From contig JACMPM010000038.1 in assembly GCA_014377485.1 (NCBI GenBank), positions 1 to 48,651 of the forward strand: 48,651 nt of DNA. Reading direction: 5' to 3'. Below are positions 1 to 48,651 of the stretch, piece by piece. The notes under the pieces are model-generated. The model ran no database searches, was not told the origin of the DNA, and saw only the letters and a list, made by a program, of their open reading frames with translations. The position numbers and the translations under genes are program-made. The number at the start of each line of letters is the position of its first letter. Within the stretch, counting starts at the first letter, position 1. The DNA comes from Bacteriovorax sp. GTDB lineage: Bacteria; Bdellovibrionota; Bacteriovoracia; Bacteriovoracales; Bacteriovoracaceae.

Positions 1-1182
1 AGAGTCAAAAGAGTTGTAGCCACTGTTGAGCCTCATGATTCGGTCAAGCGCTTTACCGGTTTGGGAGTTGAGTGTATTAGCGGAGAGGCTAAAATCCTTT
101 CTCCCTATGAAGTCAAAATCGGTGAAAAAGTTTACACCACTCAAAATATTACAATTGCAACTGGATCAAAACCTTTAGTGCCCAAGATTAAAGGAATAGA
201 AAATGCAAATTATGTCACTTCGGAAACTATTTGGGATTTAAAAATTTTGCCTAAGAAGTTTTTAATAATTGGATGCGGGCCCATGGGCTGTGAGCTTGCT
301 CAGTGTTTTACTCGTTTTGGAAGTGAAGTGATAATGATCGAGCGATCTGAACGCATTTTAATTCGCGAAGATTTAGAAGTCTCAGACCTGATGAAAGAAG
401 TATTAAATAATGAGGGAGTAAGGATTTTAACCCATCATAAAATATTAGAGTTTACTGAAGTTGATAATAGTAAATTTCTTGTATGCCAATCTAGTGTTGG
501 TGTCGTTAGGTATGAATATGATCTGGTTTTAATTGCGATGGGCAGAGTTGCAAATGTTAAGGAATTTGGCCTGGAAGAATTAGGTGTCGCTATAACATCA
601 AAAGGAACGATTGAAACAAATGAGTTCTTGCAAACTACTTACCCTAATATTTTTGCCAGTGGCGATGTCGCTGGCCCTTATCAACTCACTCACATGGCCG
701 CTCACCAAGCGTGGTACTGCGCAATCAATGGACTATTTGGAAAATTTAAAAAATTCAAAGTCGACTATAGCGTGGTTCCTTGGTGCACTTATACAGATCC
801 CGAGGTGGCCACGGTTGGAATAAATGAAGAGTCAGCTAAAGATCGAAAACTGGACTATGAAGTAACAATTTATCATCTTGATGACCTGGATCGCGCCATT
901 GCGGATGACGAAACTAAAGGTTTTGTAAAAATCATTACTCAAAAAGGTTCGGATAAAATTCTTGGAGCAACAATCGTTGGAGCTCAAGCAAGTACGATGA
1001 TTTTAGAATTTATCAGTGCTATGAAATTTAAAAAGGGATTAAACCAAATATTGGGGACCATTCATATTTATCCAAGCTTGGGAGAAGCCAATAAATATGC
1101 AGCAGGTGTTTGGAAAAGTGCCCATGCTCCCAAGAGACTTCTTAAATACCTTGAAAAATATTTTAACTGGACACGGAAATAG
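1..1182 (+). CDS. FAD/NAD(P)-dependent disulfide oxidoreductase, MerA/dihydrolipoamide dehydrogenase-like (5' end outside window)
   Basis: The frame is open from base 1, so the N-terminal FAD-binding segment and any redox-active Cys pair lie outside the window; 393 residues are visible. Seen: an ATGSKP FAD-domain motif, the NAD(P)-binding glycine loop GCGPMGCE, the second FAD-contact motif FASGDVAG, and a C-terminal dimerisation domain ending in HIYPSLGEANK. Lipoamide dehydrogenases have HxHPTxxE at that place; the HxYP version is usual in mercuric-reductase-like homologues of unknown substrate. It is followed after 2 nt by a membrane hydroxylase gene, probably one operon. A TTG at 61 is inside the gene and is not the start. 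The family is certain, the substrate is not; without the N-terminus it cannot be called MerA. Confidence 0.85.
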   Translation, partial: RVKRVVATVEPHDSVKRFTGLGVECISGEAKILSPYEVKIGEKVYTTQNITIATGSKPLVPKIKGIENANYVTSETIWDLKILPKKFLIIGCGPMGCELAQCFTRFGSEVIMIERSERILIREDLEVSDLMKEVLNNEGVRILTHHKILEFTEVDNSKFLVCQSSVGVVRYEYDLVLIAMGRVANVKEFGLEELGVAITSKGTIETNEFLQTTYPNIFASGDVAGPYQLTHMAAHQAWYCAINGLFGKFKKFKVDYSVVPWCTYTDPEVATVGINEESAKDRKLDYEVTIYHLDDLDRAIADDETKGFVKIITQKGSDKILGATIVGAQASTMILEFISAMKFKKGLNQILGTIHIYPSLGEANKYAAGVWKSAHAPKRLLKYLEKYFNWTRK

Positions 1183-1184
1183 AA

Positions 1185-2009
1185 ATGATGAAAAATAATT
1201 CGTTGATTATTCTCACTATACTTATCATTTTTCTTGTTTTAGAAAATTTTTTCCCACTTCGAAAGAGACGCGATCACGTTAAAAGAATTCTTCATAATTT
1301 CTCTCTCGCAGGACTTGCATTACCATTTACCAGACTCATGACACTTCCTTTAGTTTTATACCTTGCCAGCACAGCGGAGTTAAAAGGTTGGGGAATTTTA
1401 AATTATTTTAAATTTAATAATACTGTTCCCAATATATTTGGAATTATTGTTATGGACTACGCCCTTTACTGGTGGCATCTGGCTAATCATAAAATAGGAT
1501 TTTTTTGGAGATTTCATCAGGTTCATCATGCCGATCGCGATATGGATACTACGACTGCTTTAAGATTTCATTTTGGAGAGTTGATTCTTTCTGCCCTGAT
1601 GAGATGCACTTTGATATTAATAATAGGAATTAAAGTTGAGACCATTATAATTTTCGATGTACTGGTTACATGTTTTACTCTTTTTCACCACAGCAATTTA
1701 AAATTGCCTTTATGGCTTGAAAAATTTTTAGCTTTAATTATCGTCACTCCTTTATACCATCAGAATCATCATTCTTATTATCTTGAAGAAACTAATTCTA
1801 ACTACTCGACCATTTTTAGTTTTTGGGATCGTGTTCATCTTTCATTTACGATCGCCAATAAACCAGATGATATTATCATTGGTCATCCGTCCTTAAGTTC
1901 CAGCGAATTAAAGTTCATGGAATTAATAAAAATGCCCTTTAAAGCGATAAGAAAGTGGCCTGATAATCTGCTATCGAGAAGACCTAATCAAAAGAATTTT
2001 GGCATTTAA
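1185..2009 (+). CDS. Sterol desaturase / fatty acid hydroxylase family membrane protein
   Basis: 274-residue integral membrane protein with several hydrophobic segments and the histidine clusters of the di-iron hydroxylase/desaturase family: H98-x3-H102, H111QVHH115, H129, H168-H169 and H192QNHH196. Such enzymes use a membrane-embedded di-iron centre to hydroxylate or desaturate lipids or carotenoids; the substrate here is unknown. Two ATG codons stand side by side (1185 and 1188), and either could be the start. It begins 2 nt after the stop of the flavoprotein, so the two are probably co-transcribed and the flavoprotein could supply electrons (inference). It ends 4 nt from the convergent methylglyoxal synthase gene. 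Confidence 0.85.
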   Translation: MMKNNSLIILTILIIFLVLENFFPLRKRRDHVKRILHNFSLAGLALPFTRLMTLPLVLYLASTAELKGWGILNYFKFNNTVPNIFGIIVMDYALYWWHLANHKIGFFWRFHQVHHADRDMDTTTALRFHFGELILSALMRCTLILIIGIKVETIIIFDVLVTCFTLFHHSNLKLPLWLEKFLALIIVTPLYHQNHHSYYLEETNSNYSTIFSFWDRVHLSFTIANKPDDIIIGHPSLSSSELKFMELIKMPFKAIRKWPDNLLSRRPNQKNFGI

Positions 2010-2013
2010 TTTT

Positions 2014-2409
2014 TTATTTAAGCAACAAATTCTTAAAAAGCCCTTTAACAATCAACTGAGCAGTCGAGGGATTTGTCGCTAACGGCACATCGTGAACATC
2101 ACAAATTCTAAGCAACGTAGAAATATCTGGATCGTGTGGATGCATTCCCAAAGGGTCACGCATAAAAATCACAGCCTGACATTTCCCTGTCGCTACAAGC
2201 GCAGCTATTTGCGCATCACCACCCATCGGTCCTGACAAAACTTTTTTAACTTTCAACCCAGTCTGTTGAATGAGTTTTCCCGTTGTTGCAGTGGCGACAA
2301 GTTCAAACGATTTACAAAATTCCAAGTTATCTTTAACAAAAGCTATCATATCAGCTTTTTTTCCGTCATGAGCGATGAGTGCAAGAGTTCTTTTTGGTTT
2401 GCGCTTCAT
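2014..2409 (-). CDS. mgsA: Methylglyoxal synthase
   Basis: 131 residues, close to the usual length of MgsA, which converts dihydroxyacetone phosphate to methylglyoxal and phosphate in the cytoplasm as a bypass of lower glycolysis. Visible family motifs: ALIAHDGKK near the N-terminus (His14), SGPMGGDAQ (Asp65, catalytic aspartate region), FMRDPLG (Asp85) and PHDPD (His92), all in the expected order. The ATG at 2409 is preceded by GGGAGAA, a good ribosome binding site. It stands alone, convergent with the hydroxylase gene and divergent from the small secreted protein. Confidence 0.93.
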   Translation of the reverse strand: MKRKPKRTLALIAHDGKKADMIAFVKDNLEFCKSFELVATATTGKLIQQTGLKVKKVLSGPMGGDAQIAALVATGKCQAVIFMRDPLGMHPHDPDISTLLRICDVHDVPLATNPSTAQLIVKGLFKNLLLK

Positions 2410-2529
2410 TAAATTCTCCCTATAAGTATATTAAATCGTAGTTAATGCATGAGAAAAGGACAAGTAAAAGGTTGTCATTCAATTAACTCTTTTAGATGAT
2501 TTGAGAGCTATATAAATTTGGAGGTCCTT

Positions 2530-2847
2530 ATGAAAAAATATCTTGCAGCACTTTTTCTCAGTTTAGTTTTAAGTTTCAGTGCATCTGCCAGACCAGTATT
2601 TCTTTTTCCAAATTGTTATAATGGACCTGCTGTTGGTGAATGTAGTTTAGTGAACAATACGGGTGATGTTGTGACTTGTAATATAGAGGCCCGAGGACAA
2701 ACGAGAAGAGGGGCCATGATGACTGCATTTGAATATGCCACTCTTTATCAGGGAATGTACGCATGGGTAAGAATGTATGCCACTAATCCAAACGTTGATC
2801 CTTTGGTTTATGTAACGGCAAATGCATTTTGCAATACTGTTAATTAA
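2530..2847 (+). CDS. Small secreted protein, unknown function
   Basis: 105 residues. Start taken at ATG 2530 because GGAGGT (2520-2525) lies 4 nt upstream; the in-frame TTG at 2518 overlaps that site. It has a clear signal peptide (Lys-Lys, hydrophobic core, cleavage near SASA-R at residue 20). The mature part is about 85 residues with four cysteines, and a CNIEARGQT segment followed by an aromatic-rich YQGMYAWVRMYA stretch, suggesting a small disulfide-bonded beta-rich periplasmic or secreted domain. No known function recognised. A hairpin follows the stop. Confidence 0.7.
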   Translation: MKKYLAALFLSLVLSFSASARPVFLFPNCYNGPAVGECSLVNNTGDVVTCNIEARGQTRRGAMMTAFEYATLYQGMYAWVRMYATNPNVDPLVYVTANAFCNTVN

Positions 2848-2861
2848 TTTTTTTAAAAATA

Positions 2862-2881
2862 GGAGGGTGTCATTGCCCTCC
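2862..2881 (+). terminator. Stem-loop after the small secreted protein gene
   Basis: GGAGGG pairs with CCCTCC around an 8-nt loop. On the plus strand the U-tract is poor (TTCTC); on the minus strand it is followed by ATTTTT. It may be a weak terminator, or one of two hairpins flanking the RAYT gene. Confidence 0.4.
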
Positions 2882-3010
2882 TTCTCAAAAAAACACTACC
2901 TAAATTAATTCTTGAAAATTCAGTAGTATTTTCTAAATAAAACCATACCCCTAATCATTTTTGTCATCTGCCTTAATTGCATTGTTAGCTTCATTACCCT
3001 GGAGCCATTA

Positions 3011-3661
3011 ATGAATAAAAAGAAGATTCGTAAGAACACCCAACTCAATTTTATCAATCCAAAGAGTGCAGGAAGACCTTCCACCACAGACGTTGGAATT
3101 AGACACATATCAAGAGCACGAATAGTTATACCAACATCTCTTCACCTGACAATCAAGGTTCAAGAGATTGCGGCAGATATTAAAACCAAGCGCATTTTAA
3201 AAGTGCTTCATCACGCTATTAAGCGGGCGAGACTCAAAAAATTAAAAATTATTCATTATACGCTTGAACACAATCACGTTCATTTATTAGTAGAGGCCCG
3301 TGACAATCAAATTCTTCATCAGGGTATGCAGGCGTTCGGGATAACATTCGCTAAAGCTATAAATAAATTAAAGCATTTAAAAGGAGTTGTTTACAAACAT
3401 CGATATCATTTTAGAAAAGTGAACTCACCTCACGAATTAAAAAGTGTTCTTCATTATATATTTAGAAACGGTATTAAGCATAAAAGGACGATGTCGATGA
3501 TTGATCCTTATAACTCTTTTGTGGCGGAACAATTGATTTCGGCAGATATGGAAAAAATAATCTTAAAAAGTGAGTTCCTAGTAAATCTGAGAGGGAATTT
3601 ACGAGAGTTATTAGATCTTAGGGAGGTTCATTTTCTGAAAAAGGCTAATTTATGGAGTTAA
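3011..3661 (+). CDS. REP-associated / IS200-like Y1 transposase (RAYT)
   Basis: 216-residue protein of the Y1 HUH transposase superfamily. Seen: the metal-binding HVH pair (His89, His91) in EHNHVHLLVEA, and the catalytic tyrosine Tyr149 in LHYIFRNG, equivalent to the YIxxNP motif of RAYTs. Such enzymes nick and rejoin single-stranded DNA; stand-alone RAYTs are often domesticated and linked to palindromic repeats. The start ATG has TGGAG 7 nt upstream. The N-terminus has an unusual basic extension (about 30 residues) before the domain. No second copy, TnpB partner or element ends are visible, so it looks like a resident single gene. Hairpins lie on both sides (2862-2881, 3680-3699). Confidence 0.85.
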   Translation: MNKKKIRKNTQLNFINPKSAGRPSTTDVGIRHISRARIVIPTSLHLTIKVQEIAADIKTKRILKVLHHAIKRARLKKLKIIHYTLEHNHVHLLVEARDNQILHQGMQAFGITFAKAINKLKHLKGVVYKHRYHFRKVNSPHELKSVLHYIFRNGIKHKRTMSMIDPYNSFVAEQLISADMEKIILKSEFLVNLRGNLRELLDLREVHFLKKANLWS

Positions 3662-3671
3662 CTTTTTGAAC

Positions 3672-3699
3672 AAAAAAAAGGGAAGGCCTAAGCCCTCCC
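3672..3699 (-). terminator. Rho-independent terminator of the repeat lipoprotein gene
   Basis: Read on the minus strand: GGGAGGGC, loop TTAG, GCCTTCCC (one G-U pair), then a run of eight T. It lies 12 nt after the stop codon of the lipoprotein gene. Confidence 0.8.
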
Positions 3700-3711
3700 T
3701 CATAGAATTTA

Positions 3712-4605
3712 CTATTTTAAAATAATTTTATTGTTTTCAGCAGGAACGATAAATTCAGCACGACAATAATCAGCGTCTCTTGGCAACGTCATTTTATTGA
3801 AGTTCTTTTTGTTGTTAGCTGTAATTAACAAAGCTTCACGGTAGTTGTCTTCAGTAATTTTTTCGAATTTTTGGTTATAATATTCGAATTTCCAATCACC
3901 TTTTAACAAAATTTCACTTGGTGTTTTGTTTGATACTTCGACATTGGCAGCTGATTTGTCAGAGTTAATTTTACATAGAGAAGAAAGTGAGTTTTGGTTT
4001 ACCGAAAAATTTGTCACTGATGTTGAGCTGATGAAATCATCAATTTGTTTCTTTTTCGCTATTTTAACTCCTTCAGAGTAGCTTTTTGTGTAAGCAGTCT
4101 TAAGTGTCTTCATTTGTTTTGAAGTACAAGTTGAAAAACTTGTTTCAAAACTATTGTCTGTCATTTTTGATCCTTCATCTGATCCTAATTTAGCAGCGCG
4201 AGCTTCTGAACAAAATGCCTTATTGAATTCATTTTTGTATGAATCCTGGATTTTTGCGAAAAGATTTGTTCCTTGGCAGTATTGAAGTTTTGCCAATTGT
4301 CTTTTAGATGTATCAGCAGCTGCTCCGTCTTCTTTTCCAAATTTTGAAGCTTCAGCGGGAGTACAAATCTGAGCTCTTTTTTGATTGAATGCAAAAGTAT
4401 AGTCAGCTTCGAATTGAGAAGCAGTATATTCACCTTCGCAGGACTTTCCAGAGGCCAGACCTGGTTTATTAGCAAGACCTTGAGATGCGTCGTTATCTCC
4501 GCGTTTTCTAGCATTATCAGTGTTGCACGATAATTTTTGTAGATAAGAACAAGAAGTGAGAACAGATAAAAGCGCAATCGTACCAATTAAATGACTTAAT
4601 TTCAT
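3712..4605 (-). CDS. Lipoprotein with three internal repeats (DUF2799-like)
   Basis: 297 residues. Signal peptide with lipobox LTSC, lipidated Cys19. The body holds three repeats of about 50 residues, each with a Cys followed by an A-x-K-x-G-x-(D/E)-(D/E) motif: ARKRGDND (residues 32-39), ASKFGKEDG (86-94) and AAKLGSDEG (137-145), each followed after about 20-25 residues by another Cys and an aromatic YxxxF segment. This resembles the YxxG repeats of DUF2799 proteins, function unknown. The last 110 residues lack the repeat. The gene is monocistronic, with a strong terminator. Envelope location is secure; the role is unknown. Confidence 0.75.
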   Translation of the reverse strand: MKLSHLIGTIALLSVLTSCSYLQKLSCNTDNARKRGDNDASQGLANKPGLASGKSCEGEYTASQFEADYTFAFNQKRAQICTPAEASKFGKEDGAAADTSKRQLAKLQYCQGTNLFAKIQDSYKNEFNKAFCSEARAAKLGSDEGSKMTDNSFETSFSTCTSKQMKTLKTAYTKSYSEGVKIAKKKQIDDFISSTSVTNFSVNQNSLSSLCKINSDKSAANVEVSNKTPSEILLKGDWKFEYYNQKFEKITEDNYREALLITANNKKNFNKMTLPRDADYCRAEFIVPAENNKIILK

Positions 4606-4680
4606 ATACCCTCTCTAAAAATGTGTTGAAAAAAGTCTAGGATAGGGAATTCTCTCTGACAATTTAAATACCGGAAGAAT

Positions 4681-4709
4681 TTGCTCGATCTTAAAAAATT
4701 GAATAATAT
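4681..4709 (+). promoter_or_regulatory. Possible promoter of guanine deaminase
   Basis: TTGCTC and TAATAT separated by 17 nt, ending 25 nt before the coding sequence. Only partial matches to the sigma-70 consensus. Confidence 0.35.
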
Positions 4710-4734
4710 AGTGTGTTTATAAAAATCAGGAGAG

Positions 4735-6069
4735 ATGCACTTGCAACCCAAAACTATGACTCATGCCATCCGTTCGCAGGCTTTGAACTTTATTGCAGAC
4801 CCTTTTATTGTTGGAAGTGATGCTGCCTATGAATACATCTCAGACGCTCTGATTGTGATTGAAAATGGAAAAATAAAAAGCTTTGGATCATATGATCAGA
4901 TTAAACCAACTCTCTCAGACGGAGTTGAAATAAAAACCTATAAAGATGCACTTGTACTGCCGGGATTTATCGATACCCATATTCATTATCCTCAAACCCA
5001 AATTATCGGAGCGTTCGGAAAGCAACTTATCGATTGGCTCAATAACTACACTTTTATTGCTGAACAACAGTTTAAAAATTTCGATTATGCTAAAACTGTC
5101 GCTAATTTTTTTCTTGATCAATGCATAAAGGCCGGCACAACAACTGTGATGTCTTACTGTACTGTTCATCCGGAATCAGTTGATGCCTTTTTTGAAGCAG
5201 CTACAGAAAAAAAGATGCGCGTGATCGCAGGAAAAGTTTTGATGGATAGAAATGCTCCAGGAGACTTATTGGATCAATCGGTTAAAGTCGGTTACGACCA
5301 ATCTAAAGCTCTCATCAATAAATGGCATGGCAAGGGAAGACTTTCTTACGCTATCACTCCACGCTTCGCTCCTACTAGCTCTCATGAACAATTAGAGTCG
5401 ACGGGAGCTCTATGGAAAGAGCACCCTGGAACATATATGCAGTCACATGTATCAGAAAATTTAGGAGAGATCGATTGGGTGAAAGAACTTTTTCCCAATC
5501 AAAAAGATTATCTGGACGTTTATGATCATTATGGACTTTTGGGAAATCGTGCGGTCTACGGACACGGTGTGCATTTAAATGAACGTGAATGGCAGCGCAT
5601 GTATGAGAGTGGATCGAGCATTGCTCATTGCCCTACATCCAATGAATTTTTAGGAAGCGGTCTTTTTAATTTTGAACTAGCGAAAAAATCCGGACGCCAT
5701 GTGAAAGTAGGCCTTGCTACTGACATTGGAGCAGGTACAAGTTTTTCTCAACTGCAATCAATGAACGAGTCTTATAAAATTGCCCAGCTCGGGGGATTTG
5801 CATTGTCGTCAATTCATGCCTTCTATCTGGCAACGAAAGGAGCTGCAGAATCTCTTGATCTCCAAGATAAAATCGGATCGATAAAGGCCGGGATGGAAGC
5901 AGATCTTTTGGTTCTCGATTTAAAATCAACGGCCTCGATTGATTTTAGAATGGGCCATTGTAAAAATATAGAAGAGGCCTTGTTTATCCAAATGATTATG
6001 GGGGATGACAGAGCAACCAGGGCCGTTTATGTAGAAGGAAGATTGGCTTTTGAAAAAACAAATTCTTAA
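4735..6069 (+). CDS. guaD: Guanine deaminase
   Basis: 444-residue amidohydrolase matching guanine deaminase, which converts guanine to xanthine and ammonia using one zinc. Seen: the metal-binding HxH in PGFIDTHIHYPQ (His82, His84), His238 with Glu241 in SHVSENLGE, the YGHGVH histidines (277-280), Asp330 in LATDIGAGT, and a C-terminal GSIKAGMEADLLVLD typical of amidohydrolases. Start uncertain: AGGAG at 4728-4732 is only 2 nt from ATG 4735 but 8 nt from TTG 4741 (codon 3), so TTG may be used; ATG 4756 is too far. With the nucleoside-type importer 5 kb downstream it points to purine salvage. Confidence 0.92.
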   Translation: MHLQPKTMTHAIRSQALNFIADPFIVGSDAAYEYISDALIVIENGKIKSFGSYDQIKPTLSDGVEIKTYKDALVLPGFIDTHIHYPQTQIIGAFGKQLIDWLNNYTFIAEQQFKNFDYAKTVANFFLDQCIKAGTTTVMSYCTVHPESVDAFFEAATEKKMRVIAGKVLMDRNAPGDLLDQSVKVGYDQSKALINKWHGKGRLSYAITPRFAPTSSHEQLESTGALWKEHPGTYMQSHVSENLGEIDWVKELFPNQKDYLDVYDHYGLLGNRAVYGHGVHLNEREWQRMYESGSSIAHCPTSNEFLGSGLFNFELAKKSGRHVKVGLATDIGAGTSFSQLQSMNESYKIAQLGGFALSSIHAFYLATKGAAESLDLQDKIGSIKAGMEADLLVLDLKSTASIDFRMGHCKNIEEALFIQMIMGDDRATRAVYVEGRLAFEKTNS

Positions 6070-6154
6070 AATCACTTACATTACACAAGTTTAATTAGAC
6101 AAAGACTAAGGCTCAGGCGATAAATCCTGCATCAGTACAAAATAAGGAGGATCT

Positions 6155-6856
6155 ATGATGTTTAAGTCAATTTTACTCGCAACAATTTTACTTTCTACAG
6201 GAGTTTTTTCTGGAGTCAGTAATTCACACGCTGAGTCTCCTGATCTTCACAATAATCCTGCTTTAAAAATTACTTCTGTCAGTGTTTCTGAAGTTGAGAC
6301 TCTTTCTCCTATGCTAGAACTTCCAACTGTCGGCAATCCAATTGGTGATATTATCACTACGATCGATGGCATTATTGCTGTCGGACAAAGAATTTGGAAA
6401 ATTGTCGATGCAGGACGCCCAGTTATTACAACAAAACTTGCTCCAATGATTAGCGTTTTACCTCACCTTGAAGGGGAGAATCCAACTCTTAATCAAATGG
6501 CAAGTTGGTCAGCTCCAAAAGTTAGAAGTTACCGTGTTTCTTTTAAAAATGGTTTTGGCAGTGAAGTTGTAGGATTTACTTACACTATTTATTTTCAATT
6601 CAATGGAAGTTTAAAAGGTACAGGAAAATACATTACTAACCTGAAAGTTCAAGCGAGCGAAATCTATACATCTTGGGGCTTTAACTTTGATGCGACTTCA
6701 GAATTAGTGGGTATTGCTAACGTAGGTTCTATGGATGCACCTGTTGCTTCAGCTACAATGCAAATCTCTTACACTGTTAAGGGACTTGTAAATGAGTCAC
6801 GAAGTTCACAAGGATTTTATGTTGATGGCGCGGGAAATATCCAAGTCATTCCTTAA
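6155..6856 (+). CDS. Secreted/periplasmic protein of unknown function
   Basis: 233 residues. AAGGAGG at 6144-6150 serves either ATG 6155 or ATG 6158. The signal peptide is cleaved probably at SHA-ES (residue 26). After a Pro/Leu-rich linker there is a region GDIITTIDGIIAVGQRIW and a predicted beta-rich C-terminal half with alternating hydrophobic residues (for example GFTYTIYFQFNGS and ASATMQISYTVKG). No cysteines in the mature part and no catalytic motif recognised. Monocistronic, bounded by a strong terminator. Confidence 0.7.
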   Translation: MMFKSILLATILLSTGVFSGVSNSHAESPDLHNNPALKITSVSVSEVETLSPMLELPTVGNPIGDIITTIDGIIAVGQRIWKIVDAGRPVITTKLAPMISVLPHLEGENPTLNQMASWSAPKVRSYRVSFKNGFGSEVVGFTYTIYFQFNGSLKGTGKYITNLKVQASEIYTSWGFNFDATSELVGIANVGSMDAPVASATMQISYTVKGLVNESRSSQGFYVDGAGNIQVIP

Positions 6857-6890
6857 TTTTTTATTTCAGTTAATTTTTCGATATTCTATA

Positions 6891-6920
6891 AAAGAGGCGA
6901 ATTTTTTCGCCTCTTTTTCT
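6891..6920 (+). terminator. Rho-independent terminator
   Basis: Perfect 11-bp stem AAAGAGGCGAA / TTCGCCTCTTT with a TTTT loop, followed by further T residues, 34 nt after the stop of the secreted protein. Confidence 0.92.
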
Positions 6921-6977
6921 TGATATGACGGTTCCGTCAGTGAATAATAGCCGCTAAATAATCTATTTGGAAAAACG

Positions 6978-7784
6978 ATGAAAAATTTCTCTAGAAAAAA
7001 AATTCTCATTACCGGAGGAGCTTCTGGTATAGGAAAATTAATGGCAACAACTCTTGCTCAAAGAGGAGCAGAAGTCATTATCGCCGACATCAATATTGAT
7101 GATGCGAGAAAAGTCGTTGCTGAAATAAAGCAATTTGGCGGAAGGGCCCACGCTTTTGTTGTGGATCTCACCAACGTTGATTCAATTAAAAAATTAAAAT
7201 CCCAAGTAGTAGCTTCAGGATTAGAGATCGATGCTTTAATTAATAATGCGGGAGTTGTGTTTGGGGGAGAGTTTGAAAAACTTTCACTGGAAAAACATTT
7301 ACTCACTTATAAAGTCAATATCGACGGCCTGGTAGCAATGACTCATATTTTTTTCAACGACCTAAGAAAAAGTACGGACGCCAATATTGTCAATATCGCC
7401 AGCGCATCAGGATATGTCGGGCTTCCTTACGGAACAACTTATGCATCATCAAAATGGGCCGTCATCGGTTTTTCAGAATCACTCAGAGTGGAATTACTAG
7501 AAAGAAAAATTACAAATATGCATGTGACCACAGTATGCCCGGGTTATATCAGCACTGGAATGTTTAACGGAGTAAAAGCTCCACTCATTCTTCCTTGGTT
7601 AAAACCGGAAACGATCGTTCATAAAATTATTTTAGGAATGGAGAGAAATTCTCCCTTTGTTAAAGAGCCATTCATGGTGAAGACCATCGATTTATTAAAA
7701 GGTTTATTGCCTCTAAGAATCTATACAATTATTTCAAAATTTCTGGGAGTATCATCAAGCATGACTCACTGGAAAGGTCGATAA
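6978..7784 (+). CDS. Short-chain dehydrogenase/reductase
   Basis: 268-residue classical SDR. Cofactor loop TGGASGIG (residues 12-19), NNAG (89-92), catalytic Ser in NIASASG (about 142-144) and Y155-x3-K159 in TYASSKW are all present. After ADIN the residue pattern fits either NAD or NADP. It ends with a hydrophobic stretch around residues 220-255 that could touch the membrane, as in many lipid-acting SDRs. It lies 11 nt upstream of tldD and is probably co-transcribed. Substrate unknown. Confidence 0.88.
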   Translation: MKNFSRKKILITGGASGIGKLMATTLAQRGAEVIIADINIDDARKVVAEIKQFGGRAHAFVVDLTNVDSIKKLKSQVVASGLEIDALINNAGVVFGGEFEKLSLEKHLLTYKVNIDGLVAMTHIFFNDLRKSTDANIVNIASASGYVGLPYGTTYASSKWAVIGFSESLRVELLERKITNMHVTTVCPGYISTGMFNGVKAPLILPWLKPETIVHKIILGMERNSPFVKEPFMVKTIDLLKGLLPLRIYTIISKFLGVSSSMTHWKGR

Positions 7785-7795
7785 GGATAAAACAA

Positions 7796-9226
7796 ATGCC
7801 GAATCTCAAACAATTACTAAATTCACTTAATATTGAAGCTGATTATATTTCACTTCGTTCTGTTTATAATAAATCTGTAAACATCAGCGTGAGAAATGAA
7901 ATCCTTGAAGGAGTCACCAGCTCTGAAGATCATGGACTCATGGTTGAAGTGATGATTGGCGGACAGATTGCTTACGGGGCCACTAATTCAAATCTTCCGT
8001 CGGACGTTTTGCGTTGTGCTCTTAAAGCAAAACAATCGGCTGAACTGGCGCATCGATTTGGATTGTTTCATTTCTCTGAACACGTTCGGCCTAAAGTCGT
8101 TGGAGAGTACCATAGTCCTGCAGAACAAGGCATGGATCACTTTAAACCAGCAGATCTATCTAGTTTATTGATAACCCTTTCCGGCGTTATGAAAATTCAC
8201 GACCACGTGATAAGCAGAACGGCGAGTTTTTCTTTAACTGAAACAGAAACACATATGGTGGCGACTAACGGGAGCGATTTAAAACAAAAAATTATTCGTT
8301 CGAGTATAAGTCTTAGTGCCACAGCTGCAAGTGACAAAGGATCACAACGAAGAACTTTCGGTGATGAACAAAGTGCTCAGTCAGGAATTGAAAGATTAGA
8401 TAAAAATAAATTGCTGATTGCAGCCGAGCGAATAGCTACTGAAGCTCTTACTTTACTTGAAGCTCCTGAATGCCCAAGTGAAACGATGGATTTGTTATTG
8501 GCTCCCGACCAAATGTTTTTACAGATTCATGAAAGCATCGGCCATCCATTAGAACTCGATCGAATCTTAGGCGATGAAAGAAATTATGCCGGCTGGAGTT
8601 TTGTAAAACCTTCTGATTTTGGATCTCTTCAATACGGATCAAAACTAATGAACGTAACTTTTGATCCAACAGTTGTTGGACAAAATGCTAGTTATTTTGC
8701 TGATGATATCGGTGCCATTGCCACTCGAGAGTATTTAATTCGAGATGGACTGCTCGAGCGAGGATTAGGAAGTTTAGAGTCTCAAAAAAGATTAAATCTT
8801 CCAGGTGTCTCTTCGCAAAGGGCCACTTCCTGGAATCGCGCACCTATTGACCGAATGGCCAATGTTAATTTAGAGCCAGGAACTTCTTCCATGGAAGATA
8901 TGTTATCTAGTATTGAGCGCGGAGTGTTTATGCAAACAACACGCTCATGGTCAATTGATGATTACCGCAATAAATTTCAATTTGGTTGTGAACATGCTCA
9001 GTTAATTGAAAATGGAAAACTAACTACAATTGTAAAAAACCCTAACTACCGCGGGATCACTGCTCCATTTTGGAATCAGTTAAAAATGGTTGGCGATAAA
9101 AGTACATATCAAGTTGGTGGTTTAACCAATTGTGGAAAGGGCGAACCCAATCAGGTTATTCATGTGGGGCATGCAAGTCCGGCCTGTTTGTTTTCAAAAA
9201 TCGAAGTTTTTGGCGGTGGTAAATAA
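7796..9226 (+). CDS. tldD: TldD-like zinc metalloprotease subunit
   Basis: 476 residues, the normal TldD length. The hallmark HExxxH zinc motif is present (H245-E-S-I-G-H250 in LQIHESIGHPLELDR), and Cys446 in GLTNCGKGEPNQ matches the third zinc ligand near the C-terminus. TldD/TldE heterodimers degrade unfolded peptides and process ribosomal peptides such as microcin B17 precursors and the CcdA antitoxin. The gene overlaps the next one by 1 nt (TAATG), so both subunits are translationally coupled. It diverges from E. coli TldD but keeps all catalytic residues. No peptide-modification genes are nearby. Confidence 0.88.
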   Translation: MPNLKQLLNSLNIEADYISLRSVYNKSVNISVRNEILEGVTSSEDHGLMVEVMIGGQIAYGATNSNLPSDVLRCALKAKQSAELAHRFGLFHFSEHVRPKVVGEYHSPAEQGMDHFKPADLSSLLITLSGVMKIHDHVISRTASFSLTETETHMVATNGSDLKQKIIRSSISLSATAASDKGSQRRTFGDEQSAQSGIERLDKNKLLIAAERIATEALTLLEAPECPSETMDLLLAPDQMFLQIHESIGHPLELDRILGDERNYAGWSFVKPSDFGSLQYGSKLMNVTFDPTVVGQNASYFADDIGAIATREYLIRDGLLERGLGSLESQKRLNLPGVSSQRATSWNRAPIDRMANVNLEPGTSSMEDMLSSIERGVFMQTTRSWSIDDYRNKFQFGCEHAQLIENGKLTTIVKNPNYRGITAPFWNQLKMVGDKSTYQVGGLTNCGKGEPNQVIHVGHASPACLFSKIEVFGGGK

Positions 9227-10569
9227 TGAAAAATTCTAAAGTTTTATATGAACCTTCATCGTTTGAAATTTTTGCAAAAAAAGTTTTTAACGAACTATTA
9301 GCTGATGAATCCTTAACGATGACATTAGCTGCCGAAGAGACGCTTTTTACCAGGCTCTCAAATGCCAAAGTTCGCCAAATTACAAATCTACACCAAGCAT
9401 TCATTGATTATAATTTTATAAAAGGAAATAAAACTCTAACCTTTAGTCTTCCTTTTAAAGTTTCAGAAGATGATTTTTTGTTGGCGATGAAAAAAATTAA
9501 AGAATCACGACTTTGGATTGAGCATCTTCCGGAAGATCCTTATTTGGTTCGACCGGAATTTTACGGTGTAACAAAAGATGAAAATCTATTTGATCTTCCT
9601 TCGAACGACGAAATGTTATCTTTTATTCTCGATTTAGCCAGCCATGTTGATCTTGCCGGCGTTTTTTCAAGCGGAGAAATCATTCGCGCCACTATAAACT
9701 CTGTCGGACAATTCCATTGGTTTAAAACGAGAAATTTTTATCTAGATTACTCTATTTACAACAAAAAACAAAAAGCCGTTAAGTCGTTGTATGCTGGAAA
9801 TGAGTGGGATGCAAATGCGCTTAAAGCAAATATAAAAGACAGCGAATTTAAATTAAGTTTGATGGACCGAGAATCAAAAAAAATAGAACGCGGCTCGTAC
9901 CGTGTTTTTCTTGCTCCTTCAGCAGTTGCAGAATTATTGGGAACTCTTTCCTGGGGAGGAGTTTCAATGGGGGATCATCAAAGAGGAAATGGATCATTCA
10001 AAGATTTATGGGAGAAAAAGAAAAAACTTTCACCGAAGTTTAGTCTTGCTGAAGATTTTTCTTTAGGTATGAGTCCGCGCTTTAATGATCGCGGCGAAGT
10101 TGCACCGAGTGTGTTGCCTTTAATTGAAAATGGAGAACTCAAAAACTTTTTAACTTCAACTCGTACTGCGAATGAATATAAAGTTGAAACAAACTTTGCA
10201 ACTGATTGGGAGGGTATGCGCTCTCCGGTCATTTCAACTGGCAGACTTGCACGTGATTCAATTTTAAAAGAACTGGGAACAGGTCTTTACCTCTCTGATC
10301 TTCATTACCTGAATTGGTCAGACCGCGAAACTTCAAGATTAACAGGCATGACCCGTTATGCATGTTTTTGGGTAGAAAACGGCGAGATCGTAAGTCCAAT
10401 TCAAGATCTTCGTTTCGATGAAAGTTTTTATTCTTTATTTGGGGATGCTCTAGTTGATTTAACAAATTATTCTGAAGTTATTCCAAACACTGGATCTTAT
10501 TTTCAACGTGATGTTGGTGGATCTAGAGTGCCAGGTATTCTGTTATCTGATTTCAAATTTACTTTATAA
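9226..10569 (+). CDS. TldE/PmbA-like protease partner subunit
   Basis: 447 residues, same fold family as TldD but without HExxxH, as expected for the non-catalytic TldE/PmbA partner. Recognisable are the SWGGVSMGDHQ region, GEVAPSVLPLIENGEL and a C-terminal RDVGGSRVPGILLSDF. The start codon overlaps the tldD stop by 1 nt, giving matched production of the two subunits. The N-terminal half is poorly conserved. It ends in front of the convergent importer operon; a 7-bp inverted repeat lies between them. Confidence 0.82.
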   Translation: MKNSKVLYEPSSFEIFAKKVFNELLADESLTMTLAAEETLFTRLSNAKVRQITNLHQAFIDYNFIKGNKTLTFSLPFKVSEDDFLLAMKKIKESRLWIEHLPEDPYLVRPEFYGVTKDENLFDLPSNDEMLSFILDLASHVDLAGVFSSGEIIRATINSVGQFHWFKTRNFYLDYSIYNKKQKAVKSLYAGNEWDANALKANIKDSEFKLSLMDRESKKIERGSYRVFLAPSAVAELLGTLSWGGVSMGDHQRGNGSFKDLWEKKKKLSPKFSLAEDFSLGMSPRFNDRGEVAPSVLPLIENGELKNFLTSTRTANEYKVETNFATDWEGMRSPVISTGRLARDSILKELGTGLYLSDLHYLNWSDRETSRLTGMTRYACFWVENGEIVSPIQDLRFDESFYSLFGDALVDLTNYSEVIPNTGSYFQRDVGGSRVPGILLSDFKFTL

Positions 10570-10586
10570 GGTCGTAAACGGTTCCA

Positions 10587-10614
10587 GGAGAATTCAGGAA
10601 ACCAGCTATTCTCC
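10587..10614. other. Inverted repeat between convergent operons
   Basis: GGAGAAT (10587-10593) and ATTCTCC (10608-10614) form a 7-bp stem with a 14-nt loop that overlaps the last codons of the minus-strand permease. There is no T-run, so a terminator role is uncertain. Confidence 0.35.
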
Positions 10615-11475
10615 GAGTGCCGTAGGTCCCGTCGTTTTCCCCATAAAGCCCACAAGAATCATAAGAGTCATAACGTAAGGAAGAATAGAGAGAAGTTGAG
10701 AAGAAATATGGATGGTTTCTCTACCTCCCAGGAAAATAACCAGCGCTTGCGATAGACCAAAAAAGAGGCAAGCAAGTGCTGTCTGAACAGGACGCCATTT
10801 TCCAAAAATTAAAGCTGCTATTGCAATAAAGCCCTGGCCAGAAATAAGTGTTGGTCTGAAGTTTGAAACGATGGCGATAGATAAACTCGCACCACCAAGG
10901 CCTGCTAAAAATCCTGATGTAAGTACACCAATAGTTTTATAAAAAGAAACATTTAAACCTGCAGCATCCGCTGATTTTGGATGTTCTCCAACACTAATCA
11001 TGCGAAGGCCTAAAACAGTTTTGGTTAATATAAACCAAATAGCAAAAGTTAGTATGAATGCCAGATAAACTGTGGCGTATTGGCCGGCAAATTCGGGAAT
11101 TTTTTTTTCTAAATCAAGTGGCGGAGTCATGCTTGTTCCGTCGAAGAACAAGCGGCAAAAGAAAATAGCAAATCCACTTCCAAGAAAATTGATCGCCATA
11201 CCGGAGACGACTTGATTGCCTTTATATTTAATTGAAGCGATGGCATGAAGGATGGCAAGCGATAAACCACCAAATCCGCCTGCAAGCAAACCTAGCCATG
11301 GATTTCCAGTTTTAATGGCCACTAAAGAAGCAGTAAAGGCTCCCATGGTCATCATTCCTTCAAGACCAATATTAATAACACCGGTTTTTTCTGAAAGCAC
11401 TCCGCCTAGAGCAGTGAAAATAAGAGGCGTGGCGTACATTAACGTTGTACTGAATAAAAAAAATAAATCTTGCAT
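10606..11475 (-). CDS. ABC importer permease, BMP/nucleoside type (NupQ/YufQ-like)
   Basis: 289 residues starting at ATG 11475; TTG 11490 upstream is possible, but ATG overlaps the previous stop as TAATG and has GGGAGAAG at a good distance. About eight hydrophobic segments; family signatures GVINIGLEGMMTMGAF near the N-terminus and SGQGFIAIAALIFGKW later match the branched-chain/ribose-type permeases that work with BMP-family binding proteins. It is the second permease of a four-gene minus-strand operon. Probable substrate nucleosides or related purines, from the family only. Confidence 0.87.
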   Translation of the reverse strand: MQDLFFLFSTTLMYATPLIFTALGGVLSEKTGVINIGLEGMMTMGAFTASLVAIKTGNPWLGLLAGGFGGLSLAILHAIASIKYKGNQVVSGMAINFLGSGFAIFFCRLFFDGTSMTPPLDLEKKIPEFAGQYATVYLAFILTFAIWFILTKTVLGLRMISVGEHPKSADAAGLNVSFYKTIGVLTSGFLAGLGGASLSIAIVSNFRPTLISGQGFIAIAALIFGKWRPVQTALACLFFGLSQALVIFLGGRETIHISSQLLSILPYVMTLMILVGFMGKTTGPTALGE

Positions 11476-12566
11476 TATTTCTTCTCCCAAATTTTTAAGA
11501 CTTTATTAATTGGTCTCTCAAATATTATGGGAATGGCGATGAAGAAGATAATCGCTCCAATCATAATACTGATAACTTCTGAAGGGGCCTCAAGTGCCGA
11601 TTGAATTTTTTGTCCGGAATATTTAAGGGCACCCAGAAAAAATCCTGCAGTCAAAGAACCAAAAGGTGAATTTGACCCGATTAATGAAACAGCGATACCA
11701 TCAAAACCATATCCTTCATGAGCGGCGAGGATGGCAATATTTTTAGAAACACCCATCACATGAGTGGCCCCTGCAAGACCAGAAAGGCCGCCGGCAATCA
11801 TCATTGATTGGGTCATTTTTTTATTAACATTAATTCCGGCATAACGGGCAGCTTCGGGACTTATTCCGACTGCTTTTAATTTAAAACCAAAAGTAGTTTT
11901 CTTTAAGATAAGCCAAATAATAAACACAGCTATAAGTGCAAAGAAAATACCTGCATTTAATGAAGGTCTCATAAATTCATTTAAAAAAGGATGATTGCTT
12001 AGCCAATTCATTCCTGAATCGCTGCTTTTCCAATTTTCCAGGATTGTGATGGAGGTAGAAGGATTTATAAATTCAGAAGTTTCAGTATTTACCTTATGAA
12101 AACCTTCAGACAAAACCATATAATTTGAAAAATAAAGTGCTATCCAATTGAGCATGATGGTGGAGATTACTTCATGAACTCCAAAACGTGCTTTCATAAA
12201 ACCTGCGAGTCCTCCGTAGAGACTTGATATGAAAACAGAGAGCGCAAGCACTAAAGGGATTTGAATCCAAGGGTTAAAATTAAAAATAAATCCAAAATAG
12301 GCGGCCGTCAGAGCACCGATAATAAATTGTCCTTCTGATCCAATATTAAAAAGTCCTGTACGAAAAGCAAAAGCAACAGAGAGACCTGTCAGAATAAGCG
12401 GAGTAGAGCGAATGATAATATATGCAATATAACTAGGACGCGAAAAAGCACCATTCCACATGACTTTGTAAGCTTCGACTGGAGATATTCCGGAGAGTTT
12501 TAAAATGAGCGCGCCAAAAAGTAGACCGCTCAAAACACATAGAAAACTAAAAAGAAATTTTTTCAT
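11475..12566 (-). CDS. ABC importer permease, BMP/nucleoside type (NupP/YufP-like)
   Basis: 363-residue polytopic membrane protein with the motif GLSVAFAFRTGLFNIGSEGQ, characteristic of the first permease of BMP-type importers. It starts 9 nt after the ATPase gene and its stop overlaps the next start (TAATG). A central loop of about 40 polar residues (roughly 160-200, ENWKSSDSGMNW region) lies between membrane segments. It should form a heterodimer with the second permease in the inner membrane. Confidence 0.87.
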   Translation of the reverse strand: MKKFLFSFLCVLSGLLFGALILKLSGISPVEAYKVMWNGAFSRPSYIAYIIIRSTPLILTGLSVAFAFRTGLFNIGSEGQFIIGALTAAYFGFIFNFNPWIQIPLVLALSVFISSLYGGLAGFMKARFGVHEVISTIMLNWIALYFSNYMVLSEGFHKVNTETSEFINPSTSITILENWKSSDSGMNWLSNHPFLNEFMRPSLNAGIFFALIAVFIIWLILKKTTFGFKLKAVGISPEAARYAGINVNKKMTQSMMIAGGLSGLAGATHVMGVSKNIAILAAHEGYGFDGIAVSLIGSNSPFGSLTAGFFLGALKYSGQKIQSALEAPSEVISIMIGAIIFFIAIPIIFERPINKVLKIWEKK

Positions 12567-12575
12567 AGTATTTTC

Positions 12576-14102
12576 TTAAACAGATCCACCGGCCATAAAG
12601 AGGCCGATATATTCTTTAATATTATTTTGAGTCACTAATGTTTCATGAGAGATATTAACCGAGATGCCTCCGTCGACAATAACGGCGACGCGGTCACTTA
12701 AATTAATAACTTCATCCAATTCATAAGAGATGAGAAGAATTGCTTTTCCTTGATCTCTAAGTTTAATAATTTCCTGGTGGATATATTGAATCGCACCCAC
12801 ATCAAGTCCACGCGTAGGTTGAAAGGCAATAAGCACATCTGGGTTATTGGCGATCTCGCGGGCGAGAATAATTTTTTGCTGGTTTCCACCTGAAAGGTTG
12901 CGGGCATTCAGTTCAATATTACGAGGGCGAATATCAAAACGTTCCATCATAGAATCAGCAAACTTTTCAAGTTCTCTATTAATGATAAATCCATAATGAG
13001 AAAAAGGAGATTTTTCAATTCTTTGCAAAACAAAATTTTCTTTTACTTTAAAGTCCATCACAAGACCACGGCGCTGGCGATCTTCCGGGATCATGGCAAG
13101 TTTACTTTCATAAATTTTGCGAGGAGTGAGATGTCCGATTTCTTTGTCATTTATTTTGATCGATCCAGATTTGAATTTGCGAAGGCCTGCGAGGGCCTCG
13201 ACTAATTCGCTTTGTCCGTTACCATCTATTCCTGCGAGACCTAAAATTTCTCCACGGTGCAGAGTAAGATTTAGATTTTTCACAGCGGGGAGATGTTTAT
13301 CATTGTCTACGCTGAGATCTTCAACATTAAAAACCATATCGCCTGGAACGGCTTCGCTCTTTGAGACTTTTAAATCAACTTTGCGGCCAACCATTTTGGA
13401 AGCAAGTTCTTCTTCACTCGTTGTCCCAACATCAACAGTTTCGATGAATAGACCTTTTCTGATAATAGTGCAGCGATCAGCGATCTCTTTGATCTCATGA
13501 AGCTTATGAGTAATGATAATAATTGTTTTTCCAAGTCGTTTTAAATTTTCAACGATTCGGTAAAAATCTAGAACTTCCTGAGGAGTGAGGACCGCCGTGG
13601 GTTCATCTAAAATAATAAGCTCAGCATTTCGATAGAGAGTTTTGATAATCTCTACCCGTTGCTGCATTCCTACGCTTATAGTTTCCACCAAGCGGTCGGG
13701 GTCAATATTAAAATTATATGTTTCAGAAAGTGCCATTACTTGAGCGCGTGCAGCTTTGTAATTAACAGAACCGAACCAGGTTCTTGGCTCAACTCCTAAA
13801 ATAATATTTTGTAAAATTGAAAACGGACGCACTAACATAAAATGCTGATGAACCATTCCAATACCATTTTTAATGGCAAATCGTGGAGTCGGGATTTCTA
13901 CTTTTTTCCCTTTTAAATAAATCTCACCACCAGCATCAGGTTGATAAAGACCAAAAATAATTTTCATCAATGTAGATTTGCCGGCACCATTTTCGCCCAG
14001 AATGGCGTGAACCTCTCCGCTTTTTACAGAGAGGTTGATACCGTCATTGGCCTTAAAAGTGCCAAATGTTTTGGAAATATTTTTTAGTTCGAGAGCAAAC
14101 AT
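12576..14102 (-). CDS. ABC importer ATPase with two nucleotide-binding domains (NupO/YufO-like)
   Basis: 508 residues with two fused ATPase domains, as in RbsA/NupO. The first has Walker A GENGAGKST, signature SVGMQQRVEI and Walker B ELIILDEPTAVL. The second has a degenerate P-loop (LAGIDGNGQSEL), an intact signature LSGGNQQKI and a Walker-B-like VLIAFQPTRGLD in which the catalytic acidic pair is replaced, as is usual in the second half of this family. The ATG overlaps the stop of the binding-protein gene (TAATG). It energises import of the BMP ligand. Confidence 0.9.
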   Translation of the reverse strand: MFALELKNISKTFGTFKANDGINLSVKSGEVHAILGENGAGKSTLMKIIFGLYQPDAGGEIYLKGKKVEIPTPRFAIKNGIGMVHQHFMLVRPFSILQNIILGVEPRTWFGSVNYKAARAQVMALSETYNFNIDPDRLVETISVGMQQRVEIIKTLYRNAELIILDEPTAVLTPQEVLDFYRIVENLKRLGKTIIIITHKLHEIKEIADRCTIIRKGLFIETVDVGTTSEEELASKMVGRKVDLKVSKSEAVPGDMVFNVEDLSVDNDKHLPAVKNLNLTLHRGEILGLAGIDGNGQSELVEALAGLRKFKSGSIKINDKEIGHLTPRKIYESKLAMIPEDRQRRGLVMDFKVKENFVLQRIEKSPFSHYGFIINRELEKFADSMMERFDIRPRNIELNARNLSGGNQQKIILAREIANNPDVLIAFQPTRGLDVGAIQYIHQEIIKLRDQGKAILLISYELDEVINLSDRVAVIVDGGISVNISHETLVTQNNIKEYIGLFMAGGSV

Positions 14103-15106
14103 TATTTGATTGTTTTAACAAATACTGCGTAAGCTTTTTCGTCAGCAGGAACTTTAATTTTTCCGTCTGCAATTTTTTTCTTAAGAGCATCTACATCTTT
14201 TAGTAAAGCTAATGGTATCATTTTTTCAGTAGTAGGAGCAATGTCAACGGCACCATCTTTTAAACCAAAGTTTTGAGTAGTCCCGCCTTTGAAAATTCCT
14301 TTTTTAAGATCAGTAACAACTTGAAAAATTGCGTTGTCGACTCTCTTCATGCTTGAAGTGATAACATTTTTTGGAGCGAGATAGTTTTGGTCGCGGTCTA
14401 CACCAACGGCCATTTTATTTTTTTCTTTAGCTGCTTCGATAACACCGTCACCAACTGCACCGGCGGCATGGAAGACAACATCAGCATTTTTTGAAATCAT
14501 TTGATTGGCAATCGCTTTTCCTTTGGCAGCATCAGTAAATGATTCTGAGTATTGCTCTAGAACTACGATGTTTTTATTAGCTTGTTTTGCCCCTGCTTTA
14601 TAGCCGTATTGAAAAGAATGGATGATTGGCACTGACATTCCACCTATAAATCCAATGGTATTTGTTTTAGACATTTTCGCTGCAATATATCCGGCCAAAA
14701 AAGCGCCTTCTTCAGCTTTAAACATAACGCCCATAACGTTTGGCGGAGTTTTTTCTCCGAACGAGTAATCGATAATTGCATATTTTTGCTTTGGGTTTTG
14801 TTTTGCAGCTTTTAAAACAGCGTCGGCCATCTTGAAGCCAATTCCCCAGATAAGATCATTACCAGCGTCATAAAGTGTTTCAAGGTTTGATTGATAATCT
14901 GCATCTTGCTTTGATTCTTGGTAACTGGCCTTAATTCCCAGTTCTTTTTTTGATTTTTGAAGCCCTTCCCAAGCTGACTGATTAAAAGACTGATCGTTGA
15001 CGCCACCCACATCTGTGACCATTCCAACTCTAATTGGTTTATCTGCAGCAAAAGTGAAAGAAGATATAATCATAACCAGACAAAAGATGACGCTTTGAAG
15101 TTTCAT
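14102..15106 (-). CDS. BMP-family periplasmic substrate-binding protein
   Basis: 334 residues. A signal peptide (residues 1-20, ending TFAA) without lipobox makes it a soluble periplasmic protein, whereas many relatives are lipoproteins. Family motifs: VGMVTDVGGVNDQSFN at the mature N-terminus, DLIWGIGFKMADAV, GFIGGMSVPIIHSFQYGY and AVGVDRDQNYL. BMP proteins (PnrA, Med, NupN) mostly bind purine nucleosides. First gene of the operon; AGAGGT lies upstream of ATG. A 250-nt leader or spacer upstream contains a structured element. Confidence 0.9.
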   Translation of the reverse strand: MKLQSVIFCLVMIISSFTFAADKPIRVGMVTDVGGVNDQSFNQSAWEGLQKSKKELGIKASYQESKQDADYQSNLETLYDAGNDLIWGIGFKMADAVLKAAKQNPKQKYAIIDYSFGEKTPPNVMGVMFKAEEGAFLAGYIAAKMSKTNTIGFIGGMSVPIIHSFQYGYKAGAKQANKNIVVLEQYSESFTDAAKGKAIANQMISKNADVVFHAAGAVGDGVIEAAKEKNKMAVGVDRDQNYLAPKNVITSSMKRVDNAIFQVVTDLKKGIFKGGTTQNFGLKDGAVDIAPTTEKMIPLALLKDVDALKKKIADGKIKVPADEKAYAVFVKTIK

Positions 15107-15164
15107 TTTGACCTCTATAAAAGAATTTTAAGTTAGACATTTTTAGCACTAAAAAACAAAAAAA

Positions 15165-15312
15165 GGTAGAGTGATTGTCAACTTTAAGGGCCTGGGTGTT
15201 TAATAGGCTTAGCCTTACCGATTTAGCTCTCAACGCAATGGGTATTTGTAGTGAACTTAACTACGAAGCTCTTTCACCGGCTTGCCCTCTTGGAGACTTC
15301 GTCCTCTAATTA
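15165..15312. ncRNA. Candidate structured RNA (6S-like rod or leader element), strand unresolved
   Basis: No open frame of note. Plus-strand pairing predicts a long imperfect rod: TAGAG (15167-15171) with CTCTA (15304-15308), GTC with GAC, CAA with TTG, AGGGC with GCCCT, then an open region with CTGGGTGTT, and a distal 8-bp hairpin TTTGTAGT / ACTACGAA (loop GAACTTA, 15245-15267). A rod with a central bubble and a GGTGTT segment recalls 6S RNA, but length and sequence match are not decisive. On the minus strand it would be a leader of the BMP operon. No convincing promoter was found for either strand. Confidence 0.3.
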
Positions 15313-15357
15313 TGACATCATTTGAAAGTATTACTCTAATCACCAAATGAGAAAAAG

Positions 15358-15858
15358 ATGTCGAATAAAAAACCTATAGAAACACTTCAAGAAAATGCAT
15401 CAGGCTTTTTTGATAAAATTAATACCAAATATGCCAGCCAGATTAAATGTTCAGAAGGTTGTTCTAAATGTTGTTATACCGATATTTCAATTTTTAAAGT
15501 TGAAAGCGAAAGACTTCTTGCTTGGTTTAACTCCCAGAGCGCCGAAACGAAAATAGAATTACAGACCTTATGGAAAGGGACTGTAGAAAAAGGCGCCTGC
15601 ACTTTTCTTTACGCTGATCGCTGTAGTGTTTATGAAGCCAGACCTGTTATCTGTAGAACACAGGGAGCACCTCTATATCTTGCATCAGAAAACTCTCTGG
15701 ATTATTGCCCGTTAAACTTCGAGCAAGGGGATCCACCGAAAGAGGATTGGCTTAACTTGGAAAGGCTTAATACTATGCTTTCGTTAGCTGCTAAAACGAG
15801 TGGATTGGATGAGAGAATTAGGCTTAAGAAATTTAAGGCTGAACTTTTGGCGCTTTGA
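15358..15858 (+). CDS. YkgJ-family cysteine cluster protein (zinc/iron-chelating domain)
   Basis: 166 residues. Eight cysteines in the CxxxCxxCC family pattern: Cys31, 35, 38, 39 (CSEGCSKCC), then Cys81, Cys89, Cys99 (ARPVICR) and Cys117 (DYCPLNF). This domain binds a metal or Fe-S cluster; function is unestablished. No signal peptide, so cytoplasmic. It stands alone, after the structured element and divergent from the BMP operon. Confidence 0.85.
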   Translation: MSNKKPIETLQENASGFFDKINTKYASQIKCSEGCSKCCYTDISIFKVESERLLAWFNSQSAETKIELQTLWKGTVEKGACTFLYADRCSVYEARPVICRTQGAPLYLASENSLDYCPLNFEQGDPPKEDWLNLERLNTMLSLAAKTSGLDERIRLKKFKAELLAL

Positions 15859-16341
15859 TTTTATTTTACGATTACATTGCTCTATACACTCCAGTTCTCA
15901 GTATGGCCGTCGTCTGGATTAGGATGAAAATTAAAAGTTTTTACTGTGAAAGTTCCTGGTGCTTAATAAATATTTTTCAAATCCCATAACTAATTTGGGA
16001 TCATTGTTTTCTAGTTGCTTAGAATTAAACTTTCATCCAGTCGATGTTACCCCCCCACCCATTTGGAAAAGATATTATGAGTTAGATTAGATAATTTACT
16101 AGGGATATAAAAATACTACTTTTGAACTCGTAATCCTCACTTTTAATTCAAGATTAGCAGATTGCACAGGAATTTAGCCAGCCTTGCTTAGCTTTACATA
16201 CTGTCTTCGCTTTTGTTTCATTTTGATCAATAGCAGTCCTGTTGTATCGACAGTATTTTATCACGGTGCAACGAATTCAATTTGTATAAGTAAATTAATC
16301 CATGATATAAGGGATTTTGGTAGTAAACATATCAGTCGCCA
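15859..16341. other. Long gap with coding remnants, no intact gene recognised
   Basis: No full-length gene. Seen: an inverted repeat ATCCCA / TGGGAT near 15982-16001, possibly ending the YkgJ transcript; a run of seven C at 16050-16056; and two short minus-strand frames with protein-like composition. One ends at 15882 and carries FNFHPNPDDGHTENWSV; the other is at 16154-16264. Both are cut by stops upstream, so they look like gene debris. Confidence 0.4.
16154..16264 (-). pseudogene. Short Cys-rich reading frame, probable remnant
   Basis: 36 codons from GTG, with four cysteines (KYCRYNRTAIDQ near the start and a C-terminal WLNSCAIC). The same frame continues upstream through TGA and TAA to an ATG near 16358, so it may be the tail of a decayed small secreted protein. 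No ribosome binding site before the GTG. Chance cannot be excluded. Confidence 0.2.
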
Positions 16342-16396
16342 TTGATATATTTTAAATTTGCCTCCATAATTTATTTACCCTTTAACCGTGGTAAAT
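16342..16396 (+). promoter_or_regulatory. Promoter with overlapping inverted-repeat operator for arsR-pst
   Basis: TTGATA (16342-16347), 17-nt spacer, CATAAT (16365-16370). The predicted transcription start falls in the inverted repeat ATTTACC (16373-16379) / GGTAAAT (16390-16396), which ends 2 nt before the regulator ATG. Binding of the ArsR-type protein here would block transcription, the usual autorepression geometry of that family. Confidence 0.5.
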
Positions 16397-16398
16397 AG

Positions 16399-16695
16399 AT
16401 GAGCGAAATAGTTATATTAAGTCCCTGCTCGGAAAAATTAAAAATTATTTTTAACCCTCAGTGGTTAAAAATTTTAAAAATTCTTGCTAAGGAAAAATTA
16501 AACGTAACTGCTATCAATGAGCAGATTGATATTCCTCAAAACCTGCTTTCATATCATTTAAAAGTTTTAGAAGAGCACCATTTTATTAAAGGTGAGCGAG
16601 CAGGTAAAAGTGTGGTATATCACAATTCCAATAACCTTACTTTTAAAAATAATAAAATGAAAATTAATCTTAATTGTTGCGAACTTAGTTTTTAA
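16399..16695 (+). CDS. ArsR-family winged-helix transcriptional regulator
   Basis: 98 residues, typical of ArsR/SmtB repressors. Helix-turn-helix in TAINEQIDIPQNLLSYHLKV (residues 37-56), followed by the beta-wing FIKGERAGKSVVYH. It lacks the canonical CVCDL metal site in the recognition-helix region, but has Cys10 and an adjacent C-terminal pair Cys93-Cys94 (NCCELSF). In Acidithiobacillus ferrooxidans ArsR, C-terminal cysteines bind As(III), so a thiol-based metalloid sensor is plausible (inference). It is 18 nt upstream of pstS in an apparent operon, with its own operator at 16373-16396. Phosphate-specific regulators (PhoB/PhoR/PhoU) are not in the cluster. Confidence 0.85.
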   Translation: MSEIVILSPCSEKLKIIFNPQWLKILKILAKEKLNVTAINEQIDIPQNLLSYHLKVLEEHHFIKGERAGKSVVYHNSNNLTFKNNKMKINLNCCELSF

Positions 16696-16713
16696 TAAGC
16701 GTAGGAGTTTTGT

Positions 16714-17508
16714 ATGAAGTTTTTTCTGTTGATCTCTCTTTTATTTTCTCAATTCTCTTTTGCCCAAGAGCAAACGATTACTCTTACAGGTTCAAGTACG
16801 ATTGCACCTCTTGCTATGGAAATTGGAAAACGGTTTGAAAAACTTCACCCTGGAATTAAAGTCGATGTTCAAACGGGTGGCTCTTCTCGTGGAATAAAAG
16901 ATGCAAGAGAAGGAACCGCTGATATTGGCATGGTTTCACGCTCGCTTAATCCTGACGAACAAGATCTAAAATTTTTCACAATGGCCAAGGATGGAGTAAG
17001 TGTAATTCTCCATAAAGATAATTCTGTTAAAGTTCTATCAACTGATCAGGTTATTAAAATCTATAAAGGCGAAATTAAAAACTGGAAAGAAGTAGGTGGA
17101 AGGGATGCTCCAATTACCGTTGTCAATAAAGCAGAAGGAAGATCAACTCTTGAACTTTTTTTACACTTTTTTAAATTGAAAAATTCTGAAATTAAGGCAA
17201 GTGTTGTTATAGGTGACAACGCTCAAGGAATTAAAACTGTTGCCGGTAATCCGAACGCTATTGGTTATGTTTCAATTGGAACTGCGGAGGCAGCAATAGT
17301 TGAAAAAAATCCGATAAAACTTATTTCAATGAATGGCATTGAAGCAACAACTGCTTCTGTGAAGAACAGCACATTTCCAATTTCACGTGTATTAAATCTT
17401 GTCACGAAAACCCAACCAAAGGGATCAATCAAAGAGTTTATTGAATTCTCAGTTTCAAATAAAATTAATGATCTTATTATTGAACAATTTTTTGTTCCGA
17501 TTCATTAA
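16714..17508 (+). CDS. pstS: Phosphate ABC transporter periplasmic binding protein
   Basis: 264 residues. Signal peptide (residues 1-17, ending SFA-QE). PstS-like motifs: LTGSSTIAPL at the mature N-terminus (phosphate-contacting Ser/Thr), TGGSSRGIKDAREG, ADIGMVSRSL, and NKAEGRSTLELFL for the second lobe. It is of the short PstS class (about 260-290 residues). AGGAG lies 7 nt before ATG. Binds inorganic phosphate in the periplasm and hands it to PstCA; second gene of the arsR-pst operon. Confidence 0.9.
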   Translation: MKFFLLISLLFSQFSFAQEQTITLTGSSTIAPLAMEIGKRFEKLHPGIKVDVQTGGSSRGIKDAREGTADIGMVSRSLNPDEQDLKFFTMAKDGVSVILHKDNSVKVLSTDQVIKIYKGEIKNWKEVGGRDAPITVVNKAEGRSTLELFLHFFKLKNSEIKASVVIGDNAQGIKTVAGNPNAIGYVSIGTAEAAIVEKNPIKLISMNGIEATTASVKNSTFPISRVLNLVTKTQPKGSIKEFIEFSVSNKINDLIIEQFFVPIH

Positions 17509-17510
17509 GC

Positions 17511-18341
17511 ATGTTTAAAACAATTAGTTATATTTTTGCATTGATCGGCTTCATTCTTCCTTTGTTAATTATCATTTATCTTTTTAGAGAAAGTCATGAA
17601 GCAATCAATCACTTTGGAATAAAAAAATTTCTTTTTGATCCTTCCTGGTATCCAAACGAAGGCCTTGTGGGCCTTGCCGCTCAAATTAATGGAAGTATTG
17701 CCGTTGCCTTTCTCTCAATTCTTTTAGCTGTCCCTTCTTCAGTTTCTTTCGTTTATACAAATGAATTTTTATTACCTAAAAAAATTACTTTTTTTAACAA
17801 CCTGGGAATAGATACCTTCTCAGGCATTCCTTCTGTTATTTTCGGACTTTGGGGGCTCGTTAAAGTTGTTCCTTATTTTGCCGTTAATCACCCTCCGGGG
17901 ACATCACTTTTAGTGGGGGCCATCATTCTCGGCATGATGATTTTTCCTGGATTAGTTGTGGGAATAAGAGGATTGATTCAAACTTTTAATCAACACTATC
18001 AGTTCTCTTCTGCAAGTTTAAATCTATCTTCCTATTCTTATTTTTTTAAAGTCTTCATCCCCGCAAATATTAAAGGTCTTACTGGTGTGTTCTTGTTACA
18101 ATTTGGCAGATCCCTTGGAGAAACAATGGCCGTTCTTATGGTGACTGGAAACGTTTCTCAAAATCCAGATTCACTTTTTTCACCAATTAGAACGCTTACC
18201 AGTAATATAGCGCTGGAAATGGCTTATGCAACAGGAGCTCATCGTTCAAGTCTTTTTATGAGTGGGCTCATCCTCGCTTGTGTTCTGCTTTTGCTTAGTC
18301 TTCTGGCCATATTTTTAAGACGAGATGATCATGAATATTAA
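17511..18341 (+). CDS. pstC: Phosphate ABC transporter permease PstC
   Basis: 276 residues, about six transmembrane segments. It carries the pst permease features GIPSVIFGLWGL and, near the C-terminus, the EAA-loop element GRSLGETMAVLMVTGN, which contacts the ATPase. It starts 2 nt after the pstS stop and overlaps pstA by 17 nt, consistent with translational coupling. Confidence 0.9.
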   Translation: MFKTISYIFALIGFILPLLIIIYLFRESHEAINHFGIKKFLFDPSWYPNEGLVGLAAQINGSIAVAFLSILLAVPSSVSFVYTNEFLLPKKITFFNNLGIDTFSGIPSVIFGLWGLVKVVPYFAVNHPPGTSLLVGAIILGMMIFPGLVVGIRGLIQTFNQHYQFSSASLNLSSYSYFFKVFIPANIKGLTGVFLLQFGRSLGETMAVLMVTGNVSQNPDSLFSPIRTLTSNIALEMAYATGAHRSSLFMSGLILACVLLLLSLLAIFLRRDDHEY

Positions 18342-19152
18342 AAAAAATTTAATTGTTTTGATTTCATTTCCTATTCTGATTTTATTTTTCATGATGATTT
18401 CAAATATTATTCTTGAAGGACACGCTGGTCTTTCCTGGAATTATTTTGTGACAGAAGCAAGTCATGCCGGGAGAAGCGGGGGAATCGCTCCGATCATAGT
18501 TTCCACGACGATAATTGTTATTCTAACTCTTCTTATTTCGACGCCATTTTCTTTTTGTAGTGCTCTGATATTAACATTGGTCATTTCAAAAAATCGTTAC
18601 TTGCTTTCACTTTTTGAAATTTCACTTACTCTTTTAAGTGGTCTGCCCTCAGTAGTTTTTGGATTATTTGGCAGTGCTTTTTTTGGCAAGACATTAGGAT
18701 TTGGTTATTCTCTGATTTCAGGCGCCCTAACTCTTTCATGCATGGTTTTACCGTTTTATACCAAAATCTTGCACGATAATTTTAAAATACTCCCTAGGGA
18801 GTATTTTTTGTCTGGCAAGGCCCTGGATCTTTCCTTGTATCAATTTGCAAAAAATATTCTCATTCCACTCAACCTTTATGCAATAGCCGCTGGTGCAATC
18901 TTTTCTATCAGCCGTGCGCTTGGAGAAACGGCAGCTTTGATTTTTACCAGCGGCTACGTTGATCGATATCCTCATTCACTCCTTGATTCAGGACGAACTC
19001 TTTCTATTCATATCTACGACCTGGCCCTAAATATTCCAGGCGGCGATCAAGCCGCTCTCAAGGCTTCATTTGTCTTTTTGTTATTATCTTTAACTATCAA
19101 TTTTATTTTAAGTGTAGTTCTAAAAAATACACTTCTAAGAGGTCTTCAATGA
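18325..19152 (+). CDS. pstA: Phosphate ABC transporter permease PstA
   Basis: 275 residues, six predicted membrane segments. Shares LSGLPSVVFGLFG and the EAA-type loop SRALGETAALIFTSGY with PstC. Two possible starts, ATG 18325 and ATG 18331, both inside the pstC end; the second has slightly better spacing to GACGAG. The stop overlaps pstB by 4 nt (ATGA). Together with PstC it forms the channel. Confidence 0.9.
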   Translation: MIMNIKKNLIVLISFPILILFFMMISNIILEGHAGLSWNYFVTEASHAGRSGGIAPIIVSTTIIVILTLLISTPFSFCSALILTLVISKNRYLLSLFEISLTLLSGLPSVVFGLFGSAFFGKTLGFGYSLISGALTLSCMVLPFYTKILHDNFKILPREYFLSGKALDLSLYQFAKNILIPLNLYAIAAGAIFSISRALGETAALIFTSGYVDRYPHSLLDSGRTLSIHIYDLALNIPGGDQAALKASFVFLLLSLTINFILSVVLKNTLLRGLQ

Positions 19153-19904
19153 TTCAAGTTAAAAATTATTATTTATCTTTTGGAAAAAAGAAAATATTGA
19201 ATGATATCAACTATCAGTTTCAAGCTGGCATTACTGCCATCGTAGGACCTTCCGGGAGCGGTAAATCAAGTTTCGTTTTAAGCTTAAACAGATTGACTGA
19301 TCTTTATTCAAATACCAGATATTCCGGTGAAATTCTTTTCGAAGACAATAATATTTTAATTCAGAAGAAAAATCTGGGAAAAATTCGTCATGCAATTGGA
19401 ACTGTCTTTCAAAAACCAACTCCCTTTCCCGTTTCTATCTACAAAAATCTAGAACTCTCGTTAATAGAATTGGGCACAGTTGAGAAAAAAAACTATCTTG
19501 AAAAAATTAAAGAAGTTTTGAAAAAAGTCTCACTATGGGAAGATGTTCAAGACAATTTACACAAAAGCGCCTTGAAACTCTCAGGTGGACAGCAGCAAAA
19601 ACTTTGCATTGCCAGAACTCTTCTCTTAAATCCAAAAATTCTTATTTTAGATGAACCGTGCAGCTCGCTGGACCCGATTTCTACTCTACAAATCGAAGAA
19701 CTTTTAATACAAATTGCCAAACTTACTCCCGTGATTATTGTAACTCATAATCTGAAGCAGGCTAAACGAATTGCAGAGCACCTCATTGTTTTTGGAATTC
19801 ATGAAGGTGTGGGAAGTATTATTGAAAAAGGTCGTAGTGAAGAGGTTTTCCTGGCCCCTAAACATCATTTCACAAAAACCTATTTAGAGTATGAAGCTTT
19901 TTAA
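19149..19904 (+). CDS. pstB: Phosphate ABC transporter ATPase PstB
   Basis: 251 residues. Walker A GPSGSGKSS, Q-loop in GTVFQKPTPFPVSIYKN (the PFPxSIYxN segment is diagnostic of PstB), signature LSGGQQQKLCIARTL, Walker B ILILDEPCSSLD and the switch His in VTHNLKQA. Overlaps pstA by 4 nt. No phoU follows, which is unusual because PhoU normally closes pst operons; the signalling branch is therefore absent here or encoded elsewhere. Confidence 0.92.
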   Translation: MIQVKNYYLSFGKKKILNDINYQFQAGITAIVGPSGSGKSSFVLSLNRLTDLYSNTRYSGEILFEDNNILIQKKNLGKIRHAIGTVFQKPTPFPVSIYKNLELSLIELGTVEKKNYLEKIKEVLKKVSLWEDVQDNLHKSALKLSGGQQQKLCIARTLLLNPKILILDEPCSSLDPISTLQIEELLIQIAKLTPVIIVTHNLKQAKRIAEHLIVFGIHEGVGSIIEKGRSEEVFLAPKHHFTKTYLEYEAF

Positions 19905-19981
19905 AAGTCTTAGTTGTAAATGCTATATTTTATTCAAACGAAGAGAAGATGGTAAGATTTTGCCATTACGATTTTTGCTAA

Positions 19982-19993
19982 TTTCAGCTGAAA
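19982..19993. repeat. 12-bp palindrome between pstB and rlmN
   Basis: TTTCAGCTGAAA is a perfect palindrome in the 167-nt gap. It may be a regulator site for rlmN or chance; no promoter was clearly matched to it. Confidence 0.3.
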
Positions 19994-20071
19994 CTTGCGA
20001 TTATTTCTTTACTGTCGTTCACTAAAAGTAGTACTTTCTCCGAACTTTATACAATTGGATCAGGCCTGATT

Positions 20072-21094
20072 ATGACACTTGAGAAATCTATTTACGAATT
20101 ATCGCAAGAAGAGCTTAAATCTTTTCTGGCGAGTAAAGATTTATCAACTGATTTATCAACAACCATTTTTCGTAATCTTTACAAAAATAATAAGCACGAA
20201 CAACCAATTGGTAAGAAGCTTTTAGCTGTTCTGGAAAAATCTTTTAATTTTGATCTTCCAACGATAGATACTGTTTCAAAATCTCCAGATGGAACAGTGA
20301 AATTCTTGATGGGATTCAATGATGGAAAGTCGGTTGAAACCGTTCTCATTCCTTTTCATAAACGTTTTACCGTCTGCCTGTCTTCCCAAGTAGGCTGTGC
20401 GATGAAATGCAGTTTCTGTTACACGGGAACAATGGGACTCTCGAGACATTTAAAAAGCAGTGAAATAATTGGACAATATATTGTAGCAGCCAATTATCTC
20501 GAAAATGTTCTGGGACTAAAAACCATGGCACCTAATATTGTTTTCATGGGACAAGGTGAACCACTCCACAACGCCGATGAAGTTTTAAACGCCATCAACG
20601 TTATGATGGAACCACTAGGGCTTGGAATGGGTCCACGTCAAATGACACTTTCAACAGCAGGTTATTTGCCCGGTATAAAAAAACTTAATAATTTCCCCAA
20701 AATTAATATCGCACTTTCTCTGCATTCACCCTTTAACGATATTAGAAAAGAATTGATTCCTATCAACCAACATTTTCCACTTGAAGATATTTTTGAAGCT
20801 CTCGATGGACTAGATTTGATGAAGAGACAATTTATCGTCTATGAATATCTTTTGATCGATGGCCTGAACGACCGCTTAGAAGACGCTGACAAACTCGAGG
20901 AGCTTCTTGGCGAAAGAAAGGCAGCGATCAATATCATTCCCTTCAATCCCTTTCCGGGAAGCAAATACAAGCGTCCATCAGATGAGAAGGTTGAACTCTT
21001 CAAAGAAATGCTGGTGGAGAGAAAACTGAGAACGATGATCAGAACAACTAAAGGAAGCGATATTCTCGCAGCGTGTGGACAACTAAAATCCTAA
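20072..21094 (+). CDS. rlmN: 23S rRNA (adenine-2503-C2)/tRNA methyltransferase RlmN
   Basis: 340-residue radical SAM enzyme. Cluster motif C109-x3-C113-x2-C116 (GCAMKCSFCYTG), preceded by VCLSSQVGC; near the C-terminus Cys335 in LAACGQL is the methyl-carrying cysteine of the RlmN/Cfr mechanism. FMGQGEPLHN and ALSLHSP match RlmN. It methylates A2503 of 23S rRNA and A37 of some tRNAs. A Cfr resistance protein is less likely because the sequence follows the housekeeping pattern and the locus is not mobile. Monocistronic; ribosome binding site weak. Confidence 0.93.
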   Translation: MTLEKSIYELSQEELKSFLASKDLSTDLSTTIFRNLYKNNKHEQPIGKKLLAVLEKSFNFDLPTIDTVSKSPDGTVKFLMGFNDGKSVETVLIPFHKRFTVCLSSQVGCAMKCSFCYTGTMGLSRHLKSSEIIGQYIVAANYLENVLGLKTMAPNIVFMGQGEPLHNADEVLNAINVMMEPLGLGMGPRQMTLSTAGYLPGIKKLNNFPKINIALSLHSPFNDIRKELIPINQHFPLEDIFEALDGLDLMKRQFIVYEYLLIDGLNDRLEDADKLEELLGERKAAINIIPFNPFPGSKYKRPSDEKVELFKEMLVERKLRTMIRTTKGSDILAACGQLKS

Positions 21095-21191
21095 ATCTTT
21101 GTGTAATTTTTACAAGCTTGAGTTAATTAATCCTTATCTTATTTATGGGCATGTTAAAATTATTTTAAATAATAAATGTCTAGGAGTTTAA

Positions 21192-21491
21192 ATGAAAACA
21201 TTACTTTTTTTATCGTTATTTGCAATCCTTCCACTCGCAGCGAGAGCTGAATTCGATGTTGAGCTTACTGGCACTCAATATGGACAGTCTACAGACGGTG
21301 ATAATACTCTGGCATGTGAAAATGCAAAGTATAACGTTAAAATCACTGCCCGCAATCAGAGTACGAATGATTTTGAAATGAATATTCTAAGCATAGGTGA
21401 ATGTCACGACTGCGCGAGCGATCCTGAAGAATATAATCCGGACAATGTTACTTGTTATGTAGATTATTCTTACATGAACGTGATGAATTAA
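21192..21491 (+). CDS. Small secreted Cys-containing protein, unknown function
   Basis: 99 residues; TAGGAG upstream of ATG. Signal peptide ending near AARA-EF (residue 20). The mature part is about 80 residues, acidic, with four cysteines (CENAKYN, GECHDCAS, VTCYVDY) that could make two disulfides. No homologous family recognised. Weak hairpin and T-run after the stop. Confidence 0.65.
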   Translation: MKTLLFLSLFAILPLAARAEFDVELTGTQYGQSTDGDNTLACENAKYNVKITARNQSTNDFEMNILSIGECHDCASDPEEYNPDNVTCYVDYSYMNVMN

Positions 21492-21517
21492 TTTTTTAAA
21501 TATTTTTTAATCAAGGC

Positions 21518-21537
21518 TCAGTTCGCTGGTTTTTTTT
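21518..21537 (+). terminator. Weak terminator with TTCG tetraloop
   Basis: TCAG-TTCG-CTGG (one wobble pair) followed by eight T, 26 nt after the stop. The stem is only 4 bp but the UUCG loop and T-run are typical. Confidence 0.3.
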
Positions 21538-21538
21538 A

Positions 21539-21679
21539 TTAACTATTACAAACTGCATTTACTTTTTCGCATGCTGAGAATGCACCTATCACTTGGATCA
21601 CGTCTGATATGCGTCCACCGCCGCCACAGAACCGAAAAAATTTTGTTGGAATTCTTAGAACTACTACTGCAAAAAGATT
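21539..21679 (-). pseudogene. C-terminal fragment of a small secreted protein, probable remnant
   Basis: Open from after a TGA at 21680 to TAA at 21539, without a start codon or ribosome binding site. The end is protein-like: FCGGGGRISDVIQ and AFSACEKVNAVCNS, with regular Cys spacing. It may be the remains of a secreted Cys protein; chance is possible. Confidence 0.2.
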
Positions 21680-21777
21680 TCACAAATAGCCCTCGAGAAA
21701 TAATATATTATAGTTATGACTTGAGATAAATTTGGTATGTATTAATAGACTACAAAAGTTTATTAGCGAGAAAAAAT

Positions 21778-22281
21778 ATGAGTAAATTTACCCCCGCAGA
21801 CTCTCTAGATTGGTCTCCTTTTAGATTAGGAACATCTCTAAAGCCAAGACCCTTAAATTCGATCGAAGGAATCGTAGATCGTATTAGAATAGCGGCCTTT
21901 GCCGAGAGGCAGGCCTATTATGCTTTTTTAGAAGCAGCAAGAATTTTTGCCGACGATGTTTCTGAGGATTTAATTAAAGCATGGAAGCGAATTGCGCTAG
22001 AAGAAGCTAAGCATGAATCATGGCTTTTAAAAAGGCTGGTGGAAATTAATCAAGATGTCGCAGAATTACCAGTGGGTCTTGGGTTGTATAATTCCTTTTG
22101 TAAATGTGAGACAGCTAAAGAATTTACTTTGTATATTTCAGACTCAGAAGAAAAAGGCCGTCTCGCTGGTTTGAAATTCGTTGAGGCACTACAGATAAGG
22201 GACCCTGAGACTGCAAAGATTTTTTCAGCTATTGCTTTTGAGGAAATAGATCATATTTCGCTGGCAAAAAAATATTTTTAA
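21778..22281 (+). CDS. Ferritin-like di-iron protein
   Basis: 167 residues, mostly helical, with the repeated E...ExxH pattern of ferritin-like di-iron proteins: Glu in AERQAYYAF (helix 1), EEAKHES (helix 2), EEKGRLAG (helix 3) and EEIDHIS (helix 4). This gives a complete set of carboxylate and His ligands. Related families include DUF455-type proteins, rubrerythrin-like oxidases and tRNA hydroxylases; which applies cannot be said. An SLKPRPLNSIEGI N-terminal region precedes helix 1. No signal peptide. Ends 6 nt from the convergent carboxypeptidase. Confidence 0.75.
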   Translation: MSKFTPADSLDWSPFRLGTSLKPRPLNSIEGIVDRIRIAAFAERQAYYAFLEAARIFADDVSEDLIKAWKRIALEEAKHESWLLKRLVEINQDVAELPVGLGLYNSFCKCETAKEFTLYISDSEEKGRLAGLKFVEALQIRDPETAKIFSAIAFEEIDHISLAKKYF

Positions 22282-22287
22282 TTACGA

Positions 22288-23391
22288 TTATCTTTTAACA
22301 ATCAATTCTATTCTCTCAATAAACTTAATGAGCGCCGGTCGGTTTTGTTGATAGTAATAATCAATACTCGAGTAATCAGGCCATTTAGAATTTGATAGCT
22401 CTATTGTGATTTGCAAATCTTTACGCCAATAAATACTCCAGTCCTGCATTCCACCGTTTACTTCATACCAGGCAAATCCATTAGTGATTCCATTTGAGAA
22501 AGTTGTTGAAGCAGCAATATACGGCGCGTTTTGGGCGTATTCATGGCTTAGGTCTTTCACCAGGTCTTCTTCAGGAAAGCGATCCGGAATTGTGTCCCAA
22601 GGGTAATTAACCACTTCTGAACCGCCATGAAAGTTGGCCGAGAGTCTAAAATTGTGTTCGCCTTGCCACTTCATGACTGCTTGAGTTTCAGGCTCTCTTT
22701 TATCTGTCGTATCTTGATTGTCTGAAGTCGAGAAATCAGGAAAGTCGCGATTGAGGTCAGAGTGATTGCTATTAGCTCTTGTTCCAGCTGCTGCTCCATC
22801 AGGATTCATTGAAACAAGAATATGAATTTGGAATTTATCAAGAAGGGTAGTGAGTCTAGGATCTTTTCCGTAATTCTCTACACATTCTTTGATAAATCGA
22901 AGCATGACTTCTCTTCCGACAATTTCATCACCGTGCATATTTGCAATATATTTGAACTCTGGTCGATCATCATCCAAATTGGCGTTTCGAGAGAGTTTCA
23001 TAACCCATAGATCGCGATTCTTTACAGATTTTCCAATTGAATAAAGCTTGGTAATGCCAGGATATTTTTTAGCAATTATTTTTAAATCTTTTTCTACAGC
23101 TTCTGGAGTTGGGTACTCGCTTCTCAAATTTTGATTTGCATTTTCCAGTGGTCTGTATTCAATTAAGTTTTGTTGTAAAAAACCTTCCAGACCCTTTGGT
23201 CCATAAAGTTCAAAGCCAGAAGTGCTGACATGATCAATCGTTAATTCGGGTCTTGATTTAAGAAGTTCGAAAATTTCTGATTTATTTTCTTTAATCCAAT
23301 AGGATTCGTCAATAGTGTGCTTGGTAGCGATGTTAGTGGCGAGCGACGAAGTTGAAAAAAAGAGAACAATAAGGCCCGTGTTAAATCTCAT
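22288..23391 (-). CDS. Secreted M14-family zinc carboxypeptidase
   Basis: 367 residues. Signal peptide (about 1-19, ending SLAT). A propeptide-like segment of about 70 residues precedes the catalytic domain. Zinc ligands His153 and Glu156 in NMHGDEIVGRE and His255 in NFHGGSE; substrate-binding MNPDGAA and DLNRDFPD; catalytic Glu331 in ITIELSNSKWP. The pattern is closest to the N/E-type (carboxypeptidase M/D/E) subfamily that removes C-terminal basic residues. It acts outside the cytoplasm, plausibly in nutrient peptide digestion. Usual C-terminal transthyretin-like domain is missing. Confidence 0.92.
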   Translation of the reverse strand: MRFNTGLIVLFFSTSSLATNIATKHTIDESYWIKENKSEIFELLKSRPELTIDHVSTSGFELYGPKGLEGFLQQNLIEYRPLENANQNLRSEYPTPEAVEKDLKIIAKKYPGITKLYSIGKSVKNRDLWVMKLSRNANLDDDRPEFKYIANMHGDEIVGREVMLRFIKECVENYGKDPRLTTLLDKFQIHILVSMNPDGAAAGTRANSNHSDLNRDFPDFSTSDNQDTTDKREPETQAVMKWQGEHNFRLSANFHGGSEVVNYPWDTIPDRFPEEDLVKDLSHEYAQNAPYIAASTTFSNGITNGFAWYEVNGGMQDWSIYWRKDLQITIELSNSKWPDYSSIDYYYQQNRPALIKFIERIELIVKR

Positions 23392-23441
23392 AATCCATCC
23401 TAGATAATGCTATTTTTTTATATATTTCTTATCTAAGAATA

Positions 23442-23564
23442 ATGGATGATAAAAATTTAGGAGATAAAATTAACGAATGTTATGAATTGTTGGGAAAAAA
23501 GAAGTATCACCCAACTAGAATGGTTGGGTGCTCGCTAGTGGATTATTTTTTTTTCAAAAGTTAG
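23442..23564 (+). CDS. Possible 40-codon small ORF containing alternative hairpins
   Basis: ATG frame of 40 codons with protein-like composition (starts MDDKNLGDKINECYELL). Ribosome binding site weak (AAGAA). Within it CACCCAAC (23508-23515) pairs with GTTGGGTG (23523-23530); alternatively ACTAG (23514-23518) pairs with CTAGT (23535-23539) just before nine T. The second fold resembles a terminator and the first would prevent it. It may be a small RNA or peptide, or chance. Confidence 0.2.
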   Translation: MDDKNLGDKINECYELLGKKKYHPTRMVGCSLVDYFFFKS

Positions 23565-23575
23565 AAAGCGTGATT

Positions 23576-23769
23576 TCATTCGTTATGAATGAAACCGGGA
23601 AAGCACCTGAGTATGCAAAGTGGCTCAATCACACGAGCAGCTTCAACTCCACCCATGTCTTCAATTTCCCATCTAAATTGATCTAAAATTGAATTCTCAT
23701 CTTTGCCACTGTCGGTTTAGCATAGGTGAATTTAGGGTTCACTCCAGATCCTCTTACTGCTATATTCAT
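23576..23769 (-). pseudogene. Frameshifted small ORF (degraded gene)
   Basis: AAGGAG precedes an ATG at 23769. The frame reads 28 codons (RGSGVNPKFTYAKPTVAK) to TAG at 23683; a one-base shift near 23702 restores a sensible continuation DENSILDQFRWEIEDMGG down to TGA at 23576. Joined, it would give about 65 residues. Family not recognised; the rest of the 494-nt gap holds nothing clearer. Confidence 0.3.
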
Positions 23770-23885
23770 TTTTGGCAAGCGAACTCCTTGAAATGTTTTT
23801 TCTTAGCATAATAAAATATTAGTTATTGATTATATTATCCAAGATAATTATTGAATGTGAATGGTAGTAATTAGATAATGATTTT

Positions 23886-24575
23886 TTATGTCGATAATCC
23901 ACATAGCTTATTGGCCGGAACAGCAATATCGATTTTTTTGGGTTGGGCAAGTTTTAGATTGTTCATAATTTCAGTGAACTCAGCCAAAGTGCGATTATTT
24001 CCAATTCTCGGATTGAATTTTTTCTCAAGCTCAACAGTTGTGTAAGTAAACCCTTTGTAGTCATGGGCCGGATAAATTTTGGTTTCATTTGGTAATGTGA
24101 AAATTTTATCCTTGATACTCTCATACATTTTTTTAGGATCACCTTGTTGAAAATCTGTGCGACCTGTTCCATGGATAAGAAGTACGTCTCCAGTAAAAAT
24201 CATTTTATCAATTAAAAAACTCATGCAACTATTGGTATGGCCGGGTGTCGCAATTGCTTTAAGAGAGTACTTTCCAAATTTTATTTCATCTCCCTCTTTT
24301 AAAGCATGATCTACACATGGTACTAATGCCTCTGAACTAATGGCAGTTTTAGCTCCAGTTTTTTTTCTAATTTCGCCAGATCCAGTAATATGATCAGCAT
24401 GTAAATGAGTATCAAGTATATATTTTAAATTAAGTCCCATTTCTGAGATGAGTTTCAGGTCGCGATCTACATTCTCAAGGACCGTATCTATTATAATCGC
24501 TTCTTTAGTCAATTCATCGGCCAGAAGATAAGTATAAGTTGAAGTTTCGGAATCAATTAATTGATAAAAAATCAT
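23886..24575 (-). CDS. ETHE1-like persulfide dioxygenase (MBL fold)
   Basis: 229 residues from ATG 24575, which has AAGGA 6 nt upstream; the frame is open upstream but that part (to 24701) has no ribosome binding site. Metallo-beta-lactamase fold: THLHADH (His57, His59, Asp61, His62), TPGHT (His113), Asp130 in FTGDVL, His171 in YPAHD. The segment GTGRTDFQQGDP is characteristic of persulfide dioxygenases (mononuclear Fe(II), glutathione persulfide to sulfite) rather than glyoxalase II. Cytoplasmic sulfur detoxification is likely. Divergent from the MscS gene with a 150-nt shared promoter region. Confidence 0.88.
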   Translation of the reverse strand: MIFYQLIDSETSTYTYLLADELTKEAIIIDTVLENVDRDLKLISEMGLNLKYILDTHLHADHITGSGEIRKKTGAKTAISSEALVPCVDHALKEGDEIKFGKYSLKAIATPGHTNSCMSFLIDKMIFTGDVLLIHGTGRTDFQQGDPKKMYESIKDKIFTLPNETKIYPAHDYKGFTYTTVELEKKFNPRIGNNRTLAEFTEIMNNLKLAQPKKIDIAVPANKLCGLST

Positions 24576-24725
24576 ACTGGTCCTTGTTCTTAGTTTTGAA
24601 AGAAAATGGAAAATCTTCGTCTCAAATATTATCTTAGGCTTAAGAAGAAAAGAAGCAATGAATTGACCCTTGTGTGCTTTAGATGTAAATTTTTTTATCA
24701 AATTAAGGTTTTCCAGGTGTCAATT

Positions 24726-26402
24726 ATGATTCGAGTCGCCGTTTTCCTCCTAATATCTTTTAGCCAGATCGTCTTGGCCGGAGTAAATCCGCTCACGCTT
24801 TCCGTAACAGCTAGCAGAGGATTGGAAGAACCGAAAAAAGATGTTGAATTTATCAGTACTGAGCTCAAAGAAAAATTAAAAAATCCTCAAGAAACCATGC
24901 GTACTTTTATACAGGCGATGGATAGAGTAAAAAGTGGATCGACTAGTTCATTTAATGAAGCGATTGCGACTCTCGATCTCTCTCAGATAGATCCAAACGC
25001 AAGACAAGTCACTGGCAAAATTACGGCCGAGCGTTTAATCAATACCCTTGACCGTATCGCAAAAATAAACTTAACACATATCTCAACTTCTGAAAACGGC
25101 CCAAAGTGGTTTTTTAGAAAACAAACAGTGACAATAGGGGATAATGTTTACGATGTAGAAATCGCAATCGCAAAAAGCCCTGAAGGAATTTGGAAATTCT
25201 CGCCAGAAACAGTGTCTTCAATAGAAAATTTTTATTCTTCTGTGGCCCGTTTAAAAGTAGTTGAAGGCGTAACAGAATACCGCAATTGGCGATCACGTTT
25301 TAAAGAGCGTATGCCCGCGTGGACTTCTGAAGAATTCTTTATTTTAAAAAAAGGACAATGGCTGGGGCTGATTGTTTTAGTGTTTGGTTCTTTAGCAATA
25401 TTTGCCCTAACACGTTTTCTGTCTACATTTTATTTGCGCTATAAAGTTAATCATAAATCGCTGGACTTCAATGAAGATGATCAATATAAATCCACGATGC
25501 CTTTTGGTTGCCTGGCCTTTTCAATCTCATGGCTAATTGGAATACGTTTTTTAGAGTTTGATCTAGAGATGCTCGAAATTTTTATCCGCGCTTCCTATAT
25601 TATGACAGCAGTGTTCTCAGTCTGGTCGGCGCTTAAGTTGGTAGATTATGTAAGTTTGCACTTTGAAAAAATAGCAGCGGGCACAGCAAACAAATTTGAT
25701 GATGTTTTGATTCCTATGCTTAAAAAAACCACTAAAGTATTTGTGGTTGCTTTCGGTGCAATCCTTGTTGCTCACAGTTTAACTTTTGATGTCGCCAGCA
25801 TTTTGGCAGGACTTGGGATTGGTGGGGTAGCCGTTGCCCTCGCTGCAAAAGATACAATTTCAAATTTATTTGGATCAGTCACAGTCATTATTGATCGACC
25901 ATTTCAAATCGGAGATTATGTTTCACTAGAAAAAAATATCGAAGGAACGGTAGAGCAAGTTGGATTCAGAAGTACAAGACTTAGAACGCCCTATAATTCT
26001 CTCGTTACTCTTCCCAATAGCGTGCTCGCTAATATGGCAATTGATAATTATGGAATGAGAAGAGTTCGTCGTTATAAAACTTTCTTGCATATTGAGTACG
26101 CAACTCCGCTTCCAAAAATTGAAGAATACTGCGAACGAATTCGATACCACATTCAACTCAATCCAATTATTCAAAAAGATAATGCCGTCGTAACACTTTT
26201 TGAAATGAACACCAGTTCTCTTGATATCATGCTTACTGTTTTTTTTGTAACGGACAATTACCAAACCGAATTGGCCGAACGGCATAAATTTATCTATGAA
26301 ATTTTAAAAATTGCAGAGCAAATTGAAGTGAAGTTTGCTTATCCTACTCAGACTATTTTTTTAGAAAAAACGAAAAGTACTGAAATGGATAAAATCCTTT
26401 AA
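24726..26402 (+). CDS. MscS-family mechanosensitive channel with periplasmic N-terminal domain
   Basis: 558 residues from ATG 24726 (AGGTG upstream); the longer frame from 24606 would hide the signal peptide. Signal peptide to about residue 19, then an approximately 190-residue extracytoplasmic domain, three to four membrane segments (residues 215-370), and the pore helix GLGIGGVAVALAAKDTISN followed by the beta domain FQIGDYVSLEKNIEGTVEQVG, all typical of MscS. Such channels open on membrane tension and release solutes in osmotic downshift. Larger than E. coli MscS (286 residues) and more like YnaI/MscM-type members. Confidence 0.9.
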   Translation: MIRVAVFLLISFSQIVLAGVNPLTLSVTASRGLEEPKKDVEFISTELKEKLKNPQETMRTFIQAMDRVKSGSTSSFNEAIATLDLSQIDPNARQVTGKITAERLINTLDRIAKINLTHISTSENGPKWFFRKQTVTIGDNVYDVEIAIAKSPEGIWKFSPETVSSIENFYSSVARLKVVEGVTEYRNWRSRFKERMPAWTSEEFFILKKGQWLGLIVLVFGSLAIFALTRFLSTFYLRYKVNHKSLDFNEDDQYKSTMPFGCLAFSISWLIGIRFLEFDLEMLEIFIRASYIMTAVFSVWSALKLVDYVSLHFEKIAAGTANKFDDVLIPMLKKTTKVFVVAFGAILVAHSLTFDVASILAGLGIGGVAVALAAKDTISNLFGSVTVIIDRPFQIGDYVSLEKNIEGTVEQVGFRSTRLRTPYNSLVTLPNSVLANMAIDNYGMRRVRRYKTFLHIEYATPLPKIEEYCERIRYHIQLNPIIQKDNAVVTLFEMNTSSLDIMLTVFFVTDNYQTELAERHKFIYEILKIAEQIEVKFAYPTQTIFLEKTKSTEMDKIL

Positions 26403-26503
26403 AAGTTGGCATCCTGGCAGCAATAAAAAATCTATACACACTCGCTAATTGCCTGATTTTTTTAGATGCCATGTGAATCTTTTTGTATTAGAGGATTCTC
26501 TCA

Positions 26504-26549
26504 TATAATCGGGGCATCGCTCTCTTCTAAATAAACCATCCCAGAAGAG
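26504..26549 (+). promoter_or_regulatory. Promoter -10 and leader stem-loop for the small membrane protein
   Basis: A perfect TATAAT (26504-26509), with only a T-rich -35 region, is followed by a leader in which CTCTTCT (26522-26528) pairs with AGAAGAG (26543-26549). The stem ends 7 nt before the AGGAG ribosome site, so it could influence translation. Confidence 0.4.
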
Positions 26550-26569
26550 CAACGATAGGAGTGAAGTCT

Positions 26570-26827
26570 ATGCATATGATGACAAAAAATTCTACTAACA
26601 GCGAGACACCAAATCAGTATTCTTTTTGGAGTTATTGTTTCGCACTTGTTTCGGTTTTTGCCTTAGCTGATGTTATTAGTGGAGGTTTAGTCAGAGAGTC
26701 TTTAGTGCTACATAAAGTTGAATATGTTGTAACCCTTTTTGCTATGATTGCGACAGTTGGAGTTTATGCCTCAGATGGAACCCCAGGTGCACGTTTCATT
26801 CGCTCCTATTCCCGTCACAAATTATGA
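26570..26827 (+). CDS. Small membrane protein, unknown function
   Basis: 85 residues from ATG 26570; AGGAG at 26557-26561 fits it with 8 nt, while the in-frame GTG 26561 overlaps that site. Two hydrophobic segments (about residues 20-40 and 50-68, YVVTLFAMIATVGVYAS) separated by a polar turn containing Glu and Lys, with a basic C-terminus (ARFIRSYSRHKL) probably in the cytoplasm. No family recognised. Monocistronic with own promoter and strong terminator, so likely expressed. Confidence 0.65.
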   Translation: MHMMTKNSTNSETPNQYSFWSYCFALVSVFALADVISGGLVRESLVLHKVEYVVTLFAMIATVGVYASDGTPGARFIRSYSRHKL

Positions 26828-26856
26828 AGTAGTTTATTTAGAAAATCGACGATGAT

Positions 26857-26891
26857 AAAAAAAAAGGGCCTTGTGGAAGGCCCTTTTTTTT
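26857..26891. terminator. Bidirectional rho-independent terminator
   Basis: Nine A, then GGGCCTT, loop GTGG, AAGGCCC, then eight T. The A and T runs make it symmetric. It ends the small membrane protein gene and also lies right after the CAP pseudogene on the other strand. Confidence 0.92.
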
Positions 26892-26892
26892 A

Positions 26893-27119
26893 TTCCCACG
26901 ATGACGCACTGAAAAAGTTCTCCCATTAGGTTAAGTATGATCGAAATAATTTTTATCAATCATGTCCTGAGCATGCCATCGAGTGGACTCGATGAAGGTA
27001 TTGGAATTGGAGAAATGTTTTTCTATATTTGGAACTTCTGCAGAGACATCAGTTTTTGTAGCAAGATCACACTAGGATAATAAAGTTAAAACGAGACCGA
27101 GCAAAAATATTGCTTTCAT
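26893..27119 (-). pseudogene. CAP-domain (SCP-like) lipoprotein pseudogene, two in-frame stops and 3' truncation
   Basis: From ATG 27119 the frame gives a signal peptide MKAIFLLGLVLTLLS, then a TAG exactly before the Cys expected in a lipobox, then CDLATKTDVSAEVPN, a CAP-like core STRWHAQDMIDKNYFDHT, a TAA, and PNGRTFSVRHRG before the terminator. Intact bacterial CAP proteins read HAxDMxxxNYFxHTSPDG here, so both stops replace single codons in an otherwise readable gene (TAG for a small residue, TAA for Ser). The domain should continue for another 70 or more residues, which are missing. No good ribosome site remains. Decayed secreted/lipoprotein gene. Confidence 0.75.
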
Positions 27120-27224
27120 ATAGAAAAGATTAGCTCGAAGAAATAGAGATTACTAGTTCAGCACAGCTCAGCTATTTTTTTAAAAATAGTCAGAGACAAA
27201 AAGTCTCCGTCTATCTATTAATTT

Positions 27225-28283
27225 TTATCGTTTTTTTATATGGCCCATTGTCGCTAAACTTGCGGAAGTCATTTTGTAAAGAAGTCTCATTCCGACATTG
27301 GCATCCCATTCATTAAACTTATCTTTTGGATTAGGAGCGACTTCAACCAAATCAAATCCCACTAGCTTTTTACCACTAGCTACAAGTTCATTAATTATTA
27401 GCATTACTTCTTGATAATCAAGGCCCCCAGGCACAGGAGTTCCTGTGTTAGGGCAAAAGCGTGGATCTAGTCCGTCTATATCAAATGAAATATATACATG
27501 CTCAGGCAAGTGAGAAACGATTTCGCGGGCGATCTTTTGAAAACTCTCTCCACTCATTTTTCTTCTAGCGAGAGTCTGATCAAAATACATTTCAACTTTT
27601 GTATTATCGCGTGTGTAAATAAATTCTTGCTCACAGAAATCGCGAATTCCGACCTGAACTAATTTAGAAATTCCGGGAATTTTTTCCATCACGTTATGCA
27701 TGATTGAAGCGTGAGAGTTTTCAAACCCCATATAAGCAATACGAGTGTCAGAGTGAGCATCGAAATGCAAAACTCCCAACTTGGGATATTTTTCAGCGTA
27801 TGCTTTAATGGCTCCAAAAGGAGTGGCGTGATCTCCACCTACGACGACGGCGATTTTATTTTTATCAAGAATAGCTTTTGTTTCTTTATAAACTTCAATA
27901 TTCAATTCTTCACAAATCTGATTCACGCGCACGAGATTTTTTTGAAGAACTTTATTTTTTTTCATTGTTTCATCATCAGCATCAATGATTTTTTTGGCAA
28001 GCAGACGCCCTTCTGAATTTAGTTTTTTGATCTTTGCGCTCTCTTTTTTCATAAAAAGCCCAGCTTGATAGGCGTCAACAAAATCCAGGTCAAAAAAGTC
28101 AATTTGCTCACTGGCACCTAAAATAGCGGCCGGTCCTTTTGAAGTTCCCGCCTGATAAGAGGTAGTGACGTCCCAAGGAACAGGAATATAAACGACTTGT
28201 GCTTCACTTTCTTTAAATGGAAGACCATAGATGCCGTCTTTAGAAGTTGCTTTTGCGTTAGGATCGATAATTGTTTTAGTCAT
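27225..28283 (-). CDS. Agmatinase/arginase-family ureohydrolase
   Basis: 352 residues. Binuclear manganese site visible: GGDH (His152), FDAHSDTR (Asp175, His177, Asp179) and SFDIDGLDP (Asp268, Asp270), plus PNTGTPVPGG. The order fits agmatinase (agmatine to putrescine and urea), but arginase, guanidinobutyrase or guanidine hydrolase are not excluded. A charged insertion of about 60 residues (80-140, rich in Lys/Glu) lengthens it beyond the usual 300. Cytoplasmic. Monocistronic, divergent from the SIMPL gene. Confidence 0.87.
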   Translation of the reverse strand: MTKTIIDPNAKATSKDGIYGLPFKESEAQVVYIPVPWDVTTSYQAGTSKGPAAILGASEQIDFFDLDFVDAYQAGLFMKKESAKIKKLNSEGRLLAKKIIDADDETMKKNKVLQKNLVRVNQICEELNIEVYKETKAILDKNKIAVVVGGDHATPFGAIKAYAEKYPKLGVLHFDAHSDTRIAYMGFENSHASIMHNVMEKIPGISKLVQVGIRDFCEQEFIYTRDNTKVEMYFDQTLARRKMSGESFQKIAREIVSHLPEHVYISFDIDGLDPRFCPNTGTPVPGGLDYQEVMLIINELVASGKKLVGFDLVEVAPNPKDKFNEWDANVGMRLLYKMTSASLATMGHIKKR

Positions 28284-28374
28284 AAAATTCTCTTTTCTTT
28301 TAGGTTTACTTTTAAGGGCCAGTTCTACAAAATTTTACCCAACAGTATCATATTGTGAAGGATAGGTCATACCC

Positions 28375-29085
28375 ATGAAAATCATTATTTGTCTTTTTTT
28401 ACTTTTAACGACTAACGCGTTTGCTGATCATATCCGATTAATTAACGTAGTAGGCGAAGCTTCAAAATCATATGAACCTGATATTGCAAAAATCAATTTA
28501 AGTATTTGGGGGAAAGGGGAAAATGCCAAGACTGCTCAAAGTTTAAATCAAGGACAGTATGAACAATTGAAAAAAACATTGGATGACCACAAGGTCTTGC
28601 CCCCTGATATCCAAACGATTGGTTACGAATTAAACCCTGACTATCTTTATGATAATAAAACTTCAACAAATAAAATTGTTGGCTATATAGCCACACAAAC
28701 TATTCGAGTTACAATAAAGAAAGTTAAAACGGTTGGGAAATTTCTGGATGATCTCATTATTGATTTTAAAAATTTAAAAGCTGGAACGAATGTTCAATCT
28801 ATTTCTTGGGATTTAGAAAAAAGAGATGAGATTGAGAAAACACTTTTAATTGAAGCAGTGTCTTTGGCGGAAGAGCAGGCTCAAGTGCTGGCAAAGGCAG
28901 CCCATGTAAAAGTTAAAAACCTATATCAATTAACTCCCCAAGGAAGCGCTTCTCCTATCCCTATGTACCAAAATGAGGGAATGATGCTCAAAAGCGCTGG
29001 AGGCGCTCGTGCCCAGTCCACGGCCTTATTTACAGGCGAGGTTAAAGTCAAAGCTGAAGTCGTTGCCGCCTATGAAATAGAGTAA
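28375..29085 (+). CDS. SIMPL-domain (DUF541) periplasmic protein
   Basis: 236 residues, signal peptide ending at TNAFA-DH (about residue 18). The mature protein matches the SIMPL/DUF541 family: INVVGEASKSYEPDIAKINL at the start, the QTIGYELNPDY segment, and AEEQAQVLAKAAHVKVKNL before the C-terminal beta strand with VKVKAEVVAAYEIE. Family members include E. coli YggE (oxidative-stress linked) and BP26. Function unproven. A similar exported protein gene follows after 50 nt. Confidence 0.85.
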   Translation: MKIIICLFLLLTTNAFADHIRLINVVGEASKSYEPDIAKINLSIWGKGENAKTAQSLNQGQYEQLKKTLDDHKVLPPDIQTIGYELNPDYLYDNKTSTNKIVGYIATQTIRVTIKKVKTVGKFLDDLIIDFKNLKAGTNVQSISWDLEKRDEIEKTLLIEAVSLAEEQAQVLAKAAHVKVKNLYQLTPQGSASPIPMYQNEGMMLKSAGGARAQSTALFTGEVKVKAEVVAAYEIE

Positions 29086-29135
29086 ATTCTACAGAGTTTA
29101 TTGAACCTGACAGAAAAGACGCTTATTCTTCTCCT

Positions 29136-29807
29136 ATGAAAAGTTTCATTTTATTTTTTTCAGCTCTTTGCTGCACAACTAGTTTTAGTGCAGACTTAAC
29201 ATTAGTTGCCAGTTATCAGGCATGTCTAACTTCACTTCGCGAAGATGGCAATGTAATGATTTCAGAAATAGAAAATGCGGGCCTGGTTGTTTATCAAAAA
29301 AAATCACTTTATGATCGAGATTTATTTCTTATAAATGATAAAAAACTATTTTCATGTGGGGAACTCTCAGTACAGAGTGCAAGTTCCACAGTCGATGTTT
29401 TAAATTACGATATTATTTTAAAAGTAGATGCGAAACAATTCCCATTATTTGTTGAGATTCCAACAGAGCTTACTTTTGGTGCAGAAGATGTCATTTTTCG
29501 CGAATCGAGTAATTCAAATCCAAAAGAAAATTTAAATTGTGTTGAAATAAATTCTGAAAAAATTAATTCGGCATTCGTGGAAACAGTGGGCATTCGATTA
29601 AAAGGTTTTCCAATTCAGTTTAAAGAGAGTGCTGAAAATAAAAAAAGTCAGGAAAGAAGTAAAATCTGGGGACCAGACTGGAAAGCTAAACCAGCAATTG
29701 ACCAGGAGAGAAATGGCTATCTCCGAGTCATCAAAAAATGTGCAAATGTATCTGCATTAAGTGAAACAAGAATAAAAATACAAAACGAATTAATGTCTAT
29801 TAAGTGA
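29136..29807 (+). CDS. Exported protein of unknown function
   Basis: 223 residues with signal peptide (about residues 1-19, ending TTSFSA). Mature part has four cysteines (YQACLTSL, KLFSCGE, LNCVEIN, IKKCANV), beta-rich composition and a polar KKSQERSKIW segment. No recognised domain. It lies 50 nt after the SIMPL gene and may share its transcript. Ends 3 nt from the convergent Rieske gene. Confidence 0.65.
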   Translation: MKSFILFFSALCCTTSFSADLTLVASYQACLTSLREDGNVMISEIENAGLVVYQKKSLYDRDLFLINDKKLFSCGELSVQSASSTVDVLNYDIILKVDAKQFPLFVEIPTELTFGAEDVIFRESSNSNPKENLNCVEINSEKINSAFVETVGIRLKGFPIQFKESAENKKSQERSKIWGPDWKAKPAIDQERNGYLRVIKKCANVSALSETRIKIQNELMSIK

Positions 29808-29810
29808 AAA

Positions 29811-30899
29811 CTATTTTTGCTGAGCTTTCATCATCTGATGATAATAACGATGAAACATTACTAATCCATCTTCATAAGGTGCCTGATAGGGTCCCTGTTC
29901 CTCTCGAGCTTCTTCATACAAGATTTTTCTTCCCGCGGCCAAACGCTCACACATTTCTGCATCTTCATCGGCCGTTTCAATATAGGCTGCTTCGGCTGCG
30001 TCTCTTAGCTCCGGATGATTATCAATAACATCTTGGTGGTGGAAAAAATCAATGTGATTTACGCACGTATCTGGTCCTGTAGGGTGAACTGTACTGATGG
30101 CCATAAAGAGGGGATACCATTCAATCATAACATTTGGGTAATACATGATTAGAATACCGCCGAATTTAGGCAAAGTGATAGGATAGTATTCTAAAAACTT
30201 TTTAATCCATTGTTGGTATTTTGGAGTCGTTTTGTGACTTTCTAAAAAAGCTCTGTCTTTAAGTTTAAAAATTTGACTAGTGTAGTGTTCGTGATCAATC
30301 CAGCTAATGCTTTTAAGATCAACAAAGCCGGCAAATCCTGGATGAACAAATGGAACATGATAATCTTCGGCAAAGCCGTCAATATAATTTTTCCAATTGA
30401 AATTGAGCTTATCGGTAAATGTCTTGGTGTAGACCATCTTGTCGATATTCATTTCTCCAATCATTGCAAAATTCTTTAGCTCTTCAGTAAAGCTACGTTT
30501 GCCGGTGAAAAGAAGATTGTGCCAATTTTCAAAAGGAGCGTGCTCTAGAGGATAGTCTTCTTTTGTGCCATTAAAAAGCGGAGTATTAGTGCAAGCCCCG
30601 TTGCCGTCATAACTCCAGCAGTGAAGCGGACAAGTGATGGTTTGAGCGTTTCCAGATCCTGTAATCATTTTAGCTTGGCGGTGAGAGCAAACATTTTCGA
30701 TAAGATTAATTTTCCCGTCTTTTTTTGTTAAAATTTTTGCATCGTTCAATCTTTCGACTACACGGTAGTCGCCATCATTCTTAAGCATTGTAGCTGCGCC
30801 AATATAGTTAGAATTATTTTTAAAAAAGCATTCCATCTCTTTGGCATAAACGTCTTTATCGAAATAATTGGCAATAGGTATGCCACTTGTCAGTTTCAT
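29811..30899 (-). CDS. Rieske-type aromatic-ring/choline oxygenase alpha subunit-like protein
   Basis: 362 residues from ATG 30899, which overlaps the hydrolase stop as ATGA and has GAGGG upstream. Rieske [2Fe-2S] ligands: C71-S-H73 and C90-P-L-H93 (TCPLHCW). The catalytic domain contains NYIDGFAEDYHVPFVHPG, giving the mononuclear-iron histidines preceded by Asp. The length and FAEDYHVPFVHPGF motif resemble ring-hydroxylating or choline/carnitine-type oxygenases. No reductase or ferredoxin gene is adjacent. Substrate unknown; coupling to a hydrolase suggests that the two act on related compounds (inference). Confidence 0.87.
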   Translation of the reverse strand: MKLTSGIPIANYFDKDVYAKEMECFFKNNSNYIGAATMLKNDGDYRVVERLNDAKILTKKDGKINLIENVCSHRQAKMITGSGNAQTITCPLHCWSYDGNGACTNTPLFNGTKEDYPLEHAPFENWHNLLFTGKRSFTEELKNFAMIGEMNIDKMVYTKTFTDKLNFNWKNYIDGFAEDYHVPFVHPGFAGFVDLKSISWIDHEHYTSQIFKLKDRAFLESHKTTPKYQQWIKKFLEYYPITLPKFGGILIMYYPNVMIEWYPLFMAISTVHPTGPDTCVNHIDFFHHQDVIDNHPELRDAAEAAYIETADEDAEMCERLAAGRKILYEEAREEQGPYQAPYEDGLVMFHRYYHQMMKAQQK

Positions 30900-31687
30900 A
30901 CGGCCCTCAGTGTTTGGGTCTGCTCTTTGCAAAAAGTACAAACTGTTTTTGCCACTAATTCTTTTTCACGGTCAATTGTCGCAAGATGATATGAGTCGTG
31001 AAGTATGAGGTTATCAAAAGTAGAAGTGGTTATATTATTCTTCATAAATTCGACGCTCTTTACGCTTGAAACATCATCTTCCAGAGGATGTATTGCAAAA
31101 ACTGGAGATGCGATTTTATGTAGGTTTGCTCTGACAAATTTATTTAACAAATGCATTTGCCAAAAACTTCTGAAAGGAATTTTTGAATAATGAGTTGTTG
31201 ATGAATCGCTCATTTTTGAAGCAACCCATCTTCTAATTCTTTCATCTTTAATTCCGTAAGGCTCACCTTCAGGTAAATTATAAGTATAGTAAAAAGGTGT
31301 ATAACGAAAAAAAGTCATGAAACGACCGAGGTAGGGAAGACTCCAACCATCGTAGAAAAGTGTTGTAGAAATTGGAGTGATTGCACGAACTTTATCGCCG
31401 TATTTAATTCCTAAATAAAGGCAAAGAACAGCTCCTAAGCATAAACCAGATACGGACACAGATTCATATTCACTTGATAAGCGCTCAAAGTTTTGTGAGG
31501 CCGCATCAGCAAAGACTTCCCATTTTATATATTTCAAATCACTAAAATGAGTTCCGTGACCCGGGAGCAATGGGACTTCGACATGGAACCCATCTTCTTC
31601 CAATCTCTTTTTTAAGTAACTCATTTCCGCCAGTCCGCCACCTAAACCATGAAGGAGAAGAACAGCATGACGTTTCTTTGAATTGAT
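30896..31687 (-). CDS. Alpha/beta hydrolase with Cys nucleophile (carboxylesterase-like), possible ATC start
   Basis: 263 residues from ATC 31687; the frame is open to TTG 31750. Fold motifs: oxyanion HGLGGG, nucleophile elbow GLCLGA with Cys in place of Ser (Cys83 from ATC), an acid in LEDDVSS and His in HDSYHLATID. Sequence is like Est30/monoacylglycerol-lipase carboxylesterases, which normally have GxSxG; cysteine nucleophiles are known in dienelactone hydrolases and PHA synthases. Start choice: GGAGGT (31692-31697) lies 4 nt before ATC, the same GGAGGTCCTTAT context as the ATG-started gene at 2530, and the protein then begins just ahead of the first strand. TTG 31750 has no ribosome site. 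Overlaps the Rieske gene by 4 nt. Confidence 0.8.
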   Translation of the reverse strand: MNSKKRHAVLLLHGLGGGLAEMSYLKKRLEEDGFHVEVPLLPGHGTHFSDLKYIKWEVFADAASQNFERLSSEYESVSVSGLCLGAVLCLYLGIKYGDKVRAITPISTTLFYDGWSLPYLGRFMTFFRYTPFYYTYNLPEGEPYGIKDERIRRWVASKMSDSSTTHYSKIPFRSFWQMHLLNKFVRANLHKIASPVFAIHPLEDDVSSVKSVEFMKNNITTSTFDNLILHDSYHLATIDREKELVAKTVCTFCKEQTQTLRAV

Positions 31688-31852
31688 AAGGACCTCCGAG
31701 TGTCCATAGAGTATACAGCAGAACTTTTTGTGAAGAGAAGGATAGACCAATGGTCAGAGGTAATTGTAATGGTGTTGTAATATATATATATAAGCAATTC
31801 ACTCGGAATTAACGTTTTGACGGCAAGATAAAGAGTGGCGTATCTTTATTAA

Positions 31853-32176
31853 ATGAATCCATGGTTAATTTTATTTTTTGCAATTGCTGCTGAAGTTGTT
31901 GGTACAACTTCAATGAAACTCTCTAACGGTTTCACAAAAGCAGGGCCTATTGTATTTGTGCTAATAGGTTATGGTCTGGCACTCGTCTTGCTGGCAAAAT
32001 CAATGAAAGATATTCCGCTTGGAACAGCTTATGCTGTATGGGCGGGGTTTGGAACGATATGTGCTGCCATCGTTGGAAAGTTTTTGTTTCATGAACAAAT
32101 AGGCCTTCCACAATTGCTGGGAATGCTTTTAGTTATTGCAGGAATTGTTATTCTTCATTTATTTCAAGCAAATTAG
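31853..32176 (+). CDS. Small multidrug resistance (SMR) family exporter
   Basis: 107 residues, four transmembrane helices. The essential proton/drug-binding Glu14 lies in AIAAEVVGTTSMKLS, the motif of the EmrE/QacE-type (Qac) subgroup; the W-rich guanidinium (Gdx) pattern is absent. GTAYAVWAGFGTI in helix 3 is also diagnostic. Functions as an inner-membrane antiparallel dimer that exports lipophilic cations. The stop overlaps the convergent histidine kinase by 4 nt. It may or may not be a target of that two-component system. Confidence 0.9.
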   Translation: MNPWLILFFAIAAEVVGTTSMKLSNGFTKAGPIVFVLIGYGLALVLLAKSMKDIPLGTAYAVWAGFGTICAAIVGKFLFHEQIGLPQLLGMLLVIAGIVILHLFQAN

Positions 32177-33588
32177 CAAGGTAGTCTGATAATAAAGCAA
32201 CTACCGCCGCCCTCTGTCGCTTCTACGCTTACAGATCCATTATGAGCTTCTACGATTGACTTCACCAAACTTAAACCGAGTCCAATACCTTTTTCAGATC
32301 GACTATTTTCACCGCGATACAGTCTTTTCCATATATGGGGAAGCTCTTCTTGATTAATCCCAATTCCTTGGTCTAAAACACGAATCACTGCCTGTTGATT
32401 ATGTTTGTAATAAGACAAATGTATTTCAGTATTTTCTGGCGAATACTTAATGGCATTATCAATAAGATTGGCCAGTGCTTGACGAATTTTCTTTCGGTCT
32501 ACAAAAACCCGAAGTTGTTCATTAGGAGTCGGAGAGTCGAGGATGATTTGAATCTCTTTTTGTTCGGCCACAATTTCATAAAGATCAATAATGTCCTGAC
32601 AAATAGTTTGTAGATCGACTTCTTCTTTTTTTAAATTTTGAAGCCCTGACTCTACTTCCGTTATATCAGTCATCATTTTAAATTCTGAGAGGATTTCATC
32701 AATTCCTTCAATACAATTTTCCATAACAAGTCTCGCGTCTTTATCGCTTATAACTTTCTTTTGTAAATTGACTTCGGCCAGACCACGAATACTAGTTAAG
32801 GGGGTTCTTAATTCATGCGCCACTGTATCCAGTGTTTGTCTCATTGCCTGGTTGGAAGTATTAATTCTATCGAGCATCTGATTAAATAAAGTGGATAATA
32901 CTTCTAGCTCATCTTCATTACCGCTTAATGGAACACGCGCTTCTTCGTCACCCTTACTGATATTATTAAGAGTTGTTATAAGTCTGCGGATAGGTCTTAA
33001 AATTCTATTAGAGAGTAGAAATCCACCAACGCCACCAAGAATCAAGGCGCAAAGTAGAACTTCGGCAAAAGTTCGCTCAAAACGTTCTAATAAATCGTCT
33101 CGGTCATCTACAGTTTTACCAACCTGAAGATAATCTCCATTGGGCATCTTGATGGAAAGTACTTCCATGTCGTCATCGCTACGTTTTGTCTTGATATAAA
33201 ACCACTGCTCTTTATCAGTTAAATCATAGAGACCATGTTCAATTTCTTTTAAATTAAAAATAGAAGCTTGGCCTTGAGTATGAAAAAAAGAAGTATTGTG
33301 ATCTGCGCTTTCAATGCGAATGAAAAAATCGTTAACGTTTTTAAAAGGATATTCTGGAGAATGAACATATTCAGTTAGGGACTTTACTCCACCTAATCGG
33401 TAAATAGCATGGTACTCGTTGAATTTTGCCTCTAGTACCTCGTGATCTTTATCTTCTAAAGATTGAGAATAAAGAAAATAAAAGGCTAGAAATAGAAAGC
33501 ATGAGCTTAGAATTAAAAGACCTAAATGCCATAGGGTCATTTTTACGCCGACCTGGCGAAAAATCTTTTTAATCTTGCTTAAGAACAT
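32173..33588 (-). CDS. Membrane sensor histidine kinase
   Basis: 471 residues from ATG 33588 (GAGG upstream, overlapping the regulator gene by 20 nt). Two transmembrane segments (about 20-45 and 175-195) flank a periplasmic sensor of roughly 130 residues; then HAMP, HisKA with VAHELRTPLTS (phosphorylated His), and a HATPase domain with N-box LIDNAIKYSP, DQGIGI and GIGLGLSLVKSI. The architecture is that of CusS/CopS-type or general OmpR-class sensors. Partner of the upstream response regulator. Confidence 0.92.
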   Translation of the reverse strand: MFLSKIKKIFRQVGVKMTLWHLGLLILSSCFLFLAFYFLYSQSLEDKDHEVLEAKFNEYHAIYRLGGVKSLTEYVHSPEYPFKNVNDFFIRIESADHNTSFFHTQGQASIFNLKEIEHGLYDLTDKEQWFYIKTKRSDDDMEVLSIKMPNGDYLQVGKTVDDRDDLLERFERTFAEVLLCALILGGVGGFLLSNRILRPIRRLITTLNNISKGDEEARVPLSGNEDELEVLSTLFNQMLDRINTSNQAMRQTLDTVAHELRTPLTSIRGLAEVNLQKKVISDKDARLVMENCIEGIDEILSEFKMMTDITEVESGLQNLKKEEVDLQTICQDIIDLYEIVAEQKEIQIILDSPTPNEQLRVFVDRKKIRQALANLIDNAIKYSPENTEIHLSYYKHNQQAVIRVLDQGIGINQEELPHIWKRLYRGENSRSEKGIGLGLSLVKSIVEAHNGSVSVEATEGGGSCFIIRLPC

Positions 33589-34252
33589 AGCCAACGCCTC
33601 GATGGGTTTGAATAATTTTTTCATTAAAATCTTTATCGACTTTATTTCGAAGGCGGCAAACTAATACGTCCACTACGTTTGTTTGAGGATCAAAATCATA
33701 GCCCCAGACTTTTTCCAGGATAAGCGCTTTAGTGATTACTCTTCCAGGATTTCTCATGAAATAATCCAAGAGAGAAAACTCTTTTACTTGTAGTGATATT
33801 TTTTTACCTTGGCGAAAAACTTCACGTTTTTCCAGATCCATTACTAAATCACCATAAGTGAGTTTAGTTTCTTCAGTGGGCGTAGTTATTGTTGAACTTC
33901 TTCTGAGAAGAGCTTGAATGCGAGCGAGAAGTTCCGCAAATGCAAATGGCTTTACAAGATAATCGTCTCCGCCAAGTTGCAACCCTTGAATTCTTTCTTC
34001 GAGAGTTTTTTTAGCGCTCAAAATAAGTACGGGCGTTGTTATTTTTTCAGATCTCATCTTACTCAAAAGAGCAAGGCCATCAATACCTGGAAGCATTACA
34101 TCCAGAATAATAATATCGTATATATTTTTTCTGAGTTTTTCGAGACCTTCAATTCCATCAATAGCTTTATCGACTTCATATCCCGCATCTTTTAAACCCA
34201 AATCTAAAAATTCAAGAATTTTTACATCATCTTCAATCACTAAAGTTTTCAT
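33569..34252 (-). CDS. OmpR/PhoB-family response regulator
   Basis: 227 residues. Receiver domain with acidic pocket (Glu7, Asp8, Asp9), phosphorylated Asp51 in ILDVMLPG, Ser79 and Lys101, then a winged-helix DNA-binding domain ending KIIQTHRGVGYVLK. Sequence is similar to the CopR/CzcR/QseB branch. A possible autoregulatory site lies upstream. Its gene overlaps the kinase gene, so they are translated together. Confidence 0.93.
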   Translation of the reverse strand: MKTLVIEDDVKILEFLDLGLKDAGYEVDKAIDGIEGLEKLRKNIYDIIILDVMLPGIDGLALLSKMRSEKITTPVLILSAKKTLEERIQGLQLGGDDYLVKPFAFAELLARIQALLRRSSTITTPTEETKLTYGDLVMDLEKREVFRQGKKISLQVKEFSLLDYFMRNPGRVITKALILEKVWGYDFDPQTNVVDVLVCRLRNKVDKDFNEKIIQTHRGVGYVLKQD

Positions 34253-34280
34253 TATTTCTCACTGGTATTTTTACTCTTTC

Positions 34281-34314
34281 ATTATACTGAATCTAAACCT
34301 GTAACACCAGTAAC
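34281..34314 (-). promoter_or_regulatory. Promoter and direct-repeat site upstream of the response regulator
   Basis: On the minus strand TATAAT (34281-34286) lies 29 nt ahead of the start codon. Instead of a -35 box there is a direct repeat GTTAC-TGGT-GTTAC (34301-34314), which covers the -35 position. OmpR-family regulators bind direct repeats at such places and activate; the 9-nt period is shorter than the common 10-11. Confidence 0.4.
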
Positions 34315-34376
34315 CCAGAAGAGTGAAAATAGCACTTTAAGGCCTGTAATGAATATTTAATCCGTTGAAGCAGGCC

Positions 34377-36392
34377 CTAATAAAGGTGAGGATTGTGATG
34401 CAGCAAATATTTGGCGCTTTCATAAAGACCTTTGGTCAACGTTTCCATTTCACGGTATTTCTCTGGAAACTTGTCTTTAACGTTGGCTTCCGGATGCAGG
34501 TCTGTGTGATGAACTAAACGTCCTTGATTGTTATAAGGAATAAGTTCAAAGTAAAATTCTTTATCGATCAAAGAAATATGGTAAGGAGCTCCCCAATTAT
34601 AAGAAAAAGCTGCGCGATAGCTATCAAATTTAGGATTGAATAAATCACGCCCAAAACTTCTAGTTTTGTAAGGAACTCCGGCCAATCCTGCAATGGTTGG
34701 CATCAGATCCATCTCTGAAGCAATTTTTGTTTCAATGCCTGGCTTAATATATTTTGGCGAGTGTATGATTAATGGAACATGATATCCGTTGGACAAACTT
34801 TTTTCCCAATCTTGAACATTTTTAGCATTATTAGCAGGAAGGCTATGATCGCCAAGAACTAAGAAAATTGTATTTTCATACCATTTTTCTTTTTTTGCCA
34901 TTTCAAAAAATTTCCCAAGAGAGTGATCTTGAAGTCTCATGGCATTGTATTCTTCCATCGATTCAAAACCATAATCGCGAACTTCTTTTTCAGAAATATC
35001 TTTTGTCGTTAGCGTTTTAAAGCCATCACTATCGGCAGGAATAGTATACGGACGGTGAAAACCAGATGATTGAATTAGAGCAAAAAATGGTTTATTCGCT
35101 TCGATTGTATTTATTGCAACAGAAGCTTCTCTAAAAAGATTGAGATCTGAAATTCCCCAAACATCTACTCTAGGACTTTTGTAAGATCCTTCTTCAAAAA
35201 TATTTAAGCCGGGAATGTTATAAGAAAGTACACCGCGAATATTTCCCCAGTTGGCACTGCCACCCAGGAAATAATATTTTTCATAATCTTTAAATTCGCC
35301 GATAACTGTATGCTGATTGACGATAAATGGATTTCTTGTCCCTGTTTTTACTTTTGAAATATCTGGAAGAGAAGTGATTGCTGCAAAAACTGATCGAGCA
35401 GTAGCAACTGTCGGAGTATAAAATTTGGAAAAGAGCAAAGACTCTTTTGCCAATTGATCGAGATTTGGAGTTGGGTTAATCATTGATCCACCCAGACCAG
35501 TTTTAAAATAACCCATAGACTCCATGATGATGACTACGACATTAGGTTTACTCTTTTGTTTATCCGCGTTCCCAGCATACTCACGAATAAATTTTAATCC
35601 TTTTTCATTGAATTCAGGTCCGTCTTTATCCACGCCCAAAAATTGAGCAACAACAGAATAAGCTTTGTGAACTTGTTCTTCGTCAAAATCATTTGCCGTG
35701 AAAGAGTATGTATCTCCAACATATAAAATCGGGTTCAAGGCCAGGTTTGAGCTAAAGGTATCAGGTGAAGCGAAAGCTTCAGACCAACGAAGTGGATACC
35801 ATTTTAAACTTCCGTAAATTCCAAGCGCAAAAACGACAAAAAAAGCAAAGTGACTTACGAATTTGTCTTTTTTGGTACCCGCATGCCATGTTTCAAGCTT
35901 TGGAGTTACTAAAGTCTTCATTAGCCAATATGAGAGGATCGTAAAGACTGCAATGATCGTTAAAAAAAGAGGCCAAGGGTAAGTTTCTCTCACCATTTCA
36001 AATGAGATCATCGGATTTTTTAAAAATTGAATGATTGTCGCATTAACTCTGGATTTAAGATAAGCAAAATAACCGGCATCAGTTATATAAGTTAAAGAAA
36101 TAAGCCCAAATAAAAGAGTATAAAAAATATTATTGAAACGAATCTTAGATGTATTTTTAATTGGCATATTAATAGAAATGAGAGCTGGTACCAATAACAA
36201 ACAACTTAATCTTAAGTCGAAACGAAACCCCATAATAAGGGCCTTCATAATTAATGAGCCTGTTCCGACTCCAATTTCTCGGTGGTAGTAAGCTAAAAAA
36301 ATTAGTCGAAATACAGAATAAAAAATGATCTGCAATGCCAAAAGAGAATAAAGGAATTTTAGTTTTGGTGTGTTAAAAAATTTATTTTTCAT
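34377..36392 (-). CDS. LtaS-like membrane phosphoglycerol/phosphoethanolamine transferase family protein (sulfatase fold)
   Basis: 671 residues. About five N-terminal membrane segments (residues 10-200), then an extracytoplasmic alkaline-phosphatase-superfamily domain: metal-binding Glu in VVVIIMESMG, candidate Thr nucleophile in TPTVATARSVF, and Asp-His in VLGDHSLP. This is the LtaS/MdoB architecture; in Gram-negatives related enzymes decorate osmoregulated glucans or lipid headgroups with phosphoglycerol. The acceptor is unknown. A final segment with SYNWGAPYHISLID closes the domain. No partner glycosyltransferase is adjacent. Confidence 0.87.
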   Translation of the reverse strand: MKNKFFNTPKLKFLYSLLALQIIFYSVFRLIFLAYYHREIGVGTGSLIMKALIMGFRFDLRLSCLLLVPALISINMPIKNTSKIRFNNIFYTLLFGLISLTYITDAGYFAYLKSRVNATIIQFLKNPMISFEMVRETYPWPLFLTIIAVFTILSYWLMKTLVTPKLETWHAGTKKDKFVSHFAFFVVFALGIYGSLKWYPLRWSEAFASPDTFSSNLALNPILYVGDTYSFTANDFDEEQVHKAYSVVAQFLGVDKDGPEFNEKGLKFIREYAGNADKQKSKPNVVVIIMESMGYFKTGLGGSMINPTPNLDQLAKESLLFSKFYTPTVATARSVFAAITSLPDISKVKTGTRNPFIVNQHTVIGEFKDYEKYYFLGGSANWGNIRGVLSYNIPGLNIFEEGSYKSPRVDVWGISDLNLFREASVAINTIEANKPFFALIQSSGFHRPYTIPADSDGFKTLTTKDISEKEVRDYGFESMEEYNAMRLQDHSLGKFFEMAKKEKWYENTIFLVLGDHSLPANNAKNVQDWEKSLSNGYHVPLIIHSPKYIKPGIETKIASEMDLMPTIAGLAGVPYKTRSFGRDLFNPKFDSYRAAFSYNWGAPYHISLIDKEFYFELIPYNNQGRLVHHTDLHPEANVKDKFPEKYREMETLTKGLYESAKYLLHHNPHLY

Positions 36393-36471
36393 ACTAATTT
36401 ATACGTTAAGACATATAAAAAATAAATGAATTTTTAAAAAGCTCCTGCGCCACAGGTCATTTAAATTAATC

Positions 36472-38247
36472 TTATAATGCCGTACTAGTTCCTATATCTC
36501 TCGGGTCTGCCACAGCATGAAAAGTATTATTGTTTTTTTCTTTAGACACGGCCATCACATTACAAGGTACCGGTCTAAGCTGGACGTTATAACCCAACTT
36601 GATTAATTCTTTGAGAACCTCTTTTCTAGGTCCCGGTGGATCAATATCTAAAACATCGGGTAGCCATTGATGATGATAGCGAATGGTTGCGACTGATTCA
36701 TAAAGAGGGATTTTAAATTCAAGGTAATTAAGAATAGTTTGAGCGACACAGCTAATAATTCTTGTTCCACCTGGAGCTCCTAAACTAAGTACTGGGGATC
36801 CATCTCGAACGATAATTGTCGGAGACATACTGCTGAGAGGAGTTTTTCCTGGAACAATGGAATTTGCCTTACCACCAATGGCCCCAAATAAGTTTGAAGC
36901 TCCTACTAATGCGGTAAAATCATCCATTTCATTATTTAAAACAATTCCGGTATGTGGAACAACAATCGATGCTCCCATATATCCATTAATGGTTTGAGTG
37001 GTAGCGACAGCATTGCCTTCATCATCCATAATCGACAAGTGAGTAGTTTCAGTATGCTCAAATCTTGTGACATCACCTGCTTTAACATCACTTGATTTTC
37101 TCGCGTGATCTATTGAAAATTCATTTCTTCGCATTTGAGCATATTCTTTTGAGATAAGAGAGGCGACTGGAACTTTTGTAAAATCCGGGTCTCCTAAATA
37201 TTGAGCGCGGTCGGCGAAAGCTGCTTGAAGTGAAGAAGCGGCCAAATGAATAGACCTTGTCGATAATAGTCCGACATCGTGTAGTGAATCGAGTTCAAGC
37301 ATATTTAAGAATTGAATAACGTGAACACCTCCAGAACTTGGTGGAGGCATGGAATAGATCTCAAAGCCTTTATAATCCCCTTTAAGCGGAGTACGCCATT
37401 TAACGTGATAAGAACTAAGATCATTTTTAACTAACAATCCTTTTCCTTTTTTATTGAGAGCTATATATTCTTTGGCCACTTCCCCTTGATAAAATCCTGC
37501 TCTTCCTAATTTTGAAATTCGTTCTAAAGTATGAGCAAGATCAATTTGTTTGAGAATATGTCCTTCAGGAAAAGCTTTCATTTTATTATCGAGAAAAATT
37601 TTTCTGGCCTCAGGGTCATGACTCAATACTTCTTCTTTTTGAATCAGAGCGCCGGCCAAACTTGGGTAAATTGGGAATCCATTCCTCGCAAGCGAAATGG
37701 CAGGTTTCAAAATACTTTTTCTTGTAAGACGACCAAATCTTTGATGAATTTCTAAAAGACCAGCAACTAAGCCTGGAACAGCAGAAGCCAGAACTCCGTC
37801 GAGTGATAGGTTGTGAACAACTTTTCCATCAAGACCTACAAACATATTTTCTGAAGATTTTAAGGGAGCTCTTTCTCTAAAATCGATAGCAAATATTTTT
37901 TTAGTTTTTCCTTCTCTAAAAAGCATGAAACCACCACCTCCAATTCCAGTAGAGTGAGGTCTTTCAACTGCTAGAGTAAATGAAGCTGCAATCGCCGCAT
38001 CAATTGCATTACCGCCTAGTTTAAAAATTTCTTTCGCTGCAATAGTAGCGTATATACCTTGAGTGGCCACGGCGTATTTTGAACCACTGGCCTCTGCCGA
38101 TTTATGATCAATGCGCGCAGCAGACGCTATGATGATTGGGCTTATAGAATCTGTAATCTTGTTATTAATATTTTTAGGTGGTGACTGGCACTGAACCAAG
38201 AAAAGAGAAATAAAGAAGAAAAGAATATTTTTTTTTTGATTATACAT
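36472..38247 (-). CDS. ggt: Gamma-glutamyltransferase
   Basis: 591 residues from ATG 38247; the frame is open to TTG 38370, but that extension has no ribosome site and would bury the signal sequence. A hydrophobic leader ends in FLVQCQS, a borderline lipobox, so it may be a lipoprotein. GGT motifs: ERPHSTGIGGGGFML, FRERAPL, MPPPSSGGVH, and the autoprocessing site with nucleophilic Thr in ETTHLSIMDDEGNAVATT, then the small-subunit LSSMSPTI and LGAPGGTRI. It cleaves gamma-glutamyl bonds of glutathione in the periplasm. Confidence 0.92.
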   Translation of the reverse strand: MYNQKKNILFFFISLFLVQCQSPPKNINNKITDSISPIIIASAARIDHKSAEASGSKYAVATQGIYATIAAKEIFKLGGNAIDAAIAASFTLAVERPHSTGIGGGGFMLFREGKTKKIFAIDFRERAPLKSSENMFVGLDGKVVHNLSLDGVLASAVPGLVAGLLEIHQRFGRLTRKSILKPAISLARNGFPIYPSLAGALIQKEEVLSHDPEARKIFLDNKMKAFPEGHILKQIDLAHTLERISKLGRAGFYQGEVAKEYIALNKKGKGLLVKNDLSSYHVKWRTPLKGDYKGFEIYSMPPPSSGGVHVIQFLNMLELDSLHDVGLLSTRSIHLAASSLQAAFADRAQYLGDPDFTKVPVASLISKEYAQMRRNEFSIDHARKSSDVKAGDVTRFEHTETTHLSIMDDEGNAVATTQTINGYMGASIVVPHTGIVLNNEMDDFTALVGASNLFGAIGGKANSIVPGKTPLSSMSPTIIVRDGSPVLSLGAPGGTRIISCVAQTILNYLEFKIPLYESVATIRYHHQWLPDVLDIDPPGPRKEVLKELIKLGYNVQLRPVPCNVMAVSKEKNNNTFHAVADPRDIGTSTAL

Positions 38248-38454
38248 AGGCTCAATTATAATTTTATTTTTCATGTGAGGCAATATTAGAAAAGAATAAT
38301 CGCCGTTCTCAATCGGTGAAATATCAGAATTTTTAGTGGCTCCAATTATTTCAGAAAATTTTAAATTCAAAGTTTCGGATTAAGCAATGATGAAATGGAT
38401 CGCTTTAAGGTCTCTTTAAATAAGAATAGATATTTCGAATGAAATTCAAAAGTT

Positions 38455-39396
38455 TTAATAACTAAATAAATAATCATAAAGTTCCATGCGAACCCCTAGA
38501 TTTTTTCCTGTCTGTGCCAATGTATATAAATTGCAACCAGAATTAGATGCTACTATTGAAAGCCCTTCAATCTCTCGAACATCATTTGGATATAGAATTA
38601 GTTTTTTTACAGCACCTGTTTCTAGGTTAATGGAATACATTGCAAAACGCTTTGAGATGTCATCGTTTGCGTTGACTAGCAGGTACTTCCCGACAATTTT
38701 ACCTCCTTGAATTCCCGAGATTGTTGTATCAATATCAATTTGCCTAACTGGCCAAAGATTTATCATATCATACAAATTAATTTTTTTAACTGATCCAAAA
38801 TGAGAACTGACGATTACTTTTTTTATGTGATCTACAGCAACCCAGGGAACTCCATCACTTTGCCAATCAAGGGGTAACAAAAATGTTTTTTTTAATCTTA
38901 ACGATGAAGCGTCATACACACCAACAATTGGATGATTAAACTTACGAGCATCTTGAAGCGAAGCGTAAAGATCATTTTCATGGATATCTATATCCCCAAT
39001 ATGATCAATTCCAATTCTTGTAAGAGCGATAGAAAATGGCCAAAAATTACTCATTTCTGTCCAGCCTAAATAATGTATGTCCGATCTAAGTAAAGTAATA
39101 TTTCCAGAAAACCAAATTTTTCCTTGCTCATTACTCGTCACACCTTGTGCTCGATTAAGGCTTTCTAAAAAACTAAATTTATATGAAGAAACTTTTCTCC
39201 ATTTAGTCATATCTTTATTATCAAAATTACATGAATTACTTTTATTAAAGATTGAAGATGTAGAATTGGAAGTTGCAGGATTATTGAGTGATGGAGTATT
39301 TTTTGAGCTACTTGATTTGTTCGATTGCATAAGCATGGTCTCTTTACCGCAACTGCAAGCTATCAAAGCTACAACTAAAATATAACCTAATTTCAT
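38455..39396 (-). CDS. Lipoprotein with probable beta-propeller fold
   Basis: 313 residues from ATG 39396; GTG 39405 overlaps the GGAG site and is unlikely. Signal peptide with Cys in LIACSCG (Cys16 or Cys18 lipidated). A Ser/Thr/Asn-rich linker of about 40 residues precedes a domain with repeated strand motifs typical of propellers (NEQGKIWFSGN, ENDLYASLQDA, DHIKKVIVSSHFGSVKKIN, IVGKYLLVNAND, SINLETGAVKKL). No catalytic motif seen. Function unknown, perhaps binding. Confidence 0.7.
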   Translation of the reverse strand: MKLGYILVVALIACSCGKETMLMQSNKSSSSKNTPSLNNPATSNSTSSIFNKSNSCNFDNKDMTKWRKVSSYKFSFLESLNRAQGVTSNEQGKIWFSGNITLLRSDIHYLGWTEMSNFWPFSIALTRIGIDHIGDIDIHENDLYASLQDARKFNHPIVGVYDASSLRLKKTFLLPLDWQSDGVPWVAVDHIKKVIVSSHFGSVKKINLYDMINLWPVRQIDIDTTISGIQGGKIVGKYLLVNANDDISKRFAMYSINLETGAVKKLILYPNDVREIEGLSIVASNSGCNLYTLAQTGKNLGVRMELYDYLFSY

Positions 39397-39757
39397 AATA
39401 TACACTCCGATTTATTTATAACATAAAAAATTTGGTCAATTATATGTTAGGTTATTTTTTCATATAATGCGAAATTCTTGCAAGTGACATAGAATGATCT
39501 TTACTATTCTTGGGGCAGTACTTGATGTTAAAGGCGGGATTCGATCAGCCAGCACAAGTTTAGCAACAGGTATTGATTATCGAACTTCGTTCTGTAATGA
39601 CTCCAGTTAACTAGATTAGATTGGCCCCAGTGCCATAGACCCAGTATGCGCCAAGCGTCTTCTCGTTGATAGTACACTCATAACAATTGGCATTACTTTT
39701 GCTTTACCTCTCCTCGTTGACGATGGTTAACAATTCTTATCTAGAGGGGGAAAAGAA
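39397..39757. other. 361-nt gap, no intact gene
   Basis: Between the divergent lipoprotein genes. A short minus-strand frame (39611-39703) contains NCYECTINEKTLGAYWVYG and then a TAG; a plus-strand frame from an ATG near 39493 reads VLDVKGGIRSAS and stops after 38 codons. Both could be debris or chance. Promoters for the two genes must lie here but none is clear. Confidence 0.35.
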
Positions 39758-40390
39758 ATGAATGGATTAAAAGTTTTAATGGGTTTGATGGTCGTTTCAC
39801 TAATGTCTACTTCGTGTGTATCACTTAATGGAAATATAGATGTTAAGCAAATGATGGCCGCTAAAAAGAAGTCGGGATTCCTAAATTTAAAAACTACTGA
39901 AATTCAAATTCAGCCAGGTCTTTATAGTGCTGAATTAAAAATCAACAGCGATAAAAATTATACTTTAAAACTTGATGGACAAAATAAAATATTAATTCCT
40001 ATAAAGGCATCTAAAGATTTAAACGTGCCATCGAATGGTCATGTTTTTATGTCTCATAACGATATCAATCAGCCATTTGATTTAAGTGGTGAAATCTCTA
40101 CTGATATTCAAGATTCTGATCGCACTGATGCAGTTGAAGATTGTACTTTTACAGTAACGGAAAATCATTGCCAGAAAATTTGCGATAAACCAGATGCTTG
40201 CTCAATTGTATGTAAAGACGTTCAAGTGACAATAAATGGTCGTCATGAAGTTTCTTTTCATTACAGAACTACTCACCGCGATTTAAGCATTGATTTCTTA
40301 AAGGCGGATAAACCAGAAGTACTGGCGAGCTTCCATGGAACTGATACTGAAACCGACCGCATTACTGATTACTCTGGTGTTTGTAGATAA
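39758..40390 (+). CDS. Lipoprotein of unknown function
   Basis: 210 residues; a strong GAGGGGG site precedes ATG. Lipobox LMSTSC gives lipidated Cys20. The first half of the mature protein is beta-rich (QIQPGLYSAELKINSDKNYT); the second has a Cys cluster (DCTFTVTENHCQKICDKPD, then CSIVCKD) likely forming disulfides, and ends DYSGVC. No family recognised. It ends 3 nt from the convergent hypothetical gene. Confidence 0.65.
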   Translation: MNGLKVLMGLMVVSLMSTSCVSLNGNIDVKQMMAAKKKSGFLNLKTTEIQIQPGLYSAELKINSDKNYTLKLDGQNKILIPIKASKDLNVPSNGHVFMSHNDINQPFDLSGEISTDIQDSDRTDAVEDCTFTVTENHCQKICDKPDACSIVCKDVQVTINGRHEVSFHYRTTHRDLSIDFLKADKPEVLASFHGTDTETDRITDYSGVCR

Positions 40391-40393
40391 ATA

Positions 40394-41557
40394 TTAAAAT
40401 TGATAATCAACTAATGGACTTGTGAATTTTTCGAAACGATCTGATAAATTCTGCTCAAATTCATCTTTTGATATTTGGGCAGATTCATAAAACTTAGATT
40501 TTTTAATTTCTAAAACTAGATCAAACGGCATATGGGCCTCTAGAGTCCTAAGTCCATCAGGTAAACTATTTATCAATCCTCGGAATGCTCTTATGTATCC
40601 AAAAGCTTGATCCTGGCGTTTGTAACCTTCAAAAAATGCACTGATAATTTCGGCCTTTTCAGCCAAACTGAGGTCTGGATCTCGTCCCAAAAGTTCACCC
40701 CATTCATCCATAAAAGGTCCTACTGGCACCAGGTATTTTTCTGAATTTCGTAAGCATTTTGGTTGGCGTAAAGACATGTGGCGGTGATTCTCGACAGAAA
40801 GAAATTCTTTATTCACGAGACCTGTATAGATAAGTATCGGCGAGTGGCTCTCGTTTAATTTATGTCCCAATTTATAAATGCGTTTTCTGAAAGGATCATC
40901 CTCACTCATTTGCCACTGATCGATGACTCGATCGAGGTCACCAAAATTATGGGCCATAAGAGCGCTCGAGCGAAGAAAATTTTTATGATCCCTAATCTCC
41001 CGAAGTTCCAGCAGTAGTTTTTCTTCTTTAAAAGCTTCAGCAATGATCACTTCGGCCACTTCAGCAGCAAGGGTCATTCGTTTATTTTTAATCAAAGCAC
41101 AATAGGCACCTATGGCAACACTCAACCAGGTTCCTTCATGAGTACTCATGACTTGATTACTGGCCGGATTATATGATTTGCGGTTAGTGACTTGGGAGTA
41201 ATCCCAAGTCCAGGATTCAATTGTAAGCTTGGCCATTTTTTCGATATGCTTGCCAATTTCACCATGTTTCCATAGACCTTCTCGGATTTGATTGTCTACG
41301 TCAGTGGGAACAAAAGTTCCTGCTGTGCTCCAATGAGCGCACAAACAAATATGGAAGTATTCGGTTAGATCAATATTTTTGAGTTGGTTTAAGTTTTTTT
41401 TATAGAAAACCAACTTTGCCAAAAAAGCACGTTCTGGTCCAGTCGTATCTAGAGCACCTTTGAATAAAAAAGGAGCTGTATTCTCAACATTTTTCAATAA
41501 AATATTTGGTGCAATTCCGTTTAGAGTTAGACCGGATTGTAGTTGTTTTTTTGCCAT
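40394..41557 (-). CDS. Unrecognised cytoplasmic protein, 387 residues
   Basis: From ATG 41557 (TTG 41587 in frame upstream). No signal peptide or membrane segment. Helix-rich, with few cysteines and notable motifs IESWTWDYSQVTNRK, EIRDHKNFLRSSALMAHNFGDLD and RMSLRQPK-like RHMSLRQPKCLR. The His/Asp-rich HNFGDLDRV segment could be catalytic but is not a known signature. It is the last gene of a minus-strand cluster after the 58-residue membrane protein. Family unknown. Confidence 0.65.
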   Translation of the reverse strand: MAKKQLQSGLTLNGIAPNILLKNVENTAPFLFKGALDTTGPERAFLAKLVFYKKNLNQLKNIDLTEYFHICLCAHWSTAGTFVPTDVDNQIREGLWKHGEIGKHIEKMAKLTIESWTWDYSQVTNRKSYNPASNQVMSTHEGTWLSVAIGAYCALIKNKRMTLAAEVAEVIIAEAFKEEKLLLELREIRDHKNFLRSSALMAHNFGDLDRVIDQWQMSEDDPFRKRIYKLGHKLNESHSPILIYTGLVNKEFLSVENHRHMSLRQPKCLRNSEKYLVPVGPFMDEWGELLGRDPDLSLAEKAEIISAFFEGYKRQDQAFGYIRAFRGLINSLPDGLRTLEAHMPFDLVLEIKKSKFYESAQISKDEFEQNLSDRFEKFTSPLVDYQF

Positions 41558-41609
41558 GTTTTCAACTTTTACACCTTTAGAGGCCAAAAGTGAAATAGCA
41601 TTTTTTAAT

Positions 41610-41786
41610 TTAAATTCGAGGGCTTTTTCGTGCCAAATTCTTTAATTGAAAAGCCTCTTTAGTAAATTTAAGGCGATTTTTCATAATTTTTCTTTTCATT
41701 AAAAATTCATCAAACATATAAAAGAAAACGGTATTACTGGCAATGATTACAACTGCAATCAAAGTTAGGGACGTAGGCGAAAACAA
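41610..41786 (-). CDS. 58-residue single-span membrane protein (TTG start)
   Basis: A 58-codon frame in the gap between the DoxX and 387-residue genes. TTG 41786 has AGGAG 6 nt upstream, which decides the start. One membrane span LTLIAVVIIASNTVFFYMF (residues 7-25) is followed by a strongly basic cytoplasmic tail (KRKIMKNRLKFTKEAF) and ends KSPRI. It begins 22 nt after the DoxX stop, suggesting an operon. The positive tail suggests interaction with DNA, RNA or phospholipid headgroups (inference). Family unknown. Confidence 0.6.
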   Translation of the reverse strand: MFSPTSLTLIAVVIIASNTVFFYMFDEFLMKRKIMKNRLKFTKEAFQLKNLARKSPRI

Positions 41787-41808
41787 TATTAGCTCCTGGG
41801 TTAATAGA

Positions 41809-42282
41809 CTAACAAAGAAATTTCAAAAAATAAGGTAATCGGTATTTGATTTGCTCATCAATTGAATATCTTCCTGCTCCCGAAAAAATCAAAGAAAAAA
41901 AAACCGATCCATAAAGGAGAGAGTATTCTTTAAATGGCGACATAACGACTTTGTACTCTGGCAGATTACTAGGAATCCACAATGGATAGAATGTATTGCT
42001 GGCAATGGCAACAAGTGCCGCTAAGGTCATCGTAATAATCAATAACAGTGATGTAAATCGGGTAAAGAGTCCAATGATAATAAAGATGGAACCAATGCCT
42101 TCAGCACATGCTGCTATAAAATGACTAAGGTGAGGAGACAGTCCAAAAATTGGAAGAAAATGTGCTGCAGAATCTGTACCGATCTGAGACAGTTTATCCA
42201 TACCATGACTTATAAACAACAAAAGTCCGATCGTAATTCTTAAAATTAATAATCCAAAGTCTGTTGATTTGTGATGATTCAT
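41809..42282 (-). CDS. DoxX family membrane protein
   Basis: 157 residues, four transmembrane segments. Family features: RITIGLLLFISHGMDKL at the start, AACAEGIGSIFIIIGLFTR in helix 2, and EYSLLYGSVFFSLIFSGAGRYSID at the end. DoxX proteins are small quinone-linked or thiosulfate-redox membrane subunits; many are uncharacterised. The gene lies 24 nt after the CheY-like gene in the same direction. Confidence 0.87.
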   Translation of the reverse strand: MNHHKSTDFGLLILRITIGLLLFISHGMDKLSQIGTDSAAHFLPIFGLSPHLSHFIAACAEGIGSIFIIIGLFTRFTSLLLIITMTLAALVAIASNTFYPLWIPSNLPEYKVVMSPFKEYSLLYGSVFFSLIFSGAGRYSIDEQIKYRLPYFLKFLC

Positions 42283-42306
42283 TTCATTCTCATCTTTTAA
42301 ATTTAA

Positions 42307-42675
42307 TTAAGAAATATTTCTTTTCACAACGTCGAGGAGAGTATCAAGGTCCAATGGTTTTTTTAGGCATTCTTTAAAATTTAATTTATCAAGGTCTTCA
42401 TGTTTGCCGGCTGCAGACAAAATAATTGTTGGTATATTGGCAATTTTTGGATCTAGCAATTGAGCTTCTCTAAATTCATATCCGTTCATATAAGGCATCA
42501 TAATATCGAGAAGAATGAGTGAAGGATTGGAGTTTGCTGTAGCTAGAAAATCCAGCGCTTCCTTTCCATTAAAGGTAGATTTTACTTTGTATTTTTCTTC
42601 TTCAAGAATGGATTGAATCGCTTCACTGATATCAAGATCGTCTTCCACCAGTAATACGTAATTGTCTGAACTCAT
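42307..42675 (-). CDS. Single-domain response regulator (CheY-like)
   Basis: 122 residues from ATG 42675; GAGGTG upstream overlaps the alternative GTG start 42684. Receiver fold with acidic residues at EDD (11-13), phospho-acceptor Asp57 in ILLDIMMP, Ser87 and Lys106. No output domain. No kinase is adjacent; the cognate sensor is unknown. DoxX follows. Confidence 0.9.
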   Translation of the reverse strand: MSSDNYVLLVEDDLDISEAIQSILEEEKYKVKSTFNGKEALDFLATANSNPSLILLDIMMPYMNGYEFREAQLLDPKIANIPTIILSAAGKHEDLDKLNFKECLKKPLDLDTLLDVVKRNIS

Positions 42676-42765
42676 ATATTTCACCTCAAATTAATTCTAC
42701 AACAAAAAACTAAGTAGTACCAATTTAGAAGAATCAGCCGTCAAATATATATTTTTTTTGAATAG

Positions 42766-43569
42766 TTAGTTAAATCGTTTTCTGGCCACTCCCATATAAG
42801 ACAATCGCAAGGATCTCGTTAGTTTGAATCTTAATGACTTTGGAACGATTCCGCTAAAAATATTTTTCAGAGGTATTGAAGAGACTATAGGTCTTATTCC
42901 TATCATGTCCTGAACCAACATTCTTGATTTCCTGCAATATTCAATGAGTTCTTTTGGTTTGATAAAAAGTCTGATCACATGCATATTTTTTGGAGTATTC
43001 CTCACTAACCACTCTACAAATTTGATAATCACTAACCAGCTAAAAATATTTCGATTAAATGTATGAAAAATAAAAATTCCACCAGGTTTTAAAACTCTTG
43101 AAGCCTCATGGATGATTTTATTGGGATCTTCTACATGCTCTAAAAAATCCATAGCGGTTATCACATCAAAAGTTTCGTTGGCAAATGGAAGCTTGTAGGC
43201 ATCGGCAACTTTGTAATCAACACTGTGAGACTGGTCGTGATCTGCTGCAATTTTTAAACTTAAGGGAGAGAGATCTACACCGGTTACTTTGAATCCTTCC
43301 ATCGCAAGGGCGTTACTTAAAAAACCGCCGCCGCATCCAATATCCAAGATGGTGTGTCCATTTGAAGCCTGTATTTTCTCAAGAACCCATGGAGTTTTTG
43401 CTATTGATTCAGCACGAAGAAGGGCGACTGGATCTTCGAAAGTTGTGTACCACTTATCTCCGTATTTTTCGTAAATACTATTATCGACCTCATTTGATTT
43501 TTTTGCTTTAATCTTGGAAGTTGAAAAAATTGAACTAAAAAATGTGTTGAAAATATTTTTTTTATTCAT
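42766..43569 (-). CDS. UbiG-like SAM-dependent methyltransferase
   Basis: 267 residues. SAM-binding motif I ILDIGCGGGFLS (residues 74-85), acidic VTGVDLSPLSL, and post-II DAYKLPF/DFLEHVEDP. The FHTFNRN and LFIKPKEL segments match UbiG (3-demethylubiquinone O-methyltransferase) in the same order. In a menaquinone organism it might act elsewhere, so the exact substrate is open. A hydrophobic insertion IFSWLVIIKFVEWLV suits membrane-bound quinone intermediates. Confidence 0.85.
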   Translation of the reverse strand: MNKKNIFNTFFSSIFSTSKIKAKKSNEVDNSIYEKYGDKWYTTFEDPVALLRAESIAKTPWVLEKIQASNGHTILDIGCGGGFLSNALAMEGFKVTGVDLSPLSLKIAADHDQSHSVDYKVADAYKLPFANETFDVITAMDFLEHVEDPNKIIHEASRVLKPGGIFIFHTFNRNIFSWLVIIKFVEWLVRNTPKNMHVIRLFIKPKELIEYCRKSRMLVQDMIGIRPIVSSIPLKNIFSGIVPKSLRFKLTRSLRLSYMGVARKRFN

Positions 43570-43728
43570 ATTAAAACATTAGACATCCAAAGACGGTTCA
43601 GTCAATGAAAAATTAAAAAGATAGTTTTAAATTATGGCACATTGAGAGCGAAGTTAATTTTGAAATTGCAAAAAATTGAGGTTACGATAATGTTGAATTA
43701 GTTCTCAAGCAAAATAGGATAGAATCTA

Positions 43729-44367
43729 GTGAATGATAAAAGTATAATTATCAGAGAAAAGCATTCTCGTCTCCTAAGATATTCCCATTGGATCAACTTT
43801 TCACTGCTCTCGATAATGGTCTGGAGCGGGATTCTCATTTACTGGGCCAATGATGCCTATATAAAAATTCCCAATTCTATCGCCGAAACATTCTCCATTC
43901 GTTTTCGTCTGGCAGAAGGGATGGGGTGGCATTTTTTTATCATGTGGGCCTTTCTCTTCAATGGTTTGATTTATGTTAACTATATGATCATAAGCGGTGA
44001 ATGGAGAACAATTGCCCCCAACCGCAAAACGTTTTATGAAGTCATTCCAGTTATCTTGCATGAACTTAAAATAAAAAAATCCGGTCCCGTCACTATAGGT
44101 AAATTCAATGCAGCTCAAAGACTTGCCTACACAGGGGCAATCTTGATGGGATTAGGATCTGTCCTAACCGGGATAGCTATATATAAGCCAGTCACTCTCG
44201 GATGGCTTACTAATCTGTTAGGTGGTTACAAAGCTGCCCGATTTGAGCATTTCTTATTGATGATTGGATTTTTTTTATTTTTTATCGTCCACATAATTCA
44301 AGTCGCTCGCGCTGGATGGAATAATTTTAGAGCAATGCTTGCGGGGTATGAAATTGAAAAAGATTGA
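43729..44367 (+). CDS. Membrane b-type cytochrome (cytochrome b561 family)
   Basis: 212 residues from GTG 43729 (AGGAT upstream). Four transmembrane helices with conserved His heme ligands: RYSHWINF (helix 1), GMGWHFFIMW (helix 2), RFEHFLLMIG and FFIVHIIQV (later helices). These cytochromes accept electrons from quinol and feed a partner oxidoreductase. The next gene, a molybdopterin enzyme, overlaps it by 29 nt, so the two form a redox pair, comparable to MsrQ/MsrP but with a different cytochrome. Confidence 0.88.
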   Translation: MNDKSIIIREKHSRLLRYSHWINFSLLSIMVWSGILIYWANDAYIKIPNSIAETFSIRFRLAEGMGWHFFIMWAFLFNGLIYVNYMIISGEWRTIAPNRKTFYEVIPVILHELKIKKSGPVTIGKFNAAQRLAYTGAILMGLGSVLTGIAIYKPVTLGWLTNLLGGYKAARFEHFLLMIGFFLFFIVHIIQVARAGWNNFRAMLAGYEIEKD

Positions 44368-45109
44368 AGTGAATTCTAATGATTTAAAAAAACGCTTATT
44401 TACTTCAATACTAATTGGAGTTTTGTTTTTTACGATAGGTATTTCGGCTTTTAAATATGTTCAAGCCTCGAGCTCTAGAGTTGAAGGAACTCCCTCGCTT
44501 CTTCGCAATAGTTTTATATGGAATGAAAAAGTTTGGACTAAGCTCAGTTCTCACAGGCATTTATCCGTCAATAAACCTAATCCTCCTAAAGGGAAAGAAC
44601 CACGTGTTAATGGTGATTTGGGACTCGAAGATGAACTTGAATTAAAAGATTATTCCGTAGAAATTATAAGCGGCAATAAAAAATTACTATTACCCGTCTC
44701 AGCATTTCATTCATCACCCAAAGTGGGTTACTCGACAGACTTTAGATGTATTGAAGGATGGAGTGAAGAAACTCAATTTGCAGGATCGAGATTTTCTGAT
44801 TTTATAAAATTTTACGATCTGGGTAAAAAAGCTGATGGATCATATTATAATTATGTAGGTTTAGAAACTCCTGATAAAAAATATTATGTTTCGATCGACA
44901 TGGAGTCCATGCTTCATCCTCAAACTGTTTTGGCCTACGAGATGAATGAGGAACCATTAAGTGAAGAAAATGGTGCCCCGATCAGATTGGTGATACCAAT
45001 AAAATACGGCATTAAAAGTTTAAAGCGCATCGGAAAGATTTTTTTCTCCGATACGCGTCCACCAGATTACTGGGCCGAAAAAGGTTATGACTGGTACTCT
45101 GGTTTTTAA
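44339..45109 (+). CDS. Membrane-anchored/exported molybdopterin oxidoreductase (MsrP/sulfite-oxidase fold)
   Basis: 256 residues from TTG 44339 (TAGAG upstream); ATG 44348 is possible. It begins KKRLFTSILIGVLFFTIGI: a KR-x-F variant of the Tat motif followed by a membrane span. The catalytic domain has the molybdenum-ligating Cys in STDFRCIEGWSEE and the end GAPIRLVIPIKYGIKSLKRI, typical of MsrP/YedY. In E. coli MsrP repairs periplasmic methionine sulfoxide. Overlaps the cytochrome b gene. The N-terminal 40-120 region is unusual for MsrP, with a PNPPKGKEPRVNGDLGLED segment. Convergent with the thioredoxin/TPR gene 1 nt away. Confidence 0.82.
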   Translation: MRGMKLKKIEVNSNDLKKRLFTSILIGVLFFTIGISAFKYVQASSSRVEGTPSLLRNSFIWNEKVWTKLSSHRHLSVNKPNPPKGKEPRVNGDLGLEDELELKDYSVEIISGNKKLLLPVSAFHSSPKVGYSTDFRCIEGWSEETQFAGSRFSDFIKFYDLGKKADGSYYNYVGLETPDKKYYVSIDMESMLHPQTVLAYEMNEEPLSEENGAPIRLVIPIKYGIKSLKRIGKIFFSDTRPPDYWAEKGYDWYSGF

Positions 45110-45110
45110 T

Positions 45111-46781
45111 TTATAATATTATTGATTTTAGCTGATTAACATATTCTTTATTATTATCGTCTTTTGCTTCTGGCATATCGAGCGCCATTATAGCAGTTGC
45201 CTTTGCTTCAGCTAAAAGATTAGATTCTTTTTGGACTTGAGCTAAAATAACATAGCTCCAAAAAAGATATTTACTACTTAGTTTTACCGCTTGAAGAGCT
45301 ATGGGAAGTGCTTTGCTATAATTTTTTTCTTTAGAATAAAATCTGGCAAGTTTGCGAGGATATAAATCTGATGTTGGATTTTTTTTCATCAATAAAATAA
45401 ACCATTTTTCGACATCGGCATTCATTTTTGCATCTTTCATATAATCAATAGCAATGAGTACTTCACCTGTTCTCTCGGCAGATAATGAATGCTTAGAAAT
45501 TTTTTCTTGAAGCATTAATATCGATGCTAACTCTGATGGTTTTTCCTTCATTAACACATAAACTTCTATTAGTTTTGAATATAGTTCTTCTGACTCGAAA
45601 TTTGTAAAAAGTCCTTGTGCCGTTTCATTAAATATTTTTTTTTGAAATTTTTTATTTTTAAAGGCTTTATTGATTAAAAGAATATTCTCTTGAAGTAAGG
45701 CCCTAGATTCGGGTGTTAATTCAGTTGCAACTGGTGCTTGCAAAAATTTTACTAATTCATTTCTCCACACTATAGAATCAAAAGATTCTGGATATTTCAC
45801 AATATACTTTTTGTATGAATCTATTAAATTTTTAGAGCTATCTTTTTCTTCACTATTAATTTCTGCTGAGGCAGAAAACAGGCTGTCTTCACCTAATTTT
45901 TTAAACCAGGTAAGAGCTTCTTTATGATCGTACATGTCATAAGCTCTCATTGCTAAATGTTTTATGGCGTCTTTGTCGCCGTTGCCGGCTAAAACGAGGT
46001 ACTCATCATAAGTTTTATTTTTTTTGGAATTTTTAACTGCTTTTGAAATATCACTCACGAGATCTTTAGTTTCTCGAAAATCTATAATTCTATAAAGCTC
46101 AGTTCCATCAGCTTTCATAATGATCATAGTTGGGATAACCGTAACTTTATATTTCTTATAGCTTTCTTTATTTATTTCTAAATCTTTATTAAGTGTAACT
46201 TTGATAAGGTTTTTTGTTTTATCCTGAAAAGTTTTTTTACCAAAAACTTCCGTCTCTAAACGCAGACAAGCAGGACACCAAGGGGCACTAAAGTCTACAA
46301 ATAAAAGCTTCTTCTCTTTTGCAGCCTTTGTTTTACCTTCTTCCAAATTATCAGTGATGAAATGGTGATTATTTAAAATGACTTTGCCGGAAGCTAATGA
46401 CTTCAATTGTTCAGAAACTTCTGACGGGGGAGCATGAAAAGTTAATAAATTATTCTCAATCCCGTAATTTTCTTTGTGTTGTTCACAAGTCGTATTTTTA
46501 TTATCACAAACATAATATTCTAGAGTAATTTCTTTAGCTTTTAATTCATTGATGGAGAAAATAAATTCATCTGTATTTTTATTAATGGGCAAAATTTCTT
46601 TATTTGAAGAAAGGTCTATTAGTTTTGCCGGAGCATCTTTATTGAGATGATAACCTTGATCTACTTTTATAGATAATGCCTGATCTTTTAAAGATAATTG
46701 CACTTTTCCATCAGTTATTCTCGCTTGAACAAAAGGGACAGAGAATACAAGTAAAGAGACAATAATTATAAGATTTTTCAT
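45111..46781 (-). CDS. Periplasmic thioredoxin-fold protein with DsbD-alpha-like and TPR-like regions
   Basis: 556 residues. Signal peptide (1-20, ending VQA-RI). Residues 21-115 resemble the DsbD N-terminal domain (DQGYHLNKDAPAKL, with Cys92 and Cys99 about the redox pair position). A thioredoxin domain follows with CPAC at 169-172 (FSAPWCPACLRLE) and cis-Pro in VIPTMII. The C-terminal half (about 255-556) is helical and repetitive, TPR-like, without a membrane domain. So it joins DsbD-like ends without the membrane electron channel. Envelope thiol redox and protein-protein scaffolding are likely. Confidence 0.82.
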   Translation of the reverse strand: MKNLIIIVSLLVFSVPFVQARITDGKVQLSLKDQALSIKVDQGYHLNKDAPAKLIDLSSNKEILPINKNTDEFIFSINELKAKEITLEYYVCDNKNTTCEQHKENYGIENNLLTFHAPPSEVSEQLKSLASGKVILNNHHFITDNLEEGKTKAAKEKKLLFVDFSAPWCPACLRLETEVFGKKTFQDKTKNLIKVTLNKDLEINKESYKKYKVTVIPTMIIMKADGTELYRIIDFRETKDLVSDISKAVKNSKKNKTYDEYLVLAGNGDKDAIKHLAMRAYDMYDHKEALTWFKKLGEDSLFSASAEINSEEKDSSKNLIDSYKKYIVKYPESFDSIVWRNELVKFLQAPVATELTPESRALLQENILLINKAFKNKKFQKKIFNETAQGLFTNFESEELYSKLIEVYVLMKEKPSELASILMLQEKISKHSLSAERTGEVLIAIDYMKDAKMNADVEKWFILLMKKNPTSDLYPRKLARFYSKEKNYSKALPIALQAVKLSSKYLFWSYVILAQVQKESNLLAEAKATAIMALDMPEAKDDNNKEYVNQLKSIIL

Positions 46782-46905
46782 TTTGAGACCCTTTTAGACC
46801 TATAAAATTAGTAGATTGATTAATACTATATAGTGTAGTCAGAAATAATATCGTATCAATCATTAATTTTATTTTTTCAAAATGAGATAGGGCATTAATA
46901 GTTTT

Positions 46906-46936
46906 TTGATATTATCTATCCTTCGTATTTTATTAT
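46906..46936 (+). promoter_or_regulatory. Possible promoter of the PRC-barrel gene
   Basis: TTGATA and TATTAT with a 19-nt spacer, 41 nt before the start codon of the PRC-barrel gene. The spacer is long, so it is tentative. Confidence 0.25.
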
Positions 46937-46976
46937 AAAAATATGTATAGATGCCCTCTTGGTAGAAGGAGACTAA

Positions 46977-47804
46977 ATGCTAAAAAATTTAAAAAAAATT
47001 ACTAATTTTAAAATTCTTGCCAGAGACAGCAATGATACATTTGGAAAAGTGAAAGATATTTATTTTGACGATGAAAAATGGGGAGTTAGATATTTAGTAG
47101 TGGATACCGGAAAATGGCTAACAGAGAGTTTAACTCTAGTTTCACCTTATAATGTGATTGAAGTGGATTGGGTTGAAGGCACTGTCTGGGTTAACCTAAC
47201 AAAAAAACAAATTGAAAATGGGCCAAAGGCACAATTAAATAAACCGGTCACAAGGCTTTATGAAGTCCAATATAATAACTACTATGGATTACCTAATTAT
47301 TGGGCCAATGGCCTGGGAATTGAAATTGATGGTCTGTGGGCCGGAAGTTACTATCCCCATCGACCGGAAAATTTTGAAATATATAATTCTAGCATGGATA
47401 GTGAAATTGAAAAAAATCAGCACCTGAGATCGATTGGTGAAGTTTTGGGGTATCATATCCAAGCTGTCGGCGATGATGATTTCGGAGCCATTACTGACTT
47501 CATTTTGGAAGAAGCAACTTGGGCACTCCGATATATCGTTATCGACACTCATAAGTTTTGGCCAGGTGGTAAAAAAATTCTTTTTTCACCAGCATGGGTT
47601 GAAAAGTTTGATTGGAACGCAAAAAAACTGGTTACCTACTTTCATAGAAAAGTAATTGAGAGTTGTCCCGAATATAACCCAGAGATACCTATTGAGAATA
47701 TTATTGAAGAAAGTTTATTTTCGCATTTCGGAAAAAGTGGGAATTGGAATTTAAAAGGATGGGATTTAAAAGGAATGGATTATACATCCCATCACCCAAA
47801 ATAG
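46977..47804 (+). CDS. Tandem PRC-barrel domain protein
   Basis: 275 residues; AGGAG precedes ATG. Two PRC-barrel modules: the first has GKVKDIYFDDEKWGVRYLVV (residues 23-42), the second GAITDFILEEATWALRYIVI at about 170-190. Between them is an aromatic-rich linker (NNYYGLPNYWANGLGIEI). PRC barrels occur in the photosynthetic reaction-centre H subunit and RimM, and bind partner proteins. No signal peptide. Acidic with many Trp. Twelve nt upstream of the MocA-like gene, probably one operon with it and the paralogue after it. Confidence 0.87.
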   Translation: MLKNLKKITNFKILARDSNDTFGKVKDIYFDDEKWGVRYLVVDTGKWLTESLTLVSPYNVIEVDWVEGTVWVNLTKKQIENGPKAQLNKPVTRLYEVQYNNYYGLPNYWANGLGIEIDGLWAGSYYPHRPENFEIYNSSMDSEIEKNQHLRSIGEVLGYHIQAVGDDDFGAITDFILEEATWALRYIVIDTHKFWPGGKKILFSPAWVEKFDWNAKKLVTYFHRKVIESCPEYNPEIPIENIIEESLFSHFGKSGNWNLKGWDLKGMDYTSHHPK

Positions 47805-47816
47805 GCGAGGCCAATT

Positions 47817-48440
47817 ATGTCTAAAATAAAAGTATCTAGTATTCTTCTTTGTGCAGGAAAAAGCATCAGGACTAGTCCTGAGAATAAACTATTATTAAAT
47901 ATTTTAGACAAGTCTGTACTTAAAAGAACTGTTGAAGAATTGTTGAGTTCGCATTTCCATGAAGTGATTGCAGTTATTGGTCATCACAGGGATCCAATTG
48001 AACAAGAGTTAAAAGGATTACGTGTGAAGATGGTGCATAATAAGTATTTTGAACGAGGATTTCATTCTTCTATTAAGGCCGGAATTATGAATATAGACTT
48101 GGATAGCGATTACTTCGCCGTCTGTTTAGCAGATCAACCAATGCTAAAAAAGAAGGATTACAACCGTCTAATCGCTGCTGCAAAATCATCAAGTGAAGCG
48201 CTCATTATAATACCAACATGCCAAGGAAGAAGAGGCAATCCCGTTTTTATTTCCAGCTTACTCATCCCTGAAATTCTTGATCATCCTGATTCTGATCGTG
48301 GATGCTCATATTTATTCGAACATTATACCAAAGAAATCCTTTCAGTCGAAATGGACAGTGATGCTTGTCTGTTTGATATCGATACTCCTGAATTGTTTAA
48401 GCAGGCAAAAAATAAAATAGAAACAGAGATTTTAAGATGA
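47817..48440 (+). CDS. MobA/MocA-like nucleotidyltransferase
   Basis: 207 residues. NTP-binding N-terminus ILLCAGKSIRTSPENKLLL (a variant of LAAGxSxRMGxxK), acidic CLADQPMLKK (metal site), RGNPVFIS and a C-terminal LFDIDTPE, in the order of MocA/MobA-family cytidylyl- or guanylyltransferases. The usual Met-Gly after the Arg is replaced. MocA makes molybdopterin cytosine dinucleotide; whether this one does is unknown. It is flanked by two PRC-barrel paralogues; the nearest molybdoenzyme is 2.7 kb upstream. Confidence 0.85.
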   Translation: MSKIKVSSILLCAGKSIRTSPENKLLLNILDKSVLKRTVEELLSSHFHEVIAVIGHHRDPIEQELKGLRVKMVHNKYFERGFHSSIKAGIMNIDLDSDYFAVCLADQPMLKKKDYNRLIAAAKSSSEALIIIPTCQGRRGNPVFISSLLIPEILDHPDSDRGCSYLFEHYTKEILSVEMDSDACLFDIDTPELFKQAKNKIETEILR

Positions 48441-48470
48441 ATAGTCAACAATAGAACGGAGAAAATAAAA

Positions 48471-48651
48471 ATGCTTAAAAATATAAACGATATGAAAGGC
48501 TTCCAAATTATCGCAAATGATTCTGGCACTGACGATGAAACTATTGGGACAGTAAAAGATATTTATTTTGACGATGAAAGATGGGCGGTTAGATATTTAG
48601 TGATTGATACGAGAGTTTGGCTTTTTGAAGATTTAGTTTTAATTTCACCCT
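48471..48651 (+). CDS. PRC-barrel protein, paralogue of 46977-47804 (3' end outside window)
   Basis: From ATG 48471 (ACGGAG upstream), 60 codons are visible. It repeats the first module of the upstream PRC protein closely: TVKDIYFDDERWAVRYLVID with nearly the same positions and then LVLISP. It differs at the start by an insertion (NDSGTDDETIG). It begins 30 nt after the MocA-like gene. A recent duplication around the nucleotidyltransferase is the simplest explanation. The rest is outside the window. Confidence 0.88.
   Translation, partial: MLKNINDMKGFQIIANDSGTDDETIGTVKDIYFDDERWAVRYLVIDTRVWLFEDLVLISP

Follow-up and report, generated by a model that had tools for sequence, protein, structure and literature searches.

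A candidate arsenic-responsive phosphate importer headed by an ArsR-family regulator in Bacteriovorax sp.

Introduction

Arsenate is a close chemical analogue of phosphate and, to our knowledge, bacterial phosphate uptake in the presence of arsenic is understood mostly from a few Proteobacteria. In Agrobacterium tumefaciens 5A, ArsR1 represses the pst1 operon, which carries pstS1 and phoB1, and As(III) induces pst1 while leaving pst2 unresponsive (PMC7965956). Arsenic co-regulation was also proposed earlier for cyanobacterial arsR-pstS-gap3-MFS/arsJ-acr3-arsC clusters (PMC4284471, PMC3610870), and the arsenite-oxidase islands of other bacteria contain extra, horizontally moving pst1 operons beside arsenic genes (PMC3834237). 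Among the sensors, AfArsR of Acidithiobacillus ferrooxidans has a type 2 As(III) site formed by Cys95, Cys96 and Cys102, and SpArsR responds to methyl-As(III) through two cysteines (PMC11868830, PMC11212059). Arsenic control of a pst operon in Agrobacterium and the arsR-pstS linkage in cyanobacteria are therefore already known.

Here we describe an arsR-pstSCAB operon in a 48,651-nucleotide stretch of Bacteriovorax sp. DNA, referred to as the window. The original prediction made for this DNA held that an ArsR-type regulator, instead of a Pho switch, controls the importer and that a metalloid or thiol signal relieves the repression, an interpretation that our analysis partly supports.

Results

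The arsR and pstSCAB genes form a compact single-strand unit at 16399-19904 (Table 1), in which the successive genes are separated by gaps of 18 and 2 bases and then overlap by 17 and 4 bases. A binding protein, two permeases and an ATPase are encoded in one operon in the order S-C-A-B, and profile matches confirmed the families, in agreement with the single unit that had been predicted. The top NCBIfam matches of PstS, PstC, PstA and PstB score 184, 177, 160 and 279 bits, every one under its curated cut-off, and phosphate is the presumed substrate on the basis of family membership only.

Table 1. Features of the arsR-pstSCAB locus in the window
Feature	Position	Strand	Description
Candidate ArsR operator	16327..16350		ACATATCAGTCGCCATTGATATAT (ATATCA-N8-TGATAT); family motif; overlaps the -35 hexamer
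Predicted promoter	16342..16370	+	sigma-70 type; TTGATA (16342-16347), 17-nt spacer, CATAAT (16365-16370); consensus scan, 10/12 matches
Inverted repeat	16373..16396		ATTTACC (16373-16379), N10, GGTAAAT (16390-16396); operator of the original prediction, rejected here as ArsR operator
arsR	16399..16695	+	ArsR/SmtB-family regulator, 98 aa, Cys10 and Cys93-Cys94
pstS	16714..17508	+	phosphate-binding protein, PstS family, TIGR02136 type
pstC	17511..18341	+	phosphate ABC transporter permease; top NCBIfam match TIGR02138
pstA	18325..19152	+	phosphate ABC transporter permease; top NCBIfam match TIGR00974
pstB	19149..19904	+	phosphate ABC transporter ATPase; top NCBIfam match TIGR00972

The arrangement resembles the ars1/pst1 system of A. 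tumefaciens 5A, where ArsR controls an extra pst and a second pst serves phosphate stress. However, that strain carries arsR in an ars operon close by, and its pst1 includes its own phoU and phoB, whereas the window unit is a bare arsR-pstSCAB headed by arsR, with neither phoU nor phoB (PMC7965956). As in the cyanobacterial clusters, arsR lies immediately 5' of a pstS-type gene, but those clusters hold a lone binding protein inside an arsenic-resistance operon instead of a full pstSCAB (PMC4284471, PMC3610870). An extra pst with another pst elsewhere in the genome is also found with the arsenite-oxidase islands, which, in contrast, are defined by aioBA (PMC3834237); no aioBA was noticed in the loci examined here.

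Elsewhere, the genome has a separate pstC-pstA-pstB-phoU-phoB-phoR cluster on contig C19, a further pstS on contig C21, and acr3, arsC and arsM. Because of the cluster on C19, the expression "instead of a Pho switch" is valid for the window operon only; likewise, phoU is missing from the operon as predicted but not from the genome, where it was found on C19 only. With phoB and phoR-like genes available, PhoB might govern the window pst from elsewhere and leave arsR as a decaying passenger, and the window ArsR and its candidate operator are indeed the most divergent of the set compared below. We regard this as very unlikely: the operon and all three cysteines of the regulator are intact, and arsR of the Nodularia arsR-sphX-arsJ cluster is not raised by phosphate limitation (PMC9846622). 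Nor is there an outstanding E. coli-type Pho box 5' of the window arsR, the best match having mismatches at 6 of 14 positions, although the box of this lineage may differ and the other pstS of the genome likewise has no clear E. coli-type box.

The regulator matches PF01022 (HTH_5) and PF12840 (HTH_20) above their cut-offs and barely passes NF033788 (56.1 bits against a cut-off of 55). Its winged-helix model (pLDDT 89) matches the folds of the ArsR/SmtB proteins CzrA, CadC and SqrR. Cysteines are found at positions 10, 93 and 94 only and the CVC motif is absent, exactly as had been described, so that Cys32, Cys34 and Cys37 of the type 1 R773 ArsR, which form that motif in the DNA-binding helix, are absent from the window protein. 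A profile alignment places Cys93-Cys94 on residues 95-96 of AfArsR, and the vicinal C-terminal pair thus apparently corresponds in position to that of AfArsR and SpArsR. The window ArsR is nevertheless not classed as type 2, because the chain ends four residues past Cys94 and provides no counterpart of Cys102. It has a conserved N-terminal Cys10 instead, and its C terminus is modelled as strands with no helix, unlike those of AfArsR and SpArsR. All 55 regulators in the alignment have Cys93 and Cys94, and all but one have Cys10; the window protein deviates at the conserved residues Trp22, Tyr52 and Glu58. Relatives lacking the cysteines had been named as grounds against the prediction; the three cysteines proved to be conserved across phyla.

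When the window ArsR was used as a query against 144 relatives, only distant ArsR matches were obtained, and none came from 13 congeners. The idea that the gene is unique was overturned once a plasmid search was made. A search of viral contigs for an origin of the regulator gave no match.

The linkage of arsR to pst, which the original prediction had proposed to look for in relatives, is conserved across phyla. We counted 56 distinct loci with an arsR-pstS directon, spread over at least six phyla; cyanobacteria, planctomycetes, verrucomicrobia and further distant bacteria are among the carriers. A clade of 66 PstS proteins (support 97/97) includes that of the window, and 53 of its members are arsR-linked. 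Upstream of the arsR genes of these loci we found a putative family operator, the palindrome TgATATGAA-N6-TTCATATcA, which is clear in loci other than the window. A motif trained on cyanobacteria alone ranked this operator first in 20 of 22 further loci, out of sample and across phyla. We found no description of the regulator class (an N-terminal Cys with a C-terminal Cys-Cys) or of the operator in the open-access literature searched; together with the breadth of the cassette, both are apparently new.

In the window, the top family-motif site 5' of arsR is the candidate operator in Table 1, which scores 6.9 bits and ranks 8th of 48,628 positions. It is the weakest of all loci (11-29 bits elsewhere), and the cyanobacteria-only motif missed it. 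The score is reached by 5% of shuffled upstream regions, and 0.02% hold the exact ATATCA-N8-TGATAT pattern, which occurs twice in the genome, the second copy within an ORF. The predicted promoter was found as the best of 14 promoter-like sites in the region, yet such sites are no commoner there than by chance (12.8 expected). The ATTTACC/GGTAAAT repeat is also present where it had been reported, but it is unremarkable: in 27% of dinucleotide shuffles of 16200-16420, one or more 7-bp inverted repeats turn up with 3-16 bases between the arms, and the same region holds four further inverted pairs of 10-11 nt of similar quality. As an operator the repeat was rejected: it scores -30.5 bits on the family motif, and the better candidate is the site 46 bases further upstream that covers the -35 box.

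Arsenic genes adjoin many of the related loci. Members of the window PstS clade lie next to arsM, arsS or arsC in 9 of the 13 Bdellovibrionota loci that lack arsR and in 9 of the 56 arsR-linked loci. The seven ordinary Pst loci taken as controls are not entirely free of this association, one of them (L175) also sitting within an arsM/arsS/arsC cluster. These neighbours could mean that the role of Pst is not to guard phosphate uptake but to take in arsenate along with phosphate as a supply for ArsC, ArsM and ArsS; Pst can carry arsenate, and As(V) import by PstS1 was suggested earlier (PMC3834237). Such a role is improbable here, since high-affinity Pst proteins generally favour phosphate, by a cited 500-850-fold (PMC3834237), and arsenosugar genes are absent beside most arsR-linked loci. 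At 47 of the 56 arsR-linked loci the examined stretch contains no arsenic gene.

The regulator class extends beyond pst. With its operator, it is found 5' of arsM (L098) and of an aquaporin-ArsM fusion (L118), and in Acidobacteriota among sat, Hmc-like and apparently qmo genes (L099, L101, L105, L107). The last group would fit a redox or reactive-sulfur switch, in which a disulfide or polysulfide bridge at Cys93-Cys94, possibly involving Cys10 too, releases the DNA, such that oxidants or sulfide induce the importer. Precedents exist in the ArsR/SmtB protein RexT, which senses H2O2 by a vicinal disulfide (PMC8960804), and in the sulfide-sensing SqrR, one of the fold matches above. We consider this switch unlikely, if less so than the two alternatives already discussed. 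The RexT pair sits in helix 3 and not at the C terminus (PMC8960804), the pst-linked members adjoin arsM, arsS or arsC rather than sulfur genes, and the L107 regulator, from a sulfur neighbourhood, has lost one Cys of the pair and the N-terminal Cys.

Discussion

On balance, we favour the reading that arsR-pstSCAB is an arsenic-responsive spare phosphate importer whose ArsR repressor is released by trivalent arsenic; the importer is probably induced by arsenic and not by phosphate hunger. Among possible inducers a metalloid has the best support, because the linkage and the cysteines are conserved and arsenic genes accompany both the importer and the regulator in related loci; of the metalloid or thiol derepression first proposed, the metalloid part is thereby favoured, while the operator named for it was not supported. 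In the scheme we infer, a resting ArsR dimer would occupy the palindrome at 16327-16350, covering the -35 box, and repress its own gene together with pstSCAB. Arsenate entering the cell would be reduced, and the accumulating As(III) or methyl-As(III) would be bound by the thiols of Cys93-Cys94 and Cys10. ArsR would then leave the DNA and the importer would be produced, which may allow phosphate uptake despite the competing analogue and independently of pst-phoU-phoB-phoR. Counting against this switch are the weakest operator, the divergent ArsR and the lack of an adjoining arsenic gene at the window, as well as the same-class regulators amid sulfate-reduction genes.

More tentatively, and with slightly less than even confidence, we suggest that phosphate uptake is linked to arsenic, in at least six phyla, by a cassette that these bacteria share horizontally. 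Its ArsR would represent a distinct class, marked by a three-thiol arrangement that has apparently not been reported before and by a conserved operator of its own, and the same class would also control arsM, the aquaporin-ArsM fusion and perhaps sulfate-reduction genes. The cassette, with its operator and cysteine signature, offers a testable marker of arsenic-controlled phosphate uptake in many phyla, cyanobacteria included, and the regulator is a candidate for a new type of arsenic sensor. No family operator was found near the genome's own arsS-like/arsM pair; in another locus (L184), a related regulator lies between arsM and arsS-like genes.

An extra phosphate importer headed by arsR

The window corresponds to contig C125 in a genome of 3.95 Mb. 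Its arsR, pstS, pstC, pstA and pstB genes are closely packed in one direction. All five reading frames are intact and belong to the expected families, in agreement with the original prediction of a single unit. A CxxCxxCC protein with a zinc- or iron-chelating domain is encoded on the same strand 540 bases ahead of arsR, with no evident link. A single gene of the genome matched the PhoU family; it lies on contig C19 in the order pstC-pstA-pstB-phoU-phoB-phoR, where pstB and phoU were named by matches and the others by order and sequence appearance. A further pstS follows a porin-like gene on C21. Because of these separate pst/Pho genes, the importer in the window counts as additional, resembling in this respect pst1 of Agrobacterium tumefaciens 5A.

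Both ArsR control of an extra pst operon and arsR-pstS linkage in cyanobacterial arsenic clusters were already known: pst1 of strain 5A is repressed by ArsR1 and induced by As(III), with pst2 unresponsive (PMC7965956), and a review from 2014 pointed out that pstS follows arsR in such clusters and proposed co-regulation by arsenic (PMC4284471). Extra pst operons are frequent in arsenic islands (PMC3834237).

Features of the window and of compared loci
Feature	Position	Remark
zinc- or iron-chelating-domain protein	15358-15858	
candidate operator	16327-16350	by family motif
predicted promoter	16342-16370	TTGATA-17-CATAAT
inverted repeat	16373-16396	ATTTACC/GGTAAAT
arsR	16399-16695	intact ORF; Pfam and NCBIfam
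pstS	16714-17508	intact ORF; Pfam and NCBIfam
pstC	17511-18341	intact ORF; Pfam and NCBIfam
pstA	18325-19152	intact ORF; Pfam and NCBIfam
pstB	19149-19904	intact ORF; Pfam and NCBIfam
IS630 transposase gene splitting pstC	L060:10390-11388	Nostoc edaphicum plasmid
channel-methyltransferase fusion	L118:6319-8217	633 aa
arsS-like/arsM row	L168:5352-8706	G000:C23, window's genome
acr3 operon	L169:6005-8305	G000:C26, window's genome

Spread of the arsR-pst cassette

The linkage recurs well beyond the window, in 56 distinct loci from at least six phyla. A tblastn search of plasmids revealed arsR ahead of pst genes in Pseudanabaena, with arsM and arsS 6–9 kb away, and in Nostoc, where the operon is broken by an IS630 transposase; in the N. 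edaphicum copy, the transposase gene splits pstC. Scanning a genome collection with the ArsR alignment (A1) gave 80 loci, which are the best matches to one degenerate pattern and represent a sample rather than a census. Together with six seed loci, they include 59 (56 without three duplicates) in which pst genes directly follow arsR in the same direction, assigned by record titles to Cyanobacteriota, Planctomycetota, Verrucomicrobiota, Acidobacteriota, Pseudomonadota and Bdellovibrionota. One record titled Streptomyces griseus MAG (CALQIT020000015.1; L129, L160) carries the arsR-pst genes of G212:C15, a contig from the window's phylum, and its title looks wrong.

The regulator class is present in 6 of 369 genomes of the window's phylum and the importer's PstS matched none of 13 congeners at the limit used, which points to horizontal spread of the cassette. 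The literature search, limited to open-access papers, turned up no account of this class of regulator, of its operator or of the cross-phyla cassette, so their novelty is provisional.

A shared putative operator

A palindrome-constrained motif search of 51 non-redundant upstream regions, excluding the window, identified TgATATGAA-N6-TTCATATcA; the estimated share of sequences with this motif stood at its upper bound, 0.99. Training on cyanobacteria only gave a log-likelihood gain of 388 versus 34–40 for shuffled input, run with fewer restarts and iterations. With the resulting motif, the operator site ranked first within the entire locus for 20 of the 22 remaining loci (the L114 sequence being partly masked). 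Exceptions were the window and L095, the latter having its site just beyond the scanned stretch. The site likewise ranked first in 12 of another 15 loci, where a related arsR has no pst gene immediately after it. In Iodidimonas (L116) the order is reversed, with pstSCAB first and arsR last, and an operator-like site of 17.3 bits precedes pstS.

The promoter and inverted repeat originally predicted in the window are both present, but neither is distinct from chance, and the operator assignment is corrected to a candidate site overlying the -35 box. This site, the window's best match to the family motif (rank 8 of 48,628), scores 6.9 bits versus 11–29 bits elsewhere, a value attained by 5% of shuffled upstream regions. 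Its exact pattern, ATATCA-N8-TGATAT, has two copies in the genome, the second within an ORF. A shifted operator in the window is plausible because its ArsR is an outlier at Trp22, Tyr52 and Glu58, residues conserved in the other regulators, and Tyr52 lies in helix 47–59, the expected DNA-reading helix.

Regulator cysteines and fold

The cysteines of the window regulator are as first described, and they are conserved in relatives: Cys93 and Cys94 are invariant across 55 aligned regulators and Cys10 is absent in one. Since the family profile extends to residue 96 of Acidithiobacillus ferrooxidans ArsR at the family's second cysteine, the pair is probably the counterpart of Cys95-Cys96 in that protein, whose third ligand, Cys102, has no counterpart in this class; a third thiol could come from Cys10. 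Known As(III) sites comprise types 1–3, two-cysteine SpArsR and ArArsR (PMC11868830). The AlphaFold2 model predicts a winged helix with strands at the C terminus and Cys93-Cys94 in a loop, a fold matching CzrA, SqrR and other ArsR/SmtB proteins.

Arsenic context

The analysis lends more weight to the original main idea, in which a metalloid, the presumed ligand, would control this extra Pst importer. In the PstS tree, the window belongs to a 66-member clade (support 97/97), and 53 of the members are linked to arsR. Genes for arsM, arsS-like or arsC lie near pst at 9 of 13 Bdellovibrionota loci of this clade without arsR, at 9 of 56 arsR-linked loci and at 1 of 7 control loci, where ArsM and ArsC are NCBIfam best matches under curated cut-offs and the ArsS-like protein falls well under the cut-off. 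Members of the regulator class also precede arsM at L098 and, directly, an aquaporin-ArsM fusion at L118; L184 has a related regulator, flanked by arsM and an arsS-like gene. The L118 fusion joins a MIP-family channel of the aquaporin type to an ArsM-like methyltransferase.

The window's genome holds acr3 with arsC-like and MerR-like genes, and a separate arsS-like/arsM pair. The acr3, arsC-like and glyoxalase-like operon is headed by the MerR-like regulator, not ArsR. The arsS-like radical SAM gene, arsM and a glycosyltransferase-like gene are consecutive, a row suggestive of arsenosugar synthesis. At L175 (G093:C4), arsM, arsS-like and arsC genes lie ~6 kb or less from the gene for a PstS that does not belong to the main clade, so an arsenic cluster may have recruited a second type of Pst there.

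The regulator class in other settings

In four Acidobacteriota MAG loci (L099, L101, L105, L107), the class and the same operator occur amid sat, Hmc-like genes and what look like qmo genes, a setting that would fit control of sulfate reduction. In six cyanobacterial loci (L091, L092, L104, L106, L110, L113), regulator and operator are divergent from a kinase-like gene, with ABC transporter genes in most and a radical SAM gene in several. At L183 (G151:C437), a class regulator with a 19.6-bit operator precedes ECF-type transporter-like genes, not pst.
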